In this document: in pieces, positions 1-64,000 of the stretch
Numbering within the stretch: the stretch's first letter is position 1
How the letters are laid out: every line of letters begins with the position of its first letter
NCBI GenBank assembly: GCA_950022495.1
Contig: CATLLJ010000001.1
Coordinates: 1 to 64,000 of the forward strand
Origin: an uncultured bacterium
GTDB taxonomy: Bacteria > Cyanobacteriota > Vampirovibrionia > Gastranaerophilales > Gastranaerophilaceae
DNA length: 64,000 nt
Reading direction: 5' to 3'
Program-made: the position numbers and the translations under genes
Notes under the pieces: model-generated
The model's database searches: none
What the model saw: only the letters and a program-made list of their open reading frames with translations
Told to the model about the DNA's origin: nothing

Positions 1-211
1 ATTATTTTAGTGCAAATTAGTGCAAATTTAAGAACAAAAGTGCAAGAAAAGACCACCAAATCTCAACTCTCAAAATCAGCCTCAAACTCCCAATAACTCG
101 GCATTTCTACCCAAAATCAAGCGTCCCAAATATCCAGTGTAATTTAAATGAACTAAGATTTATTTTAACCTATTTATCAACCTATACGAATTCAAGAATT
201 GTTAATAGCAA
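1..211. other. Non-coding stretch downstream of tRNA-Ser
   Basis: No ORF with coding character is seen on either strand. The first 50 bases contain three spaced copies of a short word (tagtgcaaat, tagtgcaaat, agtgcaag), which look like a small degenerate direct repeat. This stretch lies beyond the 3' end of the tRNA-Ser gene, a common place for integrated elements, but no integrase or attachment repeat is visible. Confidence 0.4.
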
Positions 212-235
212 AAAAGAGCCTTTGCAGACTCTTTT
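212..235 (-). terminator. Rho-independent terminator of tRNA-Ser
   Basis: Read on the minus strand, a 7-bp stem (aaaagag / ctctttt) closes a loop and is followed by a T run. It lies six bases past the tRNA-Ser 3' end. Confidence 0.6.
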
Positions 236-241
236 AAAATT

Positions 242-328
242 AGGAGGAGGTGGGATTCGAACCCACGGTACGCTCGCACGTACGACGGTTTTCAAGACCG
301 CTCCGATCAACCGCTCTGGCACTCCTCC
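242..328 (-). tRNA. tRNA-Ser (anticodon TGA)
   Basis: The minus strand folds as a class II tRNA of 87 nt. The acceptor stem is GGAGGAG/CTCCTCC, the anticodon loop is CTTGAAA (anticodon TGA), there is a long variable arm (gtacgtgcgagcgtac), and the T loop is GTTCGAATC. No 3' CCA is encoded. The base after the acceptor stem is T rather than the G usual for serine tRNAs, so the exact 3' base should be checked with a covariance model. Confidence 0.95.
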
Positions 329-442
329 AAGCAATTGTTTCAGATGTATTATTATATTACCAACTCAAAATTAATTGTCAAGAACTTATTTTTAAATTAA
401 CTGTATGATTTATATATCTATCAAAAATGTTATCTTTAATTT

Positions 443-919
443 ATGGAGCAAAATAATATATCAAACAAACAAATCCGAAAGACTTCAACTTTTAAACTAA
501 TATTTCTTACTATTATTACTTTTGGAATTTACTGGTATGTATGGTTATGGAAGCTCATTACTGATATTAACAAATTATATCCAGCTAAGGGAAAATGTAT
601 ACACAGATATAACTGGTTCTGTACTCTTATCGGACTTGATATTATTTCAATTATTCTAGACTTAAAAGGTATTCAGTCTAAATTTATTATTAATATTGCA
701 GATATTTGCTGGATGTTTATAAATCTTATATTGACTTTACAAATTCTAAAAAATATTGAGCGATTTGTGAAAGAAAAATTTGACATTGTAATAAATCACA
801 ATGTATTTGGATGGCTATTTTTCGGAAGTTTTTATGTCAATTATAAAATTAACCGCTTGAATAAAAGTATCCAAAAAGGAATTGACGAAAAAATCTTACA
901 GTTAAAACTATTTAACTAA
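443..919 (+). CDS. DUF4234-like small membrane protein
   Basis: This 158-residue protein starts with a polar segment, followed at residues 15-40 by a hydrophobic stretch with the signature FGIYWYVWLWKL, which resembles the GIY..YW core of DUF4234. Further hydrophobic segments lie around residues 60-100 and 120-135, so three to four membrane passes are likely. The function of the family is unknown. No Shine-Dalgarno sequence is visible before the ATG. The gene converges on its neighbour across a shared hairpin terminator. The family call is a motif judgement. Confidence 0.65.
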   Translation: MEQNNISNKQIRKTSTFKLIFLTIITFGIYWYVWLWKLITDINKLYPAKGKCIHRYNWFCTLIGLDIISIILDLKGIQSKFIINIADICWMFINLILTLQILKNIERFVKEKFDIVINHNVFGWLFFGSFYVNYKINRLNKSIQKGIDEKILQLKLFN

Positions 920-922
920 CAA

Positions 923-948
923 AAAACAGCTTTTTAAAAGCTGTTTTA
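923..948. terminator. Bidirectional terminator
   Basis: The stem aaaacagctttt / aaaagctgtttt has A and T runs on both sides, between two convergent genes. Confidence 0.75.
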
Positions 949-956
949 TTGTTTTA

Positions 957-1613
957 TTATAAATTTGATGAAGCTATTAAATCACTAAAAGAACGATATT
1001 GCTCCGATGCTGCAATTTCATTAAATAATTCAACAGGAGCTTTTACTTCAGAAGTAAGAACTTTTACTTTTCCCGGACTTTTATAATTAACTTTCAAAGT
1101 TCCAACCCCTCTTAATTCTTGAAATTCCATTGCGTCTAAAATATTTCTGACTGAAGGTTCTCCCTGTGCATAATGAGAATAATGCATGAAAGTATCAGAT
1201 TTTAACCCTGCTTCACCTTTTGCACTCATATTAAATATTACTCCTGCTTCATTCGACAAAACTCTGGTTTCAGAAGTATTTATTACACCTTCTGCATTTC
1301 GAGTTAGTGTATTTATAGTAAGTGCACCCTGTTTACTATTTTTACCAGGGCAGCTTTTATTCAAAAACACATCAATAAATGTTTGTGCAGTCTCTGAAAA
1401 AGATTTTGGAAACAAACGCTCACACACAGACCTTAATGATAATCCTTGCGATTTACTTAAACGAGAAGATATAAAGGCATCCAATCCTCCATTAAACTCA
1501 AAATGAGCTTGTGCCTTACCTGCATTTTCCGACCTTACAAGCCTTCTAAGCTTTTGAAGTTCTGAGACATTATTTACCCCTAATGCTCGACCAACAGTTA
1601 ACATATTTCCCAT
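957..1613 (-). CDS. Hypothetical protein, unknown function
   Basis: The track ORF starts at 1637, but the second ATG (MGNMLTVGRALG) at 1613 has a strong AAGGGGG box 8-10 bases upstream and is the likely start, giving 218 residues. No signal peptide or membrane segment is seen. The sequence is mixed alpha/beta with an even charge distribution and I do not recognise a family. It sits alone downstream of the GtrA-like gene on the same strand, 37 bases away, and may share its transcript. Probably lineage-specific. Confidence 0.6.
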   Translation of the reverse strand: MGNMLTVGRALGVNNVSELQKLRRLVRSENAGKAQAHFEFNGGLDAFISSRLSKSQGLSLRSVCERLFPKSFSETAQTFIDVFLNKSCPGKNSKQGALTINTLTRNAEGVINTSETRVLSNEAGVIFNMSAKGEAGLKSDTFMHYSHYAQGEPSVRNILDAMEFQELRGVGTLKVNYKSPGKVKVLTSEVKAPVELFNEIAASEQYRSFSDLIASSNL

Positions 1614-1649
1614 ATAAATCCCCCTTTCATGAGACACATATATATTAAT

Positions 1650-2066
1650 CTATTTTTTTACTTTGAATGCAAAATATTTGAACAAAACATAAGTTACTAC
1701 AGAAACTAAAAATATTGATATAAACTGAGACACATATACATTTTTTATTGCAAATTTCACAAGCAGTTCTAATATTACCACATTTAATAAATAACTAACA
1801 GCCCATGTGGAGCAGCATTTTAAATATTCCTTCATGTAATTTCCTTTTGTACAAAACACAAAAAATTTCTGGTTAAAATACGAGAAAATTGAAGATATGG
1901 TCCACTGCAAAATAACACAAGCTTGATAATGTTCAGAACCCAAAATTAAAACAGCTATGGCAAATATTAAATATGATATAGCCGCATTTACTCCGCCGAT
2001 AAATAAAAACCTTAATTTATCCGGAATATTACACCAATTAGAATACATTTTTTGAATTAACGCCAT
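1650..2066 (-). CDS. GtrA-like four-helix membrane protein
   Basis: This 138-residue protein shows the GtrA family pattern: LRFLFIGGVNAAISYLIFA at the N-terminus, a conserved aromatic/Asn stretch (SSIFSYFNQKFFVF) after helix 2, and four hydrophobic segments. GtrA proteins are proposed to help move undecaprenyl-linked sugars across the inner membrane for decorating surface polysaccharide. No glycosyltransferase is adjacent. A TTG two codons upstream is the track start; the ATG is chosen here because neither has a clear ribosome binding site. Confidence 0.8.
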   Translation of the reverse strand: MALIQKMYSNWCNIPDKLRFLFIGGVNAAISYLIFAIAVLILGSEHYQACVILQWTISSIFSYFNQKFFVFCTKGNYMKEYLKCCSTWAVSYLLNVVILELLVKFAIKNVYVSQFISIFLVSVVTYVLFKYFAFKVKK

Positions 2067-2112
2067 AATCAAAGTTTAACATTAACATAATAAACCGCAA
2101 TAGATTTTATAT

Positions 2113-2147
2113 AAATAAAAAAAAGCTATGTACTGAGGTGCATAGCT
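2113..2147 (-). terminator. Minus-strand hairpin with T tail, no gene upstream
   Basis: On the minus strand the stem AGCTATG/CATAGCT is followed by eight T residues, the form of a Rho-independent terminator. It sits upstream of the GtrA-like gene, not after a gene, so it could end a small RNA or leader transcribed from about 2200-2350. Confidence 0.45.
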
Positions 2148-2361
2148 GTTGATTAGGGATATGTGTATCTTAGTCTCTAAGGAGTATATTGTTATGTTAT
2201 CATTTCCTCAAAATTTGTAATCATTCAAATTGATGAGATTTTAAATATTATTTTTACATCTTTTAGTGTATTGCCACTTTAAAATATAAAGTTTTCAATA
2301 TATTTTACTAAAAGTTAATTTCTGTTATAATACTATTAAATAAAAAAGGGAGAAGGCTGGT

Positions 2362-2853
2362 ATGAAAAAAACTATTATGATATCTACGTTAGTAATTGCA
2401 TTTACTATTGGAATTACAAATGTTTTAGCATCTGAATATACAAAATTTTCATCCACATTTATCAAAAAATTTAAAGATTGCGATTATTACGAAGAAACTA
2501 CAAATTCAGAATTTGAAGGAAATGCATTTTCAACAAACAGAAAAATTATAGGATGGAAAAATGGTTTTTGTAAATATCAAGAAACCATAAAGTCAAAAGA
2601 AGGGAATTATCAATTAGATTGCTTATTCTCAAGCTTACAGGTTGACGATCTTTACTATTCAATGAAAGACAAATCCAAAACTCCTGAGTCCTATGAACTT
2701 GAAATGTTTGGAGAACAAAAAGACCCCAAAACCGGAAAAATTAAATATGTAAAAACCGGCTCAACAACAATAAAAGGAAATAAAGCCTATATTACATGGG
2801 CAAAATATCAAAACAATCCATATTTTTGCAGACCTCAAAAATTATCAAAATAA
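2362..2853 (+). CDS. Secreted hypothetical protein
   Basis: This 163-residue protein has a clear signal peptide at residues 1-23 (MKKTIMISTLVIAF..., cleavage near VLA-SEY). The mature part is rich in Lys, Tyr and Asp with four Cys, consistent with an exported beta-rich protein. A purine-rich site (AAAGGGAGAAGG) precedes the ATG. It is a monocistronic gene flanked by terminators. No family is recognised. Confidence 0.7.
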   Translation: MKKTIMISTLVIAFTIGITNVLASEYTKFSSTFIKKFKDCDYYEETTNSEFEGNAFSTNRKIIGWKNGFCKYQETIKSKEGNYQLDCLFSSLQVDDLYYSMKDKSKTPESYELEMFGEQKDPKTGKIKYVKTGSTTIKGNKAYITWAKYQNNPYFCRPQKLSK

Positions 2854-2857
2854 AATT

Positions 2858-2894
2858 GAAAAAGAGCCTGATTAGTAATAATCAGGCTCTTTTA
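2858..2894. terminator. Bidirectional terminator
   Basis: The stem aaagagcctgatta / taatcaggctcttt has a 4-nt loop and A/T flanks between convergent genes. Confidence 0.85.
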
Positions 2895-2906
2895 TTTATA
2901 TATTAG

Positions 2907-3704
2907 TTATGCAGATTTCTTTTCAGCGTTATCGTTTTTATGAACGAATTTGTTACTTATCCAAGTTGCAATAGGGGTAACGGCTACCGGCGATAAGAAT
3001 CTATAAACAGTACCAAATACTACTAATGATTTAAGTATTTGTAAACCTCTAAGATCTTTTTCTAATTCCGGAGCTTTTACATGTTTTTCAATATAACTTA
3101 GAACTGTAGCTGGTCTATATTTTGTACCTTTTGCAATGGTTCCGTTAGCAATACCTTTTTGATGAGCTTCTTTATGTTTTCTAGCAAATTCTGCAAAGTT
3201 TTTAGCTAAATCTTTGCCGTCTTCGCCAAGGTATTTTTTAGCATATTTTAAAGAAACATTCTTTTCCCATGTGCCATCTAATGCATCATCAATAAGATAA
3301 GAACCAACAGTTGACATCAAGAAAGTTAACCCCTGGTTAATTGCAAGAGTTTTCTTTCTATCTTCGTCTAATTGATTATTTCTTAATGTTTGAGTCATAT
3401 ACATGCCGGAAATAATAACTGAACCTGCAACCTGCATGTGATTTACTATACGACCTAATCTATCACCTTGATTTGCTAGAATTTTTGCTAATTTTGATTG
3501 ATATAATCTTGCGGTATAATTTTTAGCTAACCAGTCAGTAGATTTATCAACAGCTTTTTTGAACGGATCTAAGAATTTAGAATTTGTTGCCGCTGTAAAT
3601 GTCGGCTGAGAATAAGCTGAACCTGCAAATTTTCTTGCACCGGCAGATAAGGTATTATTTCTATATGTTTGATTATTGTAATTTGTATTTAACGTAATAT
3701 TCAT
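2907..3704 (-). CDS. Hypothetical membrane-associated protein with N-terminal F-T motif
   Basis: This 265-residue protein has an Asn/Thr-rich N-terminus with the short motif QPTFTA near residue 35. Lys-rich amphipathic helices follow, with hydrophobic patches near residues 90-105, 120-145 and 225-250. There is no classical signal peptide. The ATG overlaps the stop of the upstream gene (TAATG), so the two are translationally coupled and probably act together. I do not recognise the family. The related layout of its neighbour (motif, then paired hydrophobic segments) suggests two members of one lineage-specific class. Confidence 0.6.
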   Translation of the reverse strand: MNITLNTNYNNQTYRNNTLSAGARKFAGSAYSQPTFTAATNSKFLDPFKKAVDKSTDWLAKNYTARLYQSKLAKILANQGDRLGRIVNHMQVAGSVIISGMYMTQTLRNNQLDEDRKKTLAINQGLTFLMSTVGSYLIDDALDGTWEKNVSLKYAKKYLGEDGKDLAKNFAEFARKHKEAHQKGIANGTIAKGTKYRPATVLSYIEKHVKAPELEKDLRGLQILKSLVVFGTVYRFLSPVAVTPIATWISNKFVHKNDNAEKKSA

Positions 3705-4510
3705 TATTTAACACCTCCTGCAAATTTAGATAAATCAGGTTTAACTGGAGATGCCACATTTTGAACAGGTTCCTGAACAGGAGCTGCAGGGGCCTTTGCT
3801 TTTTTCTCTATACCAAATACGTATTTCAAAATCGGAGGAATTAAAGCAACTGTCAACATTGCTTTAACAATACCGAATACAAATACATCCGGTGCCATAT
3901 TCAAGGCTTTAGATACTTTTTCTAATGTTGACTTATCTATTCCGGTAAGTTTTCCGTCTTTACTGAATTTACCAAAAATATTTAAGAATTTTTCATTTAC
4001 GAATTTTGCATCTTTAAGAAGTTCTTCTTTAGTAATCTTTCCAACATTTTCTGGTGTAAGTTTTTCAATTACTTTTTCTGCATCTTTCATAAATTTCTTT
4101 GCACTTTTACCCAGCGGATACATAACTACATTTGCAAATCCGAAACCGATTATTCCGGAAGCAATTGAGTGACCTGATGCATAAATTTTGTCATCCTTAT
4201 CTTTTTTACCAGGTAATGACATGATTGCAAGAGGTCTAAATCCTGCTGCTAACACAAGAGCTACGAGGTTTTGTGCAATTACGGTATGATCATTACAAAG
4301 ATCAATCATCATCTTCAAAAATCCCTTAGAAGACTTAGCGGCAGCTCCGTTTAAACCCGTAAAGCTACCGCTATAATAATATCCTCTATTCATATTTTTA
4401 ATGTCACACAAATCCGCACTCTTTTTCATACTCTCCAGCCCATACTTTGGCTTATGTTTGAGTTTGTTCCCTGAAGTGGGATAATTTTTTTTAATTGAGT
4501 CTATATTCAT
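3704..4510 (-). CDS. Hypothetical membrane-associated protein with N-terminal SFTG motif
   Basis: This 268-residue protein carries the motif SGSFTGLNG around residues 47-55 after a Lys/Tyr-rich leader. Hydrophobic segments (VIAQNLVALVLAAGFRPL, SGIIGFGFANVVMYPLG and AMLTVALIPPILKYVFG) suggest two or three membrane contacts. The C-terminal tail is Pro/Ala/Val-rich. It is the first gene of a two-gene operon. The same F-T-G style motif recurs in unrelated proteins of this window. Function unknown. Confidence 0.6.
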   Translation of the reverse strand: MNIDSIKKNYPTSGNKLKHKPKYGLESMKKSADLCDIKNMNRGYYYSGSFTGLNGAAAKSSKGFLKMMIDLCNDHTVIAQNLVALVLAAGFRPLAIMSLPGKKDKDDKIYASGHSIASGIIGFGFANVVMYPLGKSAKKFMKDAEKVIEKLTPENVGKITKEELLKDAKFVNEKFLNIFGKFSKDGKLTGIDKSTLEKVSKALNMAPDVFVFGIVKAMLTVALIPPILKYVFGIEKKAKAPAAPVQEPVQNVASPVKPDLSKFAGGVK

Positions 4511-4754
4511 TTCGCACCACTTAAAATAATTAACTGCTACACATTCATTTTAAATCAAAGAATATATTTTTTTGCTACATCATTACAAAAATGTTACAAT
4601 TAAATGTACTTTATACAACTTATTCCAAATATACCTATTTAGACTTTGTAAAGTAATTTTTACCAGCAAAAAAAGTAGTACAGTACCCACTCCGGCGAGG
4701 AGTTGAAAAAAAAGGTTTTTTGCATTATCTTTAGTGTAAGAAGGGGCTATATAA
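4511..4754. other. Divergent intergenic region
   Basis: AT-rich spacer between the operon ending at 2907 and the HEAT repeat gene. It must hold promoters in both directions, but no clean -35/-10 pair stands out. The only strong signal is the purine-rich site AAGAAGGGG before the GTG at 4755. Confidence 0.35.
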
Positions 4755-5714
4755 GTGGATAATAACATAGATCTTAATCTTAGATTAATTTCCGAAGATT
4801 GTGGCATATTTAGCAAAGCCACACCCGATGTTATTATATCCAATATTGATAAATTACAAAAATCATATACTGAAGACGAAGTTGTAAAAATATATAATTA
4901 TATGCTTCAAAATGCACAGAACCCCGACATTATAATGTATCTTATACGATGCGTAGATATGTATAGAAAAGCATCCAGTCTTGAAATTCTTGTTGATATT
5001 TTATTGTTAAGAAACGGTAATTACCAGAATTCAGAACTCAAAGAAAAATATATTAATATAAGAGTTATGTGTGCAAAAGCTATTGCAAACCAGAAAAATA
5101 CAGATGCCGTTTCATCACTATTATATTGTCTTAACAATAAAGATGAACACTACAAAGTCCGTCTTGCATGTGCCGATGCTTTGGGCAGGATAGGAGATCG
5201 GTTTGCTGTTGCACCGCTGATTGAAGTTGTTCAGGATGAAAATGAAAAATCTGTATATTTAAGAGAATCCGCAGTATCAGCACTCGGATTACTGGGAGAT
5301 ACAAGAGCACTGGATCCTATTATTAATATTCTTGAAACAAAGCAAGGCATCATGGATAAATTTTCTTTCCTGAAAGAACGTGCTATTGAAGCTATTATTA
5401 AAATGGGATTTGGTGAAAACGAAAGAGTTTTTAAGGCTTTAAAAAACTCCCTGTCTGATGAATCGTCACAGGTTAGAATAAATGCAATTGAAGCACTTAT
5501 GGAAAGCGACCATCCAAAAGCATTTGAAACAATAAAAAATGTACTTTCTGAAGATAATGATGACGAAGTTAAAAAGAATGCAATGATTGCACTTTACAAC
5601 ATGTCAGACAGAAGTATTTTAGACGAAATAATCAAATCACCTAAATTTTCAGATAATCTAAAAATGGAAGCTGTAAATATTCTTGATGAATATGAAACAG
5701 ATGATGAGGAATAA
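4755..5714 (+). CDS. HEAT repeat protein
   Basis: This 319-residue all-helical protein contains PBS-lyase-type HEAT repeats, clearest at residues 110-290 (RLACADALGRIGDRFAVAPL, LRESAVSALGLLGDTRALDPI, RINAIEALMESDHPKAFETI, VKKNAMIALYNMSDRSIL). These repeats normally form a protein-binding solenoid; in cyanobacteria related repeats occur in phycobilin lyases, but no bilin enzyme is nearby. The start is GTG, backed by AAGAAGGGG. It is four bases upstream of queC, so the two are co-transcribed. The binding partner is unknown. Confidence 0.8.
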   Translation: MDNNIDLNLRLISEDCGIFSKATPDVIISNIDKLQKSYTEDEVVKIYNYMLQNAQNPDIIMYLIRCVDMYRKASSLEILVDILLLRNGNYQNSELKEKYINIRVMCAKAIANQKNTDAVSSLLYCLNNKDEHYKVRLACADALGRIGDRFAVAPLIEVVQDENEKSVYLRESAVSALGLLGDTRALDPIINILETKQGIMDKFSFLKERAIEAIIKMGFGENERVFKALKNSLSDESSQVRINAIEALMESDHPKAFETIKNVLSEDNDDEVKKNAMIALYNMSDRSILDEIIKSPKFSDNLKMEAVNILDEYETDDEE

Positions 5715-5717
5715 TAA

Positions 5718-6386
5718 ATGGTAAAATCAATTATATTATTATCAGGCGGACTTGATTCATTAGTCAGCCTTGGCTTAAAAAAAGAAGAACTAAACATAAC
5801 ACTTGCATTAACTTTTGATTACGGTCAAAAATCCGTGCAAACAGAAATTGAAGCCTCTAAAAAAATTTGTGATTATTATAATATTGAACATAAAGTAATC
5901 AAATTAGATTGGTTAAAACAAATTACCCATACGTCTTTAGTTTCAGAAGCTTCAGTTCCGACGGGAAAAGATTTAGAAAGACCGGAAGAGTCAGCTAAAT
6001 CAGTATGGGTGCCAAACAGGAACGGTTTATTTCTAAATATTGCCGGAAGTTTTGCTGATTCAGAAAATTACGATTATATATTAATAGGAGCAAATAAAGA
6101 AGAAGCACAAACATTCCCCGATAATACAATAGATTTTATTAATGCAATCAATAAAGAATTTGAATATTCCACTCAAAAAAAGCCTAAAGTTTGTGCCCCC
6201 TTGATAAATTATATTAAAAATGATATAGTCATGTTAGCTCTGAAGCATAATATTCCGTTAGACCTGACTAGAAGCTGTTATCAAGGCGGAGAGAGACATT
6301 GCGGAATATGTGAATCATGTTCAAGATTAAAACATGCACTTGAAGCAAATCATGAAACTTACTACAAAAAAATATTGTTCGGATAA
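5718..6386 (+). CDS. queC: 7-cyano-7-deazaguanine synthase QueC
   Basis: QueC converts 7-carboxy-7-deazaguanine to preQ0 with ATP and ammonia, in queuosine biosynthesis. The 222-residue protein has the PP-loop SGGLDS at residues 9-14 and the C-terminal zinc-binding cluster C...GGERHCGICESC near residue 190-205, both diagnostic. Length is normal. No other que genes and no preQ1 riboswitch are seen in the window, so the rest of the pathway lies elsewhere or the cell salvages intermediates. It is transcribed with the HEAT gene upstream and the DUF366 gene downstream. Confidence 0.95.
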   Translation: MVKSIILLSGGLDSLVSLGLKKEELNITLALTFDYGQKSVQTEIEASKKICDYYNIEHKVIKLDWLKQITHTSLVSEASVPTGKDLERPEESAKSVWVPNRNGLFLNIAGSFADSENYDYILIGANKEEAQTFPDNTIDFINAINKEFEYSTQKKPKVCAPLINYIKNDIVMLALKHNIPLDLTRSCYQGGERHCGICESCSRLKHALEANHETYYKKILFG

Positions 6387-6390
6387 AGGG

Positions 6391-6945
6391 ATGAAAACAC
6401 ATTTTATAGAAAACGAAATAAAATATATAGGTTCTCAACTTGCACCGCACTGGATTTATAAAAACTTTAAAATTCAGGGGGATGCAATTGTTGCTTTTAT
6501 TGGAGAATGCGAAGTTCAATTAACTGAAATGGTTGATATTGAAGACGTTATCAATAACGAACCTATTTACAGCAAATATATGCTTAGTTTCATCACTGAA
6601 CAATTTAATGTAAATCTTGTTGAAGGAGTTTTTAGACAAAGATTGTTGATGTGCATAATTAAAGAAGCTCTGGAAAAACGAGGTTTCTTAGTTAAAAGAA
6701 ACGGTGATGATTTGTTTGTTAATGATAAAAAATTATCAGTTTCTATTGCTACAAAATCGTTAACTTCTATATTGATACATACCGGAATAAATATTTTATC
6801 GGAAGGTGCCCCGATACCAGTATCAGGATTGGAAAGCGACCTTGGTATTAAGGATATTAAAGAATTTGCATTAGAAGTAATGAAAAATTATAGTGAAGAA
6901 GTTGATGATATAGTATTAGCAAGTACAAAAGTCAGAGGTGTATAA
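6391..6945 (+). CDS. DUF366 family protein
   Basis: The real start is the ATG at 6391 (MKTHFIENEIKYIGSQLAPHW), preceded by ATAAAGGG; the track ORF begins in the queC tail. The 184-residue product matches the DUF366 layout: the N-terminal YIGSQL..HWI motif, a central EDV segment, and a C-terminal HTGINI region, SEGAPIPVSGL and GI..I..FA. The fold may be related to lipoate/biotin ligase-like enzymes, but the function is not established. It lies four bases after queC and two before the SPOR gene. Confidence 0.8.
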   Translation: MKTHFIENEIKYIGSQLAPHWIYKNFKIQGDAIVAFIGECEVQLTEMVDIEDVINNEPIYSKYMLSFITEQFNVNLVEGVFRQRLLMCIIKEALEKRGFLVKRNGDDLFVNDKKLSVSIATKSLTSILIHTGINILSEGAPIPVSGLESDLGIKDIKEFALEVMKNYSEEVDDIVLASTKVRGV

Positions 6946-6947
6946 TT

Positions 6948-7679
6948 ATGCTTAAAGATACAGACAAATATGAAAATGATACAACTCACTTTACATACAA
7001 CGAATACAAAAAGAAAGTGAAAAGGACACCGAACAAAGATGTCATGATATTTGCTTCTGTATTTATTATCGGAGTATTAATTATTCTCGGGTTTGCAAAA
7101 ATCTTATCACCGAATGTTGATGTTGGAATAACAGTAGATAATGAAATAGCTTCATCTGTTGAGGATGAATCTACAGGTTCTGTAATTGATGACAGATTAA
7201 AACGCTTCCAGCTTGAAGATACTGGCAAAAAAGATAAAGAAGAGGAAATGTTTTCACCGGAACTCGATGAAAAAGTTGTTTTACCAAAACAGAGAAAGAA
7301 AACTGTCGGAGAAATGGAAGCCCAGATGGCTGACTTGATGAACTCAAAAAAAGCAGAACAACAAGCTGAAAAAGAAGCTAATAAAAAGCATTCAACAGAA
7401 GAACAGCCTCAAACTTCACAGGAAAAGAAAGCCCAGACAACTCAACCTGCACAAATTGTGAACGCAAAAGTTGTTGTAGGTTACTATGCAACAGAAAAAC
7501 AGGCAGAGGTTGCTAAATCAATTATGCAGGATGCCGGAGTTAATACAACACCTGTTGTTAAAAACCTCGGAGGTTATTATACTTTGCAGGTTGGAGCATA
7601 TACCTCAAGAGAAAAAGCTCAGCAGGCTGCTAATAACTTATTAAAAAGCAACTTCCCTGCAAGAGTTATTACCGAATAA
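6948..7679 (+). CDS. SPOR domain protein
   Basis: This 243-residue bitopic membrane protein has a basic cytoplasmic N-terminus (1-28) and one transmembrane helix at about residues 29-48 (VMIFASVFIIGVLIILGFAKIL). A long polar Glu/Lys/Gln-rich linker leads to a C-terminal SPOR domain at about 170-243 (VVVGYYATEKQAEVAKSIMQ ... YYTLQVGAYTSREKAQQAANNL). SPOR domains bind glycan strands denuded of stem peptides and usually bring proteins to the division septum. Last gene of the queC run. Confidence 0.88.
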   Translation: MLKDTDKYENDTTHFTYNEYKKKVKRTPNKDVMIFASVFIIGVLIILGFAKILSPNVDVGITVDNEIASSVEDESTGSVIDDRLKRFQLEDTGKKDKEEEMFSPELDEKVVLPKQRKKTVGEMEAQMADLMNSKKAEQQAEKEANKKHSTEEQPQTSQEKKAQTTQPAQIVNAKVVVGYYATEKQAEVAKSIMQDAGVNTTPVVKNLGGYYTLQVGAYTSREKAQQAANNLLKSNFPARVITE

Positions 7680-7717
7680 AAATTAACTTCCAATGTAATC
7701 CTGAGTACATTTACCAC

Positions 7718-7746
7718 TTGTAAAATTCTTATATTTTACATATAAT
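7718..7746 (+). promoter_or_regulatory. Promoter of the kdsA operon
   Basis: TTGTAA, a 17-base spacer and a perfect TATAAT. The expected start of transcription, about 7 bases after the -10 box, falls on or next to the kdsA ATG at 7753, so the mRNA may be leaderless. Confidence 0.7.
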
Positions 7747-7752
7747 CTGGTT

Positions 7753-8577
7753 ATGGAAAATATTAAGAGAATTAAATTAAGGGATTTTGAGATTGGCGGA
7801 GATAAATTAACTATTTTAGCCGGTCCTTGTGCTATTGAGAGCAAAGAAATTTTAGATGAAACTGCAAAAGGTTTGAAAGAAATTACGAAAGAATTGGATA
7901 TAAATTTTGTATTCAAATCATCTTTTGATAAAGCTAATCGTTCTTCAATTACCTCATTTAGAGGTCCGGGAATGGAAAAAGGTCTTGCAATGCTGCAAGA
8001 AATTAAAGATAAATACGATTTGCCGATTGTAACTGATATTCATACACCTGATCAAGCAGCACCGGTTGCAGAAGTTGCTGATATTTTGCAAATTCCTGCA
8101 TTTTTATGCAGACAGACTGATTTACTTGTTGCAGCTGCAAAAACAGGCAAAATTGTAAATATTAAAAAGGGTCAATTCCTTGCCCCTGAACAAATGGGAA
8201 GCCTTGTAAAAAAAGTTGAAGATTCAGGCAATTCAAATATAATGCTTACAGACAGAGGAACTTCTTTTGGTTATAACAATTTAGTTACCGATTTTAGAGG
8301 AATTCCTTTAATGCAGGAATTCGGATACCCTGTTGTATTTGATGCAACCCACAGTGTTCAGTTACCGGGAGCAAACGGACTATGTTCCGGAGGCGATAGA
8401 AGATTTGTTCCTGTCTTAGCAAAAGCAGCTATGGCAGTTGGGGCAAATGTTTTATTCTTTGAAATTCACCCAGATCCGGATAAAGCACTTTGCGATGGAC
8501 CAAATATGGTTGCATTAAAAGATGCTAAAGAATTATTCTCTACTTGTAAGAAAATATTTGAACTGGTAAGAGGATAG
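7753..8577 (+). CDS. kdsA: 3-deoxy-8-phosphooctulonate synthase
   Basis: KdsA condenses phosphoenolpyruvate with arabinose 5-phosphate to KDO 8-phosphate, the first step to the KDO of lipopolysaccharide. The 274-residue TIM barrel shows LAGPCAIES, FKSSFDKANRSS, TDIHTPDQAAPVAEVADILQIPAFLCRQTDL and FDATHSVQLPG, all typical. It indicates a Gram-negative outer membrane. The ATG has no Shine-Dalgarno sequence and sits just after a strong -10 box. It is first in a four-gene run with an MBL hydrolase, pheS and an RseP-type protease. Confidence 0.95.
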   Translation: MENIKRIKLRDFEIGGDKLTILAGPCAIESKEILDETAKGLKEITKELDINFVFKSSFDKANRSSITSFRGPGMEKGLAMLQEIKDKYDLPIVTDIHTPDQAAPVAEVADILQIPAFLCRQTDLLVAAAKTGKIVNIKKGQFLAPEQMGSLVKKVEDSGNSNIMLTDRGTSFGYNNLVTDFRGIPLMQEFGYPVVFDATHSVQLPGANGLCSGGDRRFVPVLAKAAMAVGANVLFFEIHPDPDKALCDGPNMVALKDAKELFSTCKKIFELVRG

Positions 8578-8581
8578 GGTA

Positions 8582-9202
8582 ATGATTTTAAAAACCTATG
8601 TAGAAGGACCAATTGACGCTAATAACTATCTTCTTATTGATGAAGACTCAAAAGAAGCAGTTTTAATTGACTGTTCTGCAGCCCGTCCTGAACTTATTGA
8701 AGAAATAAAAAATCTTGGTGTAAAACTTAAGTATATTTTATTAACTCACGGGCATTTTGACCATATTCTCGGGGTTGAAAAATTTAAAGAAGTTTTCGGA
8801 ATTGATGCCTATGTTTCAGAAGATGATATTCCACAGGTAAAAGCAACACCTGATATGATTCAAATGTTCACAGGGTTAAAAGTACCGCAGATTACTGGAA
8901 TTGATAAATTCGTAAAAGATGGTGATGAATTTACCATAGGAAACACTAAAATAAAAGCCCTGACAACACCGGGTCACACAGAAGGCGGAATGTGTTATCT
9001 TGTTGAAGATAAATTATTTTCAGGCGATACACTATTTCAACGCAGTGTCGGCAGAACAGATTTTCCGGGCGGAAGTTTTGAAAAACTTTCTAAAAGTATC
9101 AAAGAAAAATTATTTTTATTACCGGAGGATATAGAAGTTTATCCCGGACACGGTCCAAAAACATCTATAGGGTTTGAGAAAAAATATAACGAAATTTTAT
9201 AA
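8582..9202 (+). CDS. MBL-fold metallo-hydrolase, glyoxalase II-like
   Basis: This 206-residue enzyme carries the metallo-beta-lactamase motif LTHGHFDH at about residues 58-65, a second metal ligand in TPGHTEGG, and the FSGDTLF and YPGHGP motifs. This short form resembles the YcbL/GloB-like subgroup, thioester or phosphodiester hydrolases with two metal ions. The natural substrate cannot be told from sequence. It starts four bases after kdsA and 15 before pheS, so it is in the same operon. Confidence 0.88.
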   Translation: MILKTYVEGPIDANNYLLIDEDSKEAVLIDCSAARPELIEEIKNLGVKLKYILLTHGHFDHILGVEKFKEVFGIDAYVSEDDIPQVKATPDMIQMFTGLKVPQITGIDKFVKDGDEFTIGNTKIKALTTPGHTEGGMCYLVEDKLFSGDTLFQRSVGRTDFPGGSFEKLSKSIKEKLFLLPEDIEVYPGHGPKTSIGFEKKYNEIL

Positions 9203-9217
9203 TATTGAGGTATAAAT

Positions 9218-10258
9218 ATGAAAGAACAATTAGAAAAAATATATGCAGATGCAGCAGCTGATATTGAAAAAGCTTGTACAGTAAAAGATTTGGAAGACGT
9301 TAAATTTAAATACTTAAGCCGAAAAGGTGAATTTAACGAAATAAAAAAAGGTTTAAAAGATCTTTCTGTTGAGGATAAAAAAATTGTCGGAGCTTTAGCT
9401 AACGATATTACACAGAAACTTGAAACATCTATTAAAGAAAAATTTCAATTGTTCTATGAAAAAGAATTGAATGAAAAACTTCAAAAAGAAAAAATTGATG
9501 TAACATTACCGGGACAATATATTCCGCGTGGACATGTTCATCCGCTGACTTCAACAACAAATGAAATTTGTTCAATCTTCCAGAGTCTTGGATTTTCAAT
9601 TGTACCGGATGAATTTGGTCCGGAAGTTGAAACCGAATACTACAACTTTGATATGTTAAATGTTCCGAAAGATCACCCTGCACGTGATATGCAGGATACT
9701 TTCTATACAAATATTGCAAAGAATGTAGTATTAAGAAGCCAGACTTCAGGTTCTCAAATACACGCAATGGAAGGTAAAAATCCTCCTATTAGAATTATTG
9801 CACCGGGAAGAGTTTATCGTAATGAAAACGTAAATTCACGTAAAAACAACTTCTTCCACCAAATTGAAGGATTGTATGTTGATAAAAATATTACTTTCGG
9901 AGATTTAAAAGGTGTTTTAAACGAATTTATCAGAATATATTTTGGAGAAAGCAGACCTACAAGATTTAGAAGCAGTTTCTTCCCGTTCACAGAACCTTCT
10001 GCAGAAGTTGATGTTCAATGCATTATGTGCGGAGGAAAAGGCTGCAGAACTTGTTCCGGAACCGGCTGGTTAGAAATTTTAGGTTCAGGTATGGTAGACC
10101 CGAATGTTCTTCGCGGTGTTGGTATTGATCCTGATGTATATTCAGGCTTTGCATTTGGTATGGGTGTTGAAAGACTGGCTATGCTTAAGTATGCAATTGA
10201 TGACATTAGATTATTCTTTAATAATGATGTTAGATTTTCCCAACAGTTCCATAAATAA
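9218..10258 (+). CDS. pheS: Phenylalanine-tRNA ligase alpha subunit
   Basis: PheS charges tRNA-Phe as part of an (alpha-beta)2 complex. The 346-residue protein has the N-terminal coiled coil, class II motif 2 (APGRVYRNENVNSRKNNFFHQIEG), FPFTEPSAEVDVQC, the small Cys-rich loop CIMCGGKGCRTCSGTGW and motif 3 (GFAFGMGVERLAMLKY). A GAGGT site precedes the ATG. The partner pheT is not adjacent, which is a departure from the common pheST operon. Confidence 0.97.
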   Translation: MKEQLEKIYADAAADIEKACTVKDLEDVKFKYLSRKGEFNEIKKGLKDLSVEDKKIVGALANDITQKLETSIKEKFQLFYEKELNEKLQKEKIDVTLPGQYIPRGHVHPLTSTTNEICSIFQSLGFSIVPDEFGPEVETEYYNFDMLNVPKDHPARDMQDTFYTNIAKNVVLRSQTSGSQIHAMEGKNPPIRIIAPGRVYRNENVNSRKNNFFHQIEGLYVDKNITFGDLKGVLNEFIRIYFGESRPTRFRSSFFPFTEPSAEVDVQCIMCGGKGCRTCSGTGWLEILGSGMVDPNVLRGVGIDPDVYSGFAFGMGVERLAMLKYAIDDIRLFFNNDVRFSQQFHK

Positions 10259-10282
10259 AATTTAAGAAATACGAGGATTTTT

Positions 10283-11674
10283 ATGTCAATAATAATAATG
10301 ATTTTATTACTCAGCTTTTTGGTTTTAGTACACGAAGCCGGTCATTTTCTTGCTGCACGTGCATTTAAAATTAAAGTATCAAAGTTCGGATTTGGTTTAC
10401 CAATTGGACCAACCTTGTGGAGTAAAAAAATCGGTGATGTAGAAGTTCTGGTACACGCATTCTTATTAGGCGGTTATGTATCTTTTCCAGATGATGAAAA
10501 AGATTCAGATTTGCCTGCTGATTCCGAAGAAAGATTTATCAACAAACCTGTTTGGCAAAGAATGGTTGTAATCTCTGCCGGCGTTATTGCAAATATTATT
10601 ACTGCGTTTTTACTTGTATTTATCACTGCTGTAGCGTGGGGTAAACTTCCATCCGGCAGCTATGATGTTTATATAAACAAAATCGCAGCAGCCAAAGACG
10701 AATCTGTTTGGCAAAGCGGAATGCAAAACGGCGACAGAGTTATAAAAATTAATGGTTCTGATATTGGTTCAAGTTATGCATTGACTTTATATGCTCAAAA
10801 CAGTAAACCTTTTGACGGTAAAATTGAAAAAGAATTTTACGAACAAAATTTAAAAACTGTTAAACTTTTAAATCCAAAATTTACAGAAGATGAAATAATA
10901 CCGGAAGGTACTGAAATTACTGTTCCTACAATAATTGAAGAGCCTGCATTGAAAATTGATAATGAAGCCTTAAAAGGTTATAAAATATATAAAGATGACC
11001 AAATTACATTAACGGAAAATCAAGTAAACTTGAATAAAAAAATAATGAGAGGCTCTATATGCAAGCTAAAAGAAAATAAAACATTTATTTCTGATGGCAA
11101 GATTTCTCTAAAAGACACTGCTTATGCAATTTCAGACAGCAGACGTCCGTTAAATATTACCGTTTTACGCAACGGCAAAGAAATCAACTTAAATACAATT
11201 TATCCAAATGAAAAAGGTATGATTGGTGTTGCAATAGAAGCCCGTCAAGTTCTTGTCCCTACAAAAAATCTTGGAGCTGCAATTAAAGGAAGCTTCCAGT
11301 ATATGTGGGAACAAACATACATGCTGGTATACGGATTATGGCAATTATTTACAGGTAAAGTTCCATTAAAAGATTTACACGGAATTGTTGTAATTACCAA
11401 AATCGGCGGTGACGTAATCCAAAACAGCGGATTTTTCTCAGGATTACTGCTGACAGCAATGATATCTCTTGACTTAGCACTGGTGAATTTCTTGCCAATT
11501 CCTGCATTAGACGGCGGACATTTTATGTTTTTGCTAATAGAACAGCTACGCGGCAAGCCTGTTGATGAAGAAACAATAAATAAAGTAAGTTCTTTCTTTT
11601 TCTTATTGCTAATTATATTTATGGTTCTTGTTGTATTTAATGATATTTACGCTCTTGTAAAACATAAATTATAA
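10283..11674 (+). CDS. rseP: RIP metalloprotease, RseP/site-2 protease family
   Basis: This inner-membrane zinc protease cuts anti-sigma factors or signal peptide remnants within the membrane. The 463-residue protein has HEAGH at residues 18-22, the third metal ligand in FLPIPALDGGHF near the C-terminus, and four hydrophobic segments. A PDZ-like region follows the second helix. It is longer than many family members because of an insert of about 100 residues between residues 175 and 300 that is charged and lacks membrane helices. It is the last gene of the kdsA run. Confidence 0.9.
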   Translation: MSIIIMILLLSFLVLVHEAGHFLAARAFKIKVSKFGFGLPIGPTLWSKKIGDVEVLVHAFLLGGYVSFPDDEKDSDLPADSEERFINKPVWQRMVVISAGVIANIITAFLLVFITAVAWGKLPSGSYDVYINKIAAAKDESVWQSGMQNGDRVIKINGSDIGSSYALTLYAQNSKPFDGKIEKEFYEQNLKTVKLLNPKFTEDEIIPEGTEITVPTIIEEPALKIDNEALKGYKIYKDDQITLTENQVNLNKKIMRGSICKLKENKTFISDGKISLKDTAYAISDSRRPLNITVLRNGKEINLNTIYPNEKGMIGVAIEARQVLVPTKNLGAAIKGSFQYMWEQTYMLVYGLWQLFTGKVPLKDLHGIVVITKIGGDVIQNSGFFSGLLLTAMISLDLALVNFLPIPALDGGHFMFLLIEQLRGKPVDEETINKVSSFFFLLLIIFMVLVVFNDIYALVKHKL

Positions 11675-11727
11675 TAAAAATCTCCTGTTTGTGGTACAAT
11701 TGAGCTTGTATAAAGGGAGATAGAGAA

Positions 11728-13062
11728 ATGTTAGATTTTATTCAGTCGCATGGCATGATAATATCAGGTGCAATACTTTTAATTGCATATATTTTTATTG
11801 CCAGCGAAAAAATTCAAAAATCTGTTGTAGCATTAGTTGGAGCTTCTTTAACAATGTTACTGGGATTAATTCCTTTTGCTGGTCATTTAGATACTAAGAC
11901 AATGACTTATGTAAAAGGTGTTTTTGAACACGTAGATTTTGAAGTAATTTTCTTACTTATTGGTATGATGATTATTGTAAATATTGCAAGCAGAAGCGGT
12001 GTGTTCAAATGGATGGCACTAAATCTTTTAAAGGCTACAAAAGGACATCCAAAAACTGTACTATTCGCACTTGCTGCATTTACTGCAATTGCATCAGCAT
12101 TTTTGGATAACGTAACCACAGTTGTTCTTATGATGCCTATTACTTTTGTTATTGCAAAAGAATTTGATACAGATCCAATACCATTCTTGATTACTGAAGT
12201 TTTAGCTTCAAATATTGGTGGTACTGCAACATTAATTGGCGACCCTCCAAATATTATTATCGGTACCCGTGCGGGTCTAAGTTTCATGGATTTTGTTAAA
12301 GAACTTACGCCAATTGTATTCGTGATATTTATGATTGCTATTGGTGCACTAATCTTTTTATTCAGAAAAGGTTTAAAAGCTACACCTGAAAAAATGGAAC
12401 ATATTGCAAATCTTGATAACTCGCAAACAATCACAGATAAAAAACTTATGATTCGTTCAGTTTTAACTCTGGCATTTGTAATCTTAGGTTTTATTACACA
12501 CGATATTACACATATTTCAGCATTTGTATTTGCGGTTGCCGGTGCATCATTCTTATTGTTATTTGAGAAACCAAAAGAAATTTACAGAGATGTAGAATGG
12601 TTAACAATATTTTTCTTTGTAGGTTTATTCATAATTATTGGCGGATTTGAAGCAAATGGCGGCATCAAATACCTTGCTGACCAGTTAATTGTTTTAACTC
12701 ACGGAAGCTTAAATGCGGCAACAATGATTATTCTTTGGGCTTCAGGAATTCTATCAGGTATAATTGATAATATTCCTTATACAGCAACAATGGCTCCGCT
12801 AATTGAAGAGTTAATCAGCCCTGCAAACCCTAATGCAATTACAGGTAATGTTCACGCTCTATGGTGGGCTTTATCATTAGGTGCTTGTTTAGGCGGAAAC
12901 TTAACTATTATCGGTGCTGCCGCAAATGTTTTGGTCAGCGAAACCGCAGCATCTAAAGGATATAAAATATCTTTCTTAAGATTTATGAAATACGGTGCAT
13001 TAGTAACATTAATTTCATTAGTTTTAAGTTCAATTTATTTATACTTTAAATATTTACACTAA
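11728..13062 (+). CDS. ArsB/NhaD-type ion transporter
   Basis: This 444-residue protein has about 11-12 hydrophobic segments and two inverted half-repeats with hallmark loops: SAFLDNVTTVVLMMPIT near residue 130, ASNIGGTATLIGDPPNIIIG near 160, and GIIDNIPYTATMAPLIEEL in the second half, followed by LGGNLTIIGAAANVLV. These are typical of the ion transporter superfamily that includes NhaD Na+/H+ antiporters and ArsB arsenite permeases. No ars genes are nearby, so Na+/H+ exchange or anion uptake is more likely than arsenite export. It has a GGGAGA ribosome site. Confidence 0.85.
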   Translation: MLDFIQSHGMIISGAILLIAYIFIASEKIQKSVVALVGASLTMLLGLIPFAGHLDTKTMTYVKGVFEHVDFEVIFLLIGMMIIVNIASRSGVFKWMALNLLKATKGHPKTVLFALAAFTAIASAFLDNVTTVVLMMPITFVIAKEFDTDPIPFLITEVLASNIGGTATLIGDPPNIIIGTRAGLSFMDFVKELTPIVFVIFMIAIGALIFLFRKGLKATPEKMEHIANLDNSQTITDKKLMIRSVLTLAFVILGFITHDITHISAFVFAVAGASFLLLFEKPKEIYRDVEWLTIFFFVGLFIIIGGFEANGGIKYLADQLIVLTHGSLNAATMIILWASGILSGIIDNIPYTATMAPLIEELISPANPNAITGNVHALWWALSLGACLGGNLTIIGAAANVLVSETAASKGYKISFLRFMKYGALVTLISLVLSSIYLYFKYLH

Positions 13063-13068
13063 TAATCA

Positions 13069-13104
13069 AAATGACCTCCTTTAAACTTAAAGGAGGTCAT
13101 TTTT
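13069..13104. terminator. Bidirectional terminator overlapping the XRE gene end
   Basis: The stem aaatgacctcctttaa / ttaaaggaggtcattt lies between convergent genes. The last codons and stop of the minus-strand XRE gene lie inside the right arm. Confidence 0.85.
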
Positions 13105-13317
13105 TATTTCTAATAAATCATTTATATCTACATTAAGAAATTTTGCTATTTCAAAGATTTTGCCAACCGATAAATTAAGAATGCCAGATTCAATTTTTGC
13201 AACATAACTCCATGAAACACCCATCAGTTCAGAAAATGTTTCTTGAGTATACCCTTGTTTTATACGGTTTTTTTGAATATTTTTACCTATTTGTTTTATA
13301 ACTGCTTTTTTATCCAT
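13087..13317 (-). CDS. XRE-family DNA-binding regulator
   Basis: This 76-residue protein is little more than a Cro/cI-type helix-turn-helix: IGKNIQKNRIKQGYTQETFSELMGVSWSYVAKIESGILNLSVGKIFEIAKFLNVDINDLL. It lacks an effector domain. It diverges from the prepilin-like gene 83 bases away; an inverted repeat between the two (AATTATA/TATAATT) overlaps that gene's promoter, so repression of the pilin-like gene or autoregulation is a reasonable guess. Confidence 0.9.
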   Translation of the reverse strand: MDKKAVIKQIGKNIQKNRIKQGYTQETFSELMGVSWSYVAKIESGILNLSVGKIFEIAKFLNVDINDLLEIKNDLL

Positions 13318-13354
13318 ATTATTTATTATCGTATATTATAGATATATTTTTGTA

Positions 13355-13382
13355 TTGACATATAATTATATTCATATATAAT
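13355..13382 (+). promoter_or_regulatory. Promoter of the prepilin-like gene with embedded dyad
   Basis: Perfect TTGACA, 16-base spacer, TATAAT. The dyad AATTATA-ttcata-TATAATT spans the spacer and -10 box and could be an operator for the divergent XRE regulator. Confidence 0.8.
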
Positions 13383-13400
13383 TGAATACAAGGAGAGAAT

Positions 13401-14108
13401 ATGAAAAAAGGTTTTACATTAGCCGAAGTTTTGATTACTATCGGCATAATTGGAATTGTCGCAGCAATCACTATACCTTCAATTATTACAGCATATAGAA
13501 GAATTGCATACCCGATACAATTAAAAGCCGTCTATAGTAAACTTTTAGTTGCACAAAAAACATTAAATGATGAATATGGGACACCGGATGAGTGGCAATA
13601 TACAAACTACATAACAGACAAGGACGATAGTCTAAATGTTGAAATATTTAATAGATATGCAACAGAACTTTCTGCGTTATCCACTAAAGATAGAGGTGTT
13701 TATAAATATTTAGAAGCAGGATTATCGCCATCCGCCTTACAACTAAATGGAAAGGCTGCAAAGGGAGTTCCTGGATGGGCTACAGGATATTATATTTTTG
13801 AAGGAGGACACTGCAGAAGTATGCAATTAAAAAGCGGTGCTACAATCGTTGTGTATTTCGCAAATGGAACATCCGGTGCTGTATTATGGCCTTTGATTAA
13901 TAAAAAAATGTATGCTGCATTCATGATTGATATAAATGGTTCTTCAAAACCAAATATTATTGGAAGGGATATATTTGCATTCGGATTAAAAGGCGGTTCA
14001 AGTTCAATAGTTCCATACATGGATGATACTTCGGATTGTAACAAATTGGGTGCCGGCTTATCCTGCTCTAGAAAAATAATTGAAGATGACTGGAAAATGA
14101 ATTATTAA
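13401..14108 (+). CDS. Type IV prepilin-like secreted protein
   Basis: The 235-residue product begins MKKGFTLAEVLITIGIIGIVAAITIPSII, a class III signal: basic leader, G before F-T-L-A-E, then a hydrophobic helix, cut by a prepilin peptidase. The mature globular part (residues 30-235) has Cys pairs (GGHCRS, DTSDCNK, GLSCSRK) and aromatic/Gly-rich beta segments, as in minor pseudopilins. A strong AAGGAG site precedes the ATG. It is a single gene between a perfect promoter and a terminator, next to an XRE regulator. It could be a minor pilin or a type II secretion pseudopilin. Confidence 0.85.
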   Translation: MKKGFTLAEVLITIGIIGIVAAITIPSIITAYRRIAYPIQLKAVYSKLLVAQKTLNDEYGTPDEWQYTNYITDKDDSLNVEIFNRYATELSALSTKDRGVYKYLEAGLSPSALQLNGKAAKGVPGWATGYYIFEGGHCRSMQLKSGATIVVYFANGTSGAVLWPLINKKMYAAFMIDINGSSKPNIIGRDIFAFGLKGGSSSIVPYMDDTSDCNKLGAGLSCSRKIIEDDWKMNY

Positions 14109-14113
14109 TTTGT

Positions 14114-14149
14114 AAAAGAGCATTTTGAAATACTCAAAATGCTCTTTTT
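14114..14149. terminator. Bidirectional terminator
   Basis: The stem aaaagagcattttga / tcaaaatgctctttt is followed by T residues on both strands, between convergent genes. Confidence 0.85.
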
Positions 14150-14172
14150 AGGTAATGAATGGTAATTATGCC

Positions 14173-16191
14173 TTATTCATTACATCCAAAAGCGATAGTA
14201 AGATGTTCTCTTGGATTTACTGCAGATATTTTATATCCGCGAGGATCAACAAGGTAAGCAAATTCATCACCGGTAGTTTGGAATAAGCCCATTGTACCTG
14301 ATAAAGCAGTTCTTGTTACGTCAATAGGAGCTTTAACTGTTTCCCATAAACCGTCACCTAAGTTACGAGCAGCAGCACCGAATTGTCCCTGGAATGCGTG
14401 ACCTAACATATAACCTGCATCATTAGATACGTTTTCAACAGCGTTACCAACGTTAGTTAAGATACCGCCTGCAGTTCTGCCGACAACACCAACAAGGGAA
14501 CCTGCCCATGTGAATGGCATTTCGACAAGTCTTGCAACAGGGTTAACATTTTTAGATTTGTTAATTTGAGCTTGTAAGATTTGTTTAGGTAATTTTGTCT
14601 TACAGTCACCATTTTTGATTTCAGTGAATGAAAGTTTTAATGCACCTTTGTCGCAGCCAGAAGGTCTGATAACTTCTACAACCTGACCTGTTACTGTTGA
14701 ACCGCAAGGATACGTTCTGCCGTTGATTGTAATATCTTCAAGAGTATTTGCTCTGAAGTATTGTCCTACGTGAGAAGATTTAGCAGTAATCTGGTCTATC
14801 ATTGATAATTTCAAAGTAGGGATTTTAACTATTTCTTCATGTTCTACAAATGCATTCTTTTCTACAGGGCAAGCCGGACAAATGCTGTTTGCAGTTTTAG
14901 GATTTGTGTCATAACCCAATGCTACACGAACTGTTTGCATCATTGAAGCAATATCAGCACGGGATGCATCTTTGTTTGGCATAATCATGTTAGGTGTAGG
15001 TGAATCTTTTAATGCACCATTTTCTAATGATTTTGCAACAGGAATTCTCGCCCAATCAGGAACTTTATTTCCATCAGCATATCTGCTTAAAATTTCATCA
15101 GCTTTGCATCTGTCAATATCACAAGTCATACCTTTAGCAATTGAAGTTAAAGCTTCAACACGTGTTACAGGAGCCTGTGGTCTGAATGTTCTATTTGGAT
15201 AGCCTTTTAACAGGTCTTCGTCAACAGCTTTTGCAATTGCTGCATTAGCCCAGTTTGAAGTTGGAACATCTGAGAACATAGCTTGTCTGTCTAAATCACA
15301 GTTAAGGTTAAAACCTTTAACTAGCATTGTTGCAAATTCTGCACGAGAGATATTTCTGTTTGGTTTAAATAAACCATCAGGATAACCTACAACAACATCA
15401 TTTACAGCTAATTTATCAATATCACATGATGCCCAATGACTATTTGGAACATCCGGGAACATGCAACCGCCGAAAGGGGCTGCCGCACCTGTGATATTAT
15501 TTTGAATTTGTTGAGGAATTTCGTATGGAATTAATGTTTTTTTTACGGCATTAATTGAATTTGCAGACTGAATATCTATGGGACAAGCGTTTCCGTCTAC
15601 TCGGCATTCATTTCTGTCAATAGGAATACCATTATATTTATTAGGACATTCATTTAAGCATGGCATTTGAGTAGCTGCACCGGTAATTTGACCTTGAGTT
15701 GCAACTGTTGTACCTGCAATATTTGAAGACATTCTGCCAGCAGGACATCCTCTCATAGCAGTTTCTGTTGAGAAAATTGAGTTTGCAGGTTCACCAACAT
15801 AGTTGTTTGTACCATAAACAGCTTGAGGGTAACCGTAAACTTGTTTCATTTCTGCTCTGTCAGGTTTTCCTGTTTGCGGGCATAATGCGGCAGATGGAAC
15901 AGCCGGTTTATCACAACTTATTTCATCAGGACATCCGCAATCTTTTTTTACAGGACATGGGTCTTTTACAGGGCAAGGATCTTTCTTCTTGCATCCGCAA
16001 TCTGTTTTTACTTTTTTACATTTGTTGCAGGTTTGCGGAGCCTGAACTGGACATGCCGGTCCTGTTACTACAGGAAGAGCTTCCTCCGGTGCTTGGGTAT
16101 TGCACGGGCAGGCTGCCATCGCAGAAGTCAAGGAACACGTTGCTATTCCAACGGCAATCGCAGCTGCCACAGTTAGTTTTTTAATTGACAT
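14173..16191 (-). CDS. SLH-domain envelope protein with Cys-rich N-terminus
   Basis: This 672-residue exported protein has a signal peptide at 1-27 (cleavage near AMA-ACPC). A Cys/Pro/Lys-rich segment at about 28-100 includes CNKCKK, CGCKKKDPCPVKDPCPVKKDCGC. Three S-layer homology repeats follow at about 240-420 (FPDVPNSHWASCDIDKLA...GYPDGLFKPNRNISRAEFATML; FSDVPTSNWANAAI...GYPNRTFRPQAPVTRVEA; a degenerate third). The C-terminal part resembles the secreted protein at 16590-17441. SLH domains anchor proteins to peptidoglycan-linked polymers. A perfect AAGGAGGT site and a long 5' leader suggest high expression. Confidence 0.85.
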   Translation of the reverse strand: MSIKKLTVAAAIAVGIATCSLTSAMAACPCNTQAPEEALPVVTGPACPVQAPQTCNKCKKVKTDCGCKKKDPCPVKDPCPVKKDCGCPDEISCDKPAVPSAALCPQTGKPDRAEMKQVYGYPQAVYGTNNYVGEPANSIFSTETAMRGCPAGRMSSNIAGTTVATQGQITGAATQMPCLNECPNKYNGIPIDRNECRVDGNACPIDIQSANSINAVKKTLIPYEIPQQIQNNITGAAAPFGGCMFPDVPNSHWASCDIDKLAVNDVVVGYPDGLFKPNRNISRAEFATMLVKGFNLNCDLDRQAMFSDVPTSNWANAAIAKAVDEDLLKGYPNRTFRPQAPVTRVEALTSIAKGMTCDIDRCKADEILSRYADGNKVPDWARIPVAKSLENGALKDSPTPNMIMPNKDASRADIASMMQTVRVALGYDTNPKTANSICPACPVEKNAFVEHEEIVKIPTLKLSMIDQITAKSSHVGQYFRANTLEDITINGRTYPCGSTVTGQVVEVIRPSGCDKGALKLSFTEIKNGDCKTKLPKQILQAQINKSKNVNPVARLVEMPFTWAGSLVGVVGRTAGGILTNVGNAVENVSNDAGYMLGHAFQGQFGAAARNLGDGLWETVKAPIDVTRTALSGTMGLFQTTGDEFAYLVDPRGYKISAVNPREHLTIAFGCNE

Positions 16192-16433
16192 TTTTACCTC
16201 CTTGTTTAGTGTGAGTTTTGTTTAAAATAAACAAAAGTTTTATTTAAAAAACAAACTTATAACCAGATTATGTACTTTTCAAAGAGTTGAAAACATTAGC
16301 AGAATTACTTATTCAACAGGGTAATCTTGTAACTGCTAAGTTTGTAACAATTTGTGTACAATTAGCAATTTTTCGCTAAAATATGTTTTATTATATATGT
16401 GTGAAGTTTTAAATTAGGCAAGTGTGTATTATT
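16192..16433. other. Divergent promoter region of SLH gene and small ORF
   Basis: The minus strand holds TTTGAA, a 16-base spacer and TATAAG about 60-90 bases upstream of the SLH ATG, a plausible promoter with a long AT-rich leader. On the + strand, AT-rich sequence leads into the 48-codon ORF. No riboswitch-like structure was recognised. Confidence 0.4.
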
Positions 16434-16580
16434 ATGTATAGTAAAGAATTTATGAAATTTTTATACGGATATCAAAAGGATGAGTTCAAGCCGAAAGAAC
16501 CACCTAAATACGAAATTCGTTTCAAAACTCCAAGTTCGGGCAAATTAGCTAAAGTTTATGTAACTGAAGAAGCTAAATAA
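16434..16580 (+). CDS. Small hypothetical protein (48 aa)
   Basis: This ORF is too short for the supplied track: MYSKEFMKFLYGYQKDEF ... LAKVYVTEEAK. It is highly charged (many Lys and Glu), has no membrane segment, and uses codons like its neighbours. It fills the gap between the divergent SLH gene and the convergent secreted-protein gene, and its stop is nine bases from the end of the latter. No strong ribosome site is seen. It is a plausible small protein, but could be chance. Confidence 0.5.
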   Translation: MYSKEFMKFLYGYQKDEFKPKEPPKYEIRFKTPSSGKLAKVYVTEEAK

Positions 16581-16589
16581 TTAGTAGAA

Positions 16590-17441
16590 TTAGTTTACAT
16601 AAGCTGCTTCGAGCAATTTTATTTCAAAAGAACTTCCTGACGGAATTGACAGATTGCCCCCTGTCGATTTTAGTGCAGTTAACGGAGACAATAATGTACA
16701 AACAGAATATCCGGCAAATCCTGCTATTGTTGGAATTGGAGATAAGATAACTAATATAGGGTTATCTGCCATTTTTGCAGAAGTTCTTCGAGATTTTCTA
16801 TAAAAAGCTTCACCCTTGTCTATTTGTTTAGCAATCCCTTTCCAATATTGGCGTTTGCCTTTTATGTTATTAAAAAATATTTTCTTTGAGTTTGCTTTAG
16901 TAATCTTTGCATTTACGGGAAAGTTTCTGCCGTTATAGCTCATACCGGTAACTCTAATCACAACAAGTCCGCCATTTCCTGTTTTTTGAGGACGGTGAGA
17001 TTCTTCAATTACACCATAAAATTTTGTCCCTGAAGGAATAGAAACAGCCCCCTTATAGAGTGGAGCATAAGATGTAAATGAAATATTAGTACCGGAACGC
17101 TGCCAATCAGATATTGCGTGATTTGAACGAACCTGAAATTTTGTACCTGAAGAAATTTTTAAACCACCTTTTGAACTTACTTTAGTAACATTAGGAAGAT
17201 TGACTGAATACACAGGTGTTGTTTTTGGAACAGAAGATTGTCCAACATTAGAAGAAGAAGATGTTGATGGAGCAGTTTTTGGCAAAGGCGGAACATCATA
17301 CTTAAGCTTGTCTGCATCATATTTTTTCTTAATTTCTTCATCTACAGACATATCCAGTTCATACGAAAAAACCGGCAATATTCCAAATATTACTGCCATC
17401 AAAAATACTAAAACTTTTTTGATATTTAAAAAATTTTTCAT
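16590..17441 (-). CDS. Secreted protein related to the SLH protein C-terminal domain
   Basis: This 283-residue protein has a signal peptide at about 1-26 (VLVFLMAVIFGILPVFS-YE), a Pro/Ser/Thr-rich linker to about 75, then a domain with SIPSGTKFYGVIEESHRPQKTGNGGLVVIRVTGMSYNGRNFPVNAKI. The same pattern (G-x-V-x-G-x-V ... G-x-L-x-I/L ... I) is seen in the SLH protein around its residues 490-550, and both end with a small hydrophobic beta-rich tail, so the two appear paralogous in part. Probably periplasmic or outer-membrane associated. Function unknown. Confidence 0.65.
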   Translation of the reverse strand: MKNFLNIKKVLVFLMAVIFGILPVFSYELDMSVDEEIKKKYDADKLKYDVPPLPKTAPSTSSSSNVGQSSVPKTTPVYSVNLPNVTKVSSKGGLKISSGTKFQVRSNHAISDWQRSGTNISFTSYAPLYKGAVSIPSGTKFYGVIEESHRPQKTGNGGLVVIRVTGMSYNGRNFPVNAKITKANSKKIFFNNIKGKRQYWKGIAKQIDKGEAFYRKSRRTSAKMADNPILVILSPIPTIAGFAGYSVCTLLSPLTALKSTGGNLSIPSGSSFEIKLLEAAYVN

Positions 17442-17442
17442 A

Positions 17443-17847
17443 CTATTTTACCAATTTTCCGCGAACCAAAATCATACACATATAAACAATAAATGATAAA
17501 AATTTCAAACCTGTAAAAAACAAGACGATATTTAATAAAAATAGAATAATTGCAAAAAGCAGCCCTTTACGCTTTTGTTCACACAAATCCCAGAAACGTT
17601 TTGAATCGTTAATTACTGTTAAAAACATAAGAACAGATAAAATCAAAAAAACGACTATAAAAACCGCAGGCAAAAGAAGATTAGCAAGTTCAATATACTT
17701 TACTAAAACGCCTAAAACAAGCATTATTGCACCAATAATAAATGAGATGATAAAGTATCTTTTCCTGCCTATCGGCATATCTAATTTTAACAAATTAGTT
17801 TTTGAATCATCAAAAACAACATCTTCTTGTTGAAATTGTTCTTCCAC
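17443..17847 (-). CDS. Small four-helix membrane protein, DUF805-like
   Basis: This 134-residue protein has a polar acidic N-terminus of about 30 residues, a GRKRYF motif, and four hydrophobic segments; between the second and third lies INDSKRFWDLCEQKRKG. This layout (GR..RF, helices, then an RR-hD-like loop) is reminiscent of DUF805 but diverged. It ends one base before the secreted-protein gene, so the two are co-transcribed. Function unknown. Confidence 0.55.
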   Translation of the reverse strand: MEEQFQQEDVVFDDSKTNLLKLDMPIGRKRYFIISFIIGAIMLVLGVLVKYIELANLLLPAVFIVVFLILSVLMFLTVINDSKRFWDLCEQKRKGLLFAIILFLLNIVLFFTGLKFLSFIVYMCMILVRGKLVK

Positions 17848-17872
17848 GCTTATTTCCTTAAAATTATGAAAA

Positions 17873-19243
17873 TTAACCTAACATATCATTGATTGCTTTA
17901 GCCGCCTTTTTACCGGCACCCATAGCATTAATTGCATTTGAAGCCCCAACAGGTGCAACATCTCCGCCTGCAAATACACAAGGAAGGTTTGTGGAACGAG
18001 TTTCATTGTCTACACAAATATAACCTTTTGAATCAGTAATAATTTCTAAACCTTCAGCTTCTGCAGATTTTTGAATAATCGGATTTGGACCGGTACCCAG
18101 AGCAACAATAACAGTATCAACATCTTCAATCACATACTCGCCGGTACCTACAGGTCTCCTTCTTCCTGACGCATCTGGTTCACCGAGTTCCATAATCTCA
18201 AACTTCATACCATCAACATAACCATCTTTTTCAAGGATTTCAACAGGTGCGTGTAAGAATTTAAATTGAACACCTTCTTCTTTTGCGTGTCTTATTTCTT
18301 CAAGACGTGCTGGGAGTTCTTTTTCAGTTCTGCGGTAAAGAATTGAAACTTCTTCAAACCCAACACGAACCGCCGTACGTGCAGCATCCATTGCAACATT
18401 ACCGCCGCCGATAACCGCAACTTTTTTACCTATTTTTAGAGGAGTAGCACACTCACCGCGTCCTGCTCCCATTAAATTTACACGAGTTAAAAATTCATTT
18501 GCTGAAAATACACCATTAAGATTTTCACCCTTGATACCCATCATTTTTGGAAGCCCTGCACCTGAACAGATAAATATTGCATCAAAGCCATCTTCCTTTA
18601 GTTGTTTTAAAGTAATTGATTTTCCAACAATTACATTTGTATGGAACTCAACTCCCATTTCTTTAAGGTTTTTGATTTCTCTATCCAAAATAGTTCTAGG
18701 AAGTCTAAAAGGAGGGATTCCATAGCGAAGTACTCCGCCTAGTTTATGTAAAGCCTCGAAAACAACGACTTCATGTCCTGCTTTTCTCAAATCCGCAGCA
18801 GCAGTAATACCTGCACAGCCTGAGCCAACTACCGCAACTTTTTTACCAGATGGTTTGATTTCAGTTTTTTCAGCAGAAGTATTATCACCCACATATCTTT
18901 CAAGAGCACCAATAGCAACAGGCTGCCCTTTAATACCTAAAACGCAGTTGCCTTCACATTGTCTTTCCTGAGGACAAACCCTGCCGCAAACAGAAGGCAG
19001 CATACTGGTTTGACGAATAATATTTCCGGCTTCTTCTAGATTATCTTCTTTTAAAGCTTTTATAAAATCAGGGATTTGAATATTAACAGGGCAGCCTTGA
19101 ACGCATCTTGGATTTTTACAATTTAAGCATCTGGAAGCTTCTAATTTCACCTGTTCCGGAGTTAAATTACTTTCAACCGGATCAAAATTTGAACGTCTTT
19201 GTATTTTATCTTGTTCTTGAACTCTTTGTCTTTCAACTGCCAT
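17873..19243 (-). CDS. gltD: Glutamate synthase small-subunit-type NADPH oxidoreductase
   Basis: The 456-residue flavoprotein has the N-terminal Fe-S motifs CLNCKNPRCVQGCPVNIQIP and CGRVCPQERQCEGNC, an FAD-binding GSGCAGITAAADLRKAGHEV and an NADPH-binding VIGGGNVAMDAARTAVRVG. GltD passes electrons from NADPH to the glutamine-using large subunit, making glutamate. No large subunit is adjacent, and this stand-alone form matches the homotetrameric GltA/sulfide dehydrogenase/NfnB-type group; the electron acceptor is therefore uncertain. Confidence 0.85.
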   Translation of the reverse strand: MAVERQRVQEQDKIQRRSNFDPVESNLTPEQVKLEASRCLNCKNPRCVQGCPVNIQIPDFIKALKEDNLEEAGNIIRQTSMLPSVCGRVCPQERQCEGNCVLGIKGQPVAIGALERYVGDNTSAEKTEIKPSGKKVAVVGSGCAGITAAADLRKAGHEVVVFEALHKLGGVLRYGIPPFRLPRTILDREIKNLKEMGVEFHTNVIVGKSITLKQLKEDGFDAIFICSGAGLPKMMGIKGENLNGVFSANEFLTRVNLMGAGRGECATPLKIGKKVAVIGGGNVAMDAARTAVRVGFEEVSILYRRTEKELPARLEEIRHAKEEGVQFKFLHAPVEILEKDGYVDGMKFEIMELGEPDASGRRRPVGTGEYVIEDVDTVIVALGTGPNPIIQKSAEAEGLEIITDSKGYICVDNETRSTNLPCVFAGGDVAPVGASNAINAMGAGKKAAKAINDMLG

Positions 19244-19327
19244 ATTAAATCCCTTCTTAAAACTGTACTATATAATGGTATTTTAATTTAAAAATACCAT
19301 TAGTGCAAATGTTATATATTTCCTCTA

Positions 19328-19614
19328 GCCCATTTCTTTTCTTTTGATTGCAACGCAAAAGAAATGGGCGGAAAGAAAAGAAAACACGCCTGATAAAATG
19401 GTTCAAGTAATCAGAAACTACGTTTCCGAACCTTCCTTGAATATTCAAGTCAAACCCCCTCCTATATTAAAAAAGCTGGATTGCTTCGCATTCGCTCGCA
19501 ATGACAATACTTATTACATCATTGCGAGGGCTTTAGCCCGCGGCAATCCATTAGACCAATAATACAAAGAATAGACGACGCCTAAACAATATTTCCCCCT
19601 AATATTGTTTATGT
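19328..19614. repeat. Composite non-coding repeat element, copy C
   Basis: It begins with a 13-bp perfect hairpin (GCCCATTTCTTTT / AAAAGAAATGGGC). It then carries the 29-base core atcagaaactacgtttccga... at 19410-19438 shared with copies A and B, a second hairpin (ggattgc...cgcaatga / tcattgcg...gcaatcc), and ends with taatattgtttatgt, the same end as copies A and B. No matching left end is seen, so it is either truncated or a fusion of two repeats. The 72-residue track ORF inside is not considered real. Confidence 0.7.
19471..19552. repeat. Hairpin repeat of the cgcaatg type
   Basis: An imperfect inverted repeat with arms ggattgcttcgcattcgctcgcaatga and tcattgcgagggctttagcccgcggcaatcc folds into a long hairpin within copy C. 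Similar hairpins are common dispersed repeats in several bacteria. Confidence 0.6.
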
Positions 19615-19695
19615 TATATGAATATTTTGTTTTCAGACTTTTAATATTCTAAAAAATATGATATATTGAAGAAAAATTAAAAGAAAGAGTTTTGG

Positions 19696-20871
19696 ATGTT
19701 TTTTGAAATTATAATTCTAAGTTTGAGCGTTGTTCTGGCTATAGTTATAACCTGGATTGCCGCATCATTTTATTACAAGAACAAAATAACAAATCTTCGT
19801 ACTGAAAATACTGAACTGAAATCTCGTATATCTTTAAACGAAAATATAGTAAACGAAGTTAAAATAGAGTTTGCAAAAATTGCACAGGAATCACTAAAAA
19901 ATCAGCAGGAACAACTAATATCAGAACACTCCAATGATTTATTAAATAAACTTAATCTCTTTAAAGCAGAAGAAATTCATCCGATTAATAAACTTTTAAA
20001 AGACTTTAAAGAAAGTATTGATAACTACCAAAAAAATCACCAATCAGAATCCGTAGAAATAAAAAATGCTATATCAACAGCGGAAAAATACGCCCGTGCA
20101 TTAACCACTGACCAGAACTTAAAAGGCGAATTTGGCGAAGAATGGCTGGAACAAATTCTAAAATTTGCTAACCTTCAAGAAAATGTACATTACACAAAAC
20201 AGTTTTGTTCTGATACTGTAAAACCGGATTTCTTGCTCAAATTACCTGATGACAAACATTTAATTATTGATTCAAAAGTTATCTTGAAAAATTATATTGA
20301 ATACAGGCAAACAAACGACGAGACCTGTAAAAAAGCGTTCCTTACAGACATGACTAATTGTATAAATACTCTAGCCAAAAAGAACTATGAAGAAATTCCT
20401 CAAACTAACCAGCCTGGGTTTATACTAATGTTTATACCTGTTGAAGCTTGTGTTAACCTTATCTACACCGATTATGATTTCAACAAAATAGTAGAACTGG
20501 CTAATTCTAAAAATATTATTATTGTAGGAACAGCATCATTAATTGTTACACTAAGATTGGTTAACCAGCTATGGGCTTCTAAAACCCGTTATGATAATGT
20601 ACAAAATATAATTAATGTCGGACAAAATTTGTACAATAATATTGCCACTCATGCACAAAGTCTTATTAATATTCAACAGGCAATTGAAAAAGCTTCAATA
20701 AGTATTCAAACTGAAATCAATCGTTTTACAACACGTAATAACGGCAGTGTTTTTAAAGAGGCAGAACGATTAAAAGAATTTGGCATAGAGGGTAAAAATT
20801 CAAAGTCCGGTAAAAAAATTATAGAAAATTCAATTCCGAATGAATTACTTGAAAATATAAAAGGAGAATAA
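19696..20871 (+). CDS. rmuC: DNA recombination protein RmuC
   Basis: The 391-residue protein has an N-terminal membrane helix (residues 3-25), a coiled coil to about residue 130, and the RmuC domain with KGEFGEEWLEQILKFANL, KPDFLLKLPDDKHLIIDSKV, and GFILMFIPVEACVNLIYTDYDF followed by IIIVGTASLIVTLRLVNQLW. The central part has a PD-(D/E)XK-like nuclease fold (D...DSK). RmuC limits inversions at short inverted repeats in E. coli. It is two bases from the next membrane-protein gene. Confidence 0.92.
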   Translation: MFFEIIILSLSVVLAIVITWIAASFYYKNKITNLRTENTELKSRISLNENIVNEVKIEFAKIAQESLKNQQEQLISEHSNDLLNKLNLFKAEEIHPINKLLKDFKESIDNYQKNHQSESVEIKNAISTAEKYARALTTDQNLKGEFGEEWLEQILKFANLQENVHYTKQFCSDTVKPDFLLKLPDDKHLIIDSKVILKNYIEYRQTNDETCKKAFLTDMTNCINTLAKKNYEEIPQTNQPGFILMFIPVEACVNLIYTDYDFNKIVELANSKNIIIVGTASLIVTLRLVNQLWASKTRYDNVQNIINVGQNLYNNIATHAQSLINIQQAIEKASISIQTEINRFTTRNNGSVFKEAERLKEFGIEGKNSKSGKKIIENSIPNELLENIKGE

Positions 20872-20872
20872 A

Positions 20873-22072
20873 ATGGAAGATAACTATTTTAGTGAAAATA
20901 ATAAATTCTTTAGCTTAAAAGGGATTCTAGACCGCAGAGGAATGGTTACAAACTTTTTCATAATAGAATTGGTAGAATCATTATTATTTGTCACTCCTTT
21001 TATGTATTTGATATTGACGCATCCAAAATTAATTATGGATTTTACAAATTCAGCAAAAACGTTTCAGTATCCGCAATGGTGGTCGATATGGCTTGTCGCT
21101 ATCGGACTTATAGAATGTGTGTTATATTTTCCAAGCATTGTAAGAAGAGTACGGGACATAATCGGAGAAAATGACAATAATCGTATATTTATTATATCCG
21201 CAATATTATCTGTGCTTATCCTGTTAGGTTATTGTCCGATTTATAATCCATTCACGCAAGTATTAAAATGGATGTCGTTTTTAATATTATTAATTTTAAT
21301 GTTTACAAAAGGCAAAATTTCAGGTGTAAAACCTAAAAACGAGCTTATTAAATTCAACTGGGGTGCCTGTCTTGGAACATGGTTGTGGGGATTATTCAAT
21401 AGAACGCCTATTACACTGCTAATGCTTCCATTATTATTAACTACAGGCTGGTTTCCGTTTATGATTATTTGCGGATTGAAAGGTAATGAATGGGCATATA
21501 AAAACAATTCAAAACAATCTAACTTGAATGATTTTCACAAATCCCAATCCAATCAGGCAATAATTTGGGTAATTTTACTGCCATTTGTGGTAGTCTTTGG
21601 CTTTATCGCAATCTCAATTGGAAGCGGAATTGCAATTAATAAATATATAAAATCACATCCGCAAGCCCTTCAAAATATGACAAGAATAGTTAATGAATAT
21701 CAAGAAGCCGCAGTAAAAACTAACTTTAACAAAATAGAATTAACTGACGATGAATATAAATTCTACATTGAACCGCAAATTTGGATTAATCTGCCGGAAA
21801 CTTCACGAAAAAATATGTTTCAGGTTGCAGCAAATTATATTCAAATTGAAAAGAAATCAGATAAAAAAACTAAAGGAAATATTGATATTATCAACAAGAT
21901 AAAAATATACAGCTCATATAATAACGAACTATTAGGCGAAAGACACATAGATGAGGCTGAACTAAAAGCTCTTGCAGAAAAATCTAAAGCAGGCGAAAAG
22001 GGCAGCTTGAAAAAATATATGGATTACTTAAATGGAGGTTATAAATTTAACCTTCACCCAAGTTTACCTTAG
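20873..22072 (+). CDS. Membrane protein with DUF805-like and DUF2628-like parts
   Basis: This 399-residue protein has an N-terminal region with four helices and SIVRRVRDI, like the RR.hD loop of DUF805. A middle region (FNWGACLGTWLWGLFNR...WFPFMIICGLKGNEWAYKN) resembles the FNWgAf..g..w.lyR..W / G..gN..a pattern of DUF2628. A further helix (about 230-255) is followed by a charged extracytoplasmic or cytoplasmic tail of 140 residues. It starts one base after rmuC. No function is known; the families are judged by eye. Confidence 0.55.
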   Translation: MEDNYFSENNKFFSLKGILDRRGMVTNFFIIELVESLLFVTPFMYLILTHPKLIMDFTNSAKTFQYPQWWSIWLVAIGLIECVLYFPSIVRRVRDIIGENDNNRIFIISAILSVLILLGYCPIYNPFTQVLKWMSFLILLILMFTKGKISGVKPKNELIKFNWGACLGTWLWGLFNRTPITLLMLPLLLTTGWFPFMIICGLKGNEWAYKNNSKQSNLNDFHKSQSNQAIIWVILLPFVVVFGFIAISIGSGIAINKYIKSHPQALQNMTRIVNEYQEAAVKTNFNKIELTDDEYKFYIEPQIWINLPETSRKNMFQVAANYIQIEKKSDKKTKGNIDIINKIKIYSSYNNELLGERHIDEAELKALAEKSKAGEKGSLKKYMDYLNGGYKFNLHPSLP

Positions 22073-22077
22073 GTTTA

Positions 22078-22117
22078 TAAGAAGCGGGGCGGCATTAAAA
22101 TGCCGCCCCGCTTCTTA
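22078..22117. terminator. Strong bidirectional terminator
   Basis: A 19-bp GC-rich stem (taagaagcggggcggcatt / aatgccgccccgcttctta) is followed by T residues, between convergent genes. Confidence 0.92.
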
Positions 22118-22126
22118 TTTAATATC

Positions 22127-22588
22127 TTATAATTGAACTTTACTATCCTGTTCTGCTAAATATTTATCAAGGATTTTACACGCATCCGCAACAAGCTCTT
22201 CACATGGCCGTTTTTTGTAATATTCCTCGGTTCTTTTTGAAGGTGTTGGTTCATCTTTTTTCTTATCTAGTCCTAACAATTCTCTGCACACAATTGAACC
22301 ATTTATCTTTTCAAATTCTTGAGCGAGATATTGAACTCTTTGATAGTGTTCTTTTTTAGAGTTATATTCATTATCGCTGTAACCCTTAGCCAATCCTAAT
22401 ACCATAAACATTCCGCTCACTGCACCGCAAACCTCACGCAAACGCCCCATTCCTCCGCCAAAGGAAGATGAAATTTTCAATGCTGTTTCAAAATCTATCC
22501 CGTATCGTTCTGCATAAGCTGCAAAAATCGATTGCGAACAGTTATATCCGCTCTTGAATAAGTCTCTAGCCCTTTGTTCAGTGTTCAT
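22127..22588 (-). CDS. C_GCAxxG_C_C family protein
   Basis: The 153-residue protein has the spaced Cys pattern of this family: GYNCSQSIFAAYA near residue 17, SSFGGGMGRLREVCGAVSGMFMVLG near 45-70, VCRELLG near 105 and RPCEELVADAC near 130. Family members are thought to bind a redox cofactor or metal through the Cys set, often near electron-transfer genes, but the biochemical role is unproven. It sits 14 bases downstream of the SpoU methyltransferase gene in a minus-strand operon. Confidence 0.85.
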   Translation of the reverse strand: MNTEQRARDLFKSGYNCSQSIFAAYAERYGIDFETALKISSSFGGGMGRLREVCGAVSGMFMVLGLAKGYSDNEYNSKKEHYQRVQYLAQEFEKINGSIVCRELLGLDKKKDEPTPSKRTEEYYKKRPCEELVADACKILDKYLAEQDSKVQL

Positions 22589-22602
22589 TATTATTTCCTC
22601 TA

Positions 22603-23349
22603 TTAAACAAATAACTCGTACAAAATAACCGAAACTGATGTCGCAAGATTTAAAGATTCAACAGTTTCAGCCATCTCTATTTTTACCGAATCAGTTGAAA
22701 AATCTATCAAATCTTGACTCAAACCATTTGCTTCGCTGCCAAACATTATGACACAAGGTGTTTGAATTTTAAAATCTTTTAGTAAATTTTTTGCACGTGG
22801 CAACGTCGCAACTCTTTCAAAATCTGCAAATAATTCTTTTAACTCAAGCAAGTCAGAGATTTCAACCACTGGAAGTTTCCATAAATTCCCGACAGAAGCA
22901 CGTACACATTTCGGATTATAGATATCAACACTTTCTCCAAATAAAACAATTGCATCAGCACAAAATGCAACTGATGAGCGAATTATTGTACCAAGATTAC
23001 CGACATCTTTTATATCTTCTAAAAGTAAAACTTTTTGAGAATTTTTCAGGATATTTTTATCATATTTTTTTTGAAACCCAACTGCAACAGCTTCCGGAGC
23101 GGACTCAGTTGTTGAAAGTTTTTTCAAAACAGGCTCAACTGTCTCAATTATTAAATCTTCTGCAAAGTTGTACTCATTCGTTTTACTTTTATCAACAAAA
23201 ATTTTCTCTAATTTAATACCGCTGTCAAATGCTTCTTTTATGGCTTTGTATCCTTCTAACAAAAACTTTCCGCTTTGAGTTCTGTATTTTTTTTGTTGAA
23301 GTTTTACAGTTTCTTTTACTAATTCATTATTTACACTTGTAATTTCCAT
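22603..23349 (-). CDS. SpoU/TrmH-family RNA 2'-O-methyltransferase
   Basis: The 248-residue enzyme has a substrate-binding N-terminal domain (VKETVKLQQKKYRTQSGKFLLEGYKAIKEA) and the SPOUT knot motifs: VLLLEDIKDVGNLGTIIRSSVAFCADAIVL, CVIMFGSEANGLSQDL and IEMAETVESLNLATSVSVILYEL. It probably methylates a ribose in 23S rRNA (RlmB-like); the exact site cannot be assigned. The ATG overlaps the preceding peptidase stop region, showing tight coupling. Confidence 0.9.
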   Translation of the reverse strand: MEITSVNNELVKETVKLQQKKYRTQSGKFLLEGYKAIKEAFDSGIKLEKIFVDKSKTNEYNFAEDLIIETVEPVLKKLSTTESAPEAVAVGFQKKYDKNILKNSQKVLLLEDIKDVGNLGTIIRSSVAFCADAIVLFGESVDIYNPKCVRASVGNLWKLPVVEISDLLELKELFADFERVATLPRAKNLLKDFKIQTPCVIMFGSEANGLSQDLIDFSTDSVKIEMAETVESLNLATSVSVILYELFV

Positions 23350-24905
23350 TACTTAACCTCAAATTCCTTAAGCCATTCTTTTTCTTGTTCTGACAACATA
23401 TTATAGTCGATTAATTTATTTTCATAATTCATATTAACAAAAGATTGAATTTTACCATCTTTAAAATAACAAGAATTTTCTAACCTGACACCAAAGAAAC
23501 ACTCTTTGTACAGCCCGGGTTCAATAGAAAAACACATTCCGTTTTCAAACGAAACTTTAGCCATTTCATGAGAACTCAAATTAGGAGGGTATTCGTGAAC
23601 ATTTATACCAATCCCGTGTCCTAAACCATGGTTAAAAACAAAACCGTCTAACTCCTGAGTGGCAAAAAATTCTCGAACCATTTTATCAATATCATACCCG
23701 TTTTGTGGATTTTGATAATTAAATGCTCTTAAAAATGCTTTCAATACCGTTGTATAAATCTTTTTATGAAGCTCTGACGGCTGCCCTTTTACAAAAACTC
23801 TTGTAATATCAGTAGCTAACCCACCTTCAAAATATCCACCGCAATCAATTAAAACTAAACTGCCGTCAGTAATTATTTCATCTTTTGAAGATTTTGAATA
23901 ATGTGCAAGTGCTGAATTTTTATCTTTGGCTACAATAGAACTAAAGCTTAATCCAACTGCTCCCTGACTTTTGAATTCCTTTGCAAGCTGCACGGCAATG
24001 TCAAATTCCGATATATTATCAGTATTTTCAATAAAATCCCTAATTGCAGAAACCGCATTATCTGTACGTTTGAATGCATCTTTCAAATGCTCTATTTCTG
24101 CCTCATTTTTAACTGCTTTCATTTTTTTTACAGGATTGGTTGCAAGCTCTTTTACCCTATCTTCAATTAATTTATAATCGAAACCATTAATTGAAGATTT
24201 ATCAACATAAATTTCTTTTTGCAAAGTTTTAAGAAAATCTTCTGCATTTTTTAATTTATCCTGAGTAAATAAAACCGCATTATCTTTCAAAATAACTGCC
24301 TTGCCTCTAATTTTTGCAGAATAAACCTGTGAAAAATTCCTCAAATTAAATAGATAAGAAACTTCATCACAATCAGTCAAATAAATTGCTTCATTATCAG
24401 ATAAATTTTGAGAAATTTTTGATATTTTATCTTCAGAAGTTTCACCGACCAACTCAATATTTAATGATATATTATCATCTTTTAAAGAAACATTTTGAGT
24501 ATCCAGCGGATCTTTATCAAACAATTTTATTGTTCTTTTAGAAGATATATTTTCTATTTTTGTTTGAGAATTTTTCTTTGAAAATAAGCCTAAAATTTCC
24601 TGCTCGGGAACTCGATTTAATAATTCATCAAGATACTTTTGACCTTGCTGAAGCTTTACTACAGTAATTTTTTCATGGTCAACTTCCAAATCTGCCTGAA
24701 TATGATACCTGCCATCAACAAACAAATAAATTGTCTCCGGAGTAACCAGAGCCTCGCCGGTTGAACCCGAGAATTTAGTCAGTTTGTAACGTGAATTTTC
24801 TTCCAGAGTATTATATTCAACTAAAAATTCGTTAGTTGAATTGACTAACAAATAATTAATTTGGTTATCAACCATGAAATTTTTTATTACTGCAATATTA
24901 TCCAT
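23349..24905 (-). CDS. M24-family aminopeptidase, Xaa-Pro aminopeptidase-like
   Basis: The 518-residue protein has creatinase/prolidase N-terminal domains followed by the pita-bread catalytic domain from about residue 265. Metal ligands are visible in VLIDCGGYFEGGLATDITRVF (two Asp), FNHGLGHGIGINVHEYPP (His) and CFSIEPGLYKECFFGVRLENS (two Glu). Such enzymes remove N-terminal residues before proline using two metal ions. It is slightly shorter than the eukaryotic-type APP1 group it resembles. It is one base from the parvulin gene, in a four-gene operon. Confidence 0.9.
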   Translation of the reverse strand: MDNIAVIKNFMVDNQINYLLVNSTNEFLVEYNTLEENSRYKLTKFSGSTGEALVTPETIYLFVDGRYHIQADLEVDHEKITVVKLQQGQKYLDELLNRVPEQEILGLFSKKNSQTKIENISSKRTIKLFDKDPLDTQNVSLKDDNISLNIELVGETSEDKISKISQNLSDNEAIYLTDCDEVSYLFNLRNFSQVYSAKIRGKAVILKDNAVLFTQDKLKNAEDFLKTLQKEIYVDKSSINGFDYKLIEDRVKELATNPVKKMKAVKNEAEIEHLKDAFKRTDNAVSAIRDFIENTDNISEFDIAVQLAKEFKSQGAVGLSFSSIVAKDKNSALAHYSKSSKDEIITDGSLVLIDCGGYFEGGLATDITRVFVKGQPSELHKKIYTTVLKAFLRAFNYQNPQNGYDIDKMVREFFATQELDGFVFNHGLGHGIGINVHEYPPNLSSHEMAKVSFENGMCFSIEPGLYKECFFGVRLENSCYFKDGKIQSFVNMNYENKLIDYNMLSEQEKEWLKEFEVK

Positions 24906-25187
24906 TTAGTTTTTACCGGTTAATTGAATTAAGTGCCATCCGAATTGAGTTTCAACAGGCTGAGAAAGTTCACCAACTTCCAAAGAAAAAGCGGCATCTT
25001 CAAAAGGTTTAACCATCATACCTTTACCAAAGAAACCTAAATCTCCGCCGTTTTGACCTGATGGACAAAGAGATTTTTCTTCAGCAGCTTCAGCAAAACT
25101 TTTACCGTTAACAATTTCATTGTATAAATCTTTAGCTTCTTGTTCTGTTTTAACAAGAATATGGCTTGCTCTAACTTCAGTTGTCAT
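24906..25187 (-). CDS. Parvulin-type peptidyl-prolyl isomerase
   Basis: The start is placed at ATG 25187 (MTTEVRASHILVKTEQEAKDL), with TAGGAGAA upstream; the longer track ORF lacks a ribosome site. The 93-residue product is a single rotamase domain: RASHILVK, NGKSFAEAAEEKSLCPSGQNGGDLGFFGKGMMVKPFEDAAFSLEVGELSQPVETQFGWHLIQL. There is no signal peptide, so it acts in the cytoplasm as a PpiC/Par10-like folding catalyst for Xaa-Pro bonds. First gene of the minus-strand operon. Confidence 0.93.
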   Translation of the reverse strand: MTTEVRASHILVKTEQEAKDLYNEIVNGKSFAEAAEEKSLCPSGQNGGDLGFFGKGMMVKPFEDAAFSLEVGELSQPVETQFGWHLIQLTGKN

Positions 25188-25509
25188 ATATATTCTCCTA
25201 TTTTTACTACCTGTGCGATTATAAAATAAAAAGGTTTGTCTTGCAACTTTACAAAACAAACCGGAAGTTATAAAACATGAAAAATTTTCTGAATAAAGTG
25301 TAAGTTCAAAGAGTTTTAAACCAAACCGTTGGAAGAAAAAATCTTATCGCAACCCCGAAAAAGTGCTTGGACAATTTGAACTTACATATATATGATAAAC
25401 GGTCATGGAAGATATTTACACCCTTCTTAAGAATAAATATTTTAAGGTCTGCATGAGCAAATACTACTAGTACTTAAAAATTACATGAACATATAAGAAA
25501 AAAAAAATC
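25188..25509. other. Intergenic region with 88-bp inverted-repeat structure
   Basis: No coding region is visible. It contains the inverted repeat listed separately. The rest is AT-rich without recognisable motifs until the tRNA-Gly promoter. Confidence 0.5.
25299..25386. repeat. Inverted repeat TGTAAGTTCAAA ... TTTGAACTTACA
   Basis: Two perfect 12-base inverted arms (25299-25310 and 25375-25386) enclose 64 bases. The unit begins TG and ends CA. It could be a structured RNA, a remnant of a small mobile element or a recombination site. No second copy was seen in the window. Confidence 0.55.
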
Positions 25510-25538
25510 TTGATTTTACAAAATGTTTATAGTAAAAT
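25510..25538 (+). promoter_or_regulatory. Promoter of tRNA-Gly
   Basis: TTGATT, a 17-base spacer and TAAAAT, ending 26 bases before the tRNA. Confidence 0.6.
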
Positions 25539-25564
25539 TTATTTGTGACAATTAAATAAGCTAT

Positions 25565-25637
25565 GCGGAAGTAGCTCAGTTGGTAGAGTATCTGCCTTCC
25601 AAGCAGACTGTCGCGAGTTCGAGTCTCGTCTTCCGCT
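25565..25637 (+). tRNA. tRNA-Gly (anticodon TCC)
   Basis: Cloverleaf of 73 nt: acceptor GCGGAAG/CTTCCGC, D-arm AGCTCAGTTGGTAGAG, anticodon loop CTTCCAA (anticodon TCC), T-arm GCGAGTTCGAGTCTCGT. No CCA is encoded. A terminator follows closely. Confidence 0.96.
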
Positions 25638-25641
25638 ATTT

Positions 25642-25672
25642 AAAACAGATGGACATTTAGTTCATCTGTTTT
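25642..25672 (+). terminator. Terminator of tRNA-Gly
   Basis: The stem aaaacagatg / catctgtttt has a loop of about nine bases and a following T-rich tract. Confidence 0.8.
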
Positions 25673-25682
25673 ATTTATTAGT

Positions 25683-25766
25683 ACGAGTAAACATTACAAT
25701 ATTTTAGCTCTTGGTGAACTTGCAAGAGTTAAAGATATACAGTACCTATTGGGTTTCCACAAATAA
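25683..25766 (+). pseudogene. Possible remnant of a tyrosine recombinase C-terminus
   Basis: An open frame of 27 codons ends GELARVKDIQYLLGFHK-stop. This resembles the integrase stretch around the catalytic LLGH box (ligand-binding helix, then Q-x-LLGH), with FHK in place of HK. It has no start and lies 45 bases after a tRNA, the usual site of integration. The match is short and could be chance. Confidence 0.3.
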
Positions 25767-25813
25767 AAAGCCTCGCCTAATAGTGTGACTTTTTTATTAT
25801 TAAAAATTTAAAT

Positions 25814-27274
25814 TTATGATATCATTCCATTTATAACATCATCAATAAATTCAATATCTTTAGTTGCCAGATAACTGCTTTTTGTAATGTTTATACCATC
25901 TTCTTGTGCTTTTTTGATAAGTCTTACTACTAATTCTTTTATTTTATCTGTATAAGGCTTGCAACTATCACTTGACAACATTATTGATTTACAGCCAACA
26001 TCTTTTACAATATTATAAAAGCCGTCAACATCTTTTTCGTTATCATTGACGCCATCTAAGAAAATATATTTCATTTTAAAATCAATATCTTTTAACGGGT
26101 ATCGTTTCAAGTTTTCAACCACTTTATTAAAACAATCAACCCTTTTAATAGCCTTATATGTTTCAGGAGTACCTGAATCAAGTGAAGTTAAAAGATTCAC
26201 GGTTCTGCCTGTTTTTAAAAATTCAGCAAATTTTTCATTGTAGATTGTCATATTAGATACAAATCGAACTTTCCATTTATTTTTTAATAAAATATCAAAT
26301 ATTTCATTACAGTATTTATTCGCACAAAATTCTCCATTAGACAATTCTATACAAATATTTGAACGGTTATATTCAGGCATTTGTGACAATTGTTTAATAA
26401 TTTCATAGGTTGTATAACCTTCTTTGTCACTGCGATTGAGTTCTTTGAAACGATTTTCTACAAAACAGTAAGTGCATCTAAGGTTACAAACATCTCCAGG
26501 ATGATTTGTTGCAAAGCAAATATAATCAAGCTCAACCTTTTTAGGCCAAAAACCCTCTTTTAGATGTCTGCAATTTGTACAGTAATTTGGTCTATCGTTT
26601 TTAATATCATCAATAAGTTGTCTGACATGTCTTTCCCAATGAGCCATTCTTTCAGGAATCGTTCCACTTGTTGGAACTTTTGAGTTACTTGATACACAAC
26701 AAGGTGAAAAATTATCTACACGATAATCTATAAAATGCCCTAAAAAGTTACAACCTTTTCGATATTCTAAATCAGCCTTAAAAAAATTAATCCTATCCGG
26801 AGAAACTTTCTTTAATATTCTTTTTGCGGCATTATTTGCCACTCTATAAGTAACCCAAACAATAGCATCAGGGTAGCGATTTAAGGCTTCATCTAATGAT
26901 ACAATATCATATTTATCAAACAAACGCTGACCTAAATACTGTGGTAAATTTTCATCCTTTTCAACTATAAGTTTTGGTTCACCCGTCATTTCAACAAAAT
27001 TGTGAAAACTTTTTTTCATGTTTTCTGATATGCCGTAATAAATAATCGGTTTATCTGAGGCATCGTGTTCAGTTATAGATATACTTTGTACAGGAACTAT
27101 GGCATTGGGCAATTCTTTTTTCAGAACAATTGTTCTGGTTTCATTTGCATATACTTCAACTTCAATACCAAAAGCAGGTTCAAAATCCAAATCGTCTTTT
27201 TTAAGTTCTAATAACCTGCCATCATCCGTACCAATTAAAATTGTTTCACCTTCAATTTTTACTATTTTTCCCAT
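25814..27274 (-). CDS. Radical SAM protein with extra N-terminal domains
   Basis: The 486-residue protein has a radical SAM core from about residue 250, with the cluster motif CNLRCTYCF, then SNGEFCANKYC, TSLDSG and later barrel strands. Upstream lie a small beta-barrel-like N-terminus (MGKIVKIEGETILIGTDDGRLLELKK), a Rossmann-like segment around 90-165 and additional Cys motifs (FSPCCVSS, CTNCRHLKEGFW) that may hold a further Fe-S cluster. It resembles spore-photoproduct-lyase-like and SPASM-like families only loosely. The substrate is unknown. GCGGAGA precedes the ATG. Confidence 0.75.
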   Translation of the reverse strand: MGKIVKIEGETILIGTDDGRLLELKKDDLDFEPAFGIEVEVYANETRTIVLKKELPNAIVPVQSISITEHDASDKPIIYYGISENMKKSFHNFVEMTGEPKLIVEKDENLPQYLGQRLFDKYDIVSLDEALNRYPDAIVWVTYRVANNAAKRILKKVSPDRINFFKADLEYRKGCNFLGHFIDYRVDNFSPCCVSSNSKVPTSGTIPERMAHWERHVRQLIDDIKNDRPNYCTNCRHLKEGFWPKKVELDYICFATNHPGDVCNLRCTYCFVENRFKELNRSDKEGYTTYEIIKQLSQMPEYNRSNICIELSNGEFCANKYCNEIFDILLKNKWKVRFVSNMTIYNEKFAEFLKTGRTVNLLTSLDSGTPETYKAIKRVDCFNKVVENLKRYPLKDIDFKMKYIFLDGVNDNEKDVDGFYNIVKDVGCKSIMLSSDSCKPYTDKIKELVVRLIKKAQEDGINITKSSYLATKDIEFIDDVINGMIS

Positions 27275-27363
27275 ACTTATCTCCGCAAAAGCTGAAATAT
27301 ATTATAAATACTACTGATGATTTTATCATAAAAAGGGTCTCTAATCAAGGTTAAAAATAATAC

Positions 27364-28116
27364 CTACTCTAAATCTGAATTAAAGTAGCCGGCAATATAT
27401 TTAAAAGTTTTTAGTGCAGTATCTATATCCATTGTTTGAGGTTGATTTTTACGTTTTTCTTTAATCGTTATTGTATTATTTTTCAAATCCACATTTTGTA
27501 TAATATAAACATGCCATCTTCTACCGTCAAACTTTTTCTGACCGCTTCCGATAATAAAACTGTAATCTTTCTCGGCTTCCATTTGTTTAAAAAGTTTCAT
27601 AACTTCATCTTTATAACCCTTTAAATTCCAATTAAAATCTTGTTCGGCGATTACTCGAGGTTTCACTCCGGTTAAAGTCTCCATAAAATGAGATGTTAAA
27701 TTATTCTCAAATTTATATTTTTTAAATATTTCACTAATTCTACATATCCACGGTTTTGATTTATGTTTCTGCTCATATTGAGCGACAGAAATATCTAAAC
27801 TTCTAATTATATCATTATTCTGCATCGAATAAAGTTCCTCGTACTGAGCAATAGCTTTATCCGCAGGCACTGAATACTTTTCTCGATCTCCCGTTGGTGA
27901 ATAAAAATAACAGTTTATCTGATTAGGATTATTATCATCCCGTTCAATCTGATTTTTTAAAATCTTTCGTCCATTTTGAGTCTGTGCTAGAGTTTCAATA
28001 GTAGACATCAGATAACAATCACTTAGATGTTGCGTTGCAGTTTTAAATGATTCAATATCGTTATCCGTTATTGAACCTTTAAACATTATATTAAAATTAG
28101 CAAAACCTACCTTCAC
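27364..28116 (-). CDS. Calpain-like cysteine peptidase homologue
   Basis: The 250-residue protein resembles the calpain catalytic domain. It has the Cys box TQHLSDCYLMSTIETLAQ (C34), the central KPWICRISEIFKKYK corresponding to the W...EKA.AK.. helix, LTSHFMETLTG, and the His box GRRWHVYIIQNVDLKNNTITIKEK (H202). The usual Asn-Pro-Trp after the His strand is replaced by KEKRKN, so it may use a Cys-His dyad or be inactive. The N-terminus carries the MFKG motif at 11-14. The start is GTG with no clear ribosome site. The family call is by eye. Confidence 0.6.
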   Translation of the reverse strand: MKVGFANFNIMFKGSITDNDIESFKTATQHLSDCYLMSTIETLAQTQNGRKILKNQIERDDNNPNQINCYFYSPTGDREKYSVPADKAIAQYEELYSMQNNDIIRSLDISVAQYEQKHKSKPWICRISEIFKKYKFENNLTSHFMETLTGVKPRVIAEQDFNWNLKGYKDEVMKLFKQMEAEKDYSFIIGSGQKKFDGRRWHVYIIQNVDLKNNTITIKEKRKNQPQTMDIDTALKTFKYIAGYFNSDLE

Positions 28117-28178
28117 ATATATATAAAGTATTATTCAATAAAATTTTTGCCTAATATAGAAAATTTAAACAAATATAA

Positions 28179-29237
28179 TTACTTCTCTGCTTGTATTTGT
28201 TTATACAATTCTATTTGTTTTTTAGTGAGATTTTCAGATAAAACTATTTTTACTCTAGCATTCAGGTTACCATAACCACCGGATTTTTTAGGTAAGCCAA
28301 GATTTTTCAACCTTAGCATTTTCCCGGTTGAAGTCATTGGAGGTATTTTAATTCCAATATTTCCATGCAGAGTTTGAATATCTTTTTTACATCCTAGAAC
28401 AGCTTCCGGTGGTGTAATTTCAACGTCTTTTGTCAAATCTGAACCTTTTATCTCATATTCAGAATCCTGAGGTGTTATTATTAAATATAAATCACCTTTT
28501 TGACCGTAAGCATCAACTTTACCTTCACCTTTCAGCCTTATTTTTTGACCTTCTTTTACTTCTTTTGGAAGTTTAACTTTTAGAGATTTGTTTTCATTAA
28601 TTATACCGGTTCCGCCGCAAGCAGAGCAATATCCCCCGCCGCCCGGGCATTGAGTACATTTTCTCATATCATTGAATTTCACTGTAATAGGGTCATCTGA
28701 AAACAAATCTTTTGCAGTTACATTCAATGTTTTTGTAACATCTAAATCTTCACTTTTTTGAGAGGTTCTTCTATTTGCATTAGTACGTCTTGTATAGGTT
28801 TGACCTCCAGCTCCGCCTAAATCTCCAAAATCAAATCCTGAAAATCCGCCTTGAGGCCCTCCTCCTGCAGCTCCGCCCATCATGTCTCCGAATAGAGAAC
28901 TGAAAAAGTCTGAGAAACCACCCATATCTTGACCGCCAAAGTTAAACTGCTGATAACCCTGACCTCCGCCGAAATTAAAGTTTTCAAATCCCGGAGGCGG
29001 TGTATAATCTGCTCCGCCCTGCCAGTTAGAACCTAAACTGTCATATCTTTGACGTTTTTGTTTATCGCCTAAAACTTCATAGGCTTCATTTATTTCTTTA
29101 AATTTTTCTTCTGCTTCTTTTGTTTTATTTACATCAGGGTGAAATTTTCGTGCCATTTTTCTATAAGCTGATTTAATTTCTGCATCTGTTGCATCTCTTT
29201 TCACCCCTAGGGTTTCATAATAGTCTTTGTATTTCAT
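28179..29237 (-). CDS. dnaJ: DnaJ-type co-chaperone with reduced zinc finger
   Basis: The 352-residue protein has a J domain at 1-68 with HPD at 33-35, a long Gly/Phe-rich region at about 72-148, and C-terminal substrate-binding domains at about 165-345. The zinc region holds only two CxxC pairs (C194/C197 and C204/C207), where classical DnaJ has four CxxCxGxG repeats. It therefore binds one zinc at most and lies between DnaJ and CbpA in form. It stimulates DnaK ATPase. No dnaK or grpE is adjacent. A GGAGA-like site precedes the ATG. Confidence 0.88.
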
Positions 29238-29313
29238 AAAAAAAATCTCCTAATGTCATAATAATATAAAATAGAAGATTTTTTGTTATTTTTAATTATT
29301 TCTTAATTATATT

Positions 29314-29721
29314 TTATTTATTTAAAAGTTTTTCACTCATTTGAGTAAGATCATCCATAATTTGTTTAAGGGAATTATTATCCTTTAAAAATTTGAGGAT
29401 GTCATCCTTTGAACCATATATTATCGGACGTTTCACTTCTATTTGCATTGTTGGATGAAGCATTAATATTTCAAATGTATGTTTTGCTTTATTTTCTGCG
29501 TCTTTTGAAATATTAAAAGCAATAGCTCTACAATACAACTGTTTATCTTTATTTACTAAATGTTCATTAATTGGACGATAATATGTAGAGTCCTTAACCT
29601 CACATTCTGCACGATTGTAGATTTCCTTTAGAATTTGAGCAAGTTTTTTTTCTGTTGTCATAGACAAATCTTTTCCCTTGACTTTAGCTGACTTGAAATT
29701 TAGATTGTTTAATTTTATCAT
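29314..29721 (-). CDS. Hypothetical partner of the RelA/SpoT-like gene
   Basis: This 135-residue protein has no signal peptide or membrane segment. Its N-terminus (IKLNNLNFKSAKVKG) resembles the short F-K-G/S motif of other unknown proteins in the window; the rest is a charged alpha/beta domain ending in an amphipathic helix. It follows the RelA/SpoT-like gene by 16 bases on the same strand and is probably co-transcribed. It could be a regulator or immunity partner for that protein, but nothing in the sequence proves it. Confidence 0.55.
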   Translation of the reverse strand: MIKLNNLNFKSAKVKGKDLSMTTEKKLAQILKEIYNRAECEVKDSTYYRPINEHLVNKDKQLYCRAIAFNISKDAENKAKHTFEILMLHPTMQIEVKRPIIYGSKDDILKFLKDNNSLKQIMDDLTQMSEKLLNK

Positions 29722-29737
29722 ATTTACCTCTATTAAT

Positions 29738-31186
29738 CTATATTATAAATGATCTTTGTGCATCTTGTTCAATATGAGGAACAAATGTTTGCATTTTTCT
29801 TGCCTGATCAACTTCGTTGAGATGATGCAGCCGCTTCATTGATTCTTCTGAAAGTATCGGGTCAAAACCTGCAGGAAGCTGTGGTTTTGGAACTTGTATA
29901 CCTAATTCTTTCATTCGATAGTAATCATAAGTTCTGCTTATATAACTATCATACACAGGCATCTGAGTTTTTGAAAGACTCTGGACTGCTTTTTTATAAG
30001 GTTGGAAAATTTCACCAAGAGTATTTTTGTCTAATACTGAATCATATTTGAGGTGTTCATACTCTCCAAAAGGACCGGAACCTCGAATTTGGATTTCGGC
30101 AAAGCTACCGTCTTTCAACGTAACATTTACTTGAGCCGTTGTGTAACCACTCGGTTTTATCGCATCCTGTGCATTTTTAGAAAGACCTTCAAGACCATAT
30201 TTTGCTAAATCAATATTTTCAGAACAGGTAATTATATCAAATCTTTCACCTGTTGCCATCTGTAATCTTTCAAACTGTCTTATTTGCCTGTCTGAAAAAT
30301 AAGATACTCCGTCGATACCCTTATAGTTATTGATTTCAGTCATTCTAACAGGTTTAATTTTTGGATTTGTCTGCAATTCCTTAATTAAATCTTTACTAAT
30401 ACCTGCTTGTTCCAGCTTTTCAATAGTAGTAACATTTCTATCCAGAGCATCACGCAAGCCGCCAAGAATAAATCTGCGGAACACAGGTTCGGATTGTTTT
30501 TCGGCAAGTGCAATTTTTATAGGTTTTGCTAAACGGTTTGCAATGGCCAATTCTTTTTTTGACAATTGTCTGCCGCTGAATAAACTCATCACAAGATGTT
30601 TTTCCCGATTAGACAATCCATTACCGTCTATCTTAATTGTATTTAATGTATCAATAATATCTTTTCTTGTAATATCTTGAAGCTGAATTCTGCCCCCAAT
30701 AGCATCTTGAATAATCTGGCGTGCTTCTTCATCTGTTTTTATTGATTTTTTCTTTTTAATCAATACTCTTTCAAGCTTTGAAAATACTGAATTAGCACCT
30801 TTTGCTCTTACGGAAACATTAAAACCATCAAAGACTTCTTTAATTTCTCTTTCGGCTGAAGGTAAAGCTTTTTCATAACTTTCTGCAAGTCTCAATGCAG
30901 TATTTCCTAATTCTGCCTGTTGAAATGAGTTTTTAACCTTTAATAAATCAGGTTTAATTTCAAATGCAGGATTATTGTAATGTCTTGTGTGAATATTCAT
31001 TGGCATTGTAATATCAGGTTTCACACGGTATTGTGCGACACCGGGTTTTTCGTAACTGCCTATGGCTGTTTCAATACCTCTATATCTTAATGAATTTTCT
31101 GCAACAGGATTTGTTACTGTCTTAGCAACAGTTTTACCACGTAAAAATGTTCTTGTTCCACTAATTATTTTAGTGATTAATGACAT
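29738..31186 (-). CDS. RelA/SpoT synthetase-like protein
   Basis: The 482-residue protein holds elements of the RelA/SpoT nucleotidyltransferase fold: VRAKGANSVFSKLER at 126-140 (R-x-K...S...K), IIQDAIGGRIQ at 158-168 (D..G.RI), then after an insert of about 170 helical residues IKPSGYTTAQVNV at 343-355 and FAEIQIRGSGPFGEYEHLKYD at 362-382. Family members transfer pyrophosphate to GTP/GDP or, in toxic forms, modify tRNA. The conserved His after GY is Gln here. The N-terminal 110 residues are unique. No HD hydrolase domain. Confidence 0.6.
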   Translation of the reverse strand: MSLITKIISGTRTFLRGKTVAKTVTNPVAENSLRYRGIETAIGSYEKPGVAQYRVKPDITMPMNIHTRHYNNPAFEIKPDLLKVKNSFQQAELGNTALRLAESYEKALPSAEREIKEVFDGFNVSVRAKGANSVFSKLERVLIKKKKSIKTDEEARQIIQDAIGGRIQLQDITRKDIIDTLNTIKIDGNGLSNREKHLVMSLFSGRQLSKKELAIANRLAKPIKIALAEKQSEPVFRRFILGGLRDALDRNVTTIEKLEQAGISKDLIKELQTNPKIKPVRMTEINNYKGIDGVSYFSDRQIRQFERLQMATGERFDIITCSENIDLAKYGLEGLSKNAQDAIKPSGYTTAQVNVTLKDGSFAEIQIRGSGPFGEYEHLKYDSVLDKNTLGEIFQPYKKAVQSLSKTQMPVYDSYISRTYDYYRMKELGIQVPKPQLPAGFDPILSEESMKRLHHLNEVDQARKMQTFVPHIEQDAQRSFII

Positions 31187-31255
31187 AGCATTTTCCTTTA
31201 CAAATATCCCCTGTATTTATATAAAGTATTTTTTTTATATAAAATTGCCTTTTAA

Positions 31256-31291
31256 AAAAAGAGATATTACGTAATTGTAATATCTCTTTTT
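31256..31291. terminator. Terminator downstream of the winged-helix gene
   Basis: The stem aaaaagagatattac / gtaatatctcttttt lies between the winged-helix gene and the RelA/SpoT-like gene on the minus strand. It separates the two units. Confidence 0.8.
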
Positions 31292-31319
31292 ATATTTTAA
31301 ATGTGTAAACTGGTTATTA

Positions 31320-31544
31320 CTATCTTAGGCTAACTTTTACAGCAGGTCCTTTTTGAGAAATTTCAACTTTGTTTTCTCTTGCTAACCAGCCTAAACCTAA
31401 ATCTGCAAAGTTACCTTTTAGGTCTAATTCTTTTTTCATTTTTGCAAAAGAAGTTGTTCCGTTTTCATTTAAGTAGTTGTAGATTTCTCCTGCTGCAAAT
31501 CCAATTCTTTCTTCTTGTGATAAAGTTACTTTTTTAACTGCCAT
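31320..31544 (-). CDS. DUF2582 winged-helix protein
   Basis: The 74-residue protein matches the small winged helix-turn-helix DUF2582 family: IGFAAGEIYNYLNENGTTSFAKMKKELDLKGNFADLGLGWLARENKVEISQKG. It is a single domain with a strong AAGAG/GGAGG ribosome region and its own terminator, so it is transcribed alone. DNA binding is likely from the fold; the target is unknown. Confidence 0.85.
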   Translation of the reverse strand: MAVKKVTLSQEERIGFAAGEIYNYLNENGTTSFAKMKKELDLKGNFADLGLGWLARENKVEISQKGPAVKVSLR

Positions 31545-31684
31545 AATCTCTTTCCTCCATTAACTATTGTATGTATAACACTTTTTCGACAGTTCAATAA
31601 TAATCTATTTTCACATTTAAAAAATCATTTTAAATACGTAGTTTTTTAAGGTGTATTTTATGCTAAAATACACTATAAGGAGTA

Positions 31685-34600
31685 TTGAAATTGATTATTG
31701 AGGGAAGCATAGCATCAAATAAGACAGAAATCCTTATAGATAAGTATGTTGAACTTATCAACAGCGGAATTTCTGCATCAAAAATCCTTGTTATACTCCA
31801 AAACTCTACATTGAAAAACGAATTCAAAGAAAAGGTCTTTGAAAAAATAAATGTAAATTGCATTGAAAAACTTCAAATACATTCGTTTTTCTCTCTTGTA
31901 TACAATACAGTATCGGATAATTGGGCATTTCTGGAAGACCGAAATATTTACGACAATCCTGTTATATTACCAAATCTTGCAGGCTTGGAAGTATCTCAAT
32001 TTTTGTTAAAAGACATTTTAAAAGAAGTTCCTTTTAAAGGTTACAACTCCAGAATGTCATTGCTGCACCAAATTTTTCGCCGTTATTCTCTTATAATCCA
32101 AAATAATTTAACACAAAAGGATGTAAATAAACGTGCTGAAATTTTGAAAGAAGGATTTTCGGATGAAGCATCCCTTGCAATACGCAAATTTCTGAAAAGG
32201 ACTTTAGAATTAAGAGATTTCGATTATATTAGACAATGTCTGATGTTTAATTTTATTTATCAGAATACTGATTACTTTAAAGATGTTGAATATTTGATTG
32301 TAGATGATGCGGATGAATGCACACCAATTTGTCTTGATTTTATTGAATATTTATCAAAACAGCTCAAAGACTATTGGATTACAGTTGACCCGCTGGGCTC
32401 AAGCCGCTGCGGATATTTAAGTGCGGATAAAAACAATCTTGAAAAGTTGAAAAATATTTTTAAAACCGATATAACAAAACTTACTGCCAATTCAAAATTA
32501 CTTAACGATGCTCAAACTCTATTTAACAATATTTATCAGGATGAAGAAAATATATTAAACAATTTCAGCTATAATTCGTTTTCAAAACGTTCTGAGACAG
32601 TTGACTCAGCTATTAATCTAATTAAGGACTTATTCAAAAATAAAATTCTTCCGTGCGAAATTTCAATTATCACACCTGTAATTGATGACATGCTAAAATT
32701 TACGTTAAAGGAAAATTTTGCTTCAAATATTAATTTAATGTACTTAACAGGAAGCGAAAAGCTAATCCAAAACAAACTTGTACTTGCTGCAATAACCATC
32801 CTGAAACTTAACACCGAATTAAAAAATTTCTTAAGCGAATTTGATATACGAATACTTCTATCAAATTTTTTACGTATACCTTTAAAATATTGTGAAGAAA
32901 TTCTCAATGCATTTCAGCAGAACAAAACTCTTATTCCTTATGATTTCAAAGATGAGGAGTATACGCAAAAATACAATAGATTATTAAATTTGATTGATAA
33001 TCTTGCAAATTCAAATTCAAAAATTTCAGAACAAATTATACTAATATATAATCAATTATTTGATACCAGCCAGAATGATAAATTAGAATTAAAGAAATTC
33101 AATTTCTTTTTAAAACAGATTACTGATTTTGAAAATATATTCGGCGAAAAATTTAATTCCAGAAAATCAGATATTATAATTCAGATAGAAAATTCAATAA
33201 TTTCTGAAAATCCTTATTCTGTCTTAGAGATAGAGAAAAATGATTTAATAATATCTACTCCGCAAAAAATTATTGATAACAAATTAAAAACAAAGTATCA
33301 AATATGGTTAGATATCTCATCATCAGAATGGATAAAATCAGATACCGGACCTTTATATAACGCATGGGTATTCCAGAAAGACTGGGACAAACCGGAATAT
33401 ACAATCGAAGATAATATTGAGCTTTCAAAAGAAAAAAATGCCAGAGTTTTAAGAAAACTGACACTATGTGCCGAAGAGAAAGTATTCTGTTATTCAAGTT
33501 TATTTGATTCTAACGGGGTTGAAAATTACGGGGCATTAGAAAACTTTATTATTGTTGATGAAAAAAACTCAACAGACGAAAATCAACAGCAAACCACATT
33601 TAAAATAATTCCGCGTGAAGACCAGAAACCTGTACTTGACTATAGCAATGGATATATGGGAATTTCAGCGGTACCGGGGGCTGGTAAGACAACAATCCTT
33701 CTTGCTCTCATTGTAAAACTTTTGGAAAGAAAAATTCCGCCCGAACATATTTTTGTTTTAACGTATATGGATTCCGCTGCACGGAACTTCAGAGAAAGAA
33801 TTAAAAATATCCGCAGCCGTTCCGCAAAACTGCCAAATATAAGCACAATTCACGGGTTGGCTCTAAGAATATTAAAAGAAAACGGTAACTTTGAAAAACT
33901 CGGACTCTCTGGGGATTTTGAAATTTGTGATGATGCTCATCGCGGAAGAATTTTACGTGAAATTGCTTCAAAATTAAAAATTGAACAAAAAACTGCTGAA
34001 GAATTTGACAGGGCAGTATCTGTTTTTAAAATTGCAGGGGGAATTTTTCCGGCTGCAATTCAAGATGAAAAACTCAAAAAATTCAAAGTATTTGTTGAAG
34101 CTTATAAAAACAACTTAAAAGAATATAATCTTATTGATTATGATGATATGCTGACAGGTTCTGTTCGTATTCTGAAAGAAAATCCTGATATTCTGGCATA
34201 TTATCAAGATATTTGCGAGTACATTATTGAAGACGAAGCTCAGGATTCCTCCGGTGTGCAGCAGGAACTCATAGCCCTTCTTTCAGGGAAACACAAAAAC
34301 ATTATTCGCTGCGGAGATGTTAATCAATCTATCACTGCAACTTTTTCAAATGCGGACGTAGAAGGTTTTAGGAACTTTATTACCGAAAATAATAATGTCA
34401 GCATGAATTGTTCGCAAAGATGTGCAAAAGGAGTTTGGGAATGTGCCAACAAGCTGGTTGAAACTTTCAGCCAAAAAGAAGACAGCAGTAATTCTTTTTA
34501 TAAAATGTACATGCAGCCTGTTGAAGGCAGAAATCCGGAGAGCAAAAATGCTGTTGAAGGAATTTTATTCAACAGCCCAGTAGAAGAAAAAAATTACATT

Positions 34601-35566
34601 TTAAAAATTATTAAAGACACACTGAATAAGAACCCAGAATACACTGTGGGAATTCTATTGAGGTACAATTATCAAATATCGGCATGGCAGGAATTAATTG
34701 AAAACTGTGGTTTAAAAACTATTACACGTAACGAATGTCTGGAACAAAAAGCCATTTTCAAAGCAATTTTTGCAGTTATGAAGATAATTTTAAATCCATT
34801 TGACAATGAATTAGTTGGAAGCAACTATGATATTCTTGCAGATTTAGGGTTTTATAAGAGGGGATTTGGTTCTGAAATCAAAAAATACGAAAATCCGTTT
34901 ATTCAGATAAATGCTGACAATATAGATAACATTCATCTTGAAAGATTTTATTGGGATTTAAATTACTGGGTATCATTATGTCATCTTCCGCCTAACGAAC
35001 TTGCAATCAAAATCGGACTTAATTTCTTTAAAAGCGATATCGAAAAATCCAATATTTATTTAATTTCTACATTAATTAAAAGAATATGTATAAAAAATAA
35101 TTCGTTAGAATATACGTTGAACAGATTGTCTGAATTAGCGAAAAAACCTAATCTCAGCGGATTTAAATTCTTCTCGGAAGTTGACGAAGATGACAAAAAA
35201 TCATTACAGGGTAAAGTTCAAATTATGACTATGCATAAATCAAAAGGGGATGAGTTTAACCTTGTATTTATACCGGAAATGACTGAAAAGAATTTACCGC
35301 TCACACTTGATGCGATAAATCTTAAATCATCTGACTTCATTGAATCTGTCAGGGCTTTAAACCCGAATTATAAAAAGAAATCAGAATACGAATTAAAAAA
35401 AGAAATTCTGTCAGAAAATCTCCGGCTTTTATATGTCGCAGTAACCCGTGCTAAACATAAATTATTTATCACAACCAGCACAAAATCTAAACGATATGGC
35501 AAAGAGTATAATTTGGAACCAAATATAATTTTTGATGAAATTTTGGAAGGAGTACACAATGAATAA
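31685..35566 (+). CDS. Tandem UvrD-like helicase, AddAB/AdnAB-type
   Basis: In this 1293-residue protein the C-terminal half is a full superfamily 1A helicase: Walker A AVPGAGKTT near 665, Ia LTYMDSAARNF, Ic ISTIHGLAL, II YIIEDEAQDSS, III RCGDVNQSITATF, V IMTMHKSKGDEFNLVFI and VI LRLLYVAVTRAKHKLF. The N-terminal half looks like a second, degenerate copy (EGSIASNKTE for Walker A, LIVDDADECTP for II, TVDPLGSSRCGYL for III). The start is TTG; the TTG at 31691 is better spaced from AAGGAG. It overlaps the nuclease gene, so they form a double-strand-break resection complex by analogy. Confidence 0.85.
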   Translation: MKLIIEGSIASNKTEILIDKYVELINSGISASKILVILQNSTLKNEFKEKVFEKINVNCIEKLQIHSFFSLVYNTVSDNWAFLEDRNIYDNPVILPNLAGLEVSQFLLKDILKEVPFKGYNSRMSLLHQIFRRYSLIIQNNLTQKDVNKRAEILKEGFSDEASLAIRKFLKRTLELRDFDYIRQCLMFNFIYQNTDYFKDVEYLIVDDADECTPICLDFIEYLSKQLKDYWITVDPLGSSRCGYLSADKNNLEKLKNIFKTDITKLTANSKLLNDAQTLFNNIYQDEENILNNFSYNSFSKRSETVDSAINLIKDLFKNKILPCEISIITPVIDDMLKFTLKENFASNINLMYLTGSEKLIQNKLVLAAITILKLNTELKNFLSEFDIRILLSNFLRIPLKYCEEILNAFQQNKTLIPYDFKDEEYTQKYNRLLNLIDNLANSNSKISEQIILIYNQLFDTSQNDKLELKKFNFFLKQITDFENIFGEKFNSRKSDIIIQIENSIISENPYSVLEIEKNDLIISTPQKIIDNKLKTKYQIWLDISSSEWIKSDTGPLYNAWVFQKDWDKPEYTIEDNIELSKEKNARVLRKLTLCAEEKVFCYSSLFDSNGVENYGALENFIIVDEKNSTDENQQQTTFKIIPREDQKPVLDYSNGYMGISAVPGAGKTTILLALIVKLLERKIPPEHIFVLTYMDSAARNFRERIKNIRSRSAKLPNISTIHGLALRILKENGNFEKLGLSGDFEICDDAHRGRILREIASKLKIEQKTAEEFDRAVSVFKIAGGIFPAAIQDEKLKKFKVFVEAYKNNLKEYNLIDYDDMLTGSVRILKENPDILAYYQDICEYIIEDEAQDSSGVQQELIALLSGKHKNIIRCGDVNQSITATFSNADVEGFRNFITENNNVSMNCSQRCAKGVWECANKLVETFSQKEDSSNSFYKMYMQPVEGRNPESKNAVEGILFNSPVEEKNYILKIIKDTLNKNPEYTVGILLRYNYQISAWQELIENCGLKTITRNECLEQKAIFKAIFAVMKIILNPFDNELVGSNYDILADLGFYKRGFGSEIKKYENPFIQINADNIDNIHLERFYWDLNYWVSLCHLPPNELAIKIGLNFFKSDIEKSNIYLISTLIKRICIKNNSLEYTLNRLSELAKKPNLSGFKFFSEVDEDDKKSLQGKVQIMTMHKSKGDEFNLVFIPEMTEKNLPLTLDAINLKSSDFIESVRALNPNYKKKSEYELKKEILSENLRLLYVAVTRAKHKLFITTSTKSKRYGKEYNLEPNIIFDEILEGVHNE

Positions 35567-36215
35567 CTTTTCTCCAAATATTTTAAAAACTTATGAAACC
35601 TGTCCGAAAAAATTTTATTATCAGCATATTGAAAAAATAAGTATGCCTTCATCTGCCTCGGCATTTGAAAAAGGGAAGAAAATTCACGCTCTGGCGAATT
35701 ATTTTTTACGAGGGGTAAATATTTCCAGAATTGAAACAGCACTAAATGATGAAGAAAAAATCCTATGGAATTTATTACTGGATAATAGTTTCTATCAAAA
35801 AGAATATTTTAAATCTGAATTCACACTTTCTTGTAAAATAGAGGATTACTGGATTGGCGGAAGAATTGATGCTATTGTCCGCGACGATAACAAGTATTAT
35901 ATTCTGGATTATAAAACAGGTTCTATTCCAAAAAATCCTGAATATGATTATCAAACAATGGTGTATTTATTATGTTTAGACCTGTATTTAAAAAACTATG
36001 ATTTCTTAGCTTTTGTATATATTGATTTGAAAAACAAGCAAAACCATGTAATTGAATTTAATGAAACTTTAAAACAGGAATATGAAAAAAGAATTATAAA
36101 AGCGTGCAGCACCATAACTTCCGATACAATTTATAATTGCCATACACAAAATTGTAAATACTGCGAATATTCAAAATTATGTAACTGTGAAGATTTAAAC
36201 GAACAATATTTATAA
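35559..36215 (+). CDS. PD-(D/E)XK nuclease with Fe-S Cys motif, RecB/AddB-like
   Basis: The true start is ATG 35559 (MNNFSPNILKTYETCPKKFYY), with GGAAGGAG upstream, overlapping the helicase end by eight bases. The 218-residue protein has the AddB/Cas4-like nuclease layout: first Cys in YETCPKKFYYQH, KGKKIHALANY, GGRIDAIVRDDNKYYILDYKTG (the D...D-x-K active site), QTMVYLL, and a C-terminal Cys trio CHTQNCKYCEYSKLCN that with the first Cys can hold a 4Fe-4S cluster. Together with the upstream double helicase it likely processes DNA ends. Confidence 0.9.
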   Translation: MNNFSPNILKTYETCPKKFYYQHIEKISMPSSASAFEKGKKIHALANYFLRGVNISRIETALNDEEKILWNLLLDNSFYQKEYFKSEFTLSCKIEDYWIGGRIDAIVRDDNKYYILDYKTGSIPKNPEYDYQTMVYLLCLDLYLKNYDFLAFVYIDLKNKQNHVIEFNETLKQEYEKRIIKACSTITSDTIYNCHTQNCKYCEYSKLCNCEDLNEQYL

Positions 36216-37133
36216 AACAGACTTTATAGCCGCCAGCATTCCGGAACAATCAGCAAGATTTTTTCCTGCAATATCAAAAGCTGTACCATGCCCCGGTGAA
36301 GTTCTAATAATATCCAAACCGATAGTTGTATTAATAGTCTTGTCTCCAGCCACTGTTTTAATTGGGATTAACCCCTGATCGTGATAATTGGCAATATAGC
36401 AGTCATAATCATCTTTTGTGCCGGTATAATAATGCTTTGCCGCATTAACAAACAAAGTATCAGCAGGCAGCGGCATTGAAATATTTATACCGTTTTTTCT
36501 TAATTCTTCAACTGCAGGAATAAGAATTTTAATTTCTTCATCCCCTAATATTCCATCTTCACCTGAATGAGGATTAAAACCGCATAATGCAAATTTGGGG
36601 TTTTCAATATTAAATTTGGTTCTAAATGTTTCAACAAGATTAATTATTTTAGTAACTACGATTTCCTTTGTTAAGTGAATATCTTTTAATGCACAGTGCC
36701 GCGTTAAAAGTAAAACCCTGAAATTATCTGCAACAAAAAGCATTTCCGCAAGCTGATTATCATGAGCAAGAAATTTTTGTAAAATTTCAGTCTGACCGTT
36801 AAAATGATGACCTGCAAGATAAAGAGCATTCTTTGCAACGGGAGCTGTAACAATTGCTGCAGGTTTCAGTTCACAAACAGTTTTCAAAGATTGATAAGAA
36901 AATTCACCGGCTTCTTTTGTAACCAGACTGGGTTTTATATTGTTTAAGTCATACGAAATTTCAATAATTTCGTATTTATCAACAATTTCAGAACCGCCAT
37001 AATATTTCAGAATCTCTTTATTGCTGATAAGAACAACTCTTTCTGGAGGCAAATCAAGCTTTTTTAAAGCTTTAATAGTAATTTCAGCCCCTATTCCGTT
37101 TGGATCTCCTGTTGTAATTGCAATTTTATCCAT
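36210..37133 (-). CDS. pdxA: 4-hydroxythreonine-4-phosphate dehydrogenase family (PdxA/PdxA2)
   Basis: The start is placed at ATG 37133 (MDKIAITTGDPNGIGAEI), five bases after the upstream stop; the track start lies 24 bases earlier. Motifs: TGDPNGIGAEI, TAPVAKNALYLAGHHFNGQTE, LLLTRHCALKDI, CGFNPHSGEDG and ANYHDQGLIP, with metal-binding His residues. PdxA oxidises 4-phospho-hydroxy-threonine in vitamin B6 synthesis. The adjacent sugar acid kinase makes the D-threonate catabolic role (PdxA2 with DtnK) equally likely. The 3' end overlaps the convergent nuclease gene by six bases. Confidence 0.88.
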   Translation of the reverse strand: MDKIAITTGDPNGIGAEITIKALKKLDLPPERVVLISNKEILKYYGGSEIVDKYEIIEISYDLNNIKPSLVTKEAGEFSYQSLKTVCELKPAAIVTAPVAKNALYLAGHHFNGQTEILQKFLAHDNQLAEMLFVADNFRVLLLTRHCALKDIHLTKEIVVTKIINLVETFRTKFNIENPKFALCGFNPHSGEDGILGDEEIKILIPAVEELRKNGINISMPLPADTLFVNAAKHYYTGTKDDYDCYIANYHDQGLIPIKTVAGDKTINTTIGLDIIRTSPGHGTAFDIAGKNLADCSGMLAAIKSVL

Positions 37134-37137
37134 TTGC

Positions 37138-38454
37138 TTATTCTTCATGTTTTTCAAAATATTTTAAAATTTCAATAAGAGTATTAACACCGCCCAAATT
37201 GCCGGATTTTGTTACAATCCATTGATTAGAATTAACACTTCTACCAAGTGCGATTGCAGGTAATACTTCATCAACAAGCTTTAACTGGTTAGCATTGATA
37301 GCATTACAGCATTTATAAGAAGTTTCACCGCCCAGAGTAATCAAAACAGCATTTTTCTTCTCTAGAACCTGTTTAGTTAAATCTGCAAGAAAGTCTGTAA
37401 TCAATGCAGCAAGTCCGGATTTTGTTAAATCAACATTTGCAGTATCTGAAAATCCATCAAAATTATTTAATAATTTTGATGTGTGTATCAAAACAATATT
37501 ATCGTTTCCGAGATTTGAAACAACACGCTCTACCAGTTCATCTTTAACTCCGTCCAAAATTGTATTTACATTGAGTTCAATAACCAGACAGTTTTCATCA
37601 TATTCATCGCTTTGTTCAAGTTTATCAATTTGATTTGCTGTTATATTAGTCGCACTGCCTGAAACTATTAGTTTAGGTAATTTTGGTAATTTTACTGGCA
37701 ATATTTCTTCTTCTTGATATTGAGGAAACCATTGGTTACTTAAAATTTTTGCAGCTGCAGCAGTACCTACAGGAAGAATTTTAAAATTAGACTTTTGCAT
37801 GGCAAGAACAATTTGTTCTAAATCTGTTGTAAAAACCGAATCTGCAACAATAATTTTCTTACCCTGCTCTACCAGTTCATTCAATCGCATCAAGATTGGT
37901 CCGGCACCGTCCATTATAGTTTTTAAACCAATTTCACCAACCAAGTTTTCTAAATTCCCGCCTAGCTGAGATTTTAACAATGTAGGTAAATGTGATTCAG
38001 TTATCGGGGAATGCGGATCCCGTGCCATTTCCGTTCTTTCAATCGGAATACCGCGAAGCAAATGATATCCGCCTACGGTAATACGACCTTCTTGCGGGAA
38101 AGCAGGCATAATAACAGCAGAATCCCATCCTAAAACTTCAAGCATAGATAGAACTTCAACCGCAATATTACCTCTAACTGTTGAATCTATTTTTTTGTAG
38201 AAAAAATCAGGATTAATTTTTTCTACTAATAATTGAGTTGCCTCTTTAACTTTTTCAAAAGCATCCTGCAAAGAAACATTTCTGGACTCTGTAGAGATTG
38301 CCCAGGCTTGAGACAAATCAGAATTAGTGCTTATAACATCAGTGTTCAACAAAATATTTGTATCCGCACCATTCAATTTGAATTGTAATGCGGTATCATT
38401 AGCACCTGTTAAATCATCTGCAATAATACCGGCAATATTTGAAGTTCTTATCAT
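37138..38454 (-). CDS. Four-carbon acid sugar kinase family (DUF1537)
   Basis: The 438-residue protein has the N-terminal DUF1537 domain (GIIADDLTGANDTALQF, FFYKKIDSTVRGNIAVEVLSML, PAFPQEGRITVGGYHLL) and the C-terminal nucleotide-binding domain (ALITLGGETSYKCCNAI, KSGNLGG). Family members phosphorylate D-threonate, D-erythronate or L-threonate. The pairing with a PdxA-type gene matches the DtnK-PdxA2 route to dihydroxyacetone phosphate. The 3' end of ssb overlaps the ATG by four bases, an odd pairing of metabolism with replication. Confidence 0.85.
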   Translation of the reverse strand: MIRTSNIAGIIADDLTGANDTALQFKLNGADTNILLNTDVISTNSDLSQAWAISTESRNVSLQDAFEKVKEATQLLVEKINPDFFYKKIDSTVRGNIAVEVLSMLEVLGWDSAVIMPAFPQEGRITVGGYHLLRGIPIERTEMARDPHSPITESHLPTLLKSQLGGNLENLVGEIGLKTIMDGAGPILMRLNELVEQGKKIIVADSVFTTDLEQIVLAMQKSNFKILPVGTAAAAKILSNQWFPQYQEEEILPVKLPKLPKLIVSGSATNITANQIDKLEQSDEYDENCLVIELNVNTILDGVKDELVERVVSNLGNDNIVLIHTSKLLNNFDGFSDTANVDLTKSGLAALITDFLADLTKQVLEKKNAVLITLGGETSYKCCNAINANQLKLVDEVLPAIALGRSVNSNQWIVTKSGNLGGVNTLIEILKYFEKHEE

Positions 38455-38798
38455 AATACAGCTTCTTCTGCGTCTTTTCTTGAACCTAATAATCTTATAG
38501 TGTTTGCTCTAACATAGAAGTTTTCTCTGTCATTACCTGTGGTTTTATCAACCCAGCGATTGTTAGCAATCGCACCATCAATAGCAACAAGTCTGCCTTT
38601 TTTCACGTATTCAGCAGCAAATTCAGCTTGTTTATCCCAAACATCAATGTTAAACCAATCAGTAACTTCAGATTTTGTTTTAGAATCCCATCTATTAACT
38701 GCAACAGAAAAAGAAGCTTTCATTTTACCGGAATCAAAAGCTTTGAACCCTTCAGATGCATCCCTTCCAACTCTACCTACTACTGTAACTGTATTCAT
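38451..38798 (-). CDS. ssb: Single-stranded DNA-binding protein
   Basis: The start is placed at ATG 38798 (MNTVTVVGRVGRDASEGF), with AAGAGGT upstream; the track start is six codons earlier. The 115-residue protein is a single OB-fold: VTVVGRVGRDA, FSVAVNR, DWFNIDVWDKQAEFAAEYVKKGRLVAIDGAI, FYVRANTIRLL. It lacks the long linker and the acidic DDDxPF-type tail of replication SSB (ends KDAEEAVL), so it may be a second, specialised SSB; the main one may lie elsewhere. Confidence 0.88.
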   Translation of the reverse strand: MNTVTVVGRVGRDASEGFKAFDSGKMKASFSVAVNRWDSKTKSEVTDWFNIDVWDKQAEFAAEYVKKGRLVAIDGAIANNRWVDKTTGNDRENFYVRANTIRLLGSRKDAEEAVL

Positions 38799-38852
38799 AT
38801 ATTTTACCTCTTTCAATTTTTATATTATACATTATATATTTTTAAAGTCCAA

Positions 38853-39854
38853 TTAGTACATTTTTACTAATTTTCGGACTTCGGCAAGAACAGCCTGTGC
38901 TTTAACTCTAGCTTTTGCAGAACCTTCCGCGATAATTTTTTCGACTTCTTCAGGATGTTCTTCATAATATTTGCGTCTTTCTCTAATTTCAGCAAGCTTT
39001 TCATTAATTTTATCACCAAGCTGACGTTTGCATTGTGCACATCCGCGAAGACCTTTTTCACATTCACATCTTACTGTTGAAACTTCATCTTCATCTCCAA
39101 AGATTGTCCAGTATTTAAATGCAACTTCGCAATCATCAGGATGTCCCGGATCATCTTTTCTAAGTCGAGAACGGTCAGTTATTGCACTCATTACTTTTTT
39201 AGAAGTAACTTCTGCGGTATCTGAAATTTTTATATCATTATTGAATGATTTACCCATTTTGTTTCCATCCAAACCGCAAATTAAAGAGCAATGATTTAAT
39301 AGAGGTTTAGCTTCGTGGAAGAATTCACCATATAGATTATTAAAGCGTCTTGCAATATCACGGGTAATTTCAATATGTGCCACCTGATCAATTCCTACAG
39401 GTACACAATCTGCATTAAACATCATAATATCTGCACTCATCAATACAGGATAACCCATTAATCCGTAATTTATTTGAGAAGCTTGACCTTCTTTTGTTTT
39501 TAGGATTTTTGCCATATCTTTTAATGTCGGATCTCTTTCAACCCAATTTTGAGGTGTAATCATTCCTAAATAAATATTTAATTCTGCAATTTCAGGAACT
39601 AAAGATTGAACATAAAGGGTTGATTTTTCAGGGTCAATGCCGCAAGCAAGCCAATCCATAACAACATCAAGAATATTCTGTCTTAAATCATCTGTTTTAT
39701 CGTATTTTGTAGTCAGGGCATGCCAATCAGCAACAAAAAAGTTACAATCATATTTATCTTGAAGCTGAACCCAGTTTTGAATAACGCCAAGATAATGTCC
39801 TAAGTGTAATTTTCCTGTTGATCTCATACCTGATACAATAACGTCTTTTTTCAT
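38853..39854 (-). CDS. trpS: Tryptophan-tRNA ligase with Cys4 Fe-S motif
   Basis: TrpS charges tRNA-Trp. The 333-residue class I enzyme has the HIGH-like TGKLHLGHYLG (residues 13-23) and the KMSKS-like NKMGKSF at 198-204. Cys242, Cys265, Cys272 and Cys275 make an exact C-x22-C-x6-C-x2-C, the arrangement known to bind a 4Fe-4S cluster beside the anticodon-binding region in Thermotoga TrpRS. This feature is not found in the common E. coli or Bacillus enzymes. It is 55 bases upstream of ssb on the same strand. Confidence 0.95.
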   Translation of the reverse strand: MKKDVIVSGMRSTGKLHLGHYLGVIQNWVQLQDKYDCNFFVADWHALTTKYDKTDDLRQNILDVVMDWLACGIDPEKSTLYVQSLVPEIAELNIYLGMITPQNWVERDPTLKDMAKILKTKEGQASQINYGLMGYPVLMSADIMMFNADCVPVGIDQVAHIEITRDIARRFNNLYGEFFHEAKPLLNHCSLICGLDGNKMGKSFNNDIKISDTAEVTSKKVMSAITDRSRLRKDDPGHPDDCEVAFKYWTIFGDEDEVSTVRCECEKGLRGCAQCKRQLGDKINEKLAEIRERRKYYEEHPEEVEKIIAEGSAKARVKAQAVLAEVRKLVKMY

Positions 39855-39929
39855 AAAACAGTCCTTTCTATAACATTAAGTATTATATAACAAACAGTAT
39901 GCGGGATATATTTTATTGTAAATTTGTTT

Positions 39930-40359
39930 ACATAAACAATATTAGGGGTAAATATCAAACCGATATTTTTATAGGGGGTTCGGGGGCGATGCCCCTGATG
40001 ACTCGAATCATTCAATCAAGCGTGTTTTTCTTTTTCGGTTCTACTTTTTCTTGCTTGGTTGTTCGCATTAAACGGGACTACCGCCAAAGCTGAACGCTTT
40101 GAGCGTTCGCCCTCTGCTCGCTATACGCTTTATTGCGAGTAAAAGAGAAAGAAACGCAAGCAAAGAATGCGTAAGCCGGAGTGTAAGCACTCGCTCGGCG
40201 GCGTTGAGCCGGCGAAGAAGTGCTGAACTTAATATCTGCGAAGTAAAAGCGTAGCTCCACAGGAGCAGAAAGAGAAAAACGCGACCCAATGAAACTAGTT
40301 ATCAGAAACTACGTTTCCGAACCTTCCTTTGATTATCCTGCGGATAATATTGTTTATGT
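39930..40359. mobile_element. Short inverted-repeat element, copy A (430 bp)
   Basis: Bounded by a perfect 15-base terminal inverted repeat, acataaacaatatta and taatattgtttatgt. It holds no transposase. Its right 85 bases are nearly identical to copy B (agagaaaaacgc...cggataatattgtttatgt), and it also shares ctttattgcgagtaaaagagaaag. The middle is extra GC-rich sequence with many partial repeats. The right end abuts the mlaE stop codon. It behaves like a MITE-type non-autonomous element; the small ORFs inside are not believed. Confidence 0.7.
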
Positions 40360-41094
40360 TTATGCAATATAGAACAATAAATTTATCAAAAAGTCTGCAA
40401 CCAGCATGTAAATAGTTGAAAGGATTGCTGCCTGTGTTGTCGAAATACCAACTTCCTTTGCTCCTCCGCGTGTTTGATAGCCCTTTGTGGCACATACAAG
40501 AGCAATTAATGCTCCAAAAATACAAGCCTTTAACAAACTTATATAAATATCTTTTGTCGCCATCCATGCCCATGCTGAAGTCATATATCTTGCAGGATTA
40601 AGATTGATTGTTTCATAAGCTACAAACATTCCGCCTAAGATGCCGACAAATTCTGCAATCAAGACAACCATAGGCACTGTTATTGCAGAAGCCAAAATCC
40701 TTGGTGCAAAATAATATCCGACAGGGTTAATTTTCAATGTTTTAATCGCATCTACTTGAGAGGTAACCTGCATATTAGCAATTTCTGCTGAAATTGCCGT
40801 TCCTGCTCTTGCACCAATAGCAAGTGCAACAAATCCCGGAGCTATTTCTCTAATCATTACAACTGCAATGGTTCCGCCAATATATGCCTCTGCTCCGGTC
40901 ATAAGAAATTCTTTAGAAACCTGAATTGCAATTACCGCCGCAGAAATAAATGCAATAACCAGAGAAATTGGCAATGAATCATAACTAATTGCGGCTGCTT
41001 GCGATATAACAGTTTTAAATCTTACATTCCCATCTAAAATGTACTTAATACATTCTATTAAATTTTGAACACAAGCACCTAAAAATTTAATCAA
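40360..41094 (-). CDS. mlaE: MlaE-type ABC transporter permease
   Basis: The 244-residue membrane protein has five to six helices and the MlaE signature: VIAFISAAVIAIQVSKEF, GTIAVVMIREIAPGFVALAIGARAGTAISAEIANMQVTSQVDAIKTLKINPVGYYFAPRILAS and MVVLIAEFVGILGGMFVA. It moves phospholipids between inner and outer membranes with an ATPase (MlaF) and an MCE protein (MlaD), neither of which is adjacent. It is also like the plant/cyanobacterial TGD1. The gene ends exactly where the repeat element begins. Confidence 0.92.
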   Translation of the reverse strand: MIKFLGACVQNLIECIKYILDGNVRFKTVISQAAAISYDSLPISLVIAFISAAVIAIQVSKEFLMTGAEAYIGGTIAVVMIREIAPGFVALAIGARAGTAISAEIANMQVTSQVDAIKTLKINPVGYYFAPRILASAITVPMVVLIAEFVGILGGMFVAYETINLNPARYMTSAWAWMATKDIYISLLKACIFGALIALVCATKGYQTRGGAKEVGISTTQAAILSTIYMLVADFLINLLFYIA

Positions 41095-41153
41095 AGTTCC
41101 CGATTCCTTATTCTTTTATAATATAACATAAAAGTAGGAAGTCGGGAAATTTA

Positions 41154-41846
41154 TTACTTTTTATTTTGTCCGATTTTTGTTTTGTCGACTGTTGCAATAA
41201 ACTTTATGGCTTCGTTAGATGGAATTGCAAATCCAATACCGATATTGGAAATATTATGATCAGGATTATAAATTGATTGGCTGATTCCTATTACTTCACC
41301 GGTTGAGTTTAACAACGGCCCTCCGGAACATCCGGGATTTATTGCCGCATCAGTTTGGAACCTGTTTTTTACATAATCGATACGTGAAATTATACCCTGA
41401 GTTAAAGTATTAGAAAACCCGAAAGGATTTCCGATAGATAATACTTTTTGACCGACTTTCACTTCTTCCGAATCTCCGAAAGAAACAACCTGTAAAGGTC
41501 TTTTTGCTTCAATTTTTATTAGAGCAAGGTCTTTATTTTTACCCATATTTGCTACAAATTTTGCCCGATATGTCTGACCGTTATGAGTAGTAACATCAAT
41601 TTGAGATGCGTCTTCCACAACATGAGAGCCGGTTAAGATTAACCCGTCAGGAGTAACTATACATCCTGTTCCGGCAGAAACTCCATCTGGTACCTGAGCA
41701 TCTATTGCTACAATTGCAGGACTTATTTTTTCGTATACACTAATATTTATTTGTTCGTCTGTTGCATAACGCTGTTGGGCTGGGACTACTCCCACTCCCA
41801 GAAATAAAAATGTAATTATCAATAGTGTTATTCTTTGCATTTTCAC
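41154..41846 (-). CDS. Trypsin-like serine protease, HtrA-type without PDZ
   Basis: The 230-residue protein has a signal peptide at 1-24 (ITLLIITFLFLGVGVVPAQQ). The catalytic triad is visible: His in LILTGSHVVEDAS, Asp in NKDLALIKIEAKRP and Ser in INPGCSGGPLLNSTGEVIGI. It has the oxyanion and activation loop pattern of DegP/DegS (VGQKVLSIGNPFGFSNTLTQGIISRI) but ends before any PDZ domain, so it is a minimal periplasmic form. The NPGCSGG motif has Cys in place of the usual Asn/Asp (NPGNSGG). Confidence 0.9.
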   Translation of the reverse strand: MKMQRITLLIITFLFLGVGVVPAQQRYATDEQINISVYEKISPAIVAIDAQVPDGVSAGTGCIVTPDGLILTGSHVVEDASQIDVTTHNGQTYRAKFVANMGKNKDLALIKIEAKRPLQVVSFGDSEEVKVGQKVLSIGNPFGFSNTLTQGIISRIDYVKNRFQTDAAINPGCSGGPLLNSTGEVIGISQSIYNPDHNISNIGIGFAIPSNEAIKFIATVDKTKIGQNKK

Positions 41847-41993
41847 CTCGTTATTCTTTTAAATTATTTTCTCCAGAACTTGAAAAATTAATCCCCATTA
41901 TTAAGGTTTTCGGGTTAGTTCTTGAAAATATTCAAATTTTAATGTATAATTCAAAAGACGTTAAGTCCGTAAAATTTAATTAAGGAGAAAATT
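41847..41993. other. Divergent intergenic region between protease and ycf23
   Basis: AT-rich; the + strand ends with TTAAGGAGAAAATTATG, a strong ribosome site for ycf23. Promoter elements were not resolved with confidence. Confidence 0.4.
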
Positions 41994-42752
41994 ATGACAA
42001 GAATTGATTCATTCAAACATCATTTAGAAGAAAAACGTGCAGTAAAAGTTATTGCAGGTATTGATAACTTTGATATTGAAAACATTAAAAAAGTTGTAGC
42101 TTCAGCTGAAAAAGCTCATGCTAGTGCAGTAGATATTTCAGCAAGAGAAGATATCGTTAGAGAAATCCGTTCAATGACAGATATGCCTATTTTTGTATCT
42201 TCAATCGTTCCATCAGAATTAGTTAGAGCAGTTGAATTAGGTGCTGATGCTATTGAACTTGGTAACTTTGATGTTCTTTACAAAAAAGGTACTTCTTTCT
42301 CTGCTGCTGACGTTTTATCATTAGTTGAAGAAACAAAATCATTATTAGGAAACAGAGAAGTATTTTTCTCAGTAACTATTCCTGGTGAAATTTCAATTAC
42401 TGAACAAATCGAATTAGCTTCTAAATTAGAATCTATGGGTATTGATTTAATTCAAACAGAAGGTCATTACTCATCAGAAGTTGAATTAACAGGTGCCAGA
42501 GCATTGATGGATAGAGCTGAATTAACAATTTCAAATACTATTGAACTTGTTAGAAATGTTGAAATGCCAATTATGACAGCTACAGGCATCAACCCTACAA
42601 CTGCACCGTTTGCATTTGCTGCAGGAGCTTCTGCTATTGGATGCGGATCTTGCATCAACAAATTATCTTCAGACCTTTCTATGGTTGCAACAATTTCATC
42701 TTTAGTTGAAATTGCTAACAAAAACGCTGTAAAAGTTGCTGAATTAGTTTAA
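41994..42752 (+). CDS. Ycf23/DUF561 family protein
   Basis: The 252-residue protein is a TIM-barrel-like protein of the cyanobacterial/plastid Ycf23 family: RAVKVIAGIDNFDIENIKKVVASAEKAHASAVDISA, VSSIVPSELVRAVELGADAIELGNFDVLY, GIDLIQTEGHYSS and IMTATGINPTTAPFAFAAGASAIGCGSCINKL. Its function is not known. Its presence in a non-photosynthetic background supports a Melainabacteria origin. It has an excellent ribosome site and a strong terminator and is transcribed alone. Confidence 0.88.
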   Translation: MTRIDSFKHHLEEKRAVKVIAGIDNFDIENIKKVVASAEKAHASAVDISAREDIVREIRSMTDMPIFVSSIVPSELVRAVELGADAIELGNFDVLYKKGTSFSAADVLSLVEETKSLLGNREVFFSVTIPGEISITEQIELASKLESMGIDLIQTEGHYSSEVELTGARALMDRAELTISNTIELVRNVEMPIMTATGINPTTAPFAFAAGASAIGCGSCINKLSSDLSMVATISSLVEIANKNAVKVAELV

Positions 42753-42768
42753 TTAAAATTTATTTCAA

Positions 42769-42805
42769 TAAAAAAGACCATCTGAAATTTCAGATGGTCT
42801 TTTTG
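42769..42805. terminator. Bidirectional terminator
   Basis: The stem aaaaagaccatctgaa / ttcagatggtctttttg has A/T runs, between convergent genes. Confidence 0.88.
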
Positions 42806-42825
42806 TATATTACTAACCTACTCAC

Positions 42826-43605
42826 TTACTTACTTTCTGCCTGATATGCCCACGCTGAATGATTATGAATACTTTCAAAAGCTTCACAGTCTACTTCAAA
42901 TTCATTAATAAGAGGGTGTTCTCTCAATTTAACAACAACATCACGGAGAACATCTTCAACAAATTTCGGGTTTTCCCACGCCTTTTCGGTTACAAACTTT
43001 TCATCCTGACGTTTTAAAAGCGGATGCAACGGGCAAGATGCACAGGATTCAACAAGTTCAATTAAATCTTCAAGCCAGACTTGTTCGGTTTCGTCATAAG
43101 AAACCTTAACAGAAATTAAAGCTCGCTGGTTGTGGGCACCGTATTCTGAAATTTCTTTTGAGCAAGGACAAAGTGTTGTCACTGGAACCTTTGCTCCTAA
43201 AATAAATTTATAATCTTCTCCGTCAATTTTGCCTTCAAATGAGCAGTCATAGCACATTGGAGCTGAAAGTTTGGTTACTGGAGATTTTTTATCAATAAAA
43301 TACTTAAAATTAAATTCCAGTTCTCCGCTTTTTGCGTGTAATTTTTTAACAATTTTTTCAAGGCAGCCTTTTATATCCACACCTAAAAGCTTTTTTGTTC
43401 TCCATTCGTTTAAAACTTCTACAAAGCGGCTCATGTGGGTACCTTTATATGCTCTTGGTAAAGATACGCAGACTCGGGCTTCAGCATAAACAACTTTATC
43501 TGACTTGTTTTTCCGCTGGACGGTTAAAGGTAATTCAACATGCTTTATTCCAACTTTTTGAATATCTACATTTCTTGTATCTTGAGTATTTTGTACATCT
43601 TTCAT
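42826..43605 (-). CDS. folE2: GTP cyclohydrolase FolE2
   Basis: FolE2 (GCYH-IB) opens GTP to dihydroneopterin triphosphate for folate (and possibly other pterins). The 259-residue protein shows GIKHVELPLTVQRK, CVSLPRAYKGTHMSRFVEVLNEW, APMCYDCSFEG and the metal/active site stretch VPVTTLCPCSKEISEYGAHNQRALISV, then CASCPLHPLLKRQDEKFVTEKAWENPKFVEDVLRDV. This form works with several metals. It is seven bases downstream of mazG in a minus-strand operon. Confidence 0.95.
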   Translation of the reverse strand: MKDVQNTQDTRNVDIQKVGIKHVELPLTVQRKNKSDKVVYAEARVCVSLPRAYKGTHMSRFVEVLNEWRTKKLLGVDIKGCLEKIVKKLHAKSGELEFNFKYFIDKKSPVTKLSAPMCYDCSFEGKIDGEDYKFILGAKVPVTTLCPCSKEISEYGAHNQRALISVKVSYDETEQVWLEDLIELVESCASCPLHPLLKRQDEKFVTEKAWENPKFVEDVLRDVVVKLREHPLINEFEVDCEAFESIHNHSAWAYQAESK

Positions 43606-43612
43606 AAATCAC

Positions 43613-44392
43613 TTATTCTCCGGCAGTCACTTTCTTAGCTTGTTTCCAAAGTTCATCAAACTCTTCAAATGAATAATCATTTAACGGTTTTTCTGCGAGT
43701 TCTTCCATCTTGCGGAAACGTTTTTCAAATTTCTTATTAGCTTTTAATAAAGCCTGTTCTGCATCAATTTTATTCCATCTTGCAAGATTTACTGTTGCAA
43801 ATAAAATATCTCCAAACTCTTCTTCCATGTGAGTTTTATCACCTTCCTGAACAGCTTCTTTAAACTCGTTAAATTCAGACATTATGCAGTCGTATAAAGA
43901 GTCTTCATTTGGCCATTCAAACCCCGTTTTTACCGCCTTTTTAGAAATCTTTTGAGCAGAAATTAATGCAGACTGGCTGCGAGAAATTCCATCCATTGCA
44001 GATTTTCTGTGTGATTTTTCTTCGGATTTTCGTTTATCCCAAACCGCAAGAACATCGTCCGCGTTATCAATTTTCATATCGCCAAAAACATGAGGATGGC
44101 GATGGATTAGTTTGTCTTTTAATTCTTTTGCAACATCATCAATATTAAATTCGTTATTTTCAGATGCAATTTGAGAATGCAAAAGAACTTGCAATAATAC
44201 ATCACCGAGCTCTTCTCTCAAATGAATCATATCATTATCATCAATTGCATCAACAGCCTCATAAGCTTCTTCCAGCATATTAGGTCTTAATGTTTGGTGA
44301 GTTTGTTTTCTATCCCACGGACAGCCGTCAGGTGCACGCAGTTTTCTTATAACTTCAACTAATTCTTCAAAATTCTTATATTTCATATTCAT
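43613..44392 (-). CDS. mazG: Nucleoside triphosphate pyrophosphohydrolase MazG
   Basis: MazG hydrolyses NTPs to NMP and pyrophosphate, clearing abnormal nucleotides. The 259-residue protein has two tandem MazG domains. The first has LRAPDGCPWDRKQTHQTLRPNMLEEAYEAVDAI and LREELGDVLLQVLLHSQIA. The second has DCIMSEFNEFKEAVQ and EEEFGDILFATVNLARW. The EExxE...ExxD metal sites are intact in both. Usual length and position, with a folate gene as neighbour. Confidence 0.95.
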   Translation of the reverse strand: MNMKYKNFEELVEVIRKLRAPDGCPWDRKQTHQTLRPNMLEEAYEAVDAIDDNDMIHLREELGDVLLQVLLHSQIASENNEFNIDDVAKELKDKLIHRHPHVFGDMKIDNADDVLAVWDKRKSEEKSHRKSAMDGISRSQSALISAQKISKKAVKTGFEWPNEDSLYDCIMSEFNEFKEAVQEGDKTHMEEEFGDILFATVNLARWNKIDAEQALLKANKKFEKRFRKMEELAEKPLNDYSFEEFDELWKQAKKVTAGE

Positions 44393-44480
44393 ATTCTAAC
44401 ACAAATCCTACAAAAGGTTGATTTATAAATCTGACACTATGATAAACTTTATACGTGGATAATTAAGAGAGAGGTTAAAT

Positions 44481-45032
44481 ATGTCAACAATTGAAAGACT
44501 AAATCAATTCAGCCATCGTATATTTAATACGAGCCAAAATGAACAATCAACTTCAAGAACTAGCAATCCTTTTGCCGCTTCAAATTTCCAAAAAAATATT
44601 TTAACAGAAGATGTTTTTGAATCAAGCAAGGCAAAACAAAATGATAAAGTAAGTTTCACAGGAAATTTAACTGCAAGTTCTAAGAGAATATATTCTACAT
44701 TTGTAGGTTCTATCAATGATATGGGCAGCAAATTCTATGAAGGTATTGAATCTATAAAAGCTATATATGGAAGAGTTAAAGACAGCGTAATCAATACTTG
44801 GAATAAAATTCAAGAAATCGGCAACAAAGAAGTTAACGTTAATATCAACTTAGACGGTGCTAGAGAACTTCTAACAAAAGAATATCATATTAAAGATATT
44901 GCATCAGCTATCGTTGGCGGCAAAAACAGAGAAATCACAAGAATGTCAAAAATGGACCCTCATTCAGAAGTAAAACCAATGTTCCAACAAGCTTTAGAAG
45001 CCCTGGAAGCAGATATGGTTATGGTTGCGTAG
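44481..45032 (+). CDS. Hypothetical protein with N-terminal SFTG motif
   Basis: This 183-residue protein has a Ser/Asn/Gln-rich first 50 residues ending in DKVSFTGNLTASSKR (residues 50-64), then helical segments (FVGSINDMGSKFYEGIESIKAIYGRVKDSVINTWNKIQEIG) and a mixed C-terminal half. No signal peptide or membrane helix. A GAGAGAGG ribosome site precedes the ATG. It is followed after 11 bases by a small HEAT-like gene, likely the same transcript. The SFTG motif matches that of the unknown protein at 3704-4510. Function unknown. Confidence 0.6.
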   Translation: MSTIERLNQFSHRIFNTSQNEQSTSRTSNPFAASNFQKNILTEDVFESSKAKQNDKVSFTGNLTASSKRIYSTFVGSINDMGSKFYEGIESIKAIYGRVKDSVINTWNKIQEIGNKEVNVNINLDGARELLTKEYHIKDIASAIVGGKNREITRMSKMDPHSEVKPMFQQALEALEADMVMVA

Positions 45033-45043
45033 GAGGAGAATAA

Positions 45044-45433
45044 ATGAATAGTAATATGATGAAAAACAATAAAAACTTTAATAAAGTAAGCAACATTATT
45101 GAATCATTAACAATTAATCCAAGTCCTGATTCAGTTGCAGTATTAGAAGAAATCGGTACAAACTCTACAATCGATGAAGTTAGAGAATTAACATCAAGAG
45201 CTTTAGTAAGAAGAAATGAATTTGAATCTCTTTCTGTTGTAATCGAAAACAGAGGTAAAGGTATCAATGATATGTCAACAGTTGTTGCAATGAGCACAAT
45301 TAACGAATTATTATCATTAGAAAATAAAGAAGAAGCAATGAGAGTGTTAGAAAACACTATTTCTTCAGAACATTTTGATGATGAAGTTAAAGAAAATGCT
45401 CGTTCAGTAAAAGCATTGATGGCTCTTAGTTAG
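45044..45433 (+). CDS. Small helical protein, HEAT-like
   Basis: This 129-residue, entirely helical protein has repeating units (SVAVLEEIGTNSTIDEVRELTSRAL, MSTVVAMSTINELLSLENKEEAMRVLENTIS, DDEVKENARSVKALMAL) that resemble short HEAT/ARM helices. Strong AGGAGGAG ribosome site. It is paired with the upstream SFTG protein and ends at a clear terminator. A scaffold or adaptor role is a guess from fold alone. Confidence 0.55.
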   Translation: MNSNMMKNNKNFNKVSNIIESLTINPSPDSVAVLEEIGTNSTIDEVRELTSRALVRRNEFESLSVVIENRGKGINDMSTVVAMSTINELLSLENKEEAMRVLENTISSEHFDDEVKENARSVKALMALS

Positions 45434-45458
45434 TTGACATATAATAAATAAAATATAT

Positions 45459-45487
45459 AAAAAGACCGCTTAAGCGGTCTTTTTTAT
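45459..45487. terminator. Bidirectional terminator
   Basis: The stem aaaaagaccgctt / aagcggtcttttt with virtually no loop is followed by T residues, between convergent genes. Confidence 0.85.
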
Positions 45488-45518
45488 TGGCAAAATTATT
45501 AAAACGAAAAATGAACAA

Positions 45519-46991
45519 TTAGAAAAGTTTTTTTAATTCATTTTCAATTTCTTTAAACACACCATGCCAGTCGCCGTGTTCTTTTTGCCTGAAAACTCTT
45601 ACGCTGTCATACCAGTCACATTTACTCAAATCAGTATGCCATCTCCAGTTATAAACATAAGGTAAAAGTACCCAGCAAGGTTTTCCCATTGCTCCTGCAA
45701 GGTGAGCTAATGAGGTGTCATTACAGATTATTAAATCCATGTTTTCTACAGCACCTGCGGTATCAGAAAAATTAGAAAAGCTTCCGGCAAGATCAATTAC
45801 ATCATATTTGCCTTTAATTTTTTCAAACTCTTCTGCACCTTCAAAAGTCTGACAGGAATAAAATTGAGTATTTTCCAACTCAAAAAGATTGAAGAAGTCT
45901 TCAACTTTTAAAACTCTATCCTTTTCGTAGAAAGTATTTCCCTGCCATTTGATACCAATCTTAAATTTATCATTATTAAAAAAACGTTCTTTATAATAAT
46001 TTATTTTTGCAGGATTTGCTTTTATATAACCGTCATCATGATGAACAAACATATCGTCTGTGTTAACTCCGAGGATGTGCGGAATACTTAAAAACGGTAT
46101 ATGATAATCAAAATAAATATCTTTTTCGAAATCGAAAAGTTCCATTATTTCAGCACCATAAGAGTTTTCCCTGAATAAACCTGCAAGCTCTTTCTGGGGT
46201 TTAAATATAACTTTTTTACACATAGAAGTCAATTGTGGCATAAAGCGATAAAACATTAAAACATCCCCAAAACCTGCTTCGTAATATGTGTACAAAACTT
46301 TGTCTTTTAAATCTTGTCCTGTCCATAATGGTTTTTCTTTCATTAAATTAGGATATGTTTTTTCTTGCGAAACAATTGCACTGTGTCTGCAAAGTCTTGC
46401 TTCAAAGTTTTTAAGCCCTTCTTCATAATTTTTTGCCTGCATTTGTGCAAGTGATAAGAAATAAACTGATTCCCAATCTTCAGGATTAATTTCAAGTGCT
46501 TTTTTATAATATTCTATAGCCCCTTGAGGATTTAAATCATTAAAACATAACGCAGCAAGATTAAAATAAGATTCGTGGCTTTTAGGGTTGATTTCTAAAG
46601 CTTTGTAGTATGCATTTTTCGCTTTATTCCAGTCCTGATGATTTTTATATGACATTGCTAAGTTAAACCAGTATTCATAACGGTTAGGGCAGTTTTTAAC
46701 TAATTCCTTATATAGTTCGACAGAAAGTTCAAAGTCACCTTTTGTTAAATATAATCTTGCTAAATTCTCAACATAATACAGTATCGGTTTTATTGAAATG
46801 GCTTTCTTTATGCAGACTTCGGACTCAATATAGTCTTTAGCCTGATAGTATAATAATCCTAATAAGTCCCAAACTTCATGGTTATCAGGTTCAGTTTTCA
46901 AAATTTCCATATACATATCACGGGCATCAGTAAGTTTACCCTTTTGATGTAATGCAAACGCTTCATTAAATTTTTCAGATTGTTGAACCAT
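45519..46991 (-). CDS. TPR protein with GT9-like glycosyltransferase domain
   Basis: In this 490-residue protein, residues 1-195 are five tetratricopeptide repeats (ARDMYMEILKTEPDNHEVWDLLGLLYYQ; AKNAYYKALEINPKSHESYFNLAALCF; AIEYYKKALEINPEDWESVYFLS). The C-terminal half has a glycosyltransferase family 9-like fold: GFGDVLMFYRFMPQL, KIGIKWQGNTFYEKDRVL, DLAGSFSNFSDTAGAVENMDLIICNDTSLAHLAGAMGKPCWVLLP. Such fusions modify proteins or cell-surface glycans. The donor and acceptor are unknown. It is 15 bases downstream of the ArsP_2-type genes. Confidence 0.82.
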   Translation of the reverse strand: MVQQSEKFNEAFALHQKGKLTDARDMYMEILKTEPDNHEVWDLLGLLYYQAKDYIESEVCIKKAISIKPILYYVENLARLYLTKGDFELSVELYKELVKNCPNRYEYWFNLAMSYKNHQDWNKAKNAYYKALEINPKSHESYFNLAALCFNDLNPQGAIEYYKKALEINPEDWESVYFLSLAQMQAKNYEEGLKNFEARLCRHSAIVSQEKTYPNLMKEKPLWTGQDLKDKVLYTYYEAGFGDVLMFYRFMPQLTSMCKKVIFKPQKELAGLFRENSYGAEIMELFDFEKDIYFDYHIPFLSIPHILGVNTDDMFVHHDDGYIKANPAKINYYKERFFNNDKFKIGIKWQGNTFYEKDRVLKVEDFFNLFELENTQFYSCQTFEGAEEFEKIKGKYDVIDLAGSFSNFSDTAGAVENMDLIICNDTSLAHLAGAMGKPCWVLLPYVYNWRWHTDLSKCDWYDSVRVFRQKEHGDWHGVFKEIENELKKLF

Positions 46992-47005
46992 TTAAAACCT
47001 CTTTT

Positions 47006-47995
47006 TTATAACTGAATACCAATAATGTTAAAAATATGATTTATATTAAACAGGTTATATTGAAATATTAAACCAACGATTGAAGATACAGCTACAAGTA
47101 TTGAAATTATAATACAAGTATCTTTTATATCGTGATTGCGTTTTAACAGAACAAGAATACCTAGGCCTCCTGCAGAACACAGACCTGCAAGCAGTGAGCC
47201 AAAACTGATTGTGTTTTTAACAAATAATAATGTTAATAGTACAGATATTGCACAATTAGGAATTAAACCTATTAATGAAACAATTACCGGTTGTAACGGT
47301 GAGTTTAAAAGACAATATTTTGCAAGATTTTCTTCTGTTCCGACAATTGATAAAGTATACCCTAGTATCAAAGATACGATTAGTATAAAAATAAAAATAT
47401 TTAATGTATGTTTTAACGGATGCAGCCAAAAATCTTTTGTTTTTGCAGCATCTGCAATATGGTGATGACAGCAGCCATCCGGAATAGACTTAGTTGATTC
47501 TATAACTGGTTCTTTTGCTTTATATGCAACAAGCCAATCAATAAGATAACCGACAATAATAGCAATTATAATTTTAATAATAAGCATTGGTATAATTAAA
47601 TAAGCTTTACTCGGGTATGTTAATAATATTGGTATAGCTTCATCTGAGGTTGCAAGATAAACTGAAATAAGCGTTCCTCGGCTTAATATCCTTCTTGTGT
47701 ATACTGTTGCTGCTATAACCGAAAATCCGCATTGTGGAATTGATGCAAATAAACTGCCAAATAAAGGTCCGACTTTTTTTATAAAAAATACAAATAAATG
47801 TCTTTTCTTTGTGTAATACTGTTCAATTATTTCAATCAAGATAAAAATAACAAACAAAAACGGTATTAAATTCAAGCTGTCAATAAGAGCTTCTTTTGCA
47901 AATTCAGGTAAAAACCCTATTGGTTCAATTAGATTTTCAGCAAATCCATTAAAAAATTCTATTATTTTCATTATTGAATTCAATAGTGCATGCAT
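47006..47995 (-). CDS. ArsP_2-type metal exporter (putative manganese transporter), copy 2
   Basis: This 329-residue protein has about nine or ten hydrophobic segments, arranged as two halves each with a Gly/Cys loop (GSLFASIPQCGFSVIAATVYTRRILSRGTLISVYLATSDEAIPILL in the first half, IPNCAISVLLTLLFVKNTISFGSLLAGLCSAGGLGILVLLKRN in the second). A cytoplasmic loop carries CCHHHIADAAKTK. This matches PF11449-type proteins, often called putative manganese transporters. It is 17 bases after its paralogue. No yybP-ykoY riboswitch was recognised upstream. Confidence 0.82.
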   Translation of the reverse strand: MHALLNSIMKIIEFFNGFAENLIEPIGFLPEFAKEALIDSLNLIPFLFVIFILIEIIEQYYTKKRHLFVFFIKKVGPLFGSLFASIPQCGFSVIAATVYTRRILSRGTLISVYLATSDEAIPILLTYPSKAYLIIPMLIIKIIIAIIVGYLIDWLVAYKAKEPVIESTKSIPDGCCHHHIADAAKTKDFWLHPLKHTLNIFIFILIVSLILGYTLSIVGTEENLAKYCLLNSPLQPVIVSLIGLIPNCAISVLLTLLFVKNTISFGSLLAGLCSAGGLGILVLLKRNHDIKDTCIIISILVAVSSIVGLIFQYNLFNINHIFNIIGIQL

Positions 47996-48012
47996 ATAAT
48001 TAAACCCTTATA

Positions 48013-49029
48013 TTAACTTACAAAATATTCTTTTATTAAATCAACAAACATCATGTTATAGTATACAAACAAACCTGCAGCAATCGCTACAACAAGTAAG
48101 ATTGTTGAGATTAAAGAAACATCATTTTTGTTCTGCGACCTTTTAACAAGTGTAGCCAGGCCAAGTCCTGTAACAGTTATCAAACCTGACAAAAATGCAG
48201 GGAAACTTATAATACCTTTCAAATAAGCAATTGCTAAGAATACCGAAACAAAACAATTAGAAACCATACCGATAACAGCAGTTGCAACAACTTGTAAAGG
48301 TGAATCCACCATCATAAATGATGCTAGATTTTCAGCTGAACCAACACCGTTAAGTAAACAATAGTAAAACGCTAAACATATAAATGTAAACATAAACATA
48401 TTAAATGTATGAGTTAATGGATGCATCCACCAGTAAGGAGGATATTCAACGGTTTGAATTCTATGATGGCAGCAGGCAGGTTCATTCAAGTCGCAGTTTA
48501 TTGCATTCGCTTCTTCAATAAGTCTTTTCTTACCGTGTATAATCAAGTCAATAATATCTACGGAGTAAGCAACTGCAATACCTAAAATTACTTTTATAAC
48601 AATTATCGGAATAATTATTAATGCCTTGCTTAAATCCATAAATAACAACGGCAATGCATCATCAGAGCAAACAATTAAAAATGCAAGGAGTGTACCTCTG
48701 GTCATCATTTTTCTGGAATAAAACGTACTCGCAATGACTTGATATCCGCATTCCGGTACAATTGAAATTACAGCACCGAATAAAGCACCAAATTTTTGCA
48801 ATAATTTTATAAATAAACCTATATTTTTAAGGAAAAATCTTTCTAAAAGTTCAATACCATAGTATAAAAAGTATAAAAACGGTACAAATTTAATACTTTC
48901 AATCAGTGATATTCTTATAAATTCAGGAAGAAAGGTACATTGATTTATTAAAAACTCCGGTACTTTTAAAACTTCTTGAATATGCTGTATTAACTCTTCC
49001 ATAAATCTTAAATCCTTATTATTTCTCAT
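48013..49029 (-). CDS. ArsP_2-type metal exporter (putative manganese transporter), copy 1
   Basis: The 338-residue paralogue of the next gene has the same architecture: FLPEFIRISLIESIKFVPFLYFLYYGIELLE, GAVISIVPECGYQVIASTFYSRKMMTRGTLLAFLIVCSDDALPLL, the central EPACCHHRIQT loop, and VSNCFVSVFLAIAYLKGIISFPAFLSGLITVTGLGLATLVKRSQ. Two adjacent diverged copies suggest either a heterodimer or different metal preferences. It is first in a minus-strand operon of two exporters and a TPR glycosyltransferase, divergent from alr. Confidence 0.82.
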   Translation of the reverse strand: MRNNKDLRFMEELIQHIQEVLKVPEFLINQCTFLPEFIRISLIESIKFVPFLYFLYYGIELLERFFLKNIGLFIKLLQKFGALFGAVISIVPECGYQVIASTFYSRKMMTRGTLLAFLIVCSDDALPLLFMDLSKALIIIPIIVIKVILGIAVAYSVDIIDLIIHGKKRLIEEANAINCDLNEPACCHHRIQTVEYPPYWWMHPLTHTFNMFMFTFICLAFYYCLLNGVGSAENLASFMMVDSPLQVVATAVIGMVSNCFVSVFLAIAYLKGIISFPAFLSGLITVTGLGLATLVKRSQNKNDVSLISTILLVVAIAAGLFVYYNMMFVDLIKEYFVS

Positions 49030-49097
49030 TTTTATACTATCATATTTTACTTGAAGATGTATCAGGTAATTGATGTAGATATTTATAACAATACAAA

Positions 49098-49126
49098 TTG
49101 CCGTAAAATCGATTTTGGTATATACT
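49098..49126 (+). promoter_or_regulatory. Promoter of alr
   Basis: TTGCCG, a 17-base spacer and TATACT. The predicted start is only about three to four bases before the alr ATG, so the leader is very short. Confidence 0.6.
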
Positions 49127-49136
49127 GTAACGAGTT

Positions 49137-50264
49137 ATGAAAAATACTAGACAAACAAATATTAATATACACAGAGATGCCTGGGTTGAGATTAATATAT
49201 CCAACCTTGAAAATAATATTAAAGAAATCAAAAAAAATGTTCCGGAAGGCGTAAAGCTTCTGGGAGTAGTAAAAGCTGATGCTTACGGACACGGAGCAGC
49301 TATGCTTGCCCCGACAATTCTGGCAAGCGGAATAGATATGCTTGGTGTTGCTTCAATTGACGAAGGTGTTGACCTTAGGCAGGCTGGAATTGATTGTGAA
49401 ATCCTTGTTCTTGGTGCTGTGCCTATATGGACTGTAGAAAGTGCGGTGAAAAACAATATTACTATTTCAATTTTTACACCTGAACACATTAAAGCGTGCG
49501 AGCAAACATTCAAAAGAACAGGTATAAAACCAAAAGTTCATATTAAACTTGATACCGGCATGAATCGTATTGGTGTCAGATATGACGAAGCTATAGAATT
49601 TATACAAAAAGTACAGCAATGCAATTGGATTGAATTAAAAGGGATTTTCACTCACCTTGCAGCAGCAGAAGAACTTGATAAAGCAACCGAACAAATCAAC
49701 AAGTGGAATTCTGTAGTTGATAATGTAAATACTGATGGGCTGCTTCTCCATATTTTAAACACCGCAGGAACTATCTGCTATGATGTTCCGAATTCAAATA
49801 TGAGAAGAGTTGGCATTTCATTATACGGATTGTACCCTGATTTTCCGGAAATTGAATTTAAAAAACCAAGATTAAAACAGTTAATATCTTTAAAAGGACG
49901 CATCGTAAATATTCACACTGCAAAAGACGGTGAAGGTGTTAGTTACTGCCATACATATTCTGCAAAAGGGCAACGTACAATTGCAACTGTCCCAATCGGA
50001 TATGCAGACGGACTGCCAAGACTTTTATCGAACAAAATAACAGGGATTTTGAACGGAGTAGAAGTTCCTCAGGTCGGTAACATTACAATGGATCAAATAA
50101 TGTTTGATATAACAGGGGTAAAAGCCGTTCCTGGCGATGTTATAACCCTATTAAACGAAAACAAATCCATTGATGAATGGGCTAAAATTTTGAATACTAT
50201 AAATTATGAACTTACTTGCAGGCTGAAAGTAAGACTGCCGCGAATTTATACACGCAGTGAATAG
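49137..50264 (+). CDS. alr: Alanine racemase
   Basis: Alr makes D-alanine for peptidoglycan. The 375-residue PLP enzyme has LLGVVKADAYGHGA (the PLP-binding Lys), the GMNRIGVR loop, LKGIFTHLAAAEELD, ISLYGLYPD and the C-terminal catalytic region GVSYCHTYSA...VPIGYADGLPRLLSN and VGNITMDQIMFDI. Length is normal. No Shine-Dalgarno sequence lies before the ATG. It is followed after 21 bases by the flavoprotein gene. Confidence 0.96.
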   Translation: MKNTRQTNINIHRDAWVEINISNLENNIKEIKKNVPEGVKLLGVVKADAYGHGAAMLAPTILASGIDMLGVASIDEGVDLRQAGIDCEILVLGAVPIWTVESAVKNNITISIFTPEHIKACEQTFKRTGIKPKVHIKLDTGMNRIGVRYDEAIEFIQKVQQCNWIELKGIFTHLAAAEELDKATEQINKWNSVVDNVNTDGLLLHILNTAGTICYDVPNSNMRRVGISLYGLYPDFPEIEFKKPRLKQLISLKGRIVNIHTAKDGEGVSYCHTYSAKGQRTIATVPIGYADGLPRLLSNKITGILNGVEVPQVGNITMDQIMFDITGVKAVPGDVITLLNENKSIDEWAKILNTINYELTCRLKVRLPRIYTRSE

Positions 50265-50285
50265 GAAAAATTTCAGGAGAATAAT

Positions 50286-51524
50286 ATGGAAAATTTCGAT
50301 TTAGGTATTATAGGAGGAGGACCGGCAGGTTATACAGCTGCAATTCATGCAGCAAATTCAGGCAACAAAGTTGTTTTATTTGAAAAAGAACACATTGGCG
50401 GTGTCTGTTTAAATAAAGGCTGTATTCCTACAAAAAGTATTCTCCACGCATCAGAAGTTTACAGCAATATAAAAAATTGTGAAAGCTGCGGAATTTCCGT
50501 TAATGAAGTTACACTTGATTATTCAAAAGTTCTAGAACGAAAAAATCAAACTGTTCAAAAACTTAGAAAAGGTATTGAACTAGCATTAAAAAATTCAAAA
50601 GTTACCGTTGTAAATGATGAGGCAAATATTAACTCTGCAAATGAAATTCAGACAAAATCCGGCGAAAATTATCATTGCAAAGAAATAATATGTGCAGTCG
50701 GTTCTTCCCCGCGTGAACTTAAAGGACTGGAATTTGACCATAAATTCATCCTGTCTTCTGATGATATTTTGAATTTAGAACAGCTTCCTAAAAGTATTCT
50801 AATAATAGGCTCAGGAGCTATTGGAATAGAGTGGGCAAGGATATTTTCAAACTTTGGTGTTGAAACTACTGTACTTGAACTTGCTCCACACCTTTTGCCT
50901 CTTGCAGATATTGAAGTTTCTAAACGCATAGAACGTATTTTTAAATCCAATAAAATTCAATTTTATACAGAAACTTCAGTGCAAAGTATTGAAAATAAAA
51001 TAGTTACACTTTCTAACGGTAAAATAATCGAACCTGAAATTATATTAGCCGCAACCGGCAGAGTTCCAAATATAACAAACAGAATTGACGGAGTAAAATA
51101 TATTGGTGATACTGCCGGCGAAATTCAGTTAGCACACTATGCAATAAAACAAGCTTTAGAATCCGTTAATAATATTCCGTTTAAAAAGGATTTAACCCCG
51201 AGTGTTGTATACGGAACCCCTGAAATTGCATGGGTCGGAAAACGAGAACAAGACTTGGAAGGTCAAGAATTTAAAAAGTCTAATATTCTAATATCTGCAC
51301 TTGGGAAATCCCACTGTGATGGTGCAACTGATGGATTTATAAAACTACTGGAACAGGATCGAAAAATTATTGGAGCTCACATTGTTTCAGTTGAAGCTTC
51401 TGCTCTTATTCAACAAATAACAATAGCTATACAAAATAACATTTCAGTTGAAAAGCTAAAAGAAACCTGTTTTGCACATCCAACATATTCAGAAGGTATA
51501 TTTGAATGCCTTTTAAAATTATAA
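50286..51524 (+). CDS. lpdA: Dihydrolipoyl dehydrogenase-like flavoprotein, internally shortened
   Basis: The 412-residue FAD/NAD disulfide oxidoreductase has the FAD motif GIIGGGPAGYTAAIHA, the redox pair GGVCLNKGCIPTKS (C-x4-C), the NAD motif ILIIGSGAIGIEWARIFSNFG, AATGRVPN, and the catalytic FAHPTYSEG near the C-terminus. It is about 50 residues shorter than usual: between GRVPN and the FAD-contacting GDT, roughly 25-30 residues of the normal domain are absent (GRVPNITNRIDGVKYIGDTAG). No 2-oxoacid dehydrogenase or gcv genes are adjacent, so the partner complex is unknown. Confidence 0.85.
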   Translation: MENFDLGIIGGGPAGYTAAIHAANSGNKVVLFEKEHIGGVCLNKGCIPTKSILHASEVYSNIKNCESCGISVNEVTLDYSKVLERKNQTVQKLRKGIELALKNSKVTVVNDEANINSANEIQTKSGENYHCKEIICAVGSSPRELKGLEFDHKFILSSDDILNLEQLPKSILIIGSGAIGIEWARIFSNFGVETTVLELAPHLLPLADIEVSKRIERIFKSNKIQFYTETSVQSIENKIVTLSNGKIIEPEIILAATGRVPNITNRIDGVKYIGDTAGEIQLAHYAIKQALESVNNIPFKKDLTPSVVYGTPEIAWVGKREQDLEGQEFKKSNILISALGKSHCDGATDGFIKLLEQDRKIIGAHIVSVEASALIQQITIAIQNNISVEKLKETCFAHPTYSEGIFECLLKL

Positions 51525-51534
51525 AAACGGGAAC

Positions 51535-51642
51535 CCCCTCCTATACATTTTCGGAATGACGTAGTTTCCTCGTGTTCTAAGAAGGGGCTCAAATCTGGGG
51601 TACCTTTTACCTGTATGGTATCAGGTATGTATACAAAATGGC
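51535..51642. repeat. Degenerate repeat relic, copy D
   Basis: The stretch ttcggaatgacgtagtttc (51550-51568) is a diverged reverse complement of the core of copies A-C (gaaactacgtttccgaa), and aaccccctcctata is shared with copy C. A short inverted repeat (tacctg...caggta) follows. It is a decayed member of the same family, and perhaps also ends transcription between the convergent genes. Confidence 0.5.
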
Positions 51643-53262
51643 TTAACCCATTTTTTCTTCATAATCCGTACCGCCGACTATGCGTAAATGTCTATTTTCG
51701 CCTTCACCGACAGATTTACTTTCCAGATTATGCTGTTCAACTAATTCATGCTGAAGCTTACGAATATGAGTACTTTGCGGAGTTAACTCAACATCAGGTG
51801 CTCCGGCTAAAACTTTTTCAATAGCAGATTTTGCTTCATCTAAAGCTTTTTCTGTTATGTCGTAAAAACTTTGTTTTTCATTCAATTCTGCAATATCAAG
51901 TGCATCTTTAATAACTTTTTGAATTTGTGCCATTGAATTTGTTTTTACATAGAATATTTGAATACGGCTTTCTTCTGCTGTGCTCAATACCTTTGCTCCA
52001 CCTTTAACAAAGTTTTTGTGAGCAATTACAATATCTGCATCGTCAAGATTTCTTGTAATCTCAGCATTTAAATCAAGTCTTTCAATAACTTTTTCAGCTA
52101 TACTTCTTGATACCGCATACAGATATATTTTTTTGAATTTTTTAACTTCTTCAACATATTTTTGTCTTGAAAAACTGAATTTCAAACTTTCAGGATGTTC
52201 AATTTTGTTATCAAGAGCGTTAATTTTATCAATTACATTAGGAACTCTTGCCGGAACAGGAGCCTGAGGCAGTGAGAAATCATAAGCTTTGTCAACTTTA
52301 CGAATTTCAGGTCTAATAGGCCAGCCTCTTAATATATAATCAACAGCTTCTGTGGTGTCTTTATATACTGCAAGAGTGTTTCTGTCAAGAATTTCGATTA
52401 CAATATCAAATGTCGGTTGTTTTTCTCTTTCTAATACTGTTTTTTGAGAAGAACGTCGTTTTGCTTCATCATCACCTAATGTTACAGATTGGATACCTCC
52501 CACTAAATCTGATAACGTAGGGTTTTTAATCAAACTTTCTAAACTATTACCGTGAGCAGTAGCAATAAGCATTACACCACGCTCAGCAATTGTCCTTGCG
52601 GCTTGAGCTTCTGCTTCAGTACCAATTTCGTCAACAACAATGACTTCAGGAGTATGGTTTTCAACAGCCTCAATCATAATATCTTTCTGATATTCAGGTT
52701 GGCGAACCTGCATTCTTCTTGCGTGACCAACTGCCGGATGAGGAGTATCGCCATCACCTGCAATTTCATTTGAGGTATCTACAATAACAACTCTTTTACC
52801 TAAATCGTCAGCAACAAGTCTTGAGATTTCTCTAAGTTTGGTGGTTTTACCAACGCCAGGTCTGCCAAGAAATAAAATACTTTTATTTTGTAAGCATATA
52901 TCTTTAATACAAGAAATTGTACCTGTTACAACACGTCCGATTCTGCAAGTTAAACCTACAACTTTGCCCTGACGGTTTCTAATAGCACTAATTCTGTGAA
53001 GTGTTCCGGGAATACCTGAACGGTTATCGGAAGTAAATTCTTGAACTCTTGATGTGATATATTCAATATCATCATAGCAAACATCAGAAGCTTCAATGTA
53101 TTCAATTTTGCCGTCTGCGTGTCTAATTTCAGGAGGTCTGCCAATATCTAGAACAATTTCAATTACATCTTCCATACGACCGTAAGAAATATGCTGCCTG
53201 ATTCTATCGGGTAAAATCTCCACTAATTTGTCTAAATCATTTTGAAATTGTAAGTTGCTCAT
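51643..53262 (-). CDS. AAA ATPase with R3H domain (SpoIIIAA/Ycf45-like)
   Basis: In this 539-residue protein, residues 1-290 form a SpoIIIAA-like ATPase with Walker A LFLGRPGVGKTTKLREISRLVADDLGKRVVIVDTSNEIAGDGD, then RRMQV and Walker B EVIVVDEIGTEAEAQAARTIAERGVMLIATAHGN. The middle part (to about 480) is a lineage-specific region. The end (HIRKLQHELVEQHNLESKSVGEGENRHLRI) is an R3H domain that binds single-stranded nucleic acid. This form is conserved in cyanobacteria and plastids (Ycf45). Its cellular role is not settled. Confidence 0.9.
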   Translation of the reverse strand: MSNLQFQNDLDKLVEILPDRIRQHISYGRMEDVIEIVLDIGRPPEIRHADGKIEYIEASDVCYDDIEYITSRVQEFTSDNRSGIPGTLHRISAIRNRQGKVVGLTCRIGRVVTGTISCIKDICLQNKSILFLGRPGVGKTTKLREISRLVADDLGKRVVIVDTSNEIAGDGDTPHPAVGHARRMQVRQPEYQKDIMIEAVENHTPEVIVVDEIGTEAEAQAARTIAERGVMLIATAHGNSLESLIKNPTLSDLVGGIQSVTLGDDEAKRRSSQKTVLEREKQPTFDIVIEILDRNTLAVYKDTTEAVDYILRGWPIRPEIRKVDKAYDFSLPQAPVPARVPNVIDKINALDNKIEHPESLKFSFSRQKYVEEVKKFKKIYLYAVSRSIAEKVIERLDLNAEITRNLDDADIVIAHKNFVKGGAKVLSTAEESRIQIFYVKTNSMAQIQKVIKDALDIAELNEKQSFYDITEKALDEAKSAIEKVLAGAPDVELTPQSTHIRKLQHELVEQHNLESKSVGEGENRHLRIVGGTDYEEKMG

Positions 53263-53563
53263 ATATTCGCTGCCTTTCTATTTTGATTATAACAAAATAT
53301 TTACTGGCTATTAGATGCGATTTATAGTAGGGTATATCTTCTATATATATTATACTACATGTAACGACAAAATTACTATCCATCTTTACTATTTTTGTAG
53401 CAATTTTAACAAAATTTTACATTTTAAATTAGTTTCAAAACGTGTAAAATCAACACTTTTCATTTTAAAAAATAGAAAAAAAATAAAATTCTAAATCCAT
53501 AGATTGAACTTTAAAATAGCACTTTACAAACTGAAATAAAACAGAAAATTGTATTACGATTTA
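53263..53563. other. Intergenic region upstream of the R3H ATPase gene
   Basis: About 300 bases, very AT-rich. Its minus strand must hold the promoter of the R3H ATPase gene. Apart from the AAAGGCAGC-type ribosome region near 53270 and the repeat element that begins at 53564, no structure was recognised. Confidence 0.45.
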
Positions 53564-53740
53564 TTTACATAAACAATATTATTGGAAGCTTCTTGGGCAT
53601 CTTTCTCTTTTATTGCGAGTAAAAGAGAAAGATGCCCAAACCCAGAAAGAGAAAAACGCTGACCAAATGAAACGAGTTATCAGAAACTACGTTTCCGAAC
53701 CTTCCTTTGATTATCCTGCGGATAATATTGTTTATGTAAA
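53564..53740. mobile_element. Short inverted-repeat element, copy B (177 bp)
   Basis: A perfect 18-base terminal inverted repeat (tttacataaacaatatta / taatattgtttatgtaaa) bounds it. Inside is a perfect 20-bp hairpin, ttgggcatctttctctttta-ttgcgag-taaaagagaaagatgcccaa (53593-53639), then the core shared with copies A and C. It is too small to code. It fits a MITE-like element, or a mobile hairpin carrying its own regulatory signal. It lies 51 bases before ribE. Confidence 0.8.
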
Positions 53741-53791
53741 AGTTTCGTCATTTTTGTTTCAATTAAATGCAAAATATGATACGCTATATTT

Positions 53792-54436
53792 ATGTTTACG
53801 GGTATTATTGAAGAAATCGGAAAAATTAAATCTTTTTCTAAAGCATCAAGCGGAGCAACTCTTGTTGTTAACTGCCATACTGTTCTCAATGGAACTAATA
53901 TTGGAGATAGTATCGCAATTAACGGAGTTTGTGAGACTGTCACAGATATGACAAATGACAGTTTTACTGTTAGAGTAAGCGATGAAACCCTTTTTATTAC
54001 AACTTTGGCAGAATCGAAACAAAATACTTGTGTAAACTTAGAAAGAGCATTGACTCCAACTTCACGTCTTGGAGGTCACATTGTCTCAGGTCACGTAGAC
54101 TGCAAAGGCAAAATTATTGAAAAAGAACAATTAAATGACTTTTACAATCTGACATTTCAAATACCTGTTGAACAACAAAAATATATTATTCATAAAGGCT
54201 CAATAACAGTAAACGGAATAAGTTTAACTATCGCAAAAATCAATAATAATATCTTTAAAGTTGCAGTAATACCACATACATTTGAAAATACGAACCTCAA
54301 AACCTTAAAAATTGGAGACTTCGTAAATATTGAAACCGACATTTTAGGAAAATATGTTGAAAAATTTTTATCTGCGAATGATAATAAAGAAAGCCGGATA
54401 AGTATGAGTTTTTTACAAGAGAATGGATTTGTATAA
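53792..54436 (+). CDS. ribE: Riboflavin synthase
   Basis: The enzyme dismutates two 6,7-dimethyl-8-ribityllumazines into riboflavin. The 214-residue protein has two lumazine-binding repeats: MFTGIIEEIGKIKS...GDSIAINGVCETVTDM, LGGHIVSGHVDCKG, and KGSITVNGISLTIAKI...VIPHTFENTNL. No FMN riboswitch is seen upstream, where the repeat element (copy B) lies. No ribosome site precedes the ATG. Its stop overlaps the ribBA ATG. The longer overlapping track ORF at 53613 is a shadow. Confidence 0.95.
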   Translation: MFTGIIEEIGKIKSFSKASSGATLVVNCHTVLNGTNIGDSIAINGVCETVTDMTNDSFTVRVSDETLFITTLAESKQNTCVNLERALTPTSRLGGHIVSGHVDCKGKIIEKEQLNDFYNLTFQIPVEQQKYIIHKGSITVNGISLTIAKINNNIFKVAVIPHTFENTNLKTLKIGDFVNIETDILGKYVEKFLSANDNKESRISMSFLQENGFV

Positions 54437-55650
54437 TGGAAGAAAAACAATTTAAATTTGATAGCATAGAAGAAGCACTTAAAGATTTTGCTCAAGGCAA
54501 ACCTATTATTGTCGCAGATGACGAAGATAGAGAAAACGAAGGTGATGTAATAATTTCAGCAGAAAAAGTTACACCAGAGTTAATAAACTTTTTAGCGTCT
54601 GAAGTTAAAGGTCTTATCTGTCTTGCTATATCAAGTGAAATTGCAGAACAATTGGACTTACCGCAAATGGTTGACCAGAATAGCGAAGGTTTGAAAACCG
54701 CATTTACCGTAAGTATTGATGCAGCCGAAAAATACGGCGTAACCACAGGAATTTCAGCTTATGATAGAGCAAAAACAGTCGAAGTTGCAACAGCAAGAGA
54801 TGCTCAACCGTCAGATTTAAGACGTCCGGGACATTTATTCCCTTGTGTAGCTAGAAAAGGCGGGGTTCTGGAACGTACAGGACACACAGAAGCGGTTGTT
54901 GATTTAGCAAAACTATGCAGTCACAGACCTGCCGGTGTTATGTGCGAAGTTATGGCACCTGACGGACACATGGGAAGAAGAGATTATTTGAGACAATTTG
55001 CTGACGAACACAACATGAAATTTATCTCTGTTGCTGAACTTATCGCATACAGACTAAAATCAGAAAAACTTGTAACACGTGAAGCTGAAACAATGCTGCC
55101 GACTCCTTATGGGGAATTCAAACTGTACGCTTACAAAAATCAGATTAACGGAACAGAACACGTGGCACTTGTTAAAGATGACGGCTCTGACAAAATTCCG
55201 GCAGTAAGAGTTCACAGTATGTGTCTGACCGGTGATGTTTTTCATTCTCTAAAATGTGACTGCAATTCGCAGTTATTTAACGCACTTAAGTATTTAAACG
55301 AATACGGAAAAGGTGCTGTTGTATACCTGACTGATCACGAAGGAAGAGGAATCGGTTTATGTAATAAAATCAAAGCCTACAAACTTCAAGAAGAAGGTCA
55401 AGATACCATTGAAGCAAATATTTCATTAGGATTTAAATCTGATTTAAGAGATTATGGCACAGGGGCACAAATCCTTGTTGATTTAGGATACACAAACTTC
55501 AATTTAATGACAAACAATCCTAAAAAAATTATCGGATTGGAAGGTTACGGACTTAAGGTTAATGATATTGTGAAACTGTCATCTGAAATCACACCTTACA
55601 ATCAAAGATATTTAGATACTAAAAAAGAAAAAATGCACCACTTTTTATAA
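54436..55650 (+). CDS. ribBA: Bifunctional 3,4-DHBP synthase / GTP cyclohydrolase II
   Basis: It makes both precursors of riboflavin: 3,4-dihydroxy-2-butanone 4-phosphate from ribulose 5-phosphate (residues 1-205: PIIVADDEDRENEGDVIISAE, GVTTGISAYDRAKT, HLFPCVARKGGVLERTGHTEA) and the pyrimidinone from GTP (residues 206-404: VRVHSMCLTGDVFHSLKCDCNSQL with the zinc Cys, LTDHEGRGIGLCNKIKAY, LMTNNPKKI). The start overlaps the ribE stop (TAATG). ribD and ribH are not in the window. Confidence 0.97.
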   Translation: MEEKQFKFDSIEEALKDFAQGKPIIVADDEDRENEGDVIISAEKVTPELINFLASEVKGLICLAISSEIAEQLDLPQMVDQNSEGLKTAFTVSIDAAEKYGVTTGISAYDRAKTVEVATARDAQPSDLRRPGHLFPCVARKGGVLERTGHTEAVVDLAKLCSHRPAGVMCEVMAPDGHMGRRDYLRQFADEHNMKFISVAELIAYRLKSEKLVTREAETMLPTPYGEFKLYAYKNQINGTEHVALVKDDGSDKIPAVRVHSMCLTGDVFHSLKCDCNSQLFNALKYLNEYGKGAVVYLTDHEGRGIGLCNKIKAYKLQEEGQDTIEANISLGFKSDLRDYGTGAQILVDLGYTNFNLMTNNPKKIIGLEGYGLKVNDIVKLSSEITPYNQRYLDTKKEKMHHFL

Positions 55651-55659
55651 GGAGCAAAC

Positions 55660-56640
55660 ATGTATAATACAAGAATTTTAACTGCAAATAATTATGAAAA
55701 ACTTAGAAGCCTATATGAGGACTTTAAAAACAGAGCAAAAACAGAATATAACTTTGAATTAGAACCGCTTGATTATGACGGGTTTCTTGAAGCTATAGAC
55801 AAAGATTTAATAAAATGTGTTGTTGCATTAGATGACGAAGATGATATTGTTGGATTTTTGGTATACACGACTGCGATATCTGAAGCAATTGAACTTAATA
55901 TCATACATACAAAAAATAATGATATTTTATTAGATTGTGCAAAAGATTTATTAACAAAATTTATTGATATAACACAAAATTTAAGAAGAGAAAAAATCGT
56001 TTGTTATCCAATGTTAGGAGCTCAAAAATCACTGATAAGCGTAATCGCAAAATTAGGTTTCAAATTCGTTGGAATTGAAGTTTTGAGATTTATGATGAAC
56101 GGTACACCATCAAGAGAATTATTCTCAAGAGCAAGAGTAGTAAAACTTCCGGAAGATTACAAAGTAGTTGCATGGAGTGATAGATATTTTGAAGATGCAG
56201 TAAGTGTAATACAAGAATCTTTTAACGATAGTTCTGATGCATTGTTTGACCCGAGATTTAAATCAATTGAAGGCACAAGAGATATTATTACAAAAATTGT
56301 TAAAGATGTTTATGCTGAATTTATGCCAAAAGCAACAAGTATCTTACTATACAATAATGAACCTGTCGGATTTTGTTTCATGAATATTACAAGCGGAACT
56401 ATTGTTAATATTCCACTGGTTGGAATTAAGCAAGAACACCAGAATAAAGGGCTTTCAACAATAATGTTGAAACACTCAATGGATGTTATTTTTGATGAAA
56501 TTGACAGTTACAACAGTCCTATTTCTGAAATAAATACGACAACTGAAACTAACAACTTACAGGCACTGAGACTTTACAAAAACTTAGGATTTCTTGAAGA
56601 CTACAGCTATCCTCAATCATATATGCCGATTGAAGGGTAA
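55660..56640 (+). CDS. GNAT-type N-acetyltransferase
   Basis: This 326-residue protein has two GNAT-like halves. The first (residues 1-150) is diverged (DIVGFLVYTTAISEAIELNIIHTKN). The second carries the acetyl-CoA motif VNIPLVGIKQEHQNKGLSTIMLKHSMDVIF (residues about 245-275) and NTTTETNNLQALRLYKNLGF. A GGAGC ribosome site lies nine bases after ribBA, so it is in the same operon. The acceptor is unknown; a flavin-related role is not supported by sequence. Confidence 0.8.
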   Translation: MYNTRILTANNYEKLRSLYEDFKNRAKTEYNFELEPLDYDGFLEAIDKDLIKCVVALDDEDDIVGFLVYTTAISEAIELNIIHTKNNDILLDCAKDLLTKFIDITQNLRREKIVCYPMLGAQKSLISVIAKLGFKFVGIEVLRFMMNGTPSRELFSRARVVKLPEDYKVVAWSDRYFEDAVSVIQESFNDSSDALFDPRFKSIEGTRDIITKIVKDVYAEFMPKATSILLYNNEPVGFCFMNITSGTIVNIPLVGIKQEHQNKGLSTIMLKHSMDVIFDEIDSYNSPISEINTTTETNNLQALRLYKNLGFLEDYSYPQSYMPIEG

Positions 56641-56686
56641 ATGGCTAAATATTGATTTTATCAAAAAAATCAGTTAAATTAGTTGT

Positions 56687-57829
56687 ATGTCAGGCATAGA
56701 TATTAGAAGATTTTTAAATAACTTCGGACAAAATAATGCACATCAAAGAATGTTAGCAGCTCAAGCAAAATTCAATGCTCCAGCTCAGCCTTCTGCTGAA
56801 GTTCAGAAATCTGCTGAGCTGCTCGCAAATAATACACAGCAGCTAACTTCCGGCAGTACAGCCTCACAAATTCAGCAAAATTTACAATTAAACACTCTGC
56901 AAAGTATGGACAGAGCAATTTATGCAAAAGATTTATTACAGGTGCCTAAAAATATGAACGAATTGATTTATATGCTTCAACGAGGCATGAATCAGGCACA
57001 GTTCAACCAGATGTTTGCGAACCAGCTTGCTGCTCAGCGAAACACCCTGTCACAAATGCAGGCACAAATTCTTGCACAACTTCAAGGACTTGAATTTTCA
57101 ACATCAAAAGAAATGGTCAATGTCCAACTTGCTTCACAGCTTCAATCGTCACTTAAAGATTTGAAAATTCTATCAAATGGAATGATAAACCTCGGGGATA
57201 TTTCTATTTTACTGCAGAAAAATGGCAAAGAAGCTCTTACAAAACTTATAATGAATATGACAGAAGCTTCTAAAGCAGGTGTCACAGATTTAACCCAGAT
57301 GAAAGAAATGGCAAAACTAATCAATGCAAGTATTTCTGTTGCATCTGAAAACAATCCGCAAAAAACATTAAAACTGCTTTTGATGCTATATCTGCCTTGG
57401 TTACCGCTAGAAGATGGTGTTGGATTTGACTTAGAAATTGAAACAAAAGAAAATAGTTATCAGGAAAGTGACAGCATAATCACAATTACAATCACAACTG
57501 TAAATTATGGAACCGTAATTGCAACAATATTTTTAGAAACTTCAAATTCAGTACAAATAGCAATTGAATGCAGTGAAAAGTTTCCAAAATCAGAATTAGA
57601 ATTAAGAATTGACGGAGATAAAAAACATTATGCAGTAGATACCGTCACAACATTCAGTGTAAATAACACAAAACCTAAAACAGACAAGGCTAGTGCAAAC
57701 ATAAACATGTCACAAACTACAGAGATAAATCCTTATTTACTCCTAATGGCACACACAATAATCAAACACGTAATTGATATTGATAACAATACCTCTGCAG
57801 GTATAATTTCACATACCGATAAAGATTAA
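56687..57829 (+). CDS. Hypothetical Gln-rich helical protein
   Basis: In this 380-residue protein the first half is Gln/Ala/Asn-rich and helical (LAANNTQQL-like, MNQAQFNQMFANQLAAQRNTLSQMQAQILAQLQGL), probably coiled coil. The second half is a beta domain (LMLYLPWLPLEDGVGFDLEIETKE ... ITITTVNYGTVIATIFLETSNSVQIAIE) with some likeness to the C-terminal domain of FliK-type hook-length proteins (LPLP..., then a strand repeat). No flagellar genes are adjacent, so that is only a suggestion. It may be co-transcribed with the GNAT gene 46 bases upstream. Confidence 0.55.
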   Translation: MSGIDIRRFLNNFGQNNAHQRMLAAQAKFNAPAQPSAEVQKSAELLANNTQQLTSGSTASQIQQNLQLNTLQSMDRAIYAKDLLQVPKNMNELIYMLQRGMNQAQFNQMFANQLAAQRNTLSQMQAQILAQLQGLEFSTSKEMVNVQLASQLQSSLKDLKILSNGMINLGDISILLQKNGKEALTKLIMNMTEASKAGVTDLTQMKEMAKLINASISVASENNPQKTLKLLLMLYLPWLPLEDGVGFDLEIETKENSYQESDSIITITITTVNYGTVIATIFLETSNSVQIAIECSEKFPKSELELRIDGDKKHYAVDTVTTFSVNNTKPKTDKASANINMSQTTEINPYLLLMAHTIIKHVIDIDNNTSAGIISHTDKD

Positions 57830-57919
57830 AAATTGTTAACAAAGTAACAAAATTTTTAAATTTTGTGTTTTAGAAATTAGATAACAACCCAAAAGCCTAC
57901 ACTAATATAATGATAAAAC

Positions 57920-57948
57920 TTTACAAAAAGCAAAACGGTTGCTATAAT
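57920..57948 (+). promoter_or_regulatory. Promoter of the 242-residue unknown gene
   Basis: TTTACA, 17-base spacer, perfect TATAAT with a TGN-like GC before it. It lies 70 bases upstream of the ATG at 58019. Confidence 0.8.
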
Positions 57949-57973
57949 TGGTGTAAGGTTAATGAAGGAAACT

Positions 57974-57991
57974 GGATTAAGGGGTTAATCC
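57974..57991 (+). promoter_or_regulatory. Palindrome in the 5' leader
   Basis: ggattaa-gggg-ttaatcc, a perfect 7-bp dyad just after the expected transcription start, could be a repressor operator or a leader hairpin. Confidence 0.5.
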
Positions 57992-58018
57992 AAAATATAC
58001 AATAGAATAGGAGTTAGT

Positions 58019-58747
58019 ATGGCAGTATTACCGGTTAGTAGTGTTAGGTTTAATAATAGCACCACAGTAAACTTTGGACGTCGGGGACATAAAGAAACAG
58101 AAAATCAAGAAAACAATTATAAATCACAAAAAGCAAGCGGAATGGTAACCGTACCTGCGGCATTGCTTCTGGCATTAGCAACAAGTGCGATAAATTCAAG
58201 CCAGCCTGTTGCAGCACAACCAACAGAAAGCGAAACCAGAGTAGAAATGGTTTCAACTGTAGGCCAAGCTTCTAGAAGTAGTTCTGCACCACAATTTAAA
58301 GATGTATTTCACAAACTTCCATATTATTCCGAATATCTTAGCGAAATGCGAATGAAAATGTCATTACCAGTAAAAGCTAATGGAAAAAATTATAATCTTG
58401 TATTTGCCAGTTTAGGAAAAACAAATAATTTTGATGTTGAAAATATTTATTTTATACAGGATGGTTTTAAAAACAAAAAATCTTATGTCCAGCCGCCAAA
58501 AGTAACATCCTTAGTTTATCATAACTTAGGAGACTCAAATAAAGATTTTTGTGGTGTAGCGATTGAATCTTATACTCCAAATGAAGATGGAAGTTACAGC
58601 AAAGTTACCTACGAAACCCGTATTGATGATGACACTGCTAATCTACTAATTGACTTAATTGCAGGAGATTCAAAATATAGAAACTTAGCAGGATTAGAAA
58701 TGGTAGAAACAACATCTCCAACCGTTAGAAAAACGAAATTTTATTAA
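58019..58747 (+). CDS. Hypothetical protein with N-terminal F-G motif and one hydrophobic segment
   Basis: This 242-residue protein has a leader VRFNNSTTVNFGRRGHKE, then a hydrophobic stretch at residues 40-62 (GMVTVPAALLLALATSAINSS) that looks like a membrane anchor or late signal, then a soluble domain of about 170 residues with no recognised family. A strong promoter and an AGGAG ribosome site suggest good expression. It precedes the 1211-residue gene by 85 bases and may be linked in function. Confidence 0.6.
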   Translation: MAVLPVSSVRFNNSTTVNFGRRGHKETENQENNYKSQKASGMVTVPAALLLALATSAINSSQPVAAQPTESETRVEMVSTVGQASRSSSAPQFKDVFHKLPYYSEYLSEMRMKMSLPVKANGKNYNLVFASLGKTNNFDVENIYFIQDGFKNKKSYVQPPKVTSLVYHNLGDSNKDFCGVAIESYTPNEDGSYSKVTYETRIDDDTANLLIDLIAGDSKYRNLAGLEMVETTSPTVRKTKFY

Positions 58748-58832
58748 GATTTGTAAAAGTATCTATAATTACCGAAAAAACAGAGAATAGAAATTTTTAC
58801 ATGTAATATATGTAATATTAGAAAAGATAACT

Positions 58833-61800
58833 ATGGCTTTAAATGTAGATAAATTAAAACAAACCAATACAGTATCAACCCCGGTATCAACATCTACCGA
58901 TACTTCTACACGTACAAATAAAAAGCCTATCGATTTTAATTATAAAAATGGTGAGAATACTGAGACTGATAATGATATTTTAGCTTCAATCAACTCAAAA
59001 GAATGTAAAGGTTTGAAGGATGAAGCTGAAAAAATAGAATGGTTGAGACAAAACAATCCTTCTTTAAAAGGAGCCAGTGATAAAGATATAAAAAATTATA
59101 TTACACTCGCTCAACAAATAGAAGAAGAAAATAAAAGTAAAGACACTAGTGTAACTACTTCATCATCGCCAACTGTAGAAAACAAAGACGAAACATTAAC
59201 AACTGAAGAAACAAATAGTGTTGCAGTTGAATTTAATGAACAAGAAACACCTGCAATGCGTCAATTTAATAAAAAAACTACAGAATACCTTAAATCAATT
59301 AATTATAATGGTAGTATCGAGAATTATATTCAAGAAGTTTCAACTAAAGAAATTTCAGAATTAACAAATGTAGAAAAAGGTATATTACAAGAATTTAAAG
59401 CTGCAAATTTGCCTCCAGCTAAGAATTCTGCTAAAAATAATGAACTTTTTAATGTACATCAATTACTATCGCCTCAATTTACAAAATTAAACAACGAACA
59501 AAAATTAAAAGAGCTATCTAAAATATTTTTAAGTGCCAACGATTCTAAATATACAGAATTATCACCAAAAGAAAAGGCAAAATATGAAAAAGATACGGTT
59601 GAAATTCTAAAAAAATTAATAAATTATAATGAAAAAAATAAATTAAATAATTTAACTAGTTCATTAAATGCTGTAGCACTATTGCAATATGCACATACTA
59701 CAGGCAAAACTATTGATGATTTATCAAAACTAAAAAAAGAAAATATTAATGAAATTATAAATAATTCTGTTGAAAACATTATAAATGTGACCCTAAAAGA
59801 AATTAAAAATATTCCAGGGGAAAGCAATGTTGAAAAGGTAAATAAATTTGCTGATGCAATACTTATGGCAACTGACAAAGAATATGAAAAACTTAAACCT
59901 GGTAAAGAGAAAGATGCCTATAGAAATGCTAAAATAAAAGAATTTTTTAATGACATAGGGATACCTGTAGATTCTATTTCAAACGCAACACACATGCATG
60001 AAGAGGAATTATTTAAAAATTTAATAGAAATAGTTTCAAAATTATCAAAAAATGGCGACTTATTACCGGTATTAAAGGCGTTTCAATCTGATGATCCAAA
60101 ATTAAAAACTCAAGCGTTTAATAAAGTAATAACTAGTCTGCCAGATGACTTGAAGCAGAAATATAAAACTTCAATTGAAATAATGAAGGTAACCAATGAT
60201 GTTAGAATAACCATTGGTAAAAAAGATCTAACCGGTGCTGATATATATAAGTATTTAAAAAACAAACCGAATCTTTCCGAAGTGGAAAAAAATCTGCTTG
60301 AAATGTATTCTCGTTTAGACAAAATAATAGACTTAAAAGAAGATAATATTGATTTAAAACTTATTAATGAAGTTGCAGCTGAAATGTCTGGAATGGGCAT
60401 TGATGAATACATTACAACTACAATCAACAATGCAAACTTTAATCGTGGCGAAGGTGGACTAAAGCAAATTAAACAATTGATTGCTTCAGCACATGCCTCT
60501 GGTAATGCAGATCAATTAAAACTTATTGAAAATTTATTAAATAATAGAAAAGATATAAACCCCATATTACGAAAAAAATTCAATGCCCTTCTAAGTGCGG
60601 AAACATTTGCAAAGACTGGAGTCTCAGCAATGATTGTACATAATAACGGAACAGAAGCCGCAAAAGCAACTTGCATGCTAGAAAAGAAAAATCCGGAAAT
60701 GGCAATCAAAGTGACTAGAATGATGCCTGCTTGTGCTAAAGATGAAACAGCTTGGAGTAAGTTTGCTGAAGGAACATTCCATTCTAAAAATTTAAGAACA
60801 GCTGCAGCCCAGGGATTAAATGATTTGCCGGATAGAGTAAAAGCTAATAGGTATGCTTTAGCGGCAGCTAACAACTCCAACATTGCAGATAGTTACAAAT
60901 CTCAATTTACTAAAGAATTAATTGTTGATGCAAAAAGACTTGGAACAGAAGAACAATTAAGATATGCTAAAACTTTATCTCAGGTAAACAATCCTGCCGT
61001 TACTGAAGGTTTAGCAGCAGCATCAAAATCTGTTGATTCAAGTGCTAGACAGCAATATGACTCTTATGTTGACAATGCAATGAAGAATTACACTCCGGAA
61101 CAGCAGGCTGCCATCAGGCAAGCTCGTGAAACCGGCGAAATTTCATCTTCAACATTAGCTCAAACTAATACTTCTAACGGCAAACCTATTGAAAATTCAG
61201 GTTCAAGTACATCCGGCAGTACAAATTCTGTAGGTCATGGCACCGGTTCAGCTTCTGCACCGGCATCTGCAAATAATGCCGCAGGCAGTAATACAGCTCA
61301 AGCCTCCGGCGGTAGTGCTAATGCACCAGCTTCTTCATCAGCTAATCAATCCGGAATAAGCACTGCAAATCAAACTTCAAGAAGTGCATCAGCAAATAAA
61401 ACTGTTTCATCTTCAAACAACAAAAGTTCCGTTGCAGCTTCAGTAAGCAGTTCTTCAGCTTCTCCAATATCTTCAAGCAAGACTCAAACTTCTAATAGCC
61501 CTTCTGCAGTTGATGCAAATGATTCAGAAGTTTCAACCGAATCAAAAACAACAACGCTTCCAACTATTTCTCCTGAGGAAACTCAAAAATTAAAAGAAGA
61601 AGCTCAAGTTTTGATGGACAGAATTGAAGAATTCATGGAAACTCAAGCTGAAAGCATTCAAGCTTACGAAGAAGAACAGTCTAAAAAACTCGAATCAAGA
61701 TTTGAAGATATTGTTGCAGAATTAACAGGTGAAACTGAAGTATATTCAGACCTTAATATAAGCAAATATGAAAATCTTCCTCAAGAATTAAAAAATGATA

Positions 61801-62468
61801 TTAAAGAATACTTCCAGGATTTATACGAAAAGAATGGTATCAATGCAATCTATAATGCACTAGATGGCAACAAAAAAGATTCATTCGTTGAAAGACTTGC
61901 CAGTACAAAATCACATGAAGCGATTATGGCTTTTGCCAACGAACATAGAAGTGACAGAGGCATCATAAAAACATTATTCAAATATAGTCAAAATAGTGAA
62001 TTAATTAGATTTATGGATTCAGCTGATATTATTGATTTGTATATGAAAGGTCAAATTCAAGATATCAACTTAATCAAAAATAATTCAGAAGCATTAGCCA
62101 AAATTATTGAATTACAATTAAAAGGCGGAGAAGAACCTAGAAATCTAAAAGGACTCTATGCATTATTAACAGCAGAATTTCAAAGCGATATTTTAGCAAA
62201 TTATCCTGCTTTAGCTGAAGAAATTCCGGGAACAGATGCCCACTATGCTAAACATATCCAAAGTATGAAAACTGCACCATCTACAAACCCTAATCCTGCC
62301 ATAGCTGCAACAAATTCTGATAGTGGTATGATTACACTTGAAAATGAAATACCTGCAGAACACGAAAATCCATACATTTATGACAAAGGCGATGGACATA
62401 GTGTAACATTACCTTTTGGCAGAGATTATGACAGACAAAAGAAAAAAGGTCACATATATTTCGCATAA
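58833..62468 (+). CDS. Very large hypothetical protein (1211 aa) with Ser/Asn/Ala-rich linker
   Basis: Residues 1-150 are Thr/Ser/Glu-rich and disordered-looking. About 150-790 is helical and highly charged, with no membrane segments. About 790-920 is a Ser/Thr/Asn/Ala-rich linker (GSSTSGSTNSVG..., SSSASPISSSKTQTS) followed by a charged coiled-coil segment (TQKLKEEAQVLMDRIEEFMETQ) and a second helical domain to the end. No signal peptide. No ribosome site of note. It is not similar to any family I recognise. It is adjacent to the prophage edge but uses the same codons as chromosomal neighbours. Confidence 0.7.
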   Translation: MALNVDKLKQTNTVSTPVSTSTDTSTRTNKKPIDFNYKNGENTETDNDILASINSKECKGLKDEAEKIEWLRQNNPSLKGASDKDIKNYITLAQQIEEENKSKDTSVTTSSSPTVENKDETLTTEETNSVAVEFNEQETPAMRQFNKKTTEYLKSINYNGSIENYIQEVSTKEISELTNVEKGILQEFKAANLPPAKNSAKNNELFNVHQLLSPQFTKLNNEQKLKELSKIFLSANDSKYTELSPKEKAKYEKDTVEILKKLINYNEKNKLNNLTSSLNAVALLQYAHTTGKTIDDLSKLKKENINEIINNSVENIINVTLKEIKNIPGESNVEKVNKFADAILMATDKEYEKLKPGKEKDAYRNAKIKEFFNDIGIPVDSISNATHMHEEELFKNLIEIVSKLSKNGDLLPVLKAFQSDDPKLKTQAFNKVITSLPDDLKQKYKTSIEIMKVTNDVRITIGKKDLTGADIYKYLKNKPNLSEVEKNLLEMYSRLDKIIDLKEDNIDLKLINEVAAEMSGMGIDEYITTTINNANFNRGEGGLKQIKQLIASAHASGNADQLKLIENLLNNRKDINPILRKKFNALLSAETFAKTGVSAMIVHNNGTEAAKATCMLEKKNPEMAIKVTRMMPACAKDETAWSKFAEGTFHSKNLRTAAAQGLNDLPDRVKANRYALAAANNSNIADSYKSQFTKELIVDAKRLGTEEQLRYAKTLSQVNNPAVTEGLAAASKSVDSSARQQYDSYVDNAMKNYTPEQQAAIRQARETGEISSSTLAQTNTSNGKPIENSGSSTSGSTNSVGHGTGSASAPASANNAAGSNTAQASGGSANAPASSSANQSGISTANQTSRSASANKTVSSSNNKSSVAASVSSSSASPISSSKTQTSNSPSAVDANDSEVSTESKTTTLPTISPEETQKLKEEAQVLMDRIEEFMETQAESIQAYEEEQSKKLESRFEDIVAELTGETEVYSDLNISKYENLPQELKNDIKEYFQDLYEKNGINAIYNALDGNKKDSFVERLASTKSHEAIMAFANEHRSDRGIIKTLFKYSQNSELIRFMDSADIIDLYMKGQIQDINLIKNNSEALAKIIELQLKGGEEPRNLKGLYALLTAEFQSDILANYPALAEEIPGTDAHYAKHIQSMKTAPSTNPNPAIAATNSDSGMITLENEIPAEHENPYIYDKGDGHSVTLPFGRDYDRQKKKGHIYFA

Positions 62469-62472
62469 CAAG

Positions 62473-62703
62473 TTATTTTGAAATTATTAGACAGTCATAA
62501 ATTTTGTCAATTTTGTCTTTAATTTCTGTAAATTGAGATTTTAAATCCTTGTAACTGTTTATTGTAACAAAACGGTTTTCTACATCTGTTAAAATTTCTC
62601 TGTGTTTTCTTTCTAATTGTTCAGGTGTGACAACAATACGCTGCTGGATTAAAAATACCAGAACAACTATTATTACAGGCGAATAATATAACAAAGTTTC
62701 CAT
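62473..62703 (-). CDS. Small membrane protein next to the terminase gene
   Basis: The start is placed at ATG 62703 (METLLYYSPVIIVVLVFLIQQ), with AGAAAGGAAA upstream; the track start lies inside the terminase gene. The 76-residue product has one transmembrane helix at 4-20, then a charged helical tail (LERKHREILTDVENRF ... LKSQFTEIKDKIDKIYDCL) that may be coiled coil. It is 32 bases past the terminase stop on the same strand. It could be a phage accessory or holin-like protein, without firm evidence. Confidence 0.55.
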   Translation of the reverse strand: METLLYYSPVIIVVLVFLIQQRIVVTPEQLERKHREILTDVENRFVTINSYKDLKSQFTEIKDKIDKIYDCLIISK

Positions 62704-62735
62704 GTTAAAAAGTTTCCTTTCTAAGTAATGTTTTT

Positions 62736-64000
62736 TTATAAAACAATCGGCCAATAAAAATCTACAAGATATGATGCAGCATCAAAAGGATGTGATAAAA
62801 ACTTCAACTCTTTTGACTGTTTTATCTGAGTATATGTAGGCACATCAATTTTTGAAGAACCTTCAATATAGCGTAAATTATACATATTATAGAGAAGCTT
62901 TTCGCATTTTGGAGAAATAAATAAGCAGATTTCTCCCTTTGCATTTTTAACTTTAGCATTAAAAGCGGCTATCCTGTTTTTTATTGGAGGATTAAATGCC
63001 TTGATTCTAATTTCGACATTATAACCGAAAGATTCAAGCTTTTTCTTGATAATTACATAGTTTGTATATTCGCTCATACAACTTCTGTTATCACCGGAAG
63101 CATCACCGTTAATAATAATTTTACCCTTATGATTTGGATATCTGTTATAGAATTCATCACAAGTTTTAGAGGTTGTTGTATTTTCAATAACAAGTTCATC
63201 AAAATAAAAAACCTTGTTTTCAGTTTTATGAGCCAGAACCCAGGCCATAGGGTCAACGTTAAAATCACAGCTTATGTGAACATCCAAATCAGGTTGATAC
63301 TTGATATCTCTAACATTTTCATTAGTAAAATCTTTGACAACAAGATTTTCATTATAATTTCCGGTCTTACCAAGAACAAATGTTTCATAATAACTTTTGT
63401 CATACAACTTTTTAAGTTCTTCACAAAAACCCTCCGGCAAATAGATATTTTGAGTTGTTGGTGCACAAATCAAACGATAATTTGGCGGCGGATTGATAAA
63501 AAAAGTTTTATAAATCCACCCTTGCTGAATTTCGGGATTAGTGTGCCCGAAAATTCTATAGGTAAAATTTTTCCATTCTGGAAGAATTTTCTGCCTCATT
63601 CTTGCAAGAAGCATCTTGAAAGTATCGTAAGGGATATCCGACATTTCTTCAATTTCAACAAATCCCAGATTTAATGACTTTAACTTGTTAGGTTCATCAA
63701 AATGCCTGAAAAGGATTTCTGAATTGTTGCGAAAAATAAGCTTCTGTTCAGAACTCATCCATTTGTAATCTACACCATCAACCAGCTTCATACTATCAAG
63801 ATGTTCAAAATAACTCTGAAGTGTGGTATCCCTGACAAGAGTATAAGTTTGAGCACCCACAAGCCCTCTGATACCATTAAACTTTAAAGCAAGAAGTATC
63901 CCGAGTAAAGATCCGGCAAAAGTTTTACCGGACCCATACCCGCCCTGATAGACAGCCACATCAAGGGAATAATTATGAGGGATTTCCAGAAATTCACGCT
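62736..64000 (-). CDS. Phage terminase large subunit (5' end beyond window)
   Basis: The frame is open to the window end (upstream codons read FLEIPHNYSLDVAVYQ), so the GTG given by the track is not the start. It has Walker A GGYGSGKTFAGSLLG, a helicase-like Walker B region GFVEIEEMSDIP, and an RNase H-like nuclease domain with DFNVDPMAWVLAH, KIIINGDASGDN and LSHPFDAASYLVDFYWP holding the acidic residues. Such proteins pump and cut DNA into phage heads. The rest of the element lies to the right. Confidence 0.88.
   Translation of the reverse strand, partial: REFLEIPHNYSLDVAVYQGGYGSGKTFAGSLLGILLALKFNGIRGLVGAQTYTLVRDTTLQSYFEHLDSMKLVDGVDYKWMSSEQKLIFRNNSEILFRHFDEPNKLKSLNLGFVEIEEMSDIPYDTFKMLLARMRQKILPEWKNFTYRIFGHTNPEIQQGWIYKTFFINPPPNYRLICAPTTQNIYLPEGFCEELKKLYDKSYYETFVLGKTGNYNENLVVKDFTNENVRDIKYQPDLDVHISCDFNVDPMAWVLAHKTENKVFYFDELVIENTTTSKTCDEFYNRYPNHKGKIIINGDASGDNRSCMSEYTNYVIIKKKLESFGYNVEIRIKAFNPPIKNRIAAFNAKVKNAKGEICLFISPKCEKLLYNMYNLRYIEGSSKIDVPTYTQIKQSKELKFLSHPFDAASYLVDFYWPIVL

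What the first reader, a model, noticed from the sequence alone, without database searches (positions are those of the whole stretch)
3704..4510. A short N-terminal F-[TK]-G motif shared by otherwise unrelated unknown proteins
SGSFTGLNG (3704-4510), QPTFTAA (2907-3704), KVSFTGN (44481-45032), IMFKGS (27364-28116), LNFKSA (29314-29721) and VNFGRRG (58019-58747) all lie within about 10-60 residues of the start, after an Asn/Ser/Thr-rich stretch, in proteins lacking a signal peptide. A common sorting or processing tag for a lineage-specific export or assembly route is possible.
Basis: partly seen in the sequence, partly recalled or inferred. Interest (0 to 1): 0.6.

Follow-up and report, generated by a model that had tools for sequence, protein, structure and literature searches.

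The report
Gut-bacterium N-terminal tag and regulon
In a group of gut bacteria related to cyanobacteria, roughly one protein in twenty starts with the same loose, asparagine-rich tail ending in a short 'SF(T/K/G)G' tag, and many of these genes share one promoter element; this looks like an undescribed address label for a protein sorting or export route.

Summary
In this genome (Candidatus Gastranaerophilales, 1.93 Mb) [NST]FTG occurs within residues 2-70 of 19 proteins against 2.6 in shuffles (z 10.3). The fitted motif is [NS]-[NK]-[VIP]-[SN]-F-[TGK]-[GSA], after an N/S/Q-rich, acid-poor start with I/V at residue 3. I curated 82 carriers. In 28 orthologues of the protein at 2907-3704, only M1 and the tag Phe are invariant in the first 119 residues. 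First, tagged genes share a promoter-like element, TAGCAAAA-17 bp-TANAAT: 46/82 tagged against 41/1794 other genes, replicated in 80 other Gastranaerophilales loci (odds ratio 17, p = 7e-9). Second, five tagged enzymes have untagged paralogues that align only after the tag. I therefore read it as a sorting signal of a co-regulated set of about 100 proteins. The best candidate machine is the flagellum-derived type III export apparatus kept without flagellin, but that link is inferred. Against it, one genome with no detectable FliF or full-length FlhA keeps intact tags. Chance, a signal peptide and a shared domain are excluded.

The parts
3704..4510 (-). tagged protein g0005, 268 aa, helical with hydrophobic segments, no known family; first gene of a two-gene operon
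   Evidence: ORF and orthologues in 25 loci; predicted disordered 1-60, helices from 56, mean pLDDT 58; no NCBIfam family
4346..4372 (-). tag SGSFTGLNG (residues 47-55, Phe 50)
   Evidence: interchanges with SSVSFGSAA, AVTFGSAA, NISFGG in orthologues
4544..4577 (-). promoter-like element TAGCAAAA...TTTGATTTAAAATGAA, 67 bp before the ATG
   Evidence: score 14.0; kept 60-73 bp upstream in the same-genus orthologues examined
2907..3704 (-). tagged protein g0004, 265 aa, second gene of the operon (overlaps the stop of g0005)
   Evidence: predicted disordered 1-42 then helices
3588..3608 (-). tag QPTFTAA (Phe 36)
   Evidence: Phe invariant in 28 orthologues; M1 and F36 are the only invariant columns before residue 120
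44481..45032 (+). tagged protein g0045, 183 aa, unknown function
   Evidence: orthologues in all 24 same-genus genomes at 46-73% identity over nearly full length; no promoter element found
44646..44666 (+). tag KVSFTGN (Phe 59)
   Evidence: posterior 0.99 in the motif fit
27364..28116 (-). probable tagged protein g0029; GTG start gives VKVGFANFNIMFKGS
   Evidence: sequence; promoter element scores only 8.3
28072..28089 (-). tag IMFKGS
29314..29721 (-). probable tagged protein g0031, 135 aa
   Evidence: posterior 0.96 in the motif fit
29686..29703 (-). tag LNFKSA
58019..58747 (+). probable tagged protein g0057, 242 aa, hydrophobic stretch after the tag
   Evidence: posterior 0.89 in the motif fit
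58067..58087 (+). tag VNFGRRG
57845..57878 (+). possible promoter-like element of g0057 (score 9.8, unusually far, 174 bp)

Best explanation
The motif is a short linear sorting signal at the end of a disordered, Asn/Ser/Gln-rich N-terminal extension. It marks a co-regulated set of about 100 mostly lineage-specific proteins of Gastranaerophilales. Shown: enrichment, position, conservation of the Phe inside a rapidly diverging linker, the shared promoter-like element, and the tag as an add-on to second copies of enzymes. Inferred: the extension (aliphatic residue 3, few acids, N/S/Q-rich) plus the downstream strand-like stretch [VIP]-[SN]-F-[TGK]-[GSA] is read by a receptor and sends these proteins away from their untagged paralogues. 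Most likely route: the flagellum-derived type III export apparatus that these bacteria keep without flagellin, with the F-motif docking on an export-gate or chaperone component, for example the separate FlhA cytoplasmic-half protein.
For: Tag: enrichment against shuffles and internal windows; orthologues; five enzymes whose untagged paralogue aligns only after the tag; adenylate kinase 57% identical, P-loop kept. Regulon: 50, 52, 53 (element upstream of 46/82 tagged against 41/1794 others, many of the 41 being missed tag proteins), 61 (kept in orthologues), 70 (out of sample: 30% against 2.4%). Type III fit: (aliphatic or Pro at 3/4: 75% against 44%; no D/E in first 12: 62% against 24%; SNQT-rich: 70% against 15%; all three 35% against 3%, p = 1e-18), resembling the pattern described for P. 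syringae substrates (PMC3338616). Apparatus in this genome: FlhA (32, 44), FlhA half, FlhB with NPTH (61), FliF, FliH, FliM/N, FliO, FliP (58), FliI-like Walker motif; FliQ and FliR only by reading the sequence. Full-length FlhA in all 24 same-genus relatives and the FlhA half in all 40 relatives or nearly so; flagellin absent in 24 of 25 genomes of the genus.
Against: Genome G126 (99% complete) has no FliF and no full-length FlhA hit, yet its g0005 and g0004 orthologues (L210, same contig coordinates) keep SFTG tags; a single assembly gap could explain this because flhA and fliF are neighbours. Apparatus genes lack the promoter-like element. The 'aliphatic or Pro at 3/4' rule did not replicate out of sample (46% against 45%), although the no-acid and SNQT rules did. 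Families with FlhA outside the order show no tag excess in small samples, so the apparatus is not sufficient. Adenylate kinase and dephospho-CoA kinase are odd export cargo. Compositional rules are not proof of type III secretion (PMC3338616).
Confidence: 0.45

Rival explanations
1. The tag is a sorting or docking motif for something inside the cell (a scaffold, membrane patch, compartment or chaperone), not for export.
For: Tagged adenylate kinase and dephospho-CoA kinase are normally cytosolic and look active (P-loops intact); G126 keeps tags without FliF or FlhA; no export step observed.
Against: Composition of the N-terminus fits type III substrates; no scaffold or compartment shell gene was identified, though none was searched for systematically.
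Confidence: 0.33
2. The tag is a processing or turnover site: the N-terminal extension is removed at or near F-[TGK]-[GSA], or recruits a protease.
For: F lies where predicted disorder ends and the folded part starts; linker length is free; small residue after the motif.
Against: No cleavage data; residues after the Phe vary (T, G, K, Q, N); no dedicated protease was found or looked for.
Confidence: 0.12
3. The F-motif is the first strand of a shared, diverged domain, so the proteins are simply homologous.
For: A few tagged families are paralogous (g0089-g0091, g1637/g1638, g0198/g1812).
Against: Tagged proteins carry unrelated domains (ADK, CoaE, M16, metallophosphoesterase, hydrolase, CheR, GNAT, HNH); untagged paralogues lack the segment; mean column identity of 55 tagged proteins is 8%.
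Confidence: 0.03
4. Compositional artefact of an AT-rich, Asn/Ser-rich genome.
For: Broad F[TK]G is only twofold enriched.
Against: Shuffles of the same N-termini give far fewer (z 6 to 10); invariant Phe in orthologues; link to a promoter element that is independent of protein composition.
Confidence: 0.02

Closest known systems
Type III secretion effectors, P. syringae pattern with common promoter boxes (PMC3338616; T3SEpp features PMC7406222)
   Same: Disordered, acid-poor, polar N-terminus with aliphatic residue near position 3; a common promoter element; many lineage-specific proteins, mostly not close behind another gene
   Different: A discrete F-[TGK]-[GSA] motif; Asn rather than Ser; cargo includes housekeeping-like kinases; no translocation shown; target cell unknown
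Early flagellar subunit export signals: N-terminal hydrophobic signal plus gate recognition motif (PMC8983047; motif form F-x-x-x-hydrophobic from own knowledge)
   Same: Two-part layout: short aliphatic start, linker, then a Phe motif
   Different: No hydrophobic enrichment at F+4 (22% against 29% background); the hydrophobic position is F-2; the linker may be only a few residues
Chaperone-binding beta-motif or CesT-extension motif of type III effectors (PMC6114900)
   Same: Short, possibly strand-forming stretch in the first 100 residues downstream of the extreme N-terminus
   Different: Consensus was not compared residue by residue; no cognate chaperone identified here
Short N-terminal targeting peptides for bacterial microcompartments (own knowledge)
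   Same: Tag added to second copies of enzymes without a signal peptide
   Different: Those are usually amphipathic helices; this stretch is predicted disordered; shell genes were not searched for

Membership tests
Type III secretion substrate | N-terminal composition pattern (aliphatic or Pro at 3/4, no acids in first 12, polar-rich first 50) | tested here: met
   out of sample two of three rules replicate
Type III secretion substrate | Export apparatus encoded in the same genome | tested here: met
Type III secretion substrate | Presence of tag follows presence of apparatus across genomes | tested here: inconclusive
   f8, without FlhA, gave 0 tags in 26 proteins; G126 without FliF/FlhA keeps tags; DNA pattern counts were uninformative
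Type III secretion substrate | Co-regulation with the apparatus (common, not required) | tested here: not met
   apparatus genes score below 5 for the element
Type III secretion substrate | Secretion or translocation dependent on the apparatus | not testable with these tools
   needs experiment
Early flagellar subunit with gate recognition motif | F-x-x-x-hydrophobic | tested here: not met
   F+4 hydrophobic 22% against 29% background
Sec or Tat signal peptide protein | Hydrophobic h-region at the N-terminus | tested here: not met
   80 of 82 curated tagged proteins pass the filter for no hydrophobic stretch in residues 1-45
Members of one protein family | Homology beyond the tag | tested here: not met
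   unrelated domains, paralogues align only after the tag

The most novel reading that the evidence does not exclude
Non-photosynthetic gut relatives of cyanobacteria have turned the export half of a lost flagellum into a secretion system with about 100 dedicated, co-regulated substrates. These carry a new bipartite N-terminal signal and include re-addressed second copies of central enzymes such as adenylate kinase.
Probability: 0.35. Interest if true: 0.9.

Novelty: new variant of a known kind. Interest (0 to 1): 0.72.

Why it matters
Gastranaerophilales are widespread, largely uncultured gut bacteria, and most of the tagged proteins scanned have no known family. A tag plus a promoter element groups about 100 of these proteins into one testable unit. 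It also offers a reason why bacteria without flagellin keep a flagellar export apparatus, which has been read as ongoing genome reduction (Di Rienzi 2013, PMC3787301). No paper found here describes the tag or such a regulon; the library searched holds only open-licence papers.

Tried and rejected
(1) Unconstrained motif fitting slid onto hydrophobic N-termini and type IV pilin-like starts; it was replaced by a fit with Phe fixed. (2) Counting DNA patterns for the motif over 117 genomes of the class: the ratios follow base composition, so no conclusion on distribution was drawn. (3) Fold search with the model of g0004 (pTM 0.53): best match E 0.19, none meaningful. The model of g0005 was too weak to search. 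(4) NCBIfam: no family above cut-off for nine tagged proteins tested. (5) Gate recognition motif: not met. (6) Profile A3 could not be used for the genome scan; A2 was used. (8) One tagged protein compared with PDB sequences gave nothing.

Full report
What was checked. The six frames of the finding exist. The window is the first 64 kb of contig 1 of a 1.93 Mb, 22-contig genome. I took 98.7% of that genome in 20-kb stretches and called 1876 genes with a simple hexamer caller. Orthologous loci bear titles such as Candidatus Gastranaerophilales and Melainabacteria, from ruminant and other gut samples.

Is it more than chance. Among 1493 proteins without a hydrophobic N-terminus, [NST]FTG is found in residues 2-70 of 19, against 2.6 +/- 1.6 when the same N-termini are shuffled, 1 in residues 101-169 and 2 near the C-terminus. 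[NST]F[TKG][GSA] is found in 64 against 29.9. A fit with Phe fixed gives [NS]-[NK]-[VIP]-[SN]-F-[TGK]-[GSA] and about 80 to 120 proteins; shuffled and internal windows do not give this pattern. I curated 82 carriers by hand from these lists, so later percentages on them are descriptive, and the out-of-sample tests below carry more weight.

Anatomy. The Phe lies at residue 6 to 74, median 19. Compared with 1413 other proteins, residue 3 is Ile or Val in 54% against 15%, and residues 4-12 are N/S/Q-rich and nearly free of Glu. Structure predictions of g0005 and g0004 leave the first 42-60 residues disordered and start the first helix a few residues after the tag, with low to moderate confidence.

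Conservation. g0004 and g0005 were found in 24 same-genus genomes and more weakly in other families of the order. In 28 g0004 orthologues the linker varies in length and sequence, yet M1 and the tag Phe are the only invariant columns among the first 119 residues of the query. In g0005 orthologues SGSFTGLN is replaced by SSVSFGSAA, GAVTFGSAA or NISFGG. Such interchange is typical of a short linear motif under selection (inference).

The tag is an add-on. Adenylate kinase g0480 (tagged) and g0761 (untagged) are 57% identical from residue 42 on. Dephospho-CoA kinase g1355 and g0952, metallophosphoesterase g0302 and g1084, hydrolase g0956 and g1255, and M16 peptidase g0928 and its relatives behave alike: the match begins after the tag (domains). 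Tagged proteins also include CheR-like, GNAT-like, phosphatase-like and HNH proteins, but most have no family. The M16 protein carries a second VSFTGIN between its two halves, as if two tagged genes had fused.

A shared promoter-like element. TAGCAAAA lies in the 120 bp upstream of 19 of 80 tagged genes against 2.0 expected. The fitted element is TAGCAAAA, a spacer of about 17, then TANAAT, usually 35-67 bp before the ATG. A score above 10 is reached by 46 of 82 tagged and 41 of 1794 other genes, and many of those 41 have tag-like N-termini missing from my list. The element was fitted on tagged genes, so the first figure is partly by construction. It is kept upstream of g0005 in the same-genus species examined. 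It is not universal: g0045 lacks it, and g0004 is second in an operon. Apparatus genes lack it too.

Replication. With both matrices frozen from this genome, 943 proteins in 80 other Gastranaerophilales loci, g0004 and g0005 relatives removed, were scored. Tags: 3.9% at the N-terminus against 0.7% internally (p = 2e-5). Promoter element: 30% of tagged against 2.4% of the rest (odds ratio 17, p = 7e-9). Some loci are related, so these p-values are somewhat optimistic. Small samples of other families of the class (f8, f10, f11, f12, f14) give 2 of 215 (p = 0.03 against the 80 loci).

Which route. Bacterial export signals without a hydrophobic core at the N-terminus are chiefly those of type III systems (own knowledge). 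The tagged N-termini fit compositional rules modelled on those for P. syringae substrates, all three in 35% against 3% (rules in PMC3338616), though in the other genomes only the no-acid and polar rules hold. This genome has a type III apparatus: FlhA, FlhB, FliF, FliH, FliM/N, FliO, FliP, rod proteins and a FliI-like ATPase, with FliQ and FliR recognised only by reading the sequence. It has no flagellin; 24 of 25 genomes of its genus have none, whereas nearly all relatives in other families do. Full-length FlhA and a separate protein holding only the FlhA cytoplasmic half occur in all or nearly all 40 relatives. The cytoplasmic half is the part that receives cargo in known systems (own knowledge), so it is a candidate reader.

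Against this route. Genome G126 shows neither FliF nor a full FlhA, yet its g0005 and g0004 orthologues, identified as locus L210 by identical contig coordinates, keep SFTG. One missing contig piece could explain it, since flhA and fliF are neighbours. Cytosolic sorting therefore remains a serious rival, and nothing here shows export.

Known or new. Published genome papers read the incomplete flagellar set as reduction or loss of motility (PMC3787301; PMC5877343). Searches for Gastranaerophilales or Melainabacteria with type III secretion found no description of substrates. The early-subunit gate motif of flagellar export was tested and not met.

Noticed in passing
G000:C8:45083-46561 (L075:5083-6561, g1304): A 492-aa protein whose residues 134-492 match only the cytoplasmic half of FlhA; such a half protein is found in all or nearly all 40 relatives beside full-length FlhA.
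   Followed up: partly
G000:C5:74385-77222 (g0928): M16 peptidase with a tag at its N-terminus and a second VSFTGIN between the two M16 halves, as if two tagged genes had fused.
   Followed up: partly
window 3704-4510 and orthologues (alignments A2, A3): C-terminal motif KP-x-[IM]-x-KF-[AL]-GG-x-K in g0005 and in some g0004 orthologues; in L201 the two genes read as one frame.
   Followed up: no
whole genome, e.g. window 13401-14108: Dozens of small proteins with a type IV pilin-like start FTLAEVLITLGIIGVVAAMTIP.
   Followed up: no
G000: g0156, g0321, g0450, g0571, g1075, g1441, g1655: Seven proteins starting MG[LM]xxSQ[AG]R or similar, possibly rod or hook-like substrates of the export apparatus; two tested (g0450, g0571) have no convincing Pfam match.
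   Followed up: partly
handle G126 (contig CALUWC010000006.1, L210): A 99%-complete genome of the same genus with no FliF and no full-length FlhA hit but with a FlhA-half hit and intact tags.
   Followed up: partly
window 62736-63959: Looks like a large terminase subunit (P-loop GGYGSGKT), perhaps the edge of a prophage; judged by eye only.
   Followed up: no
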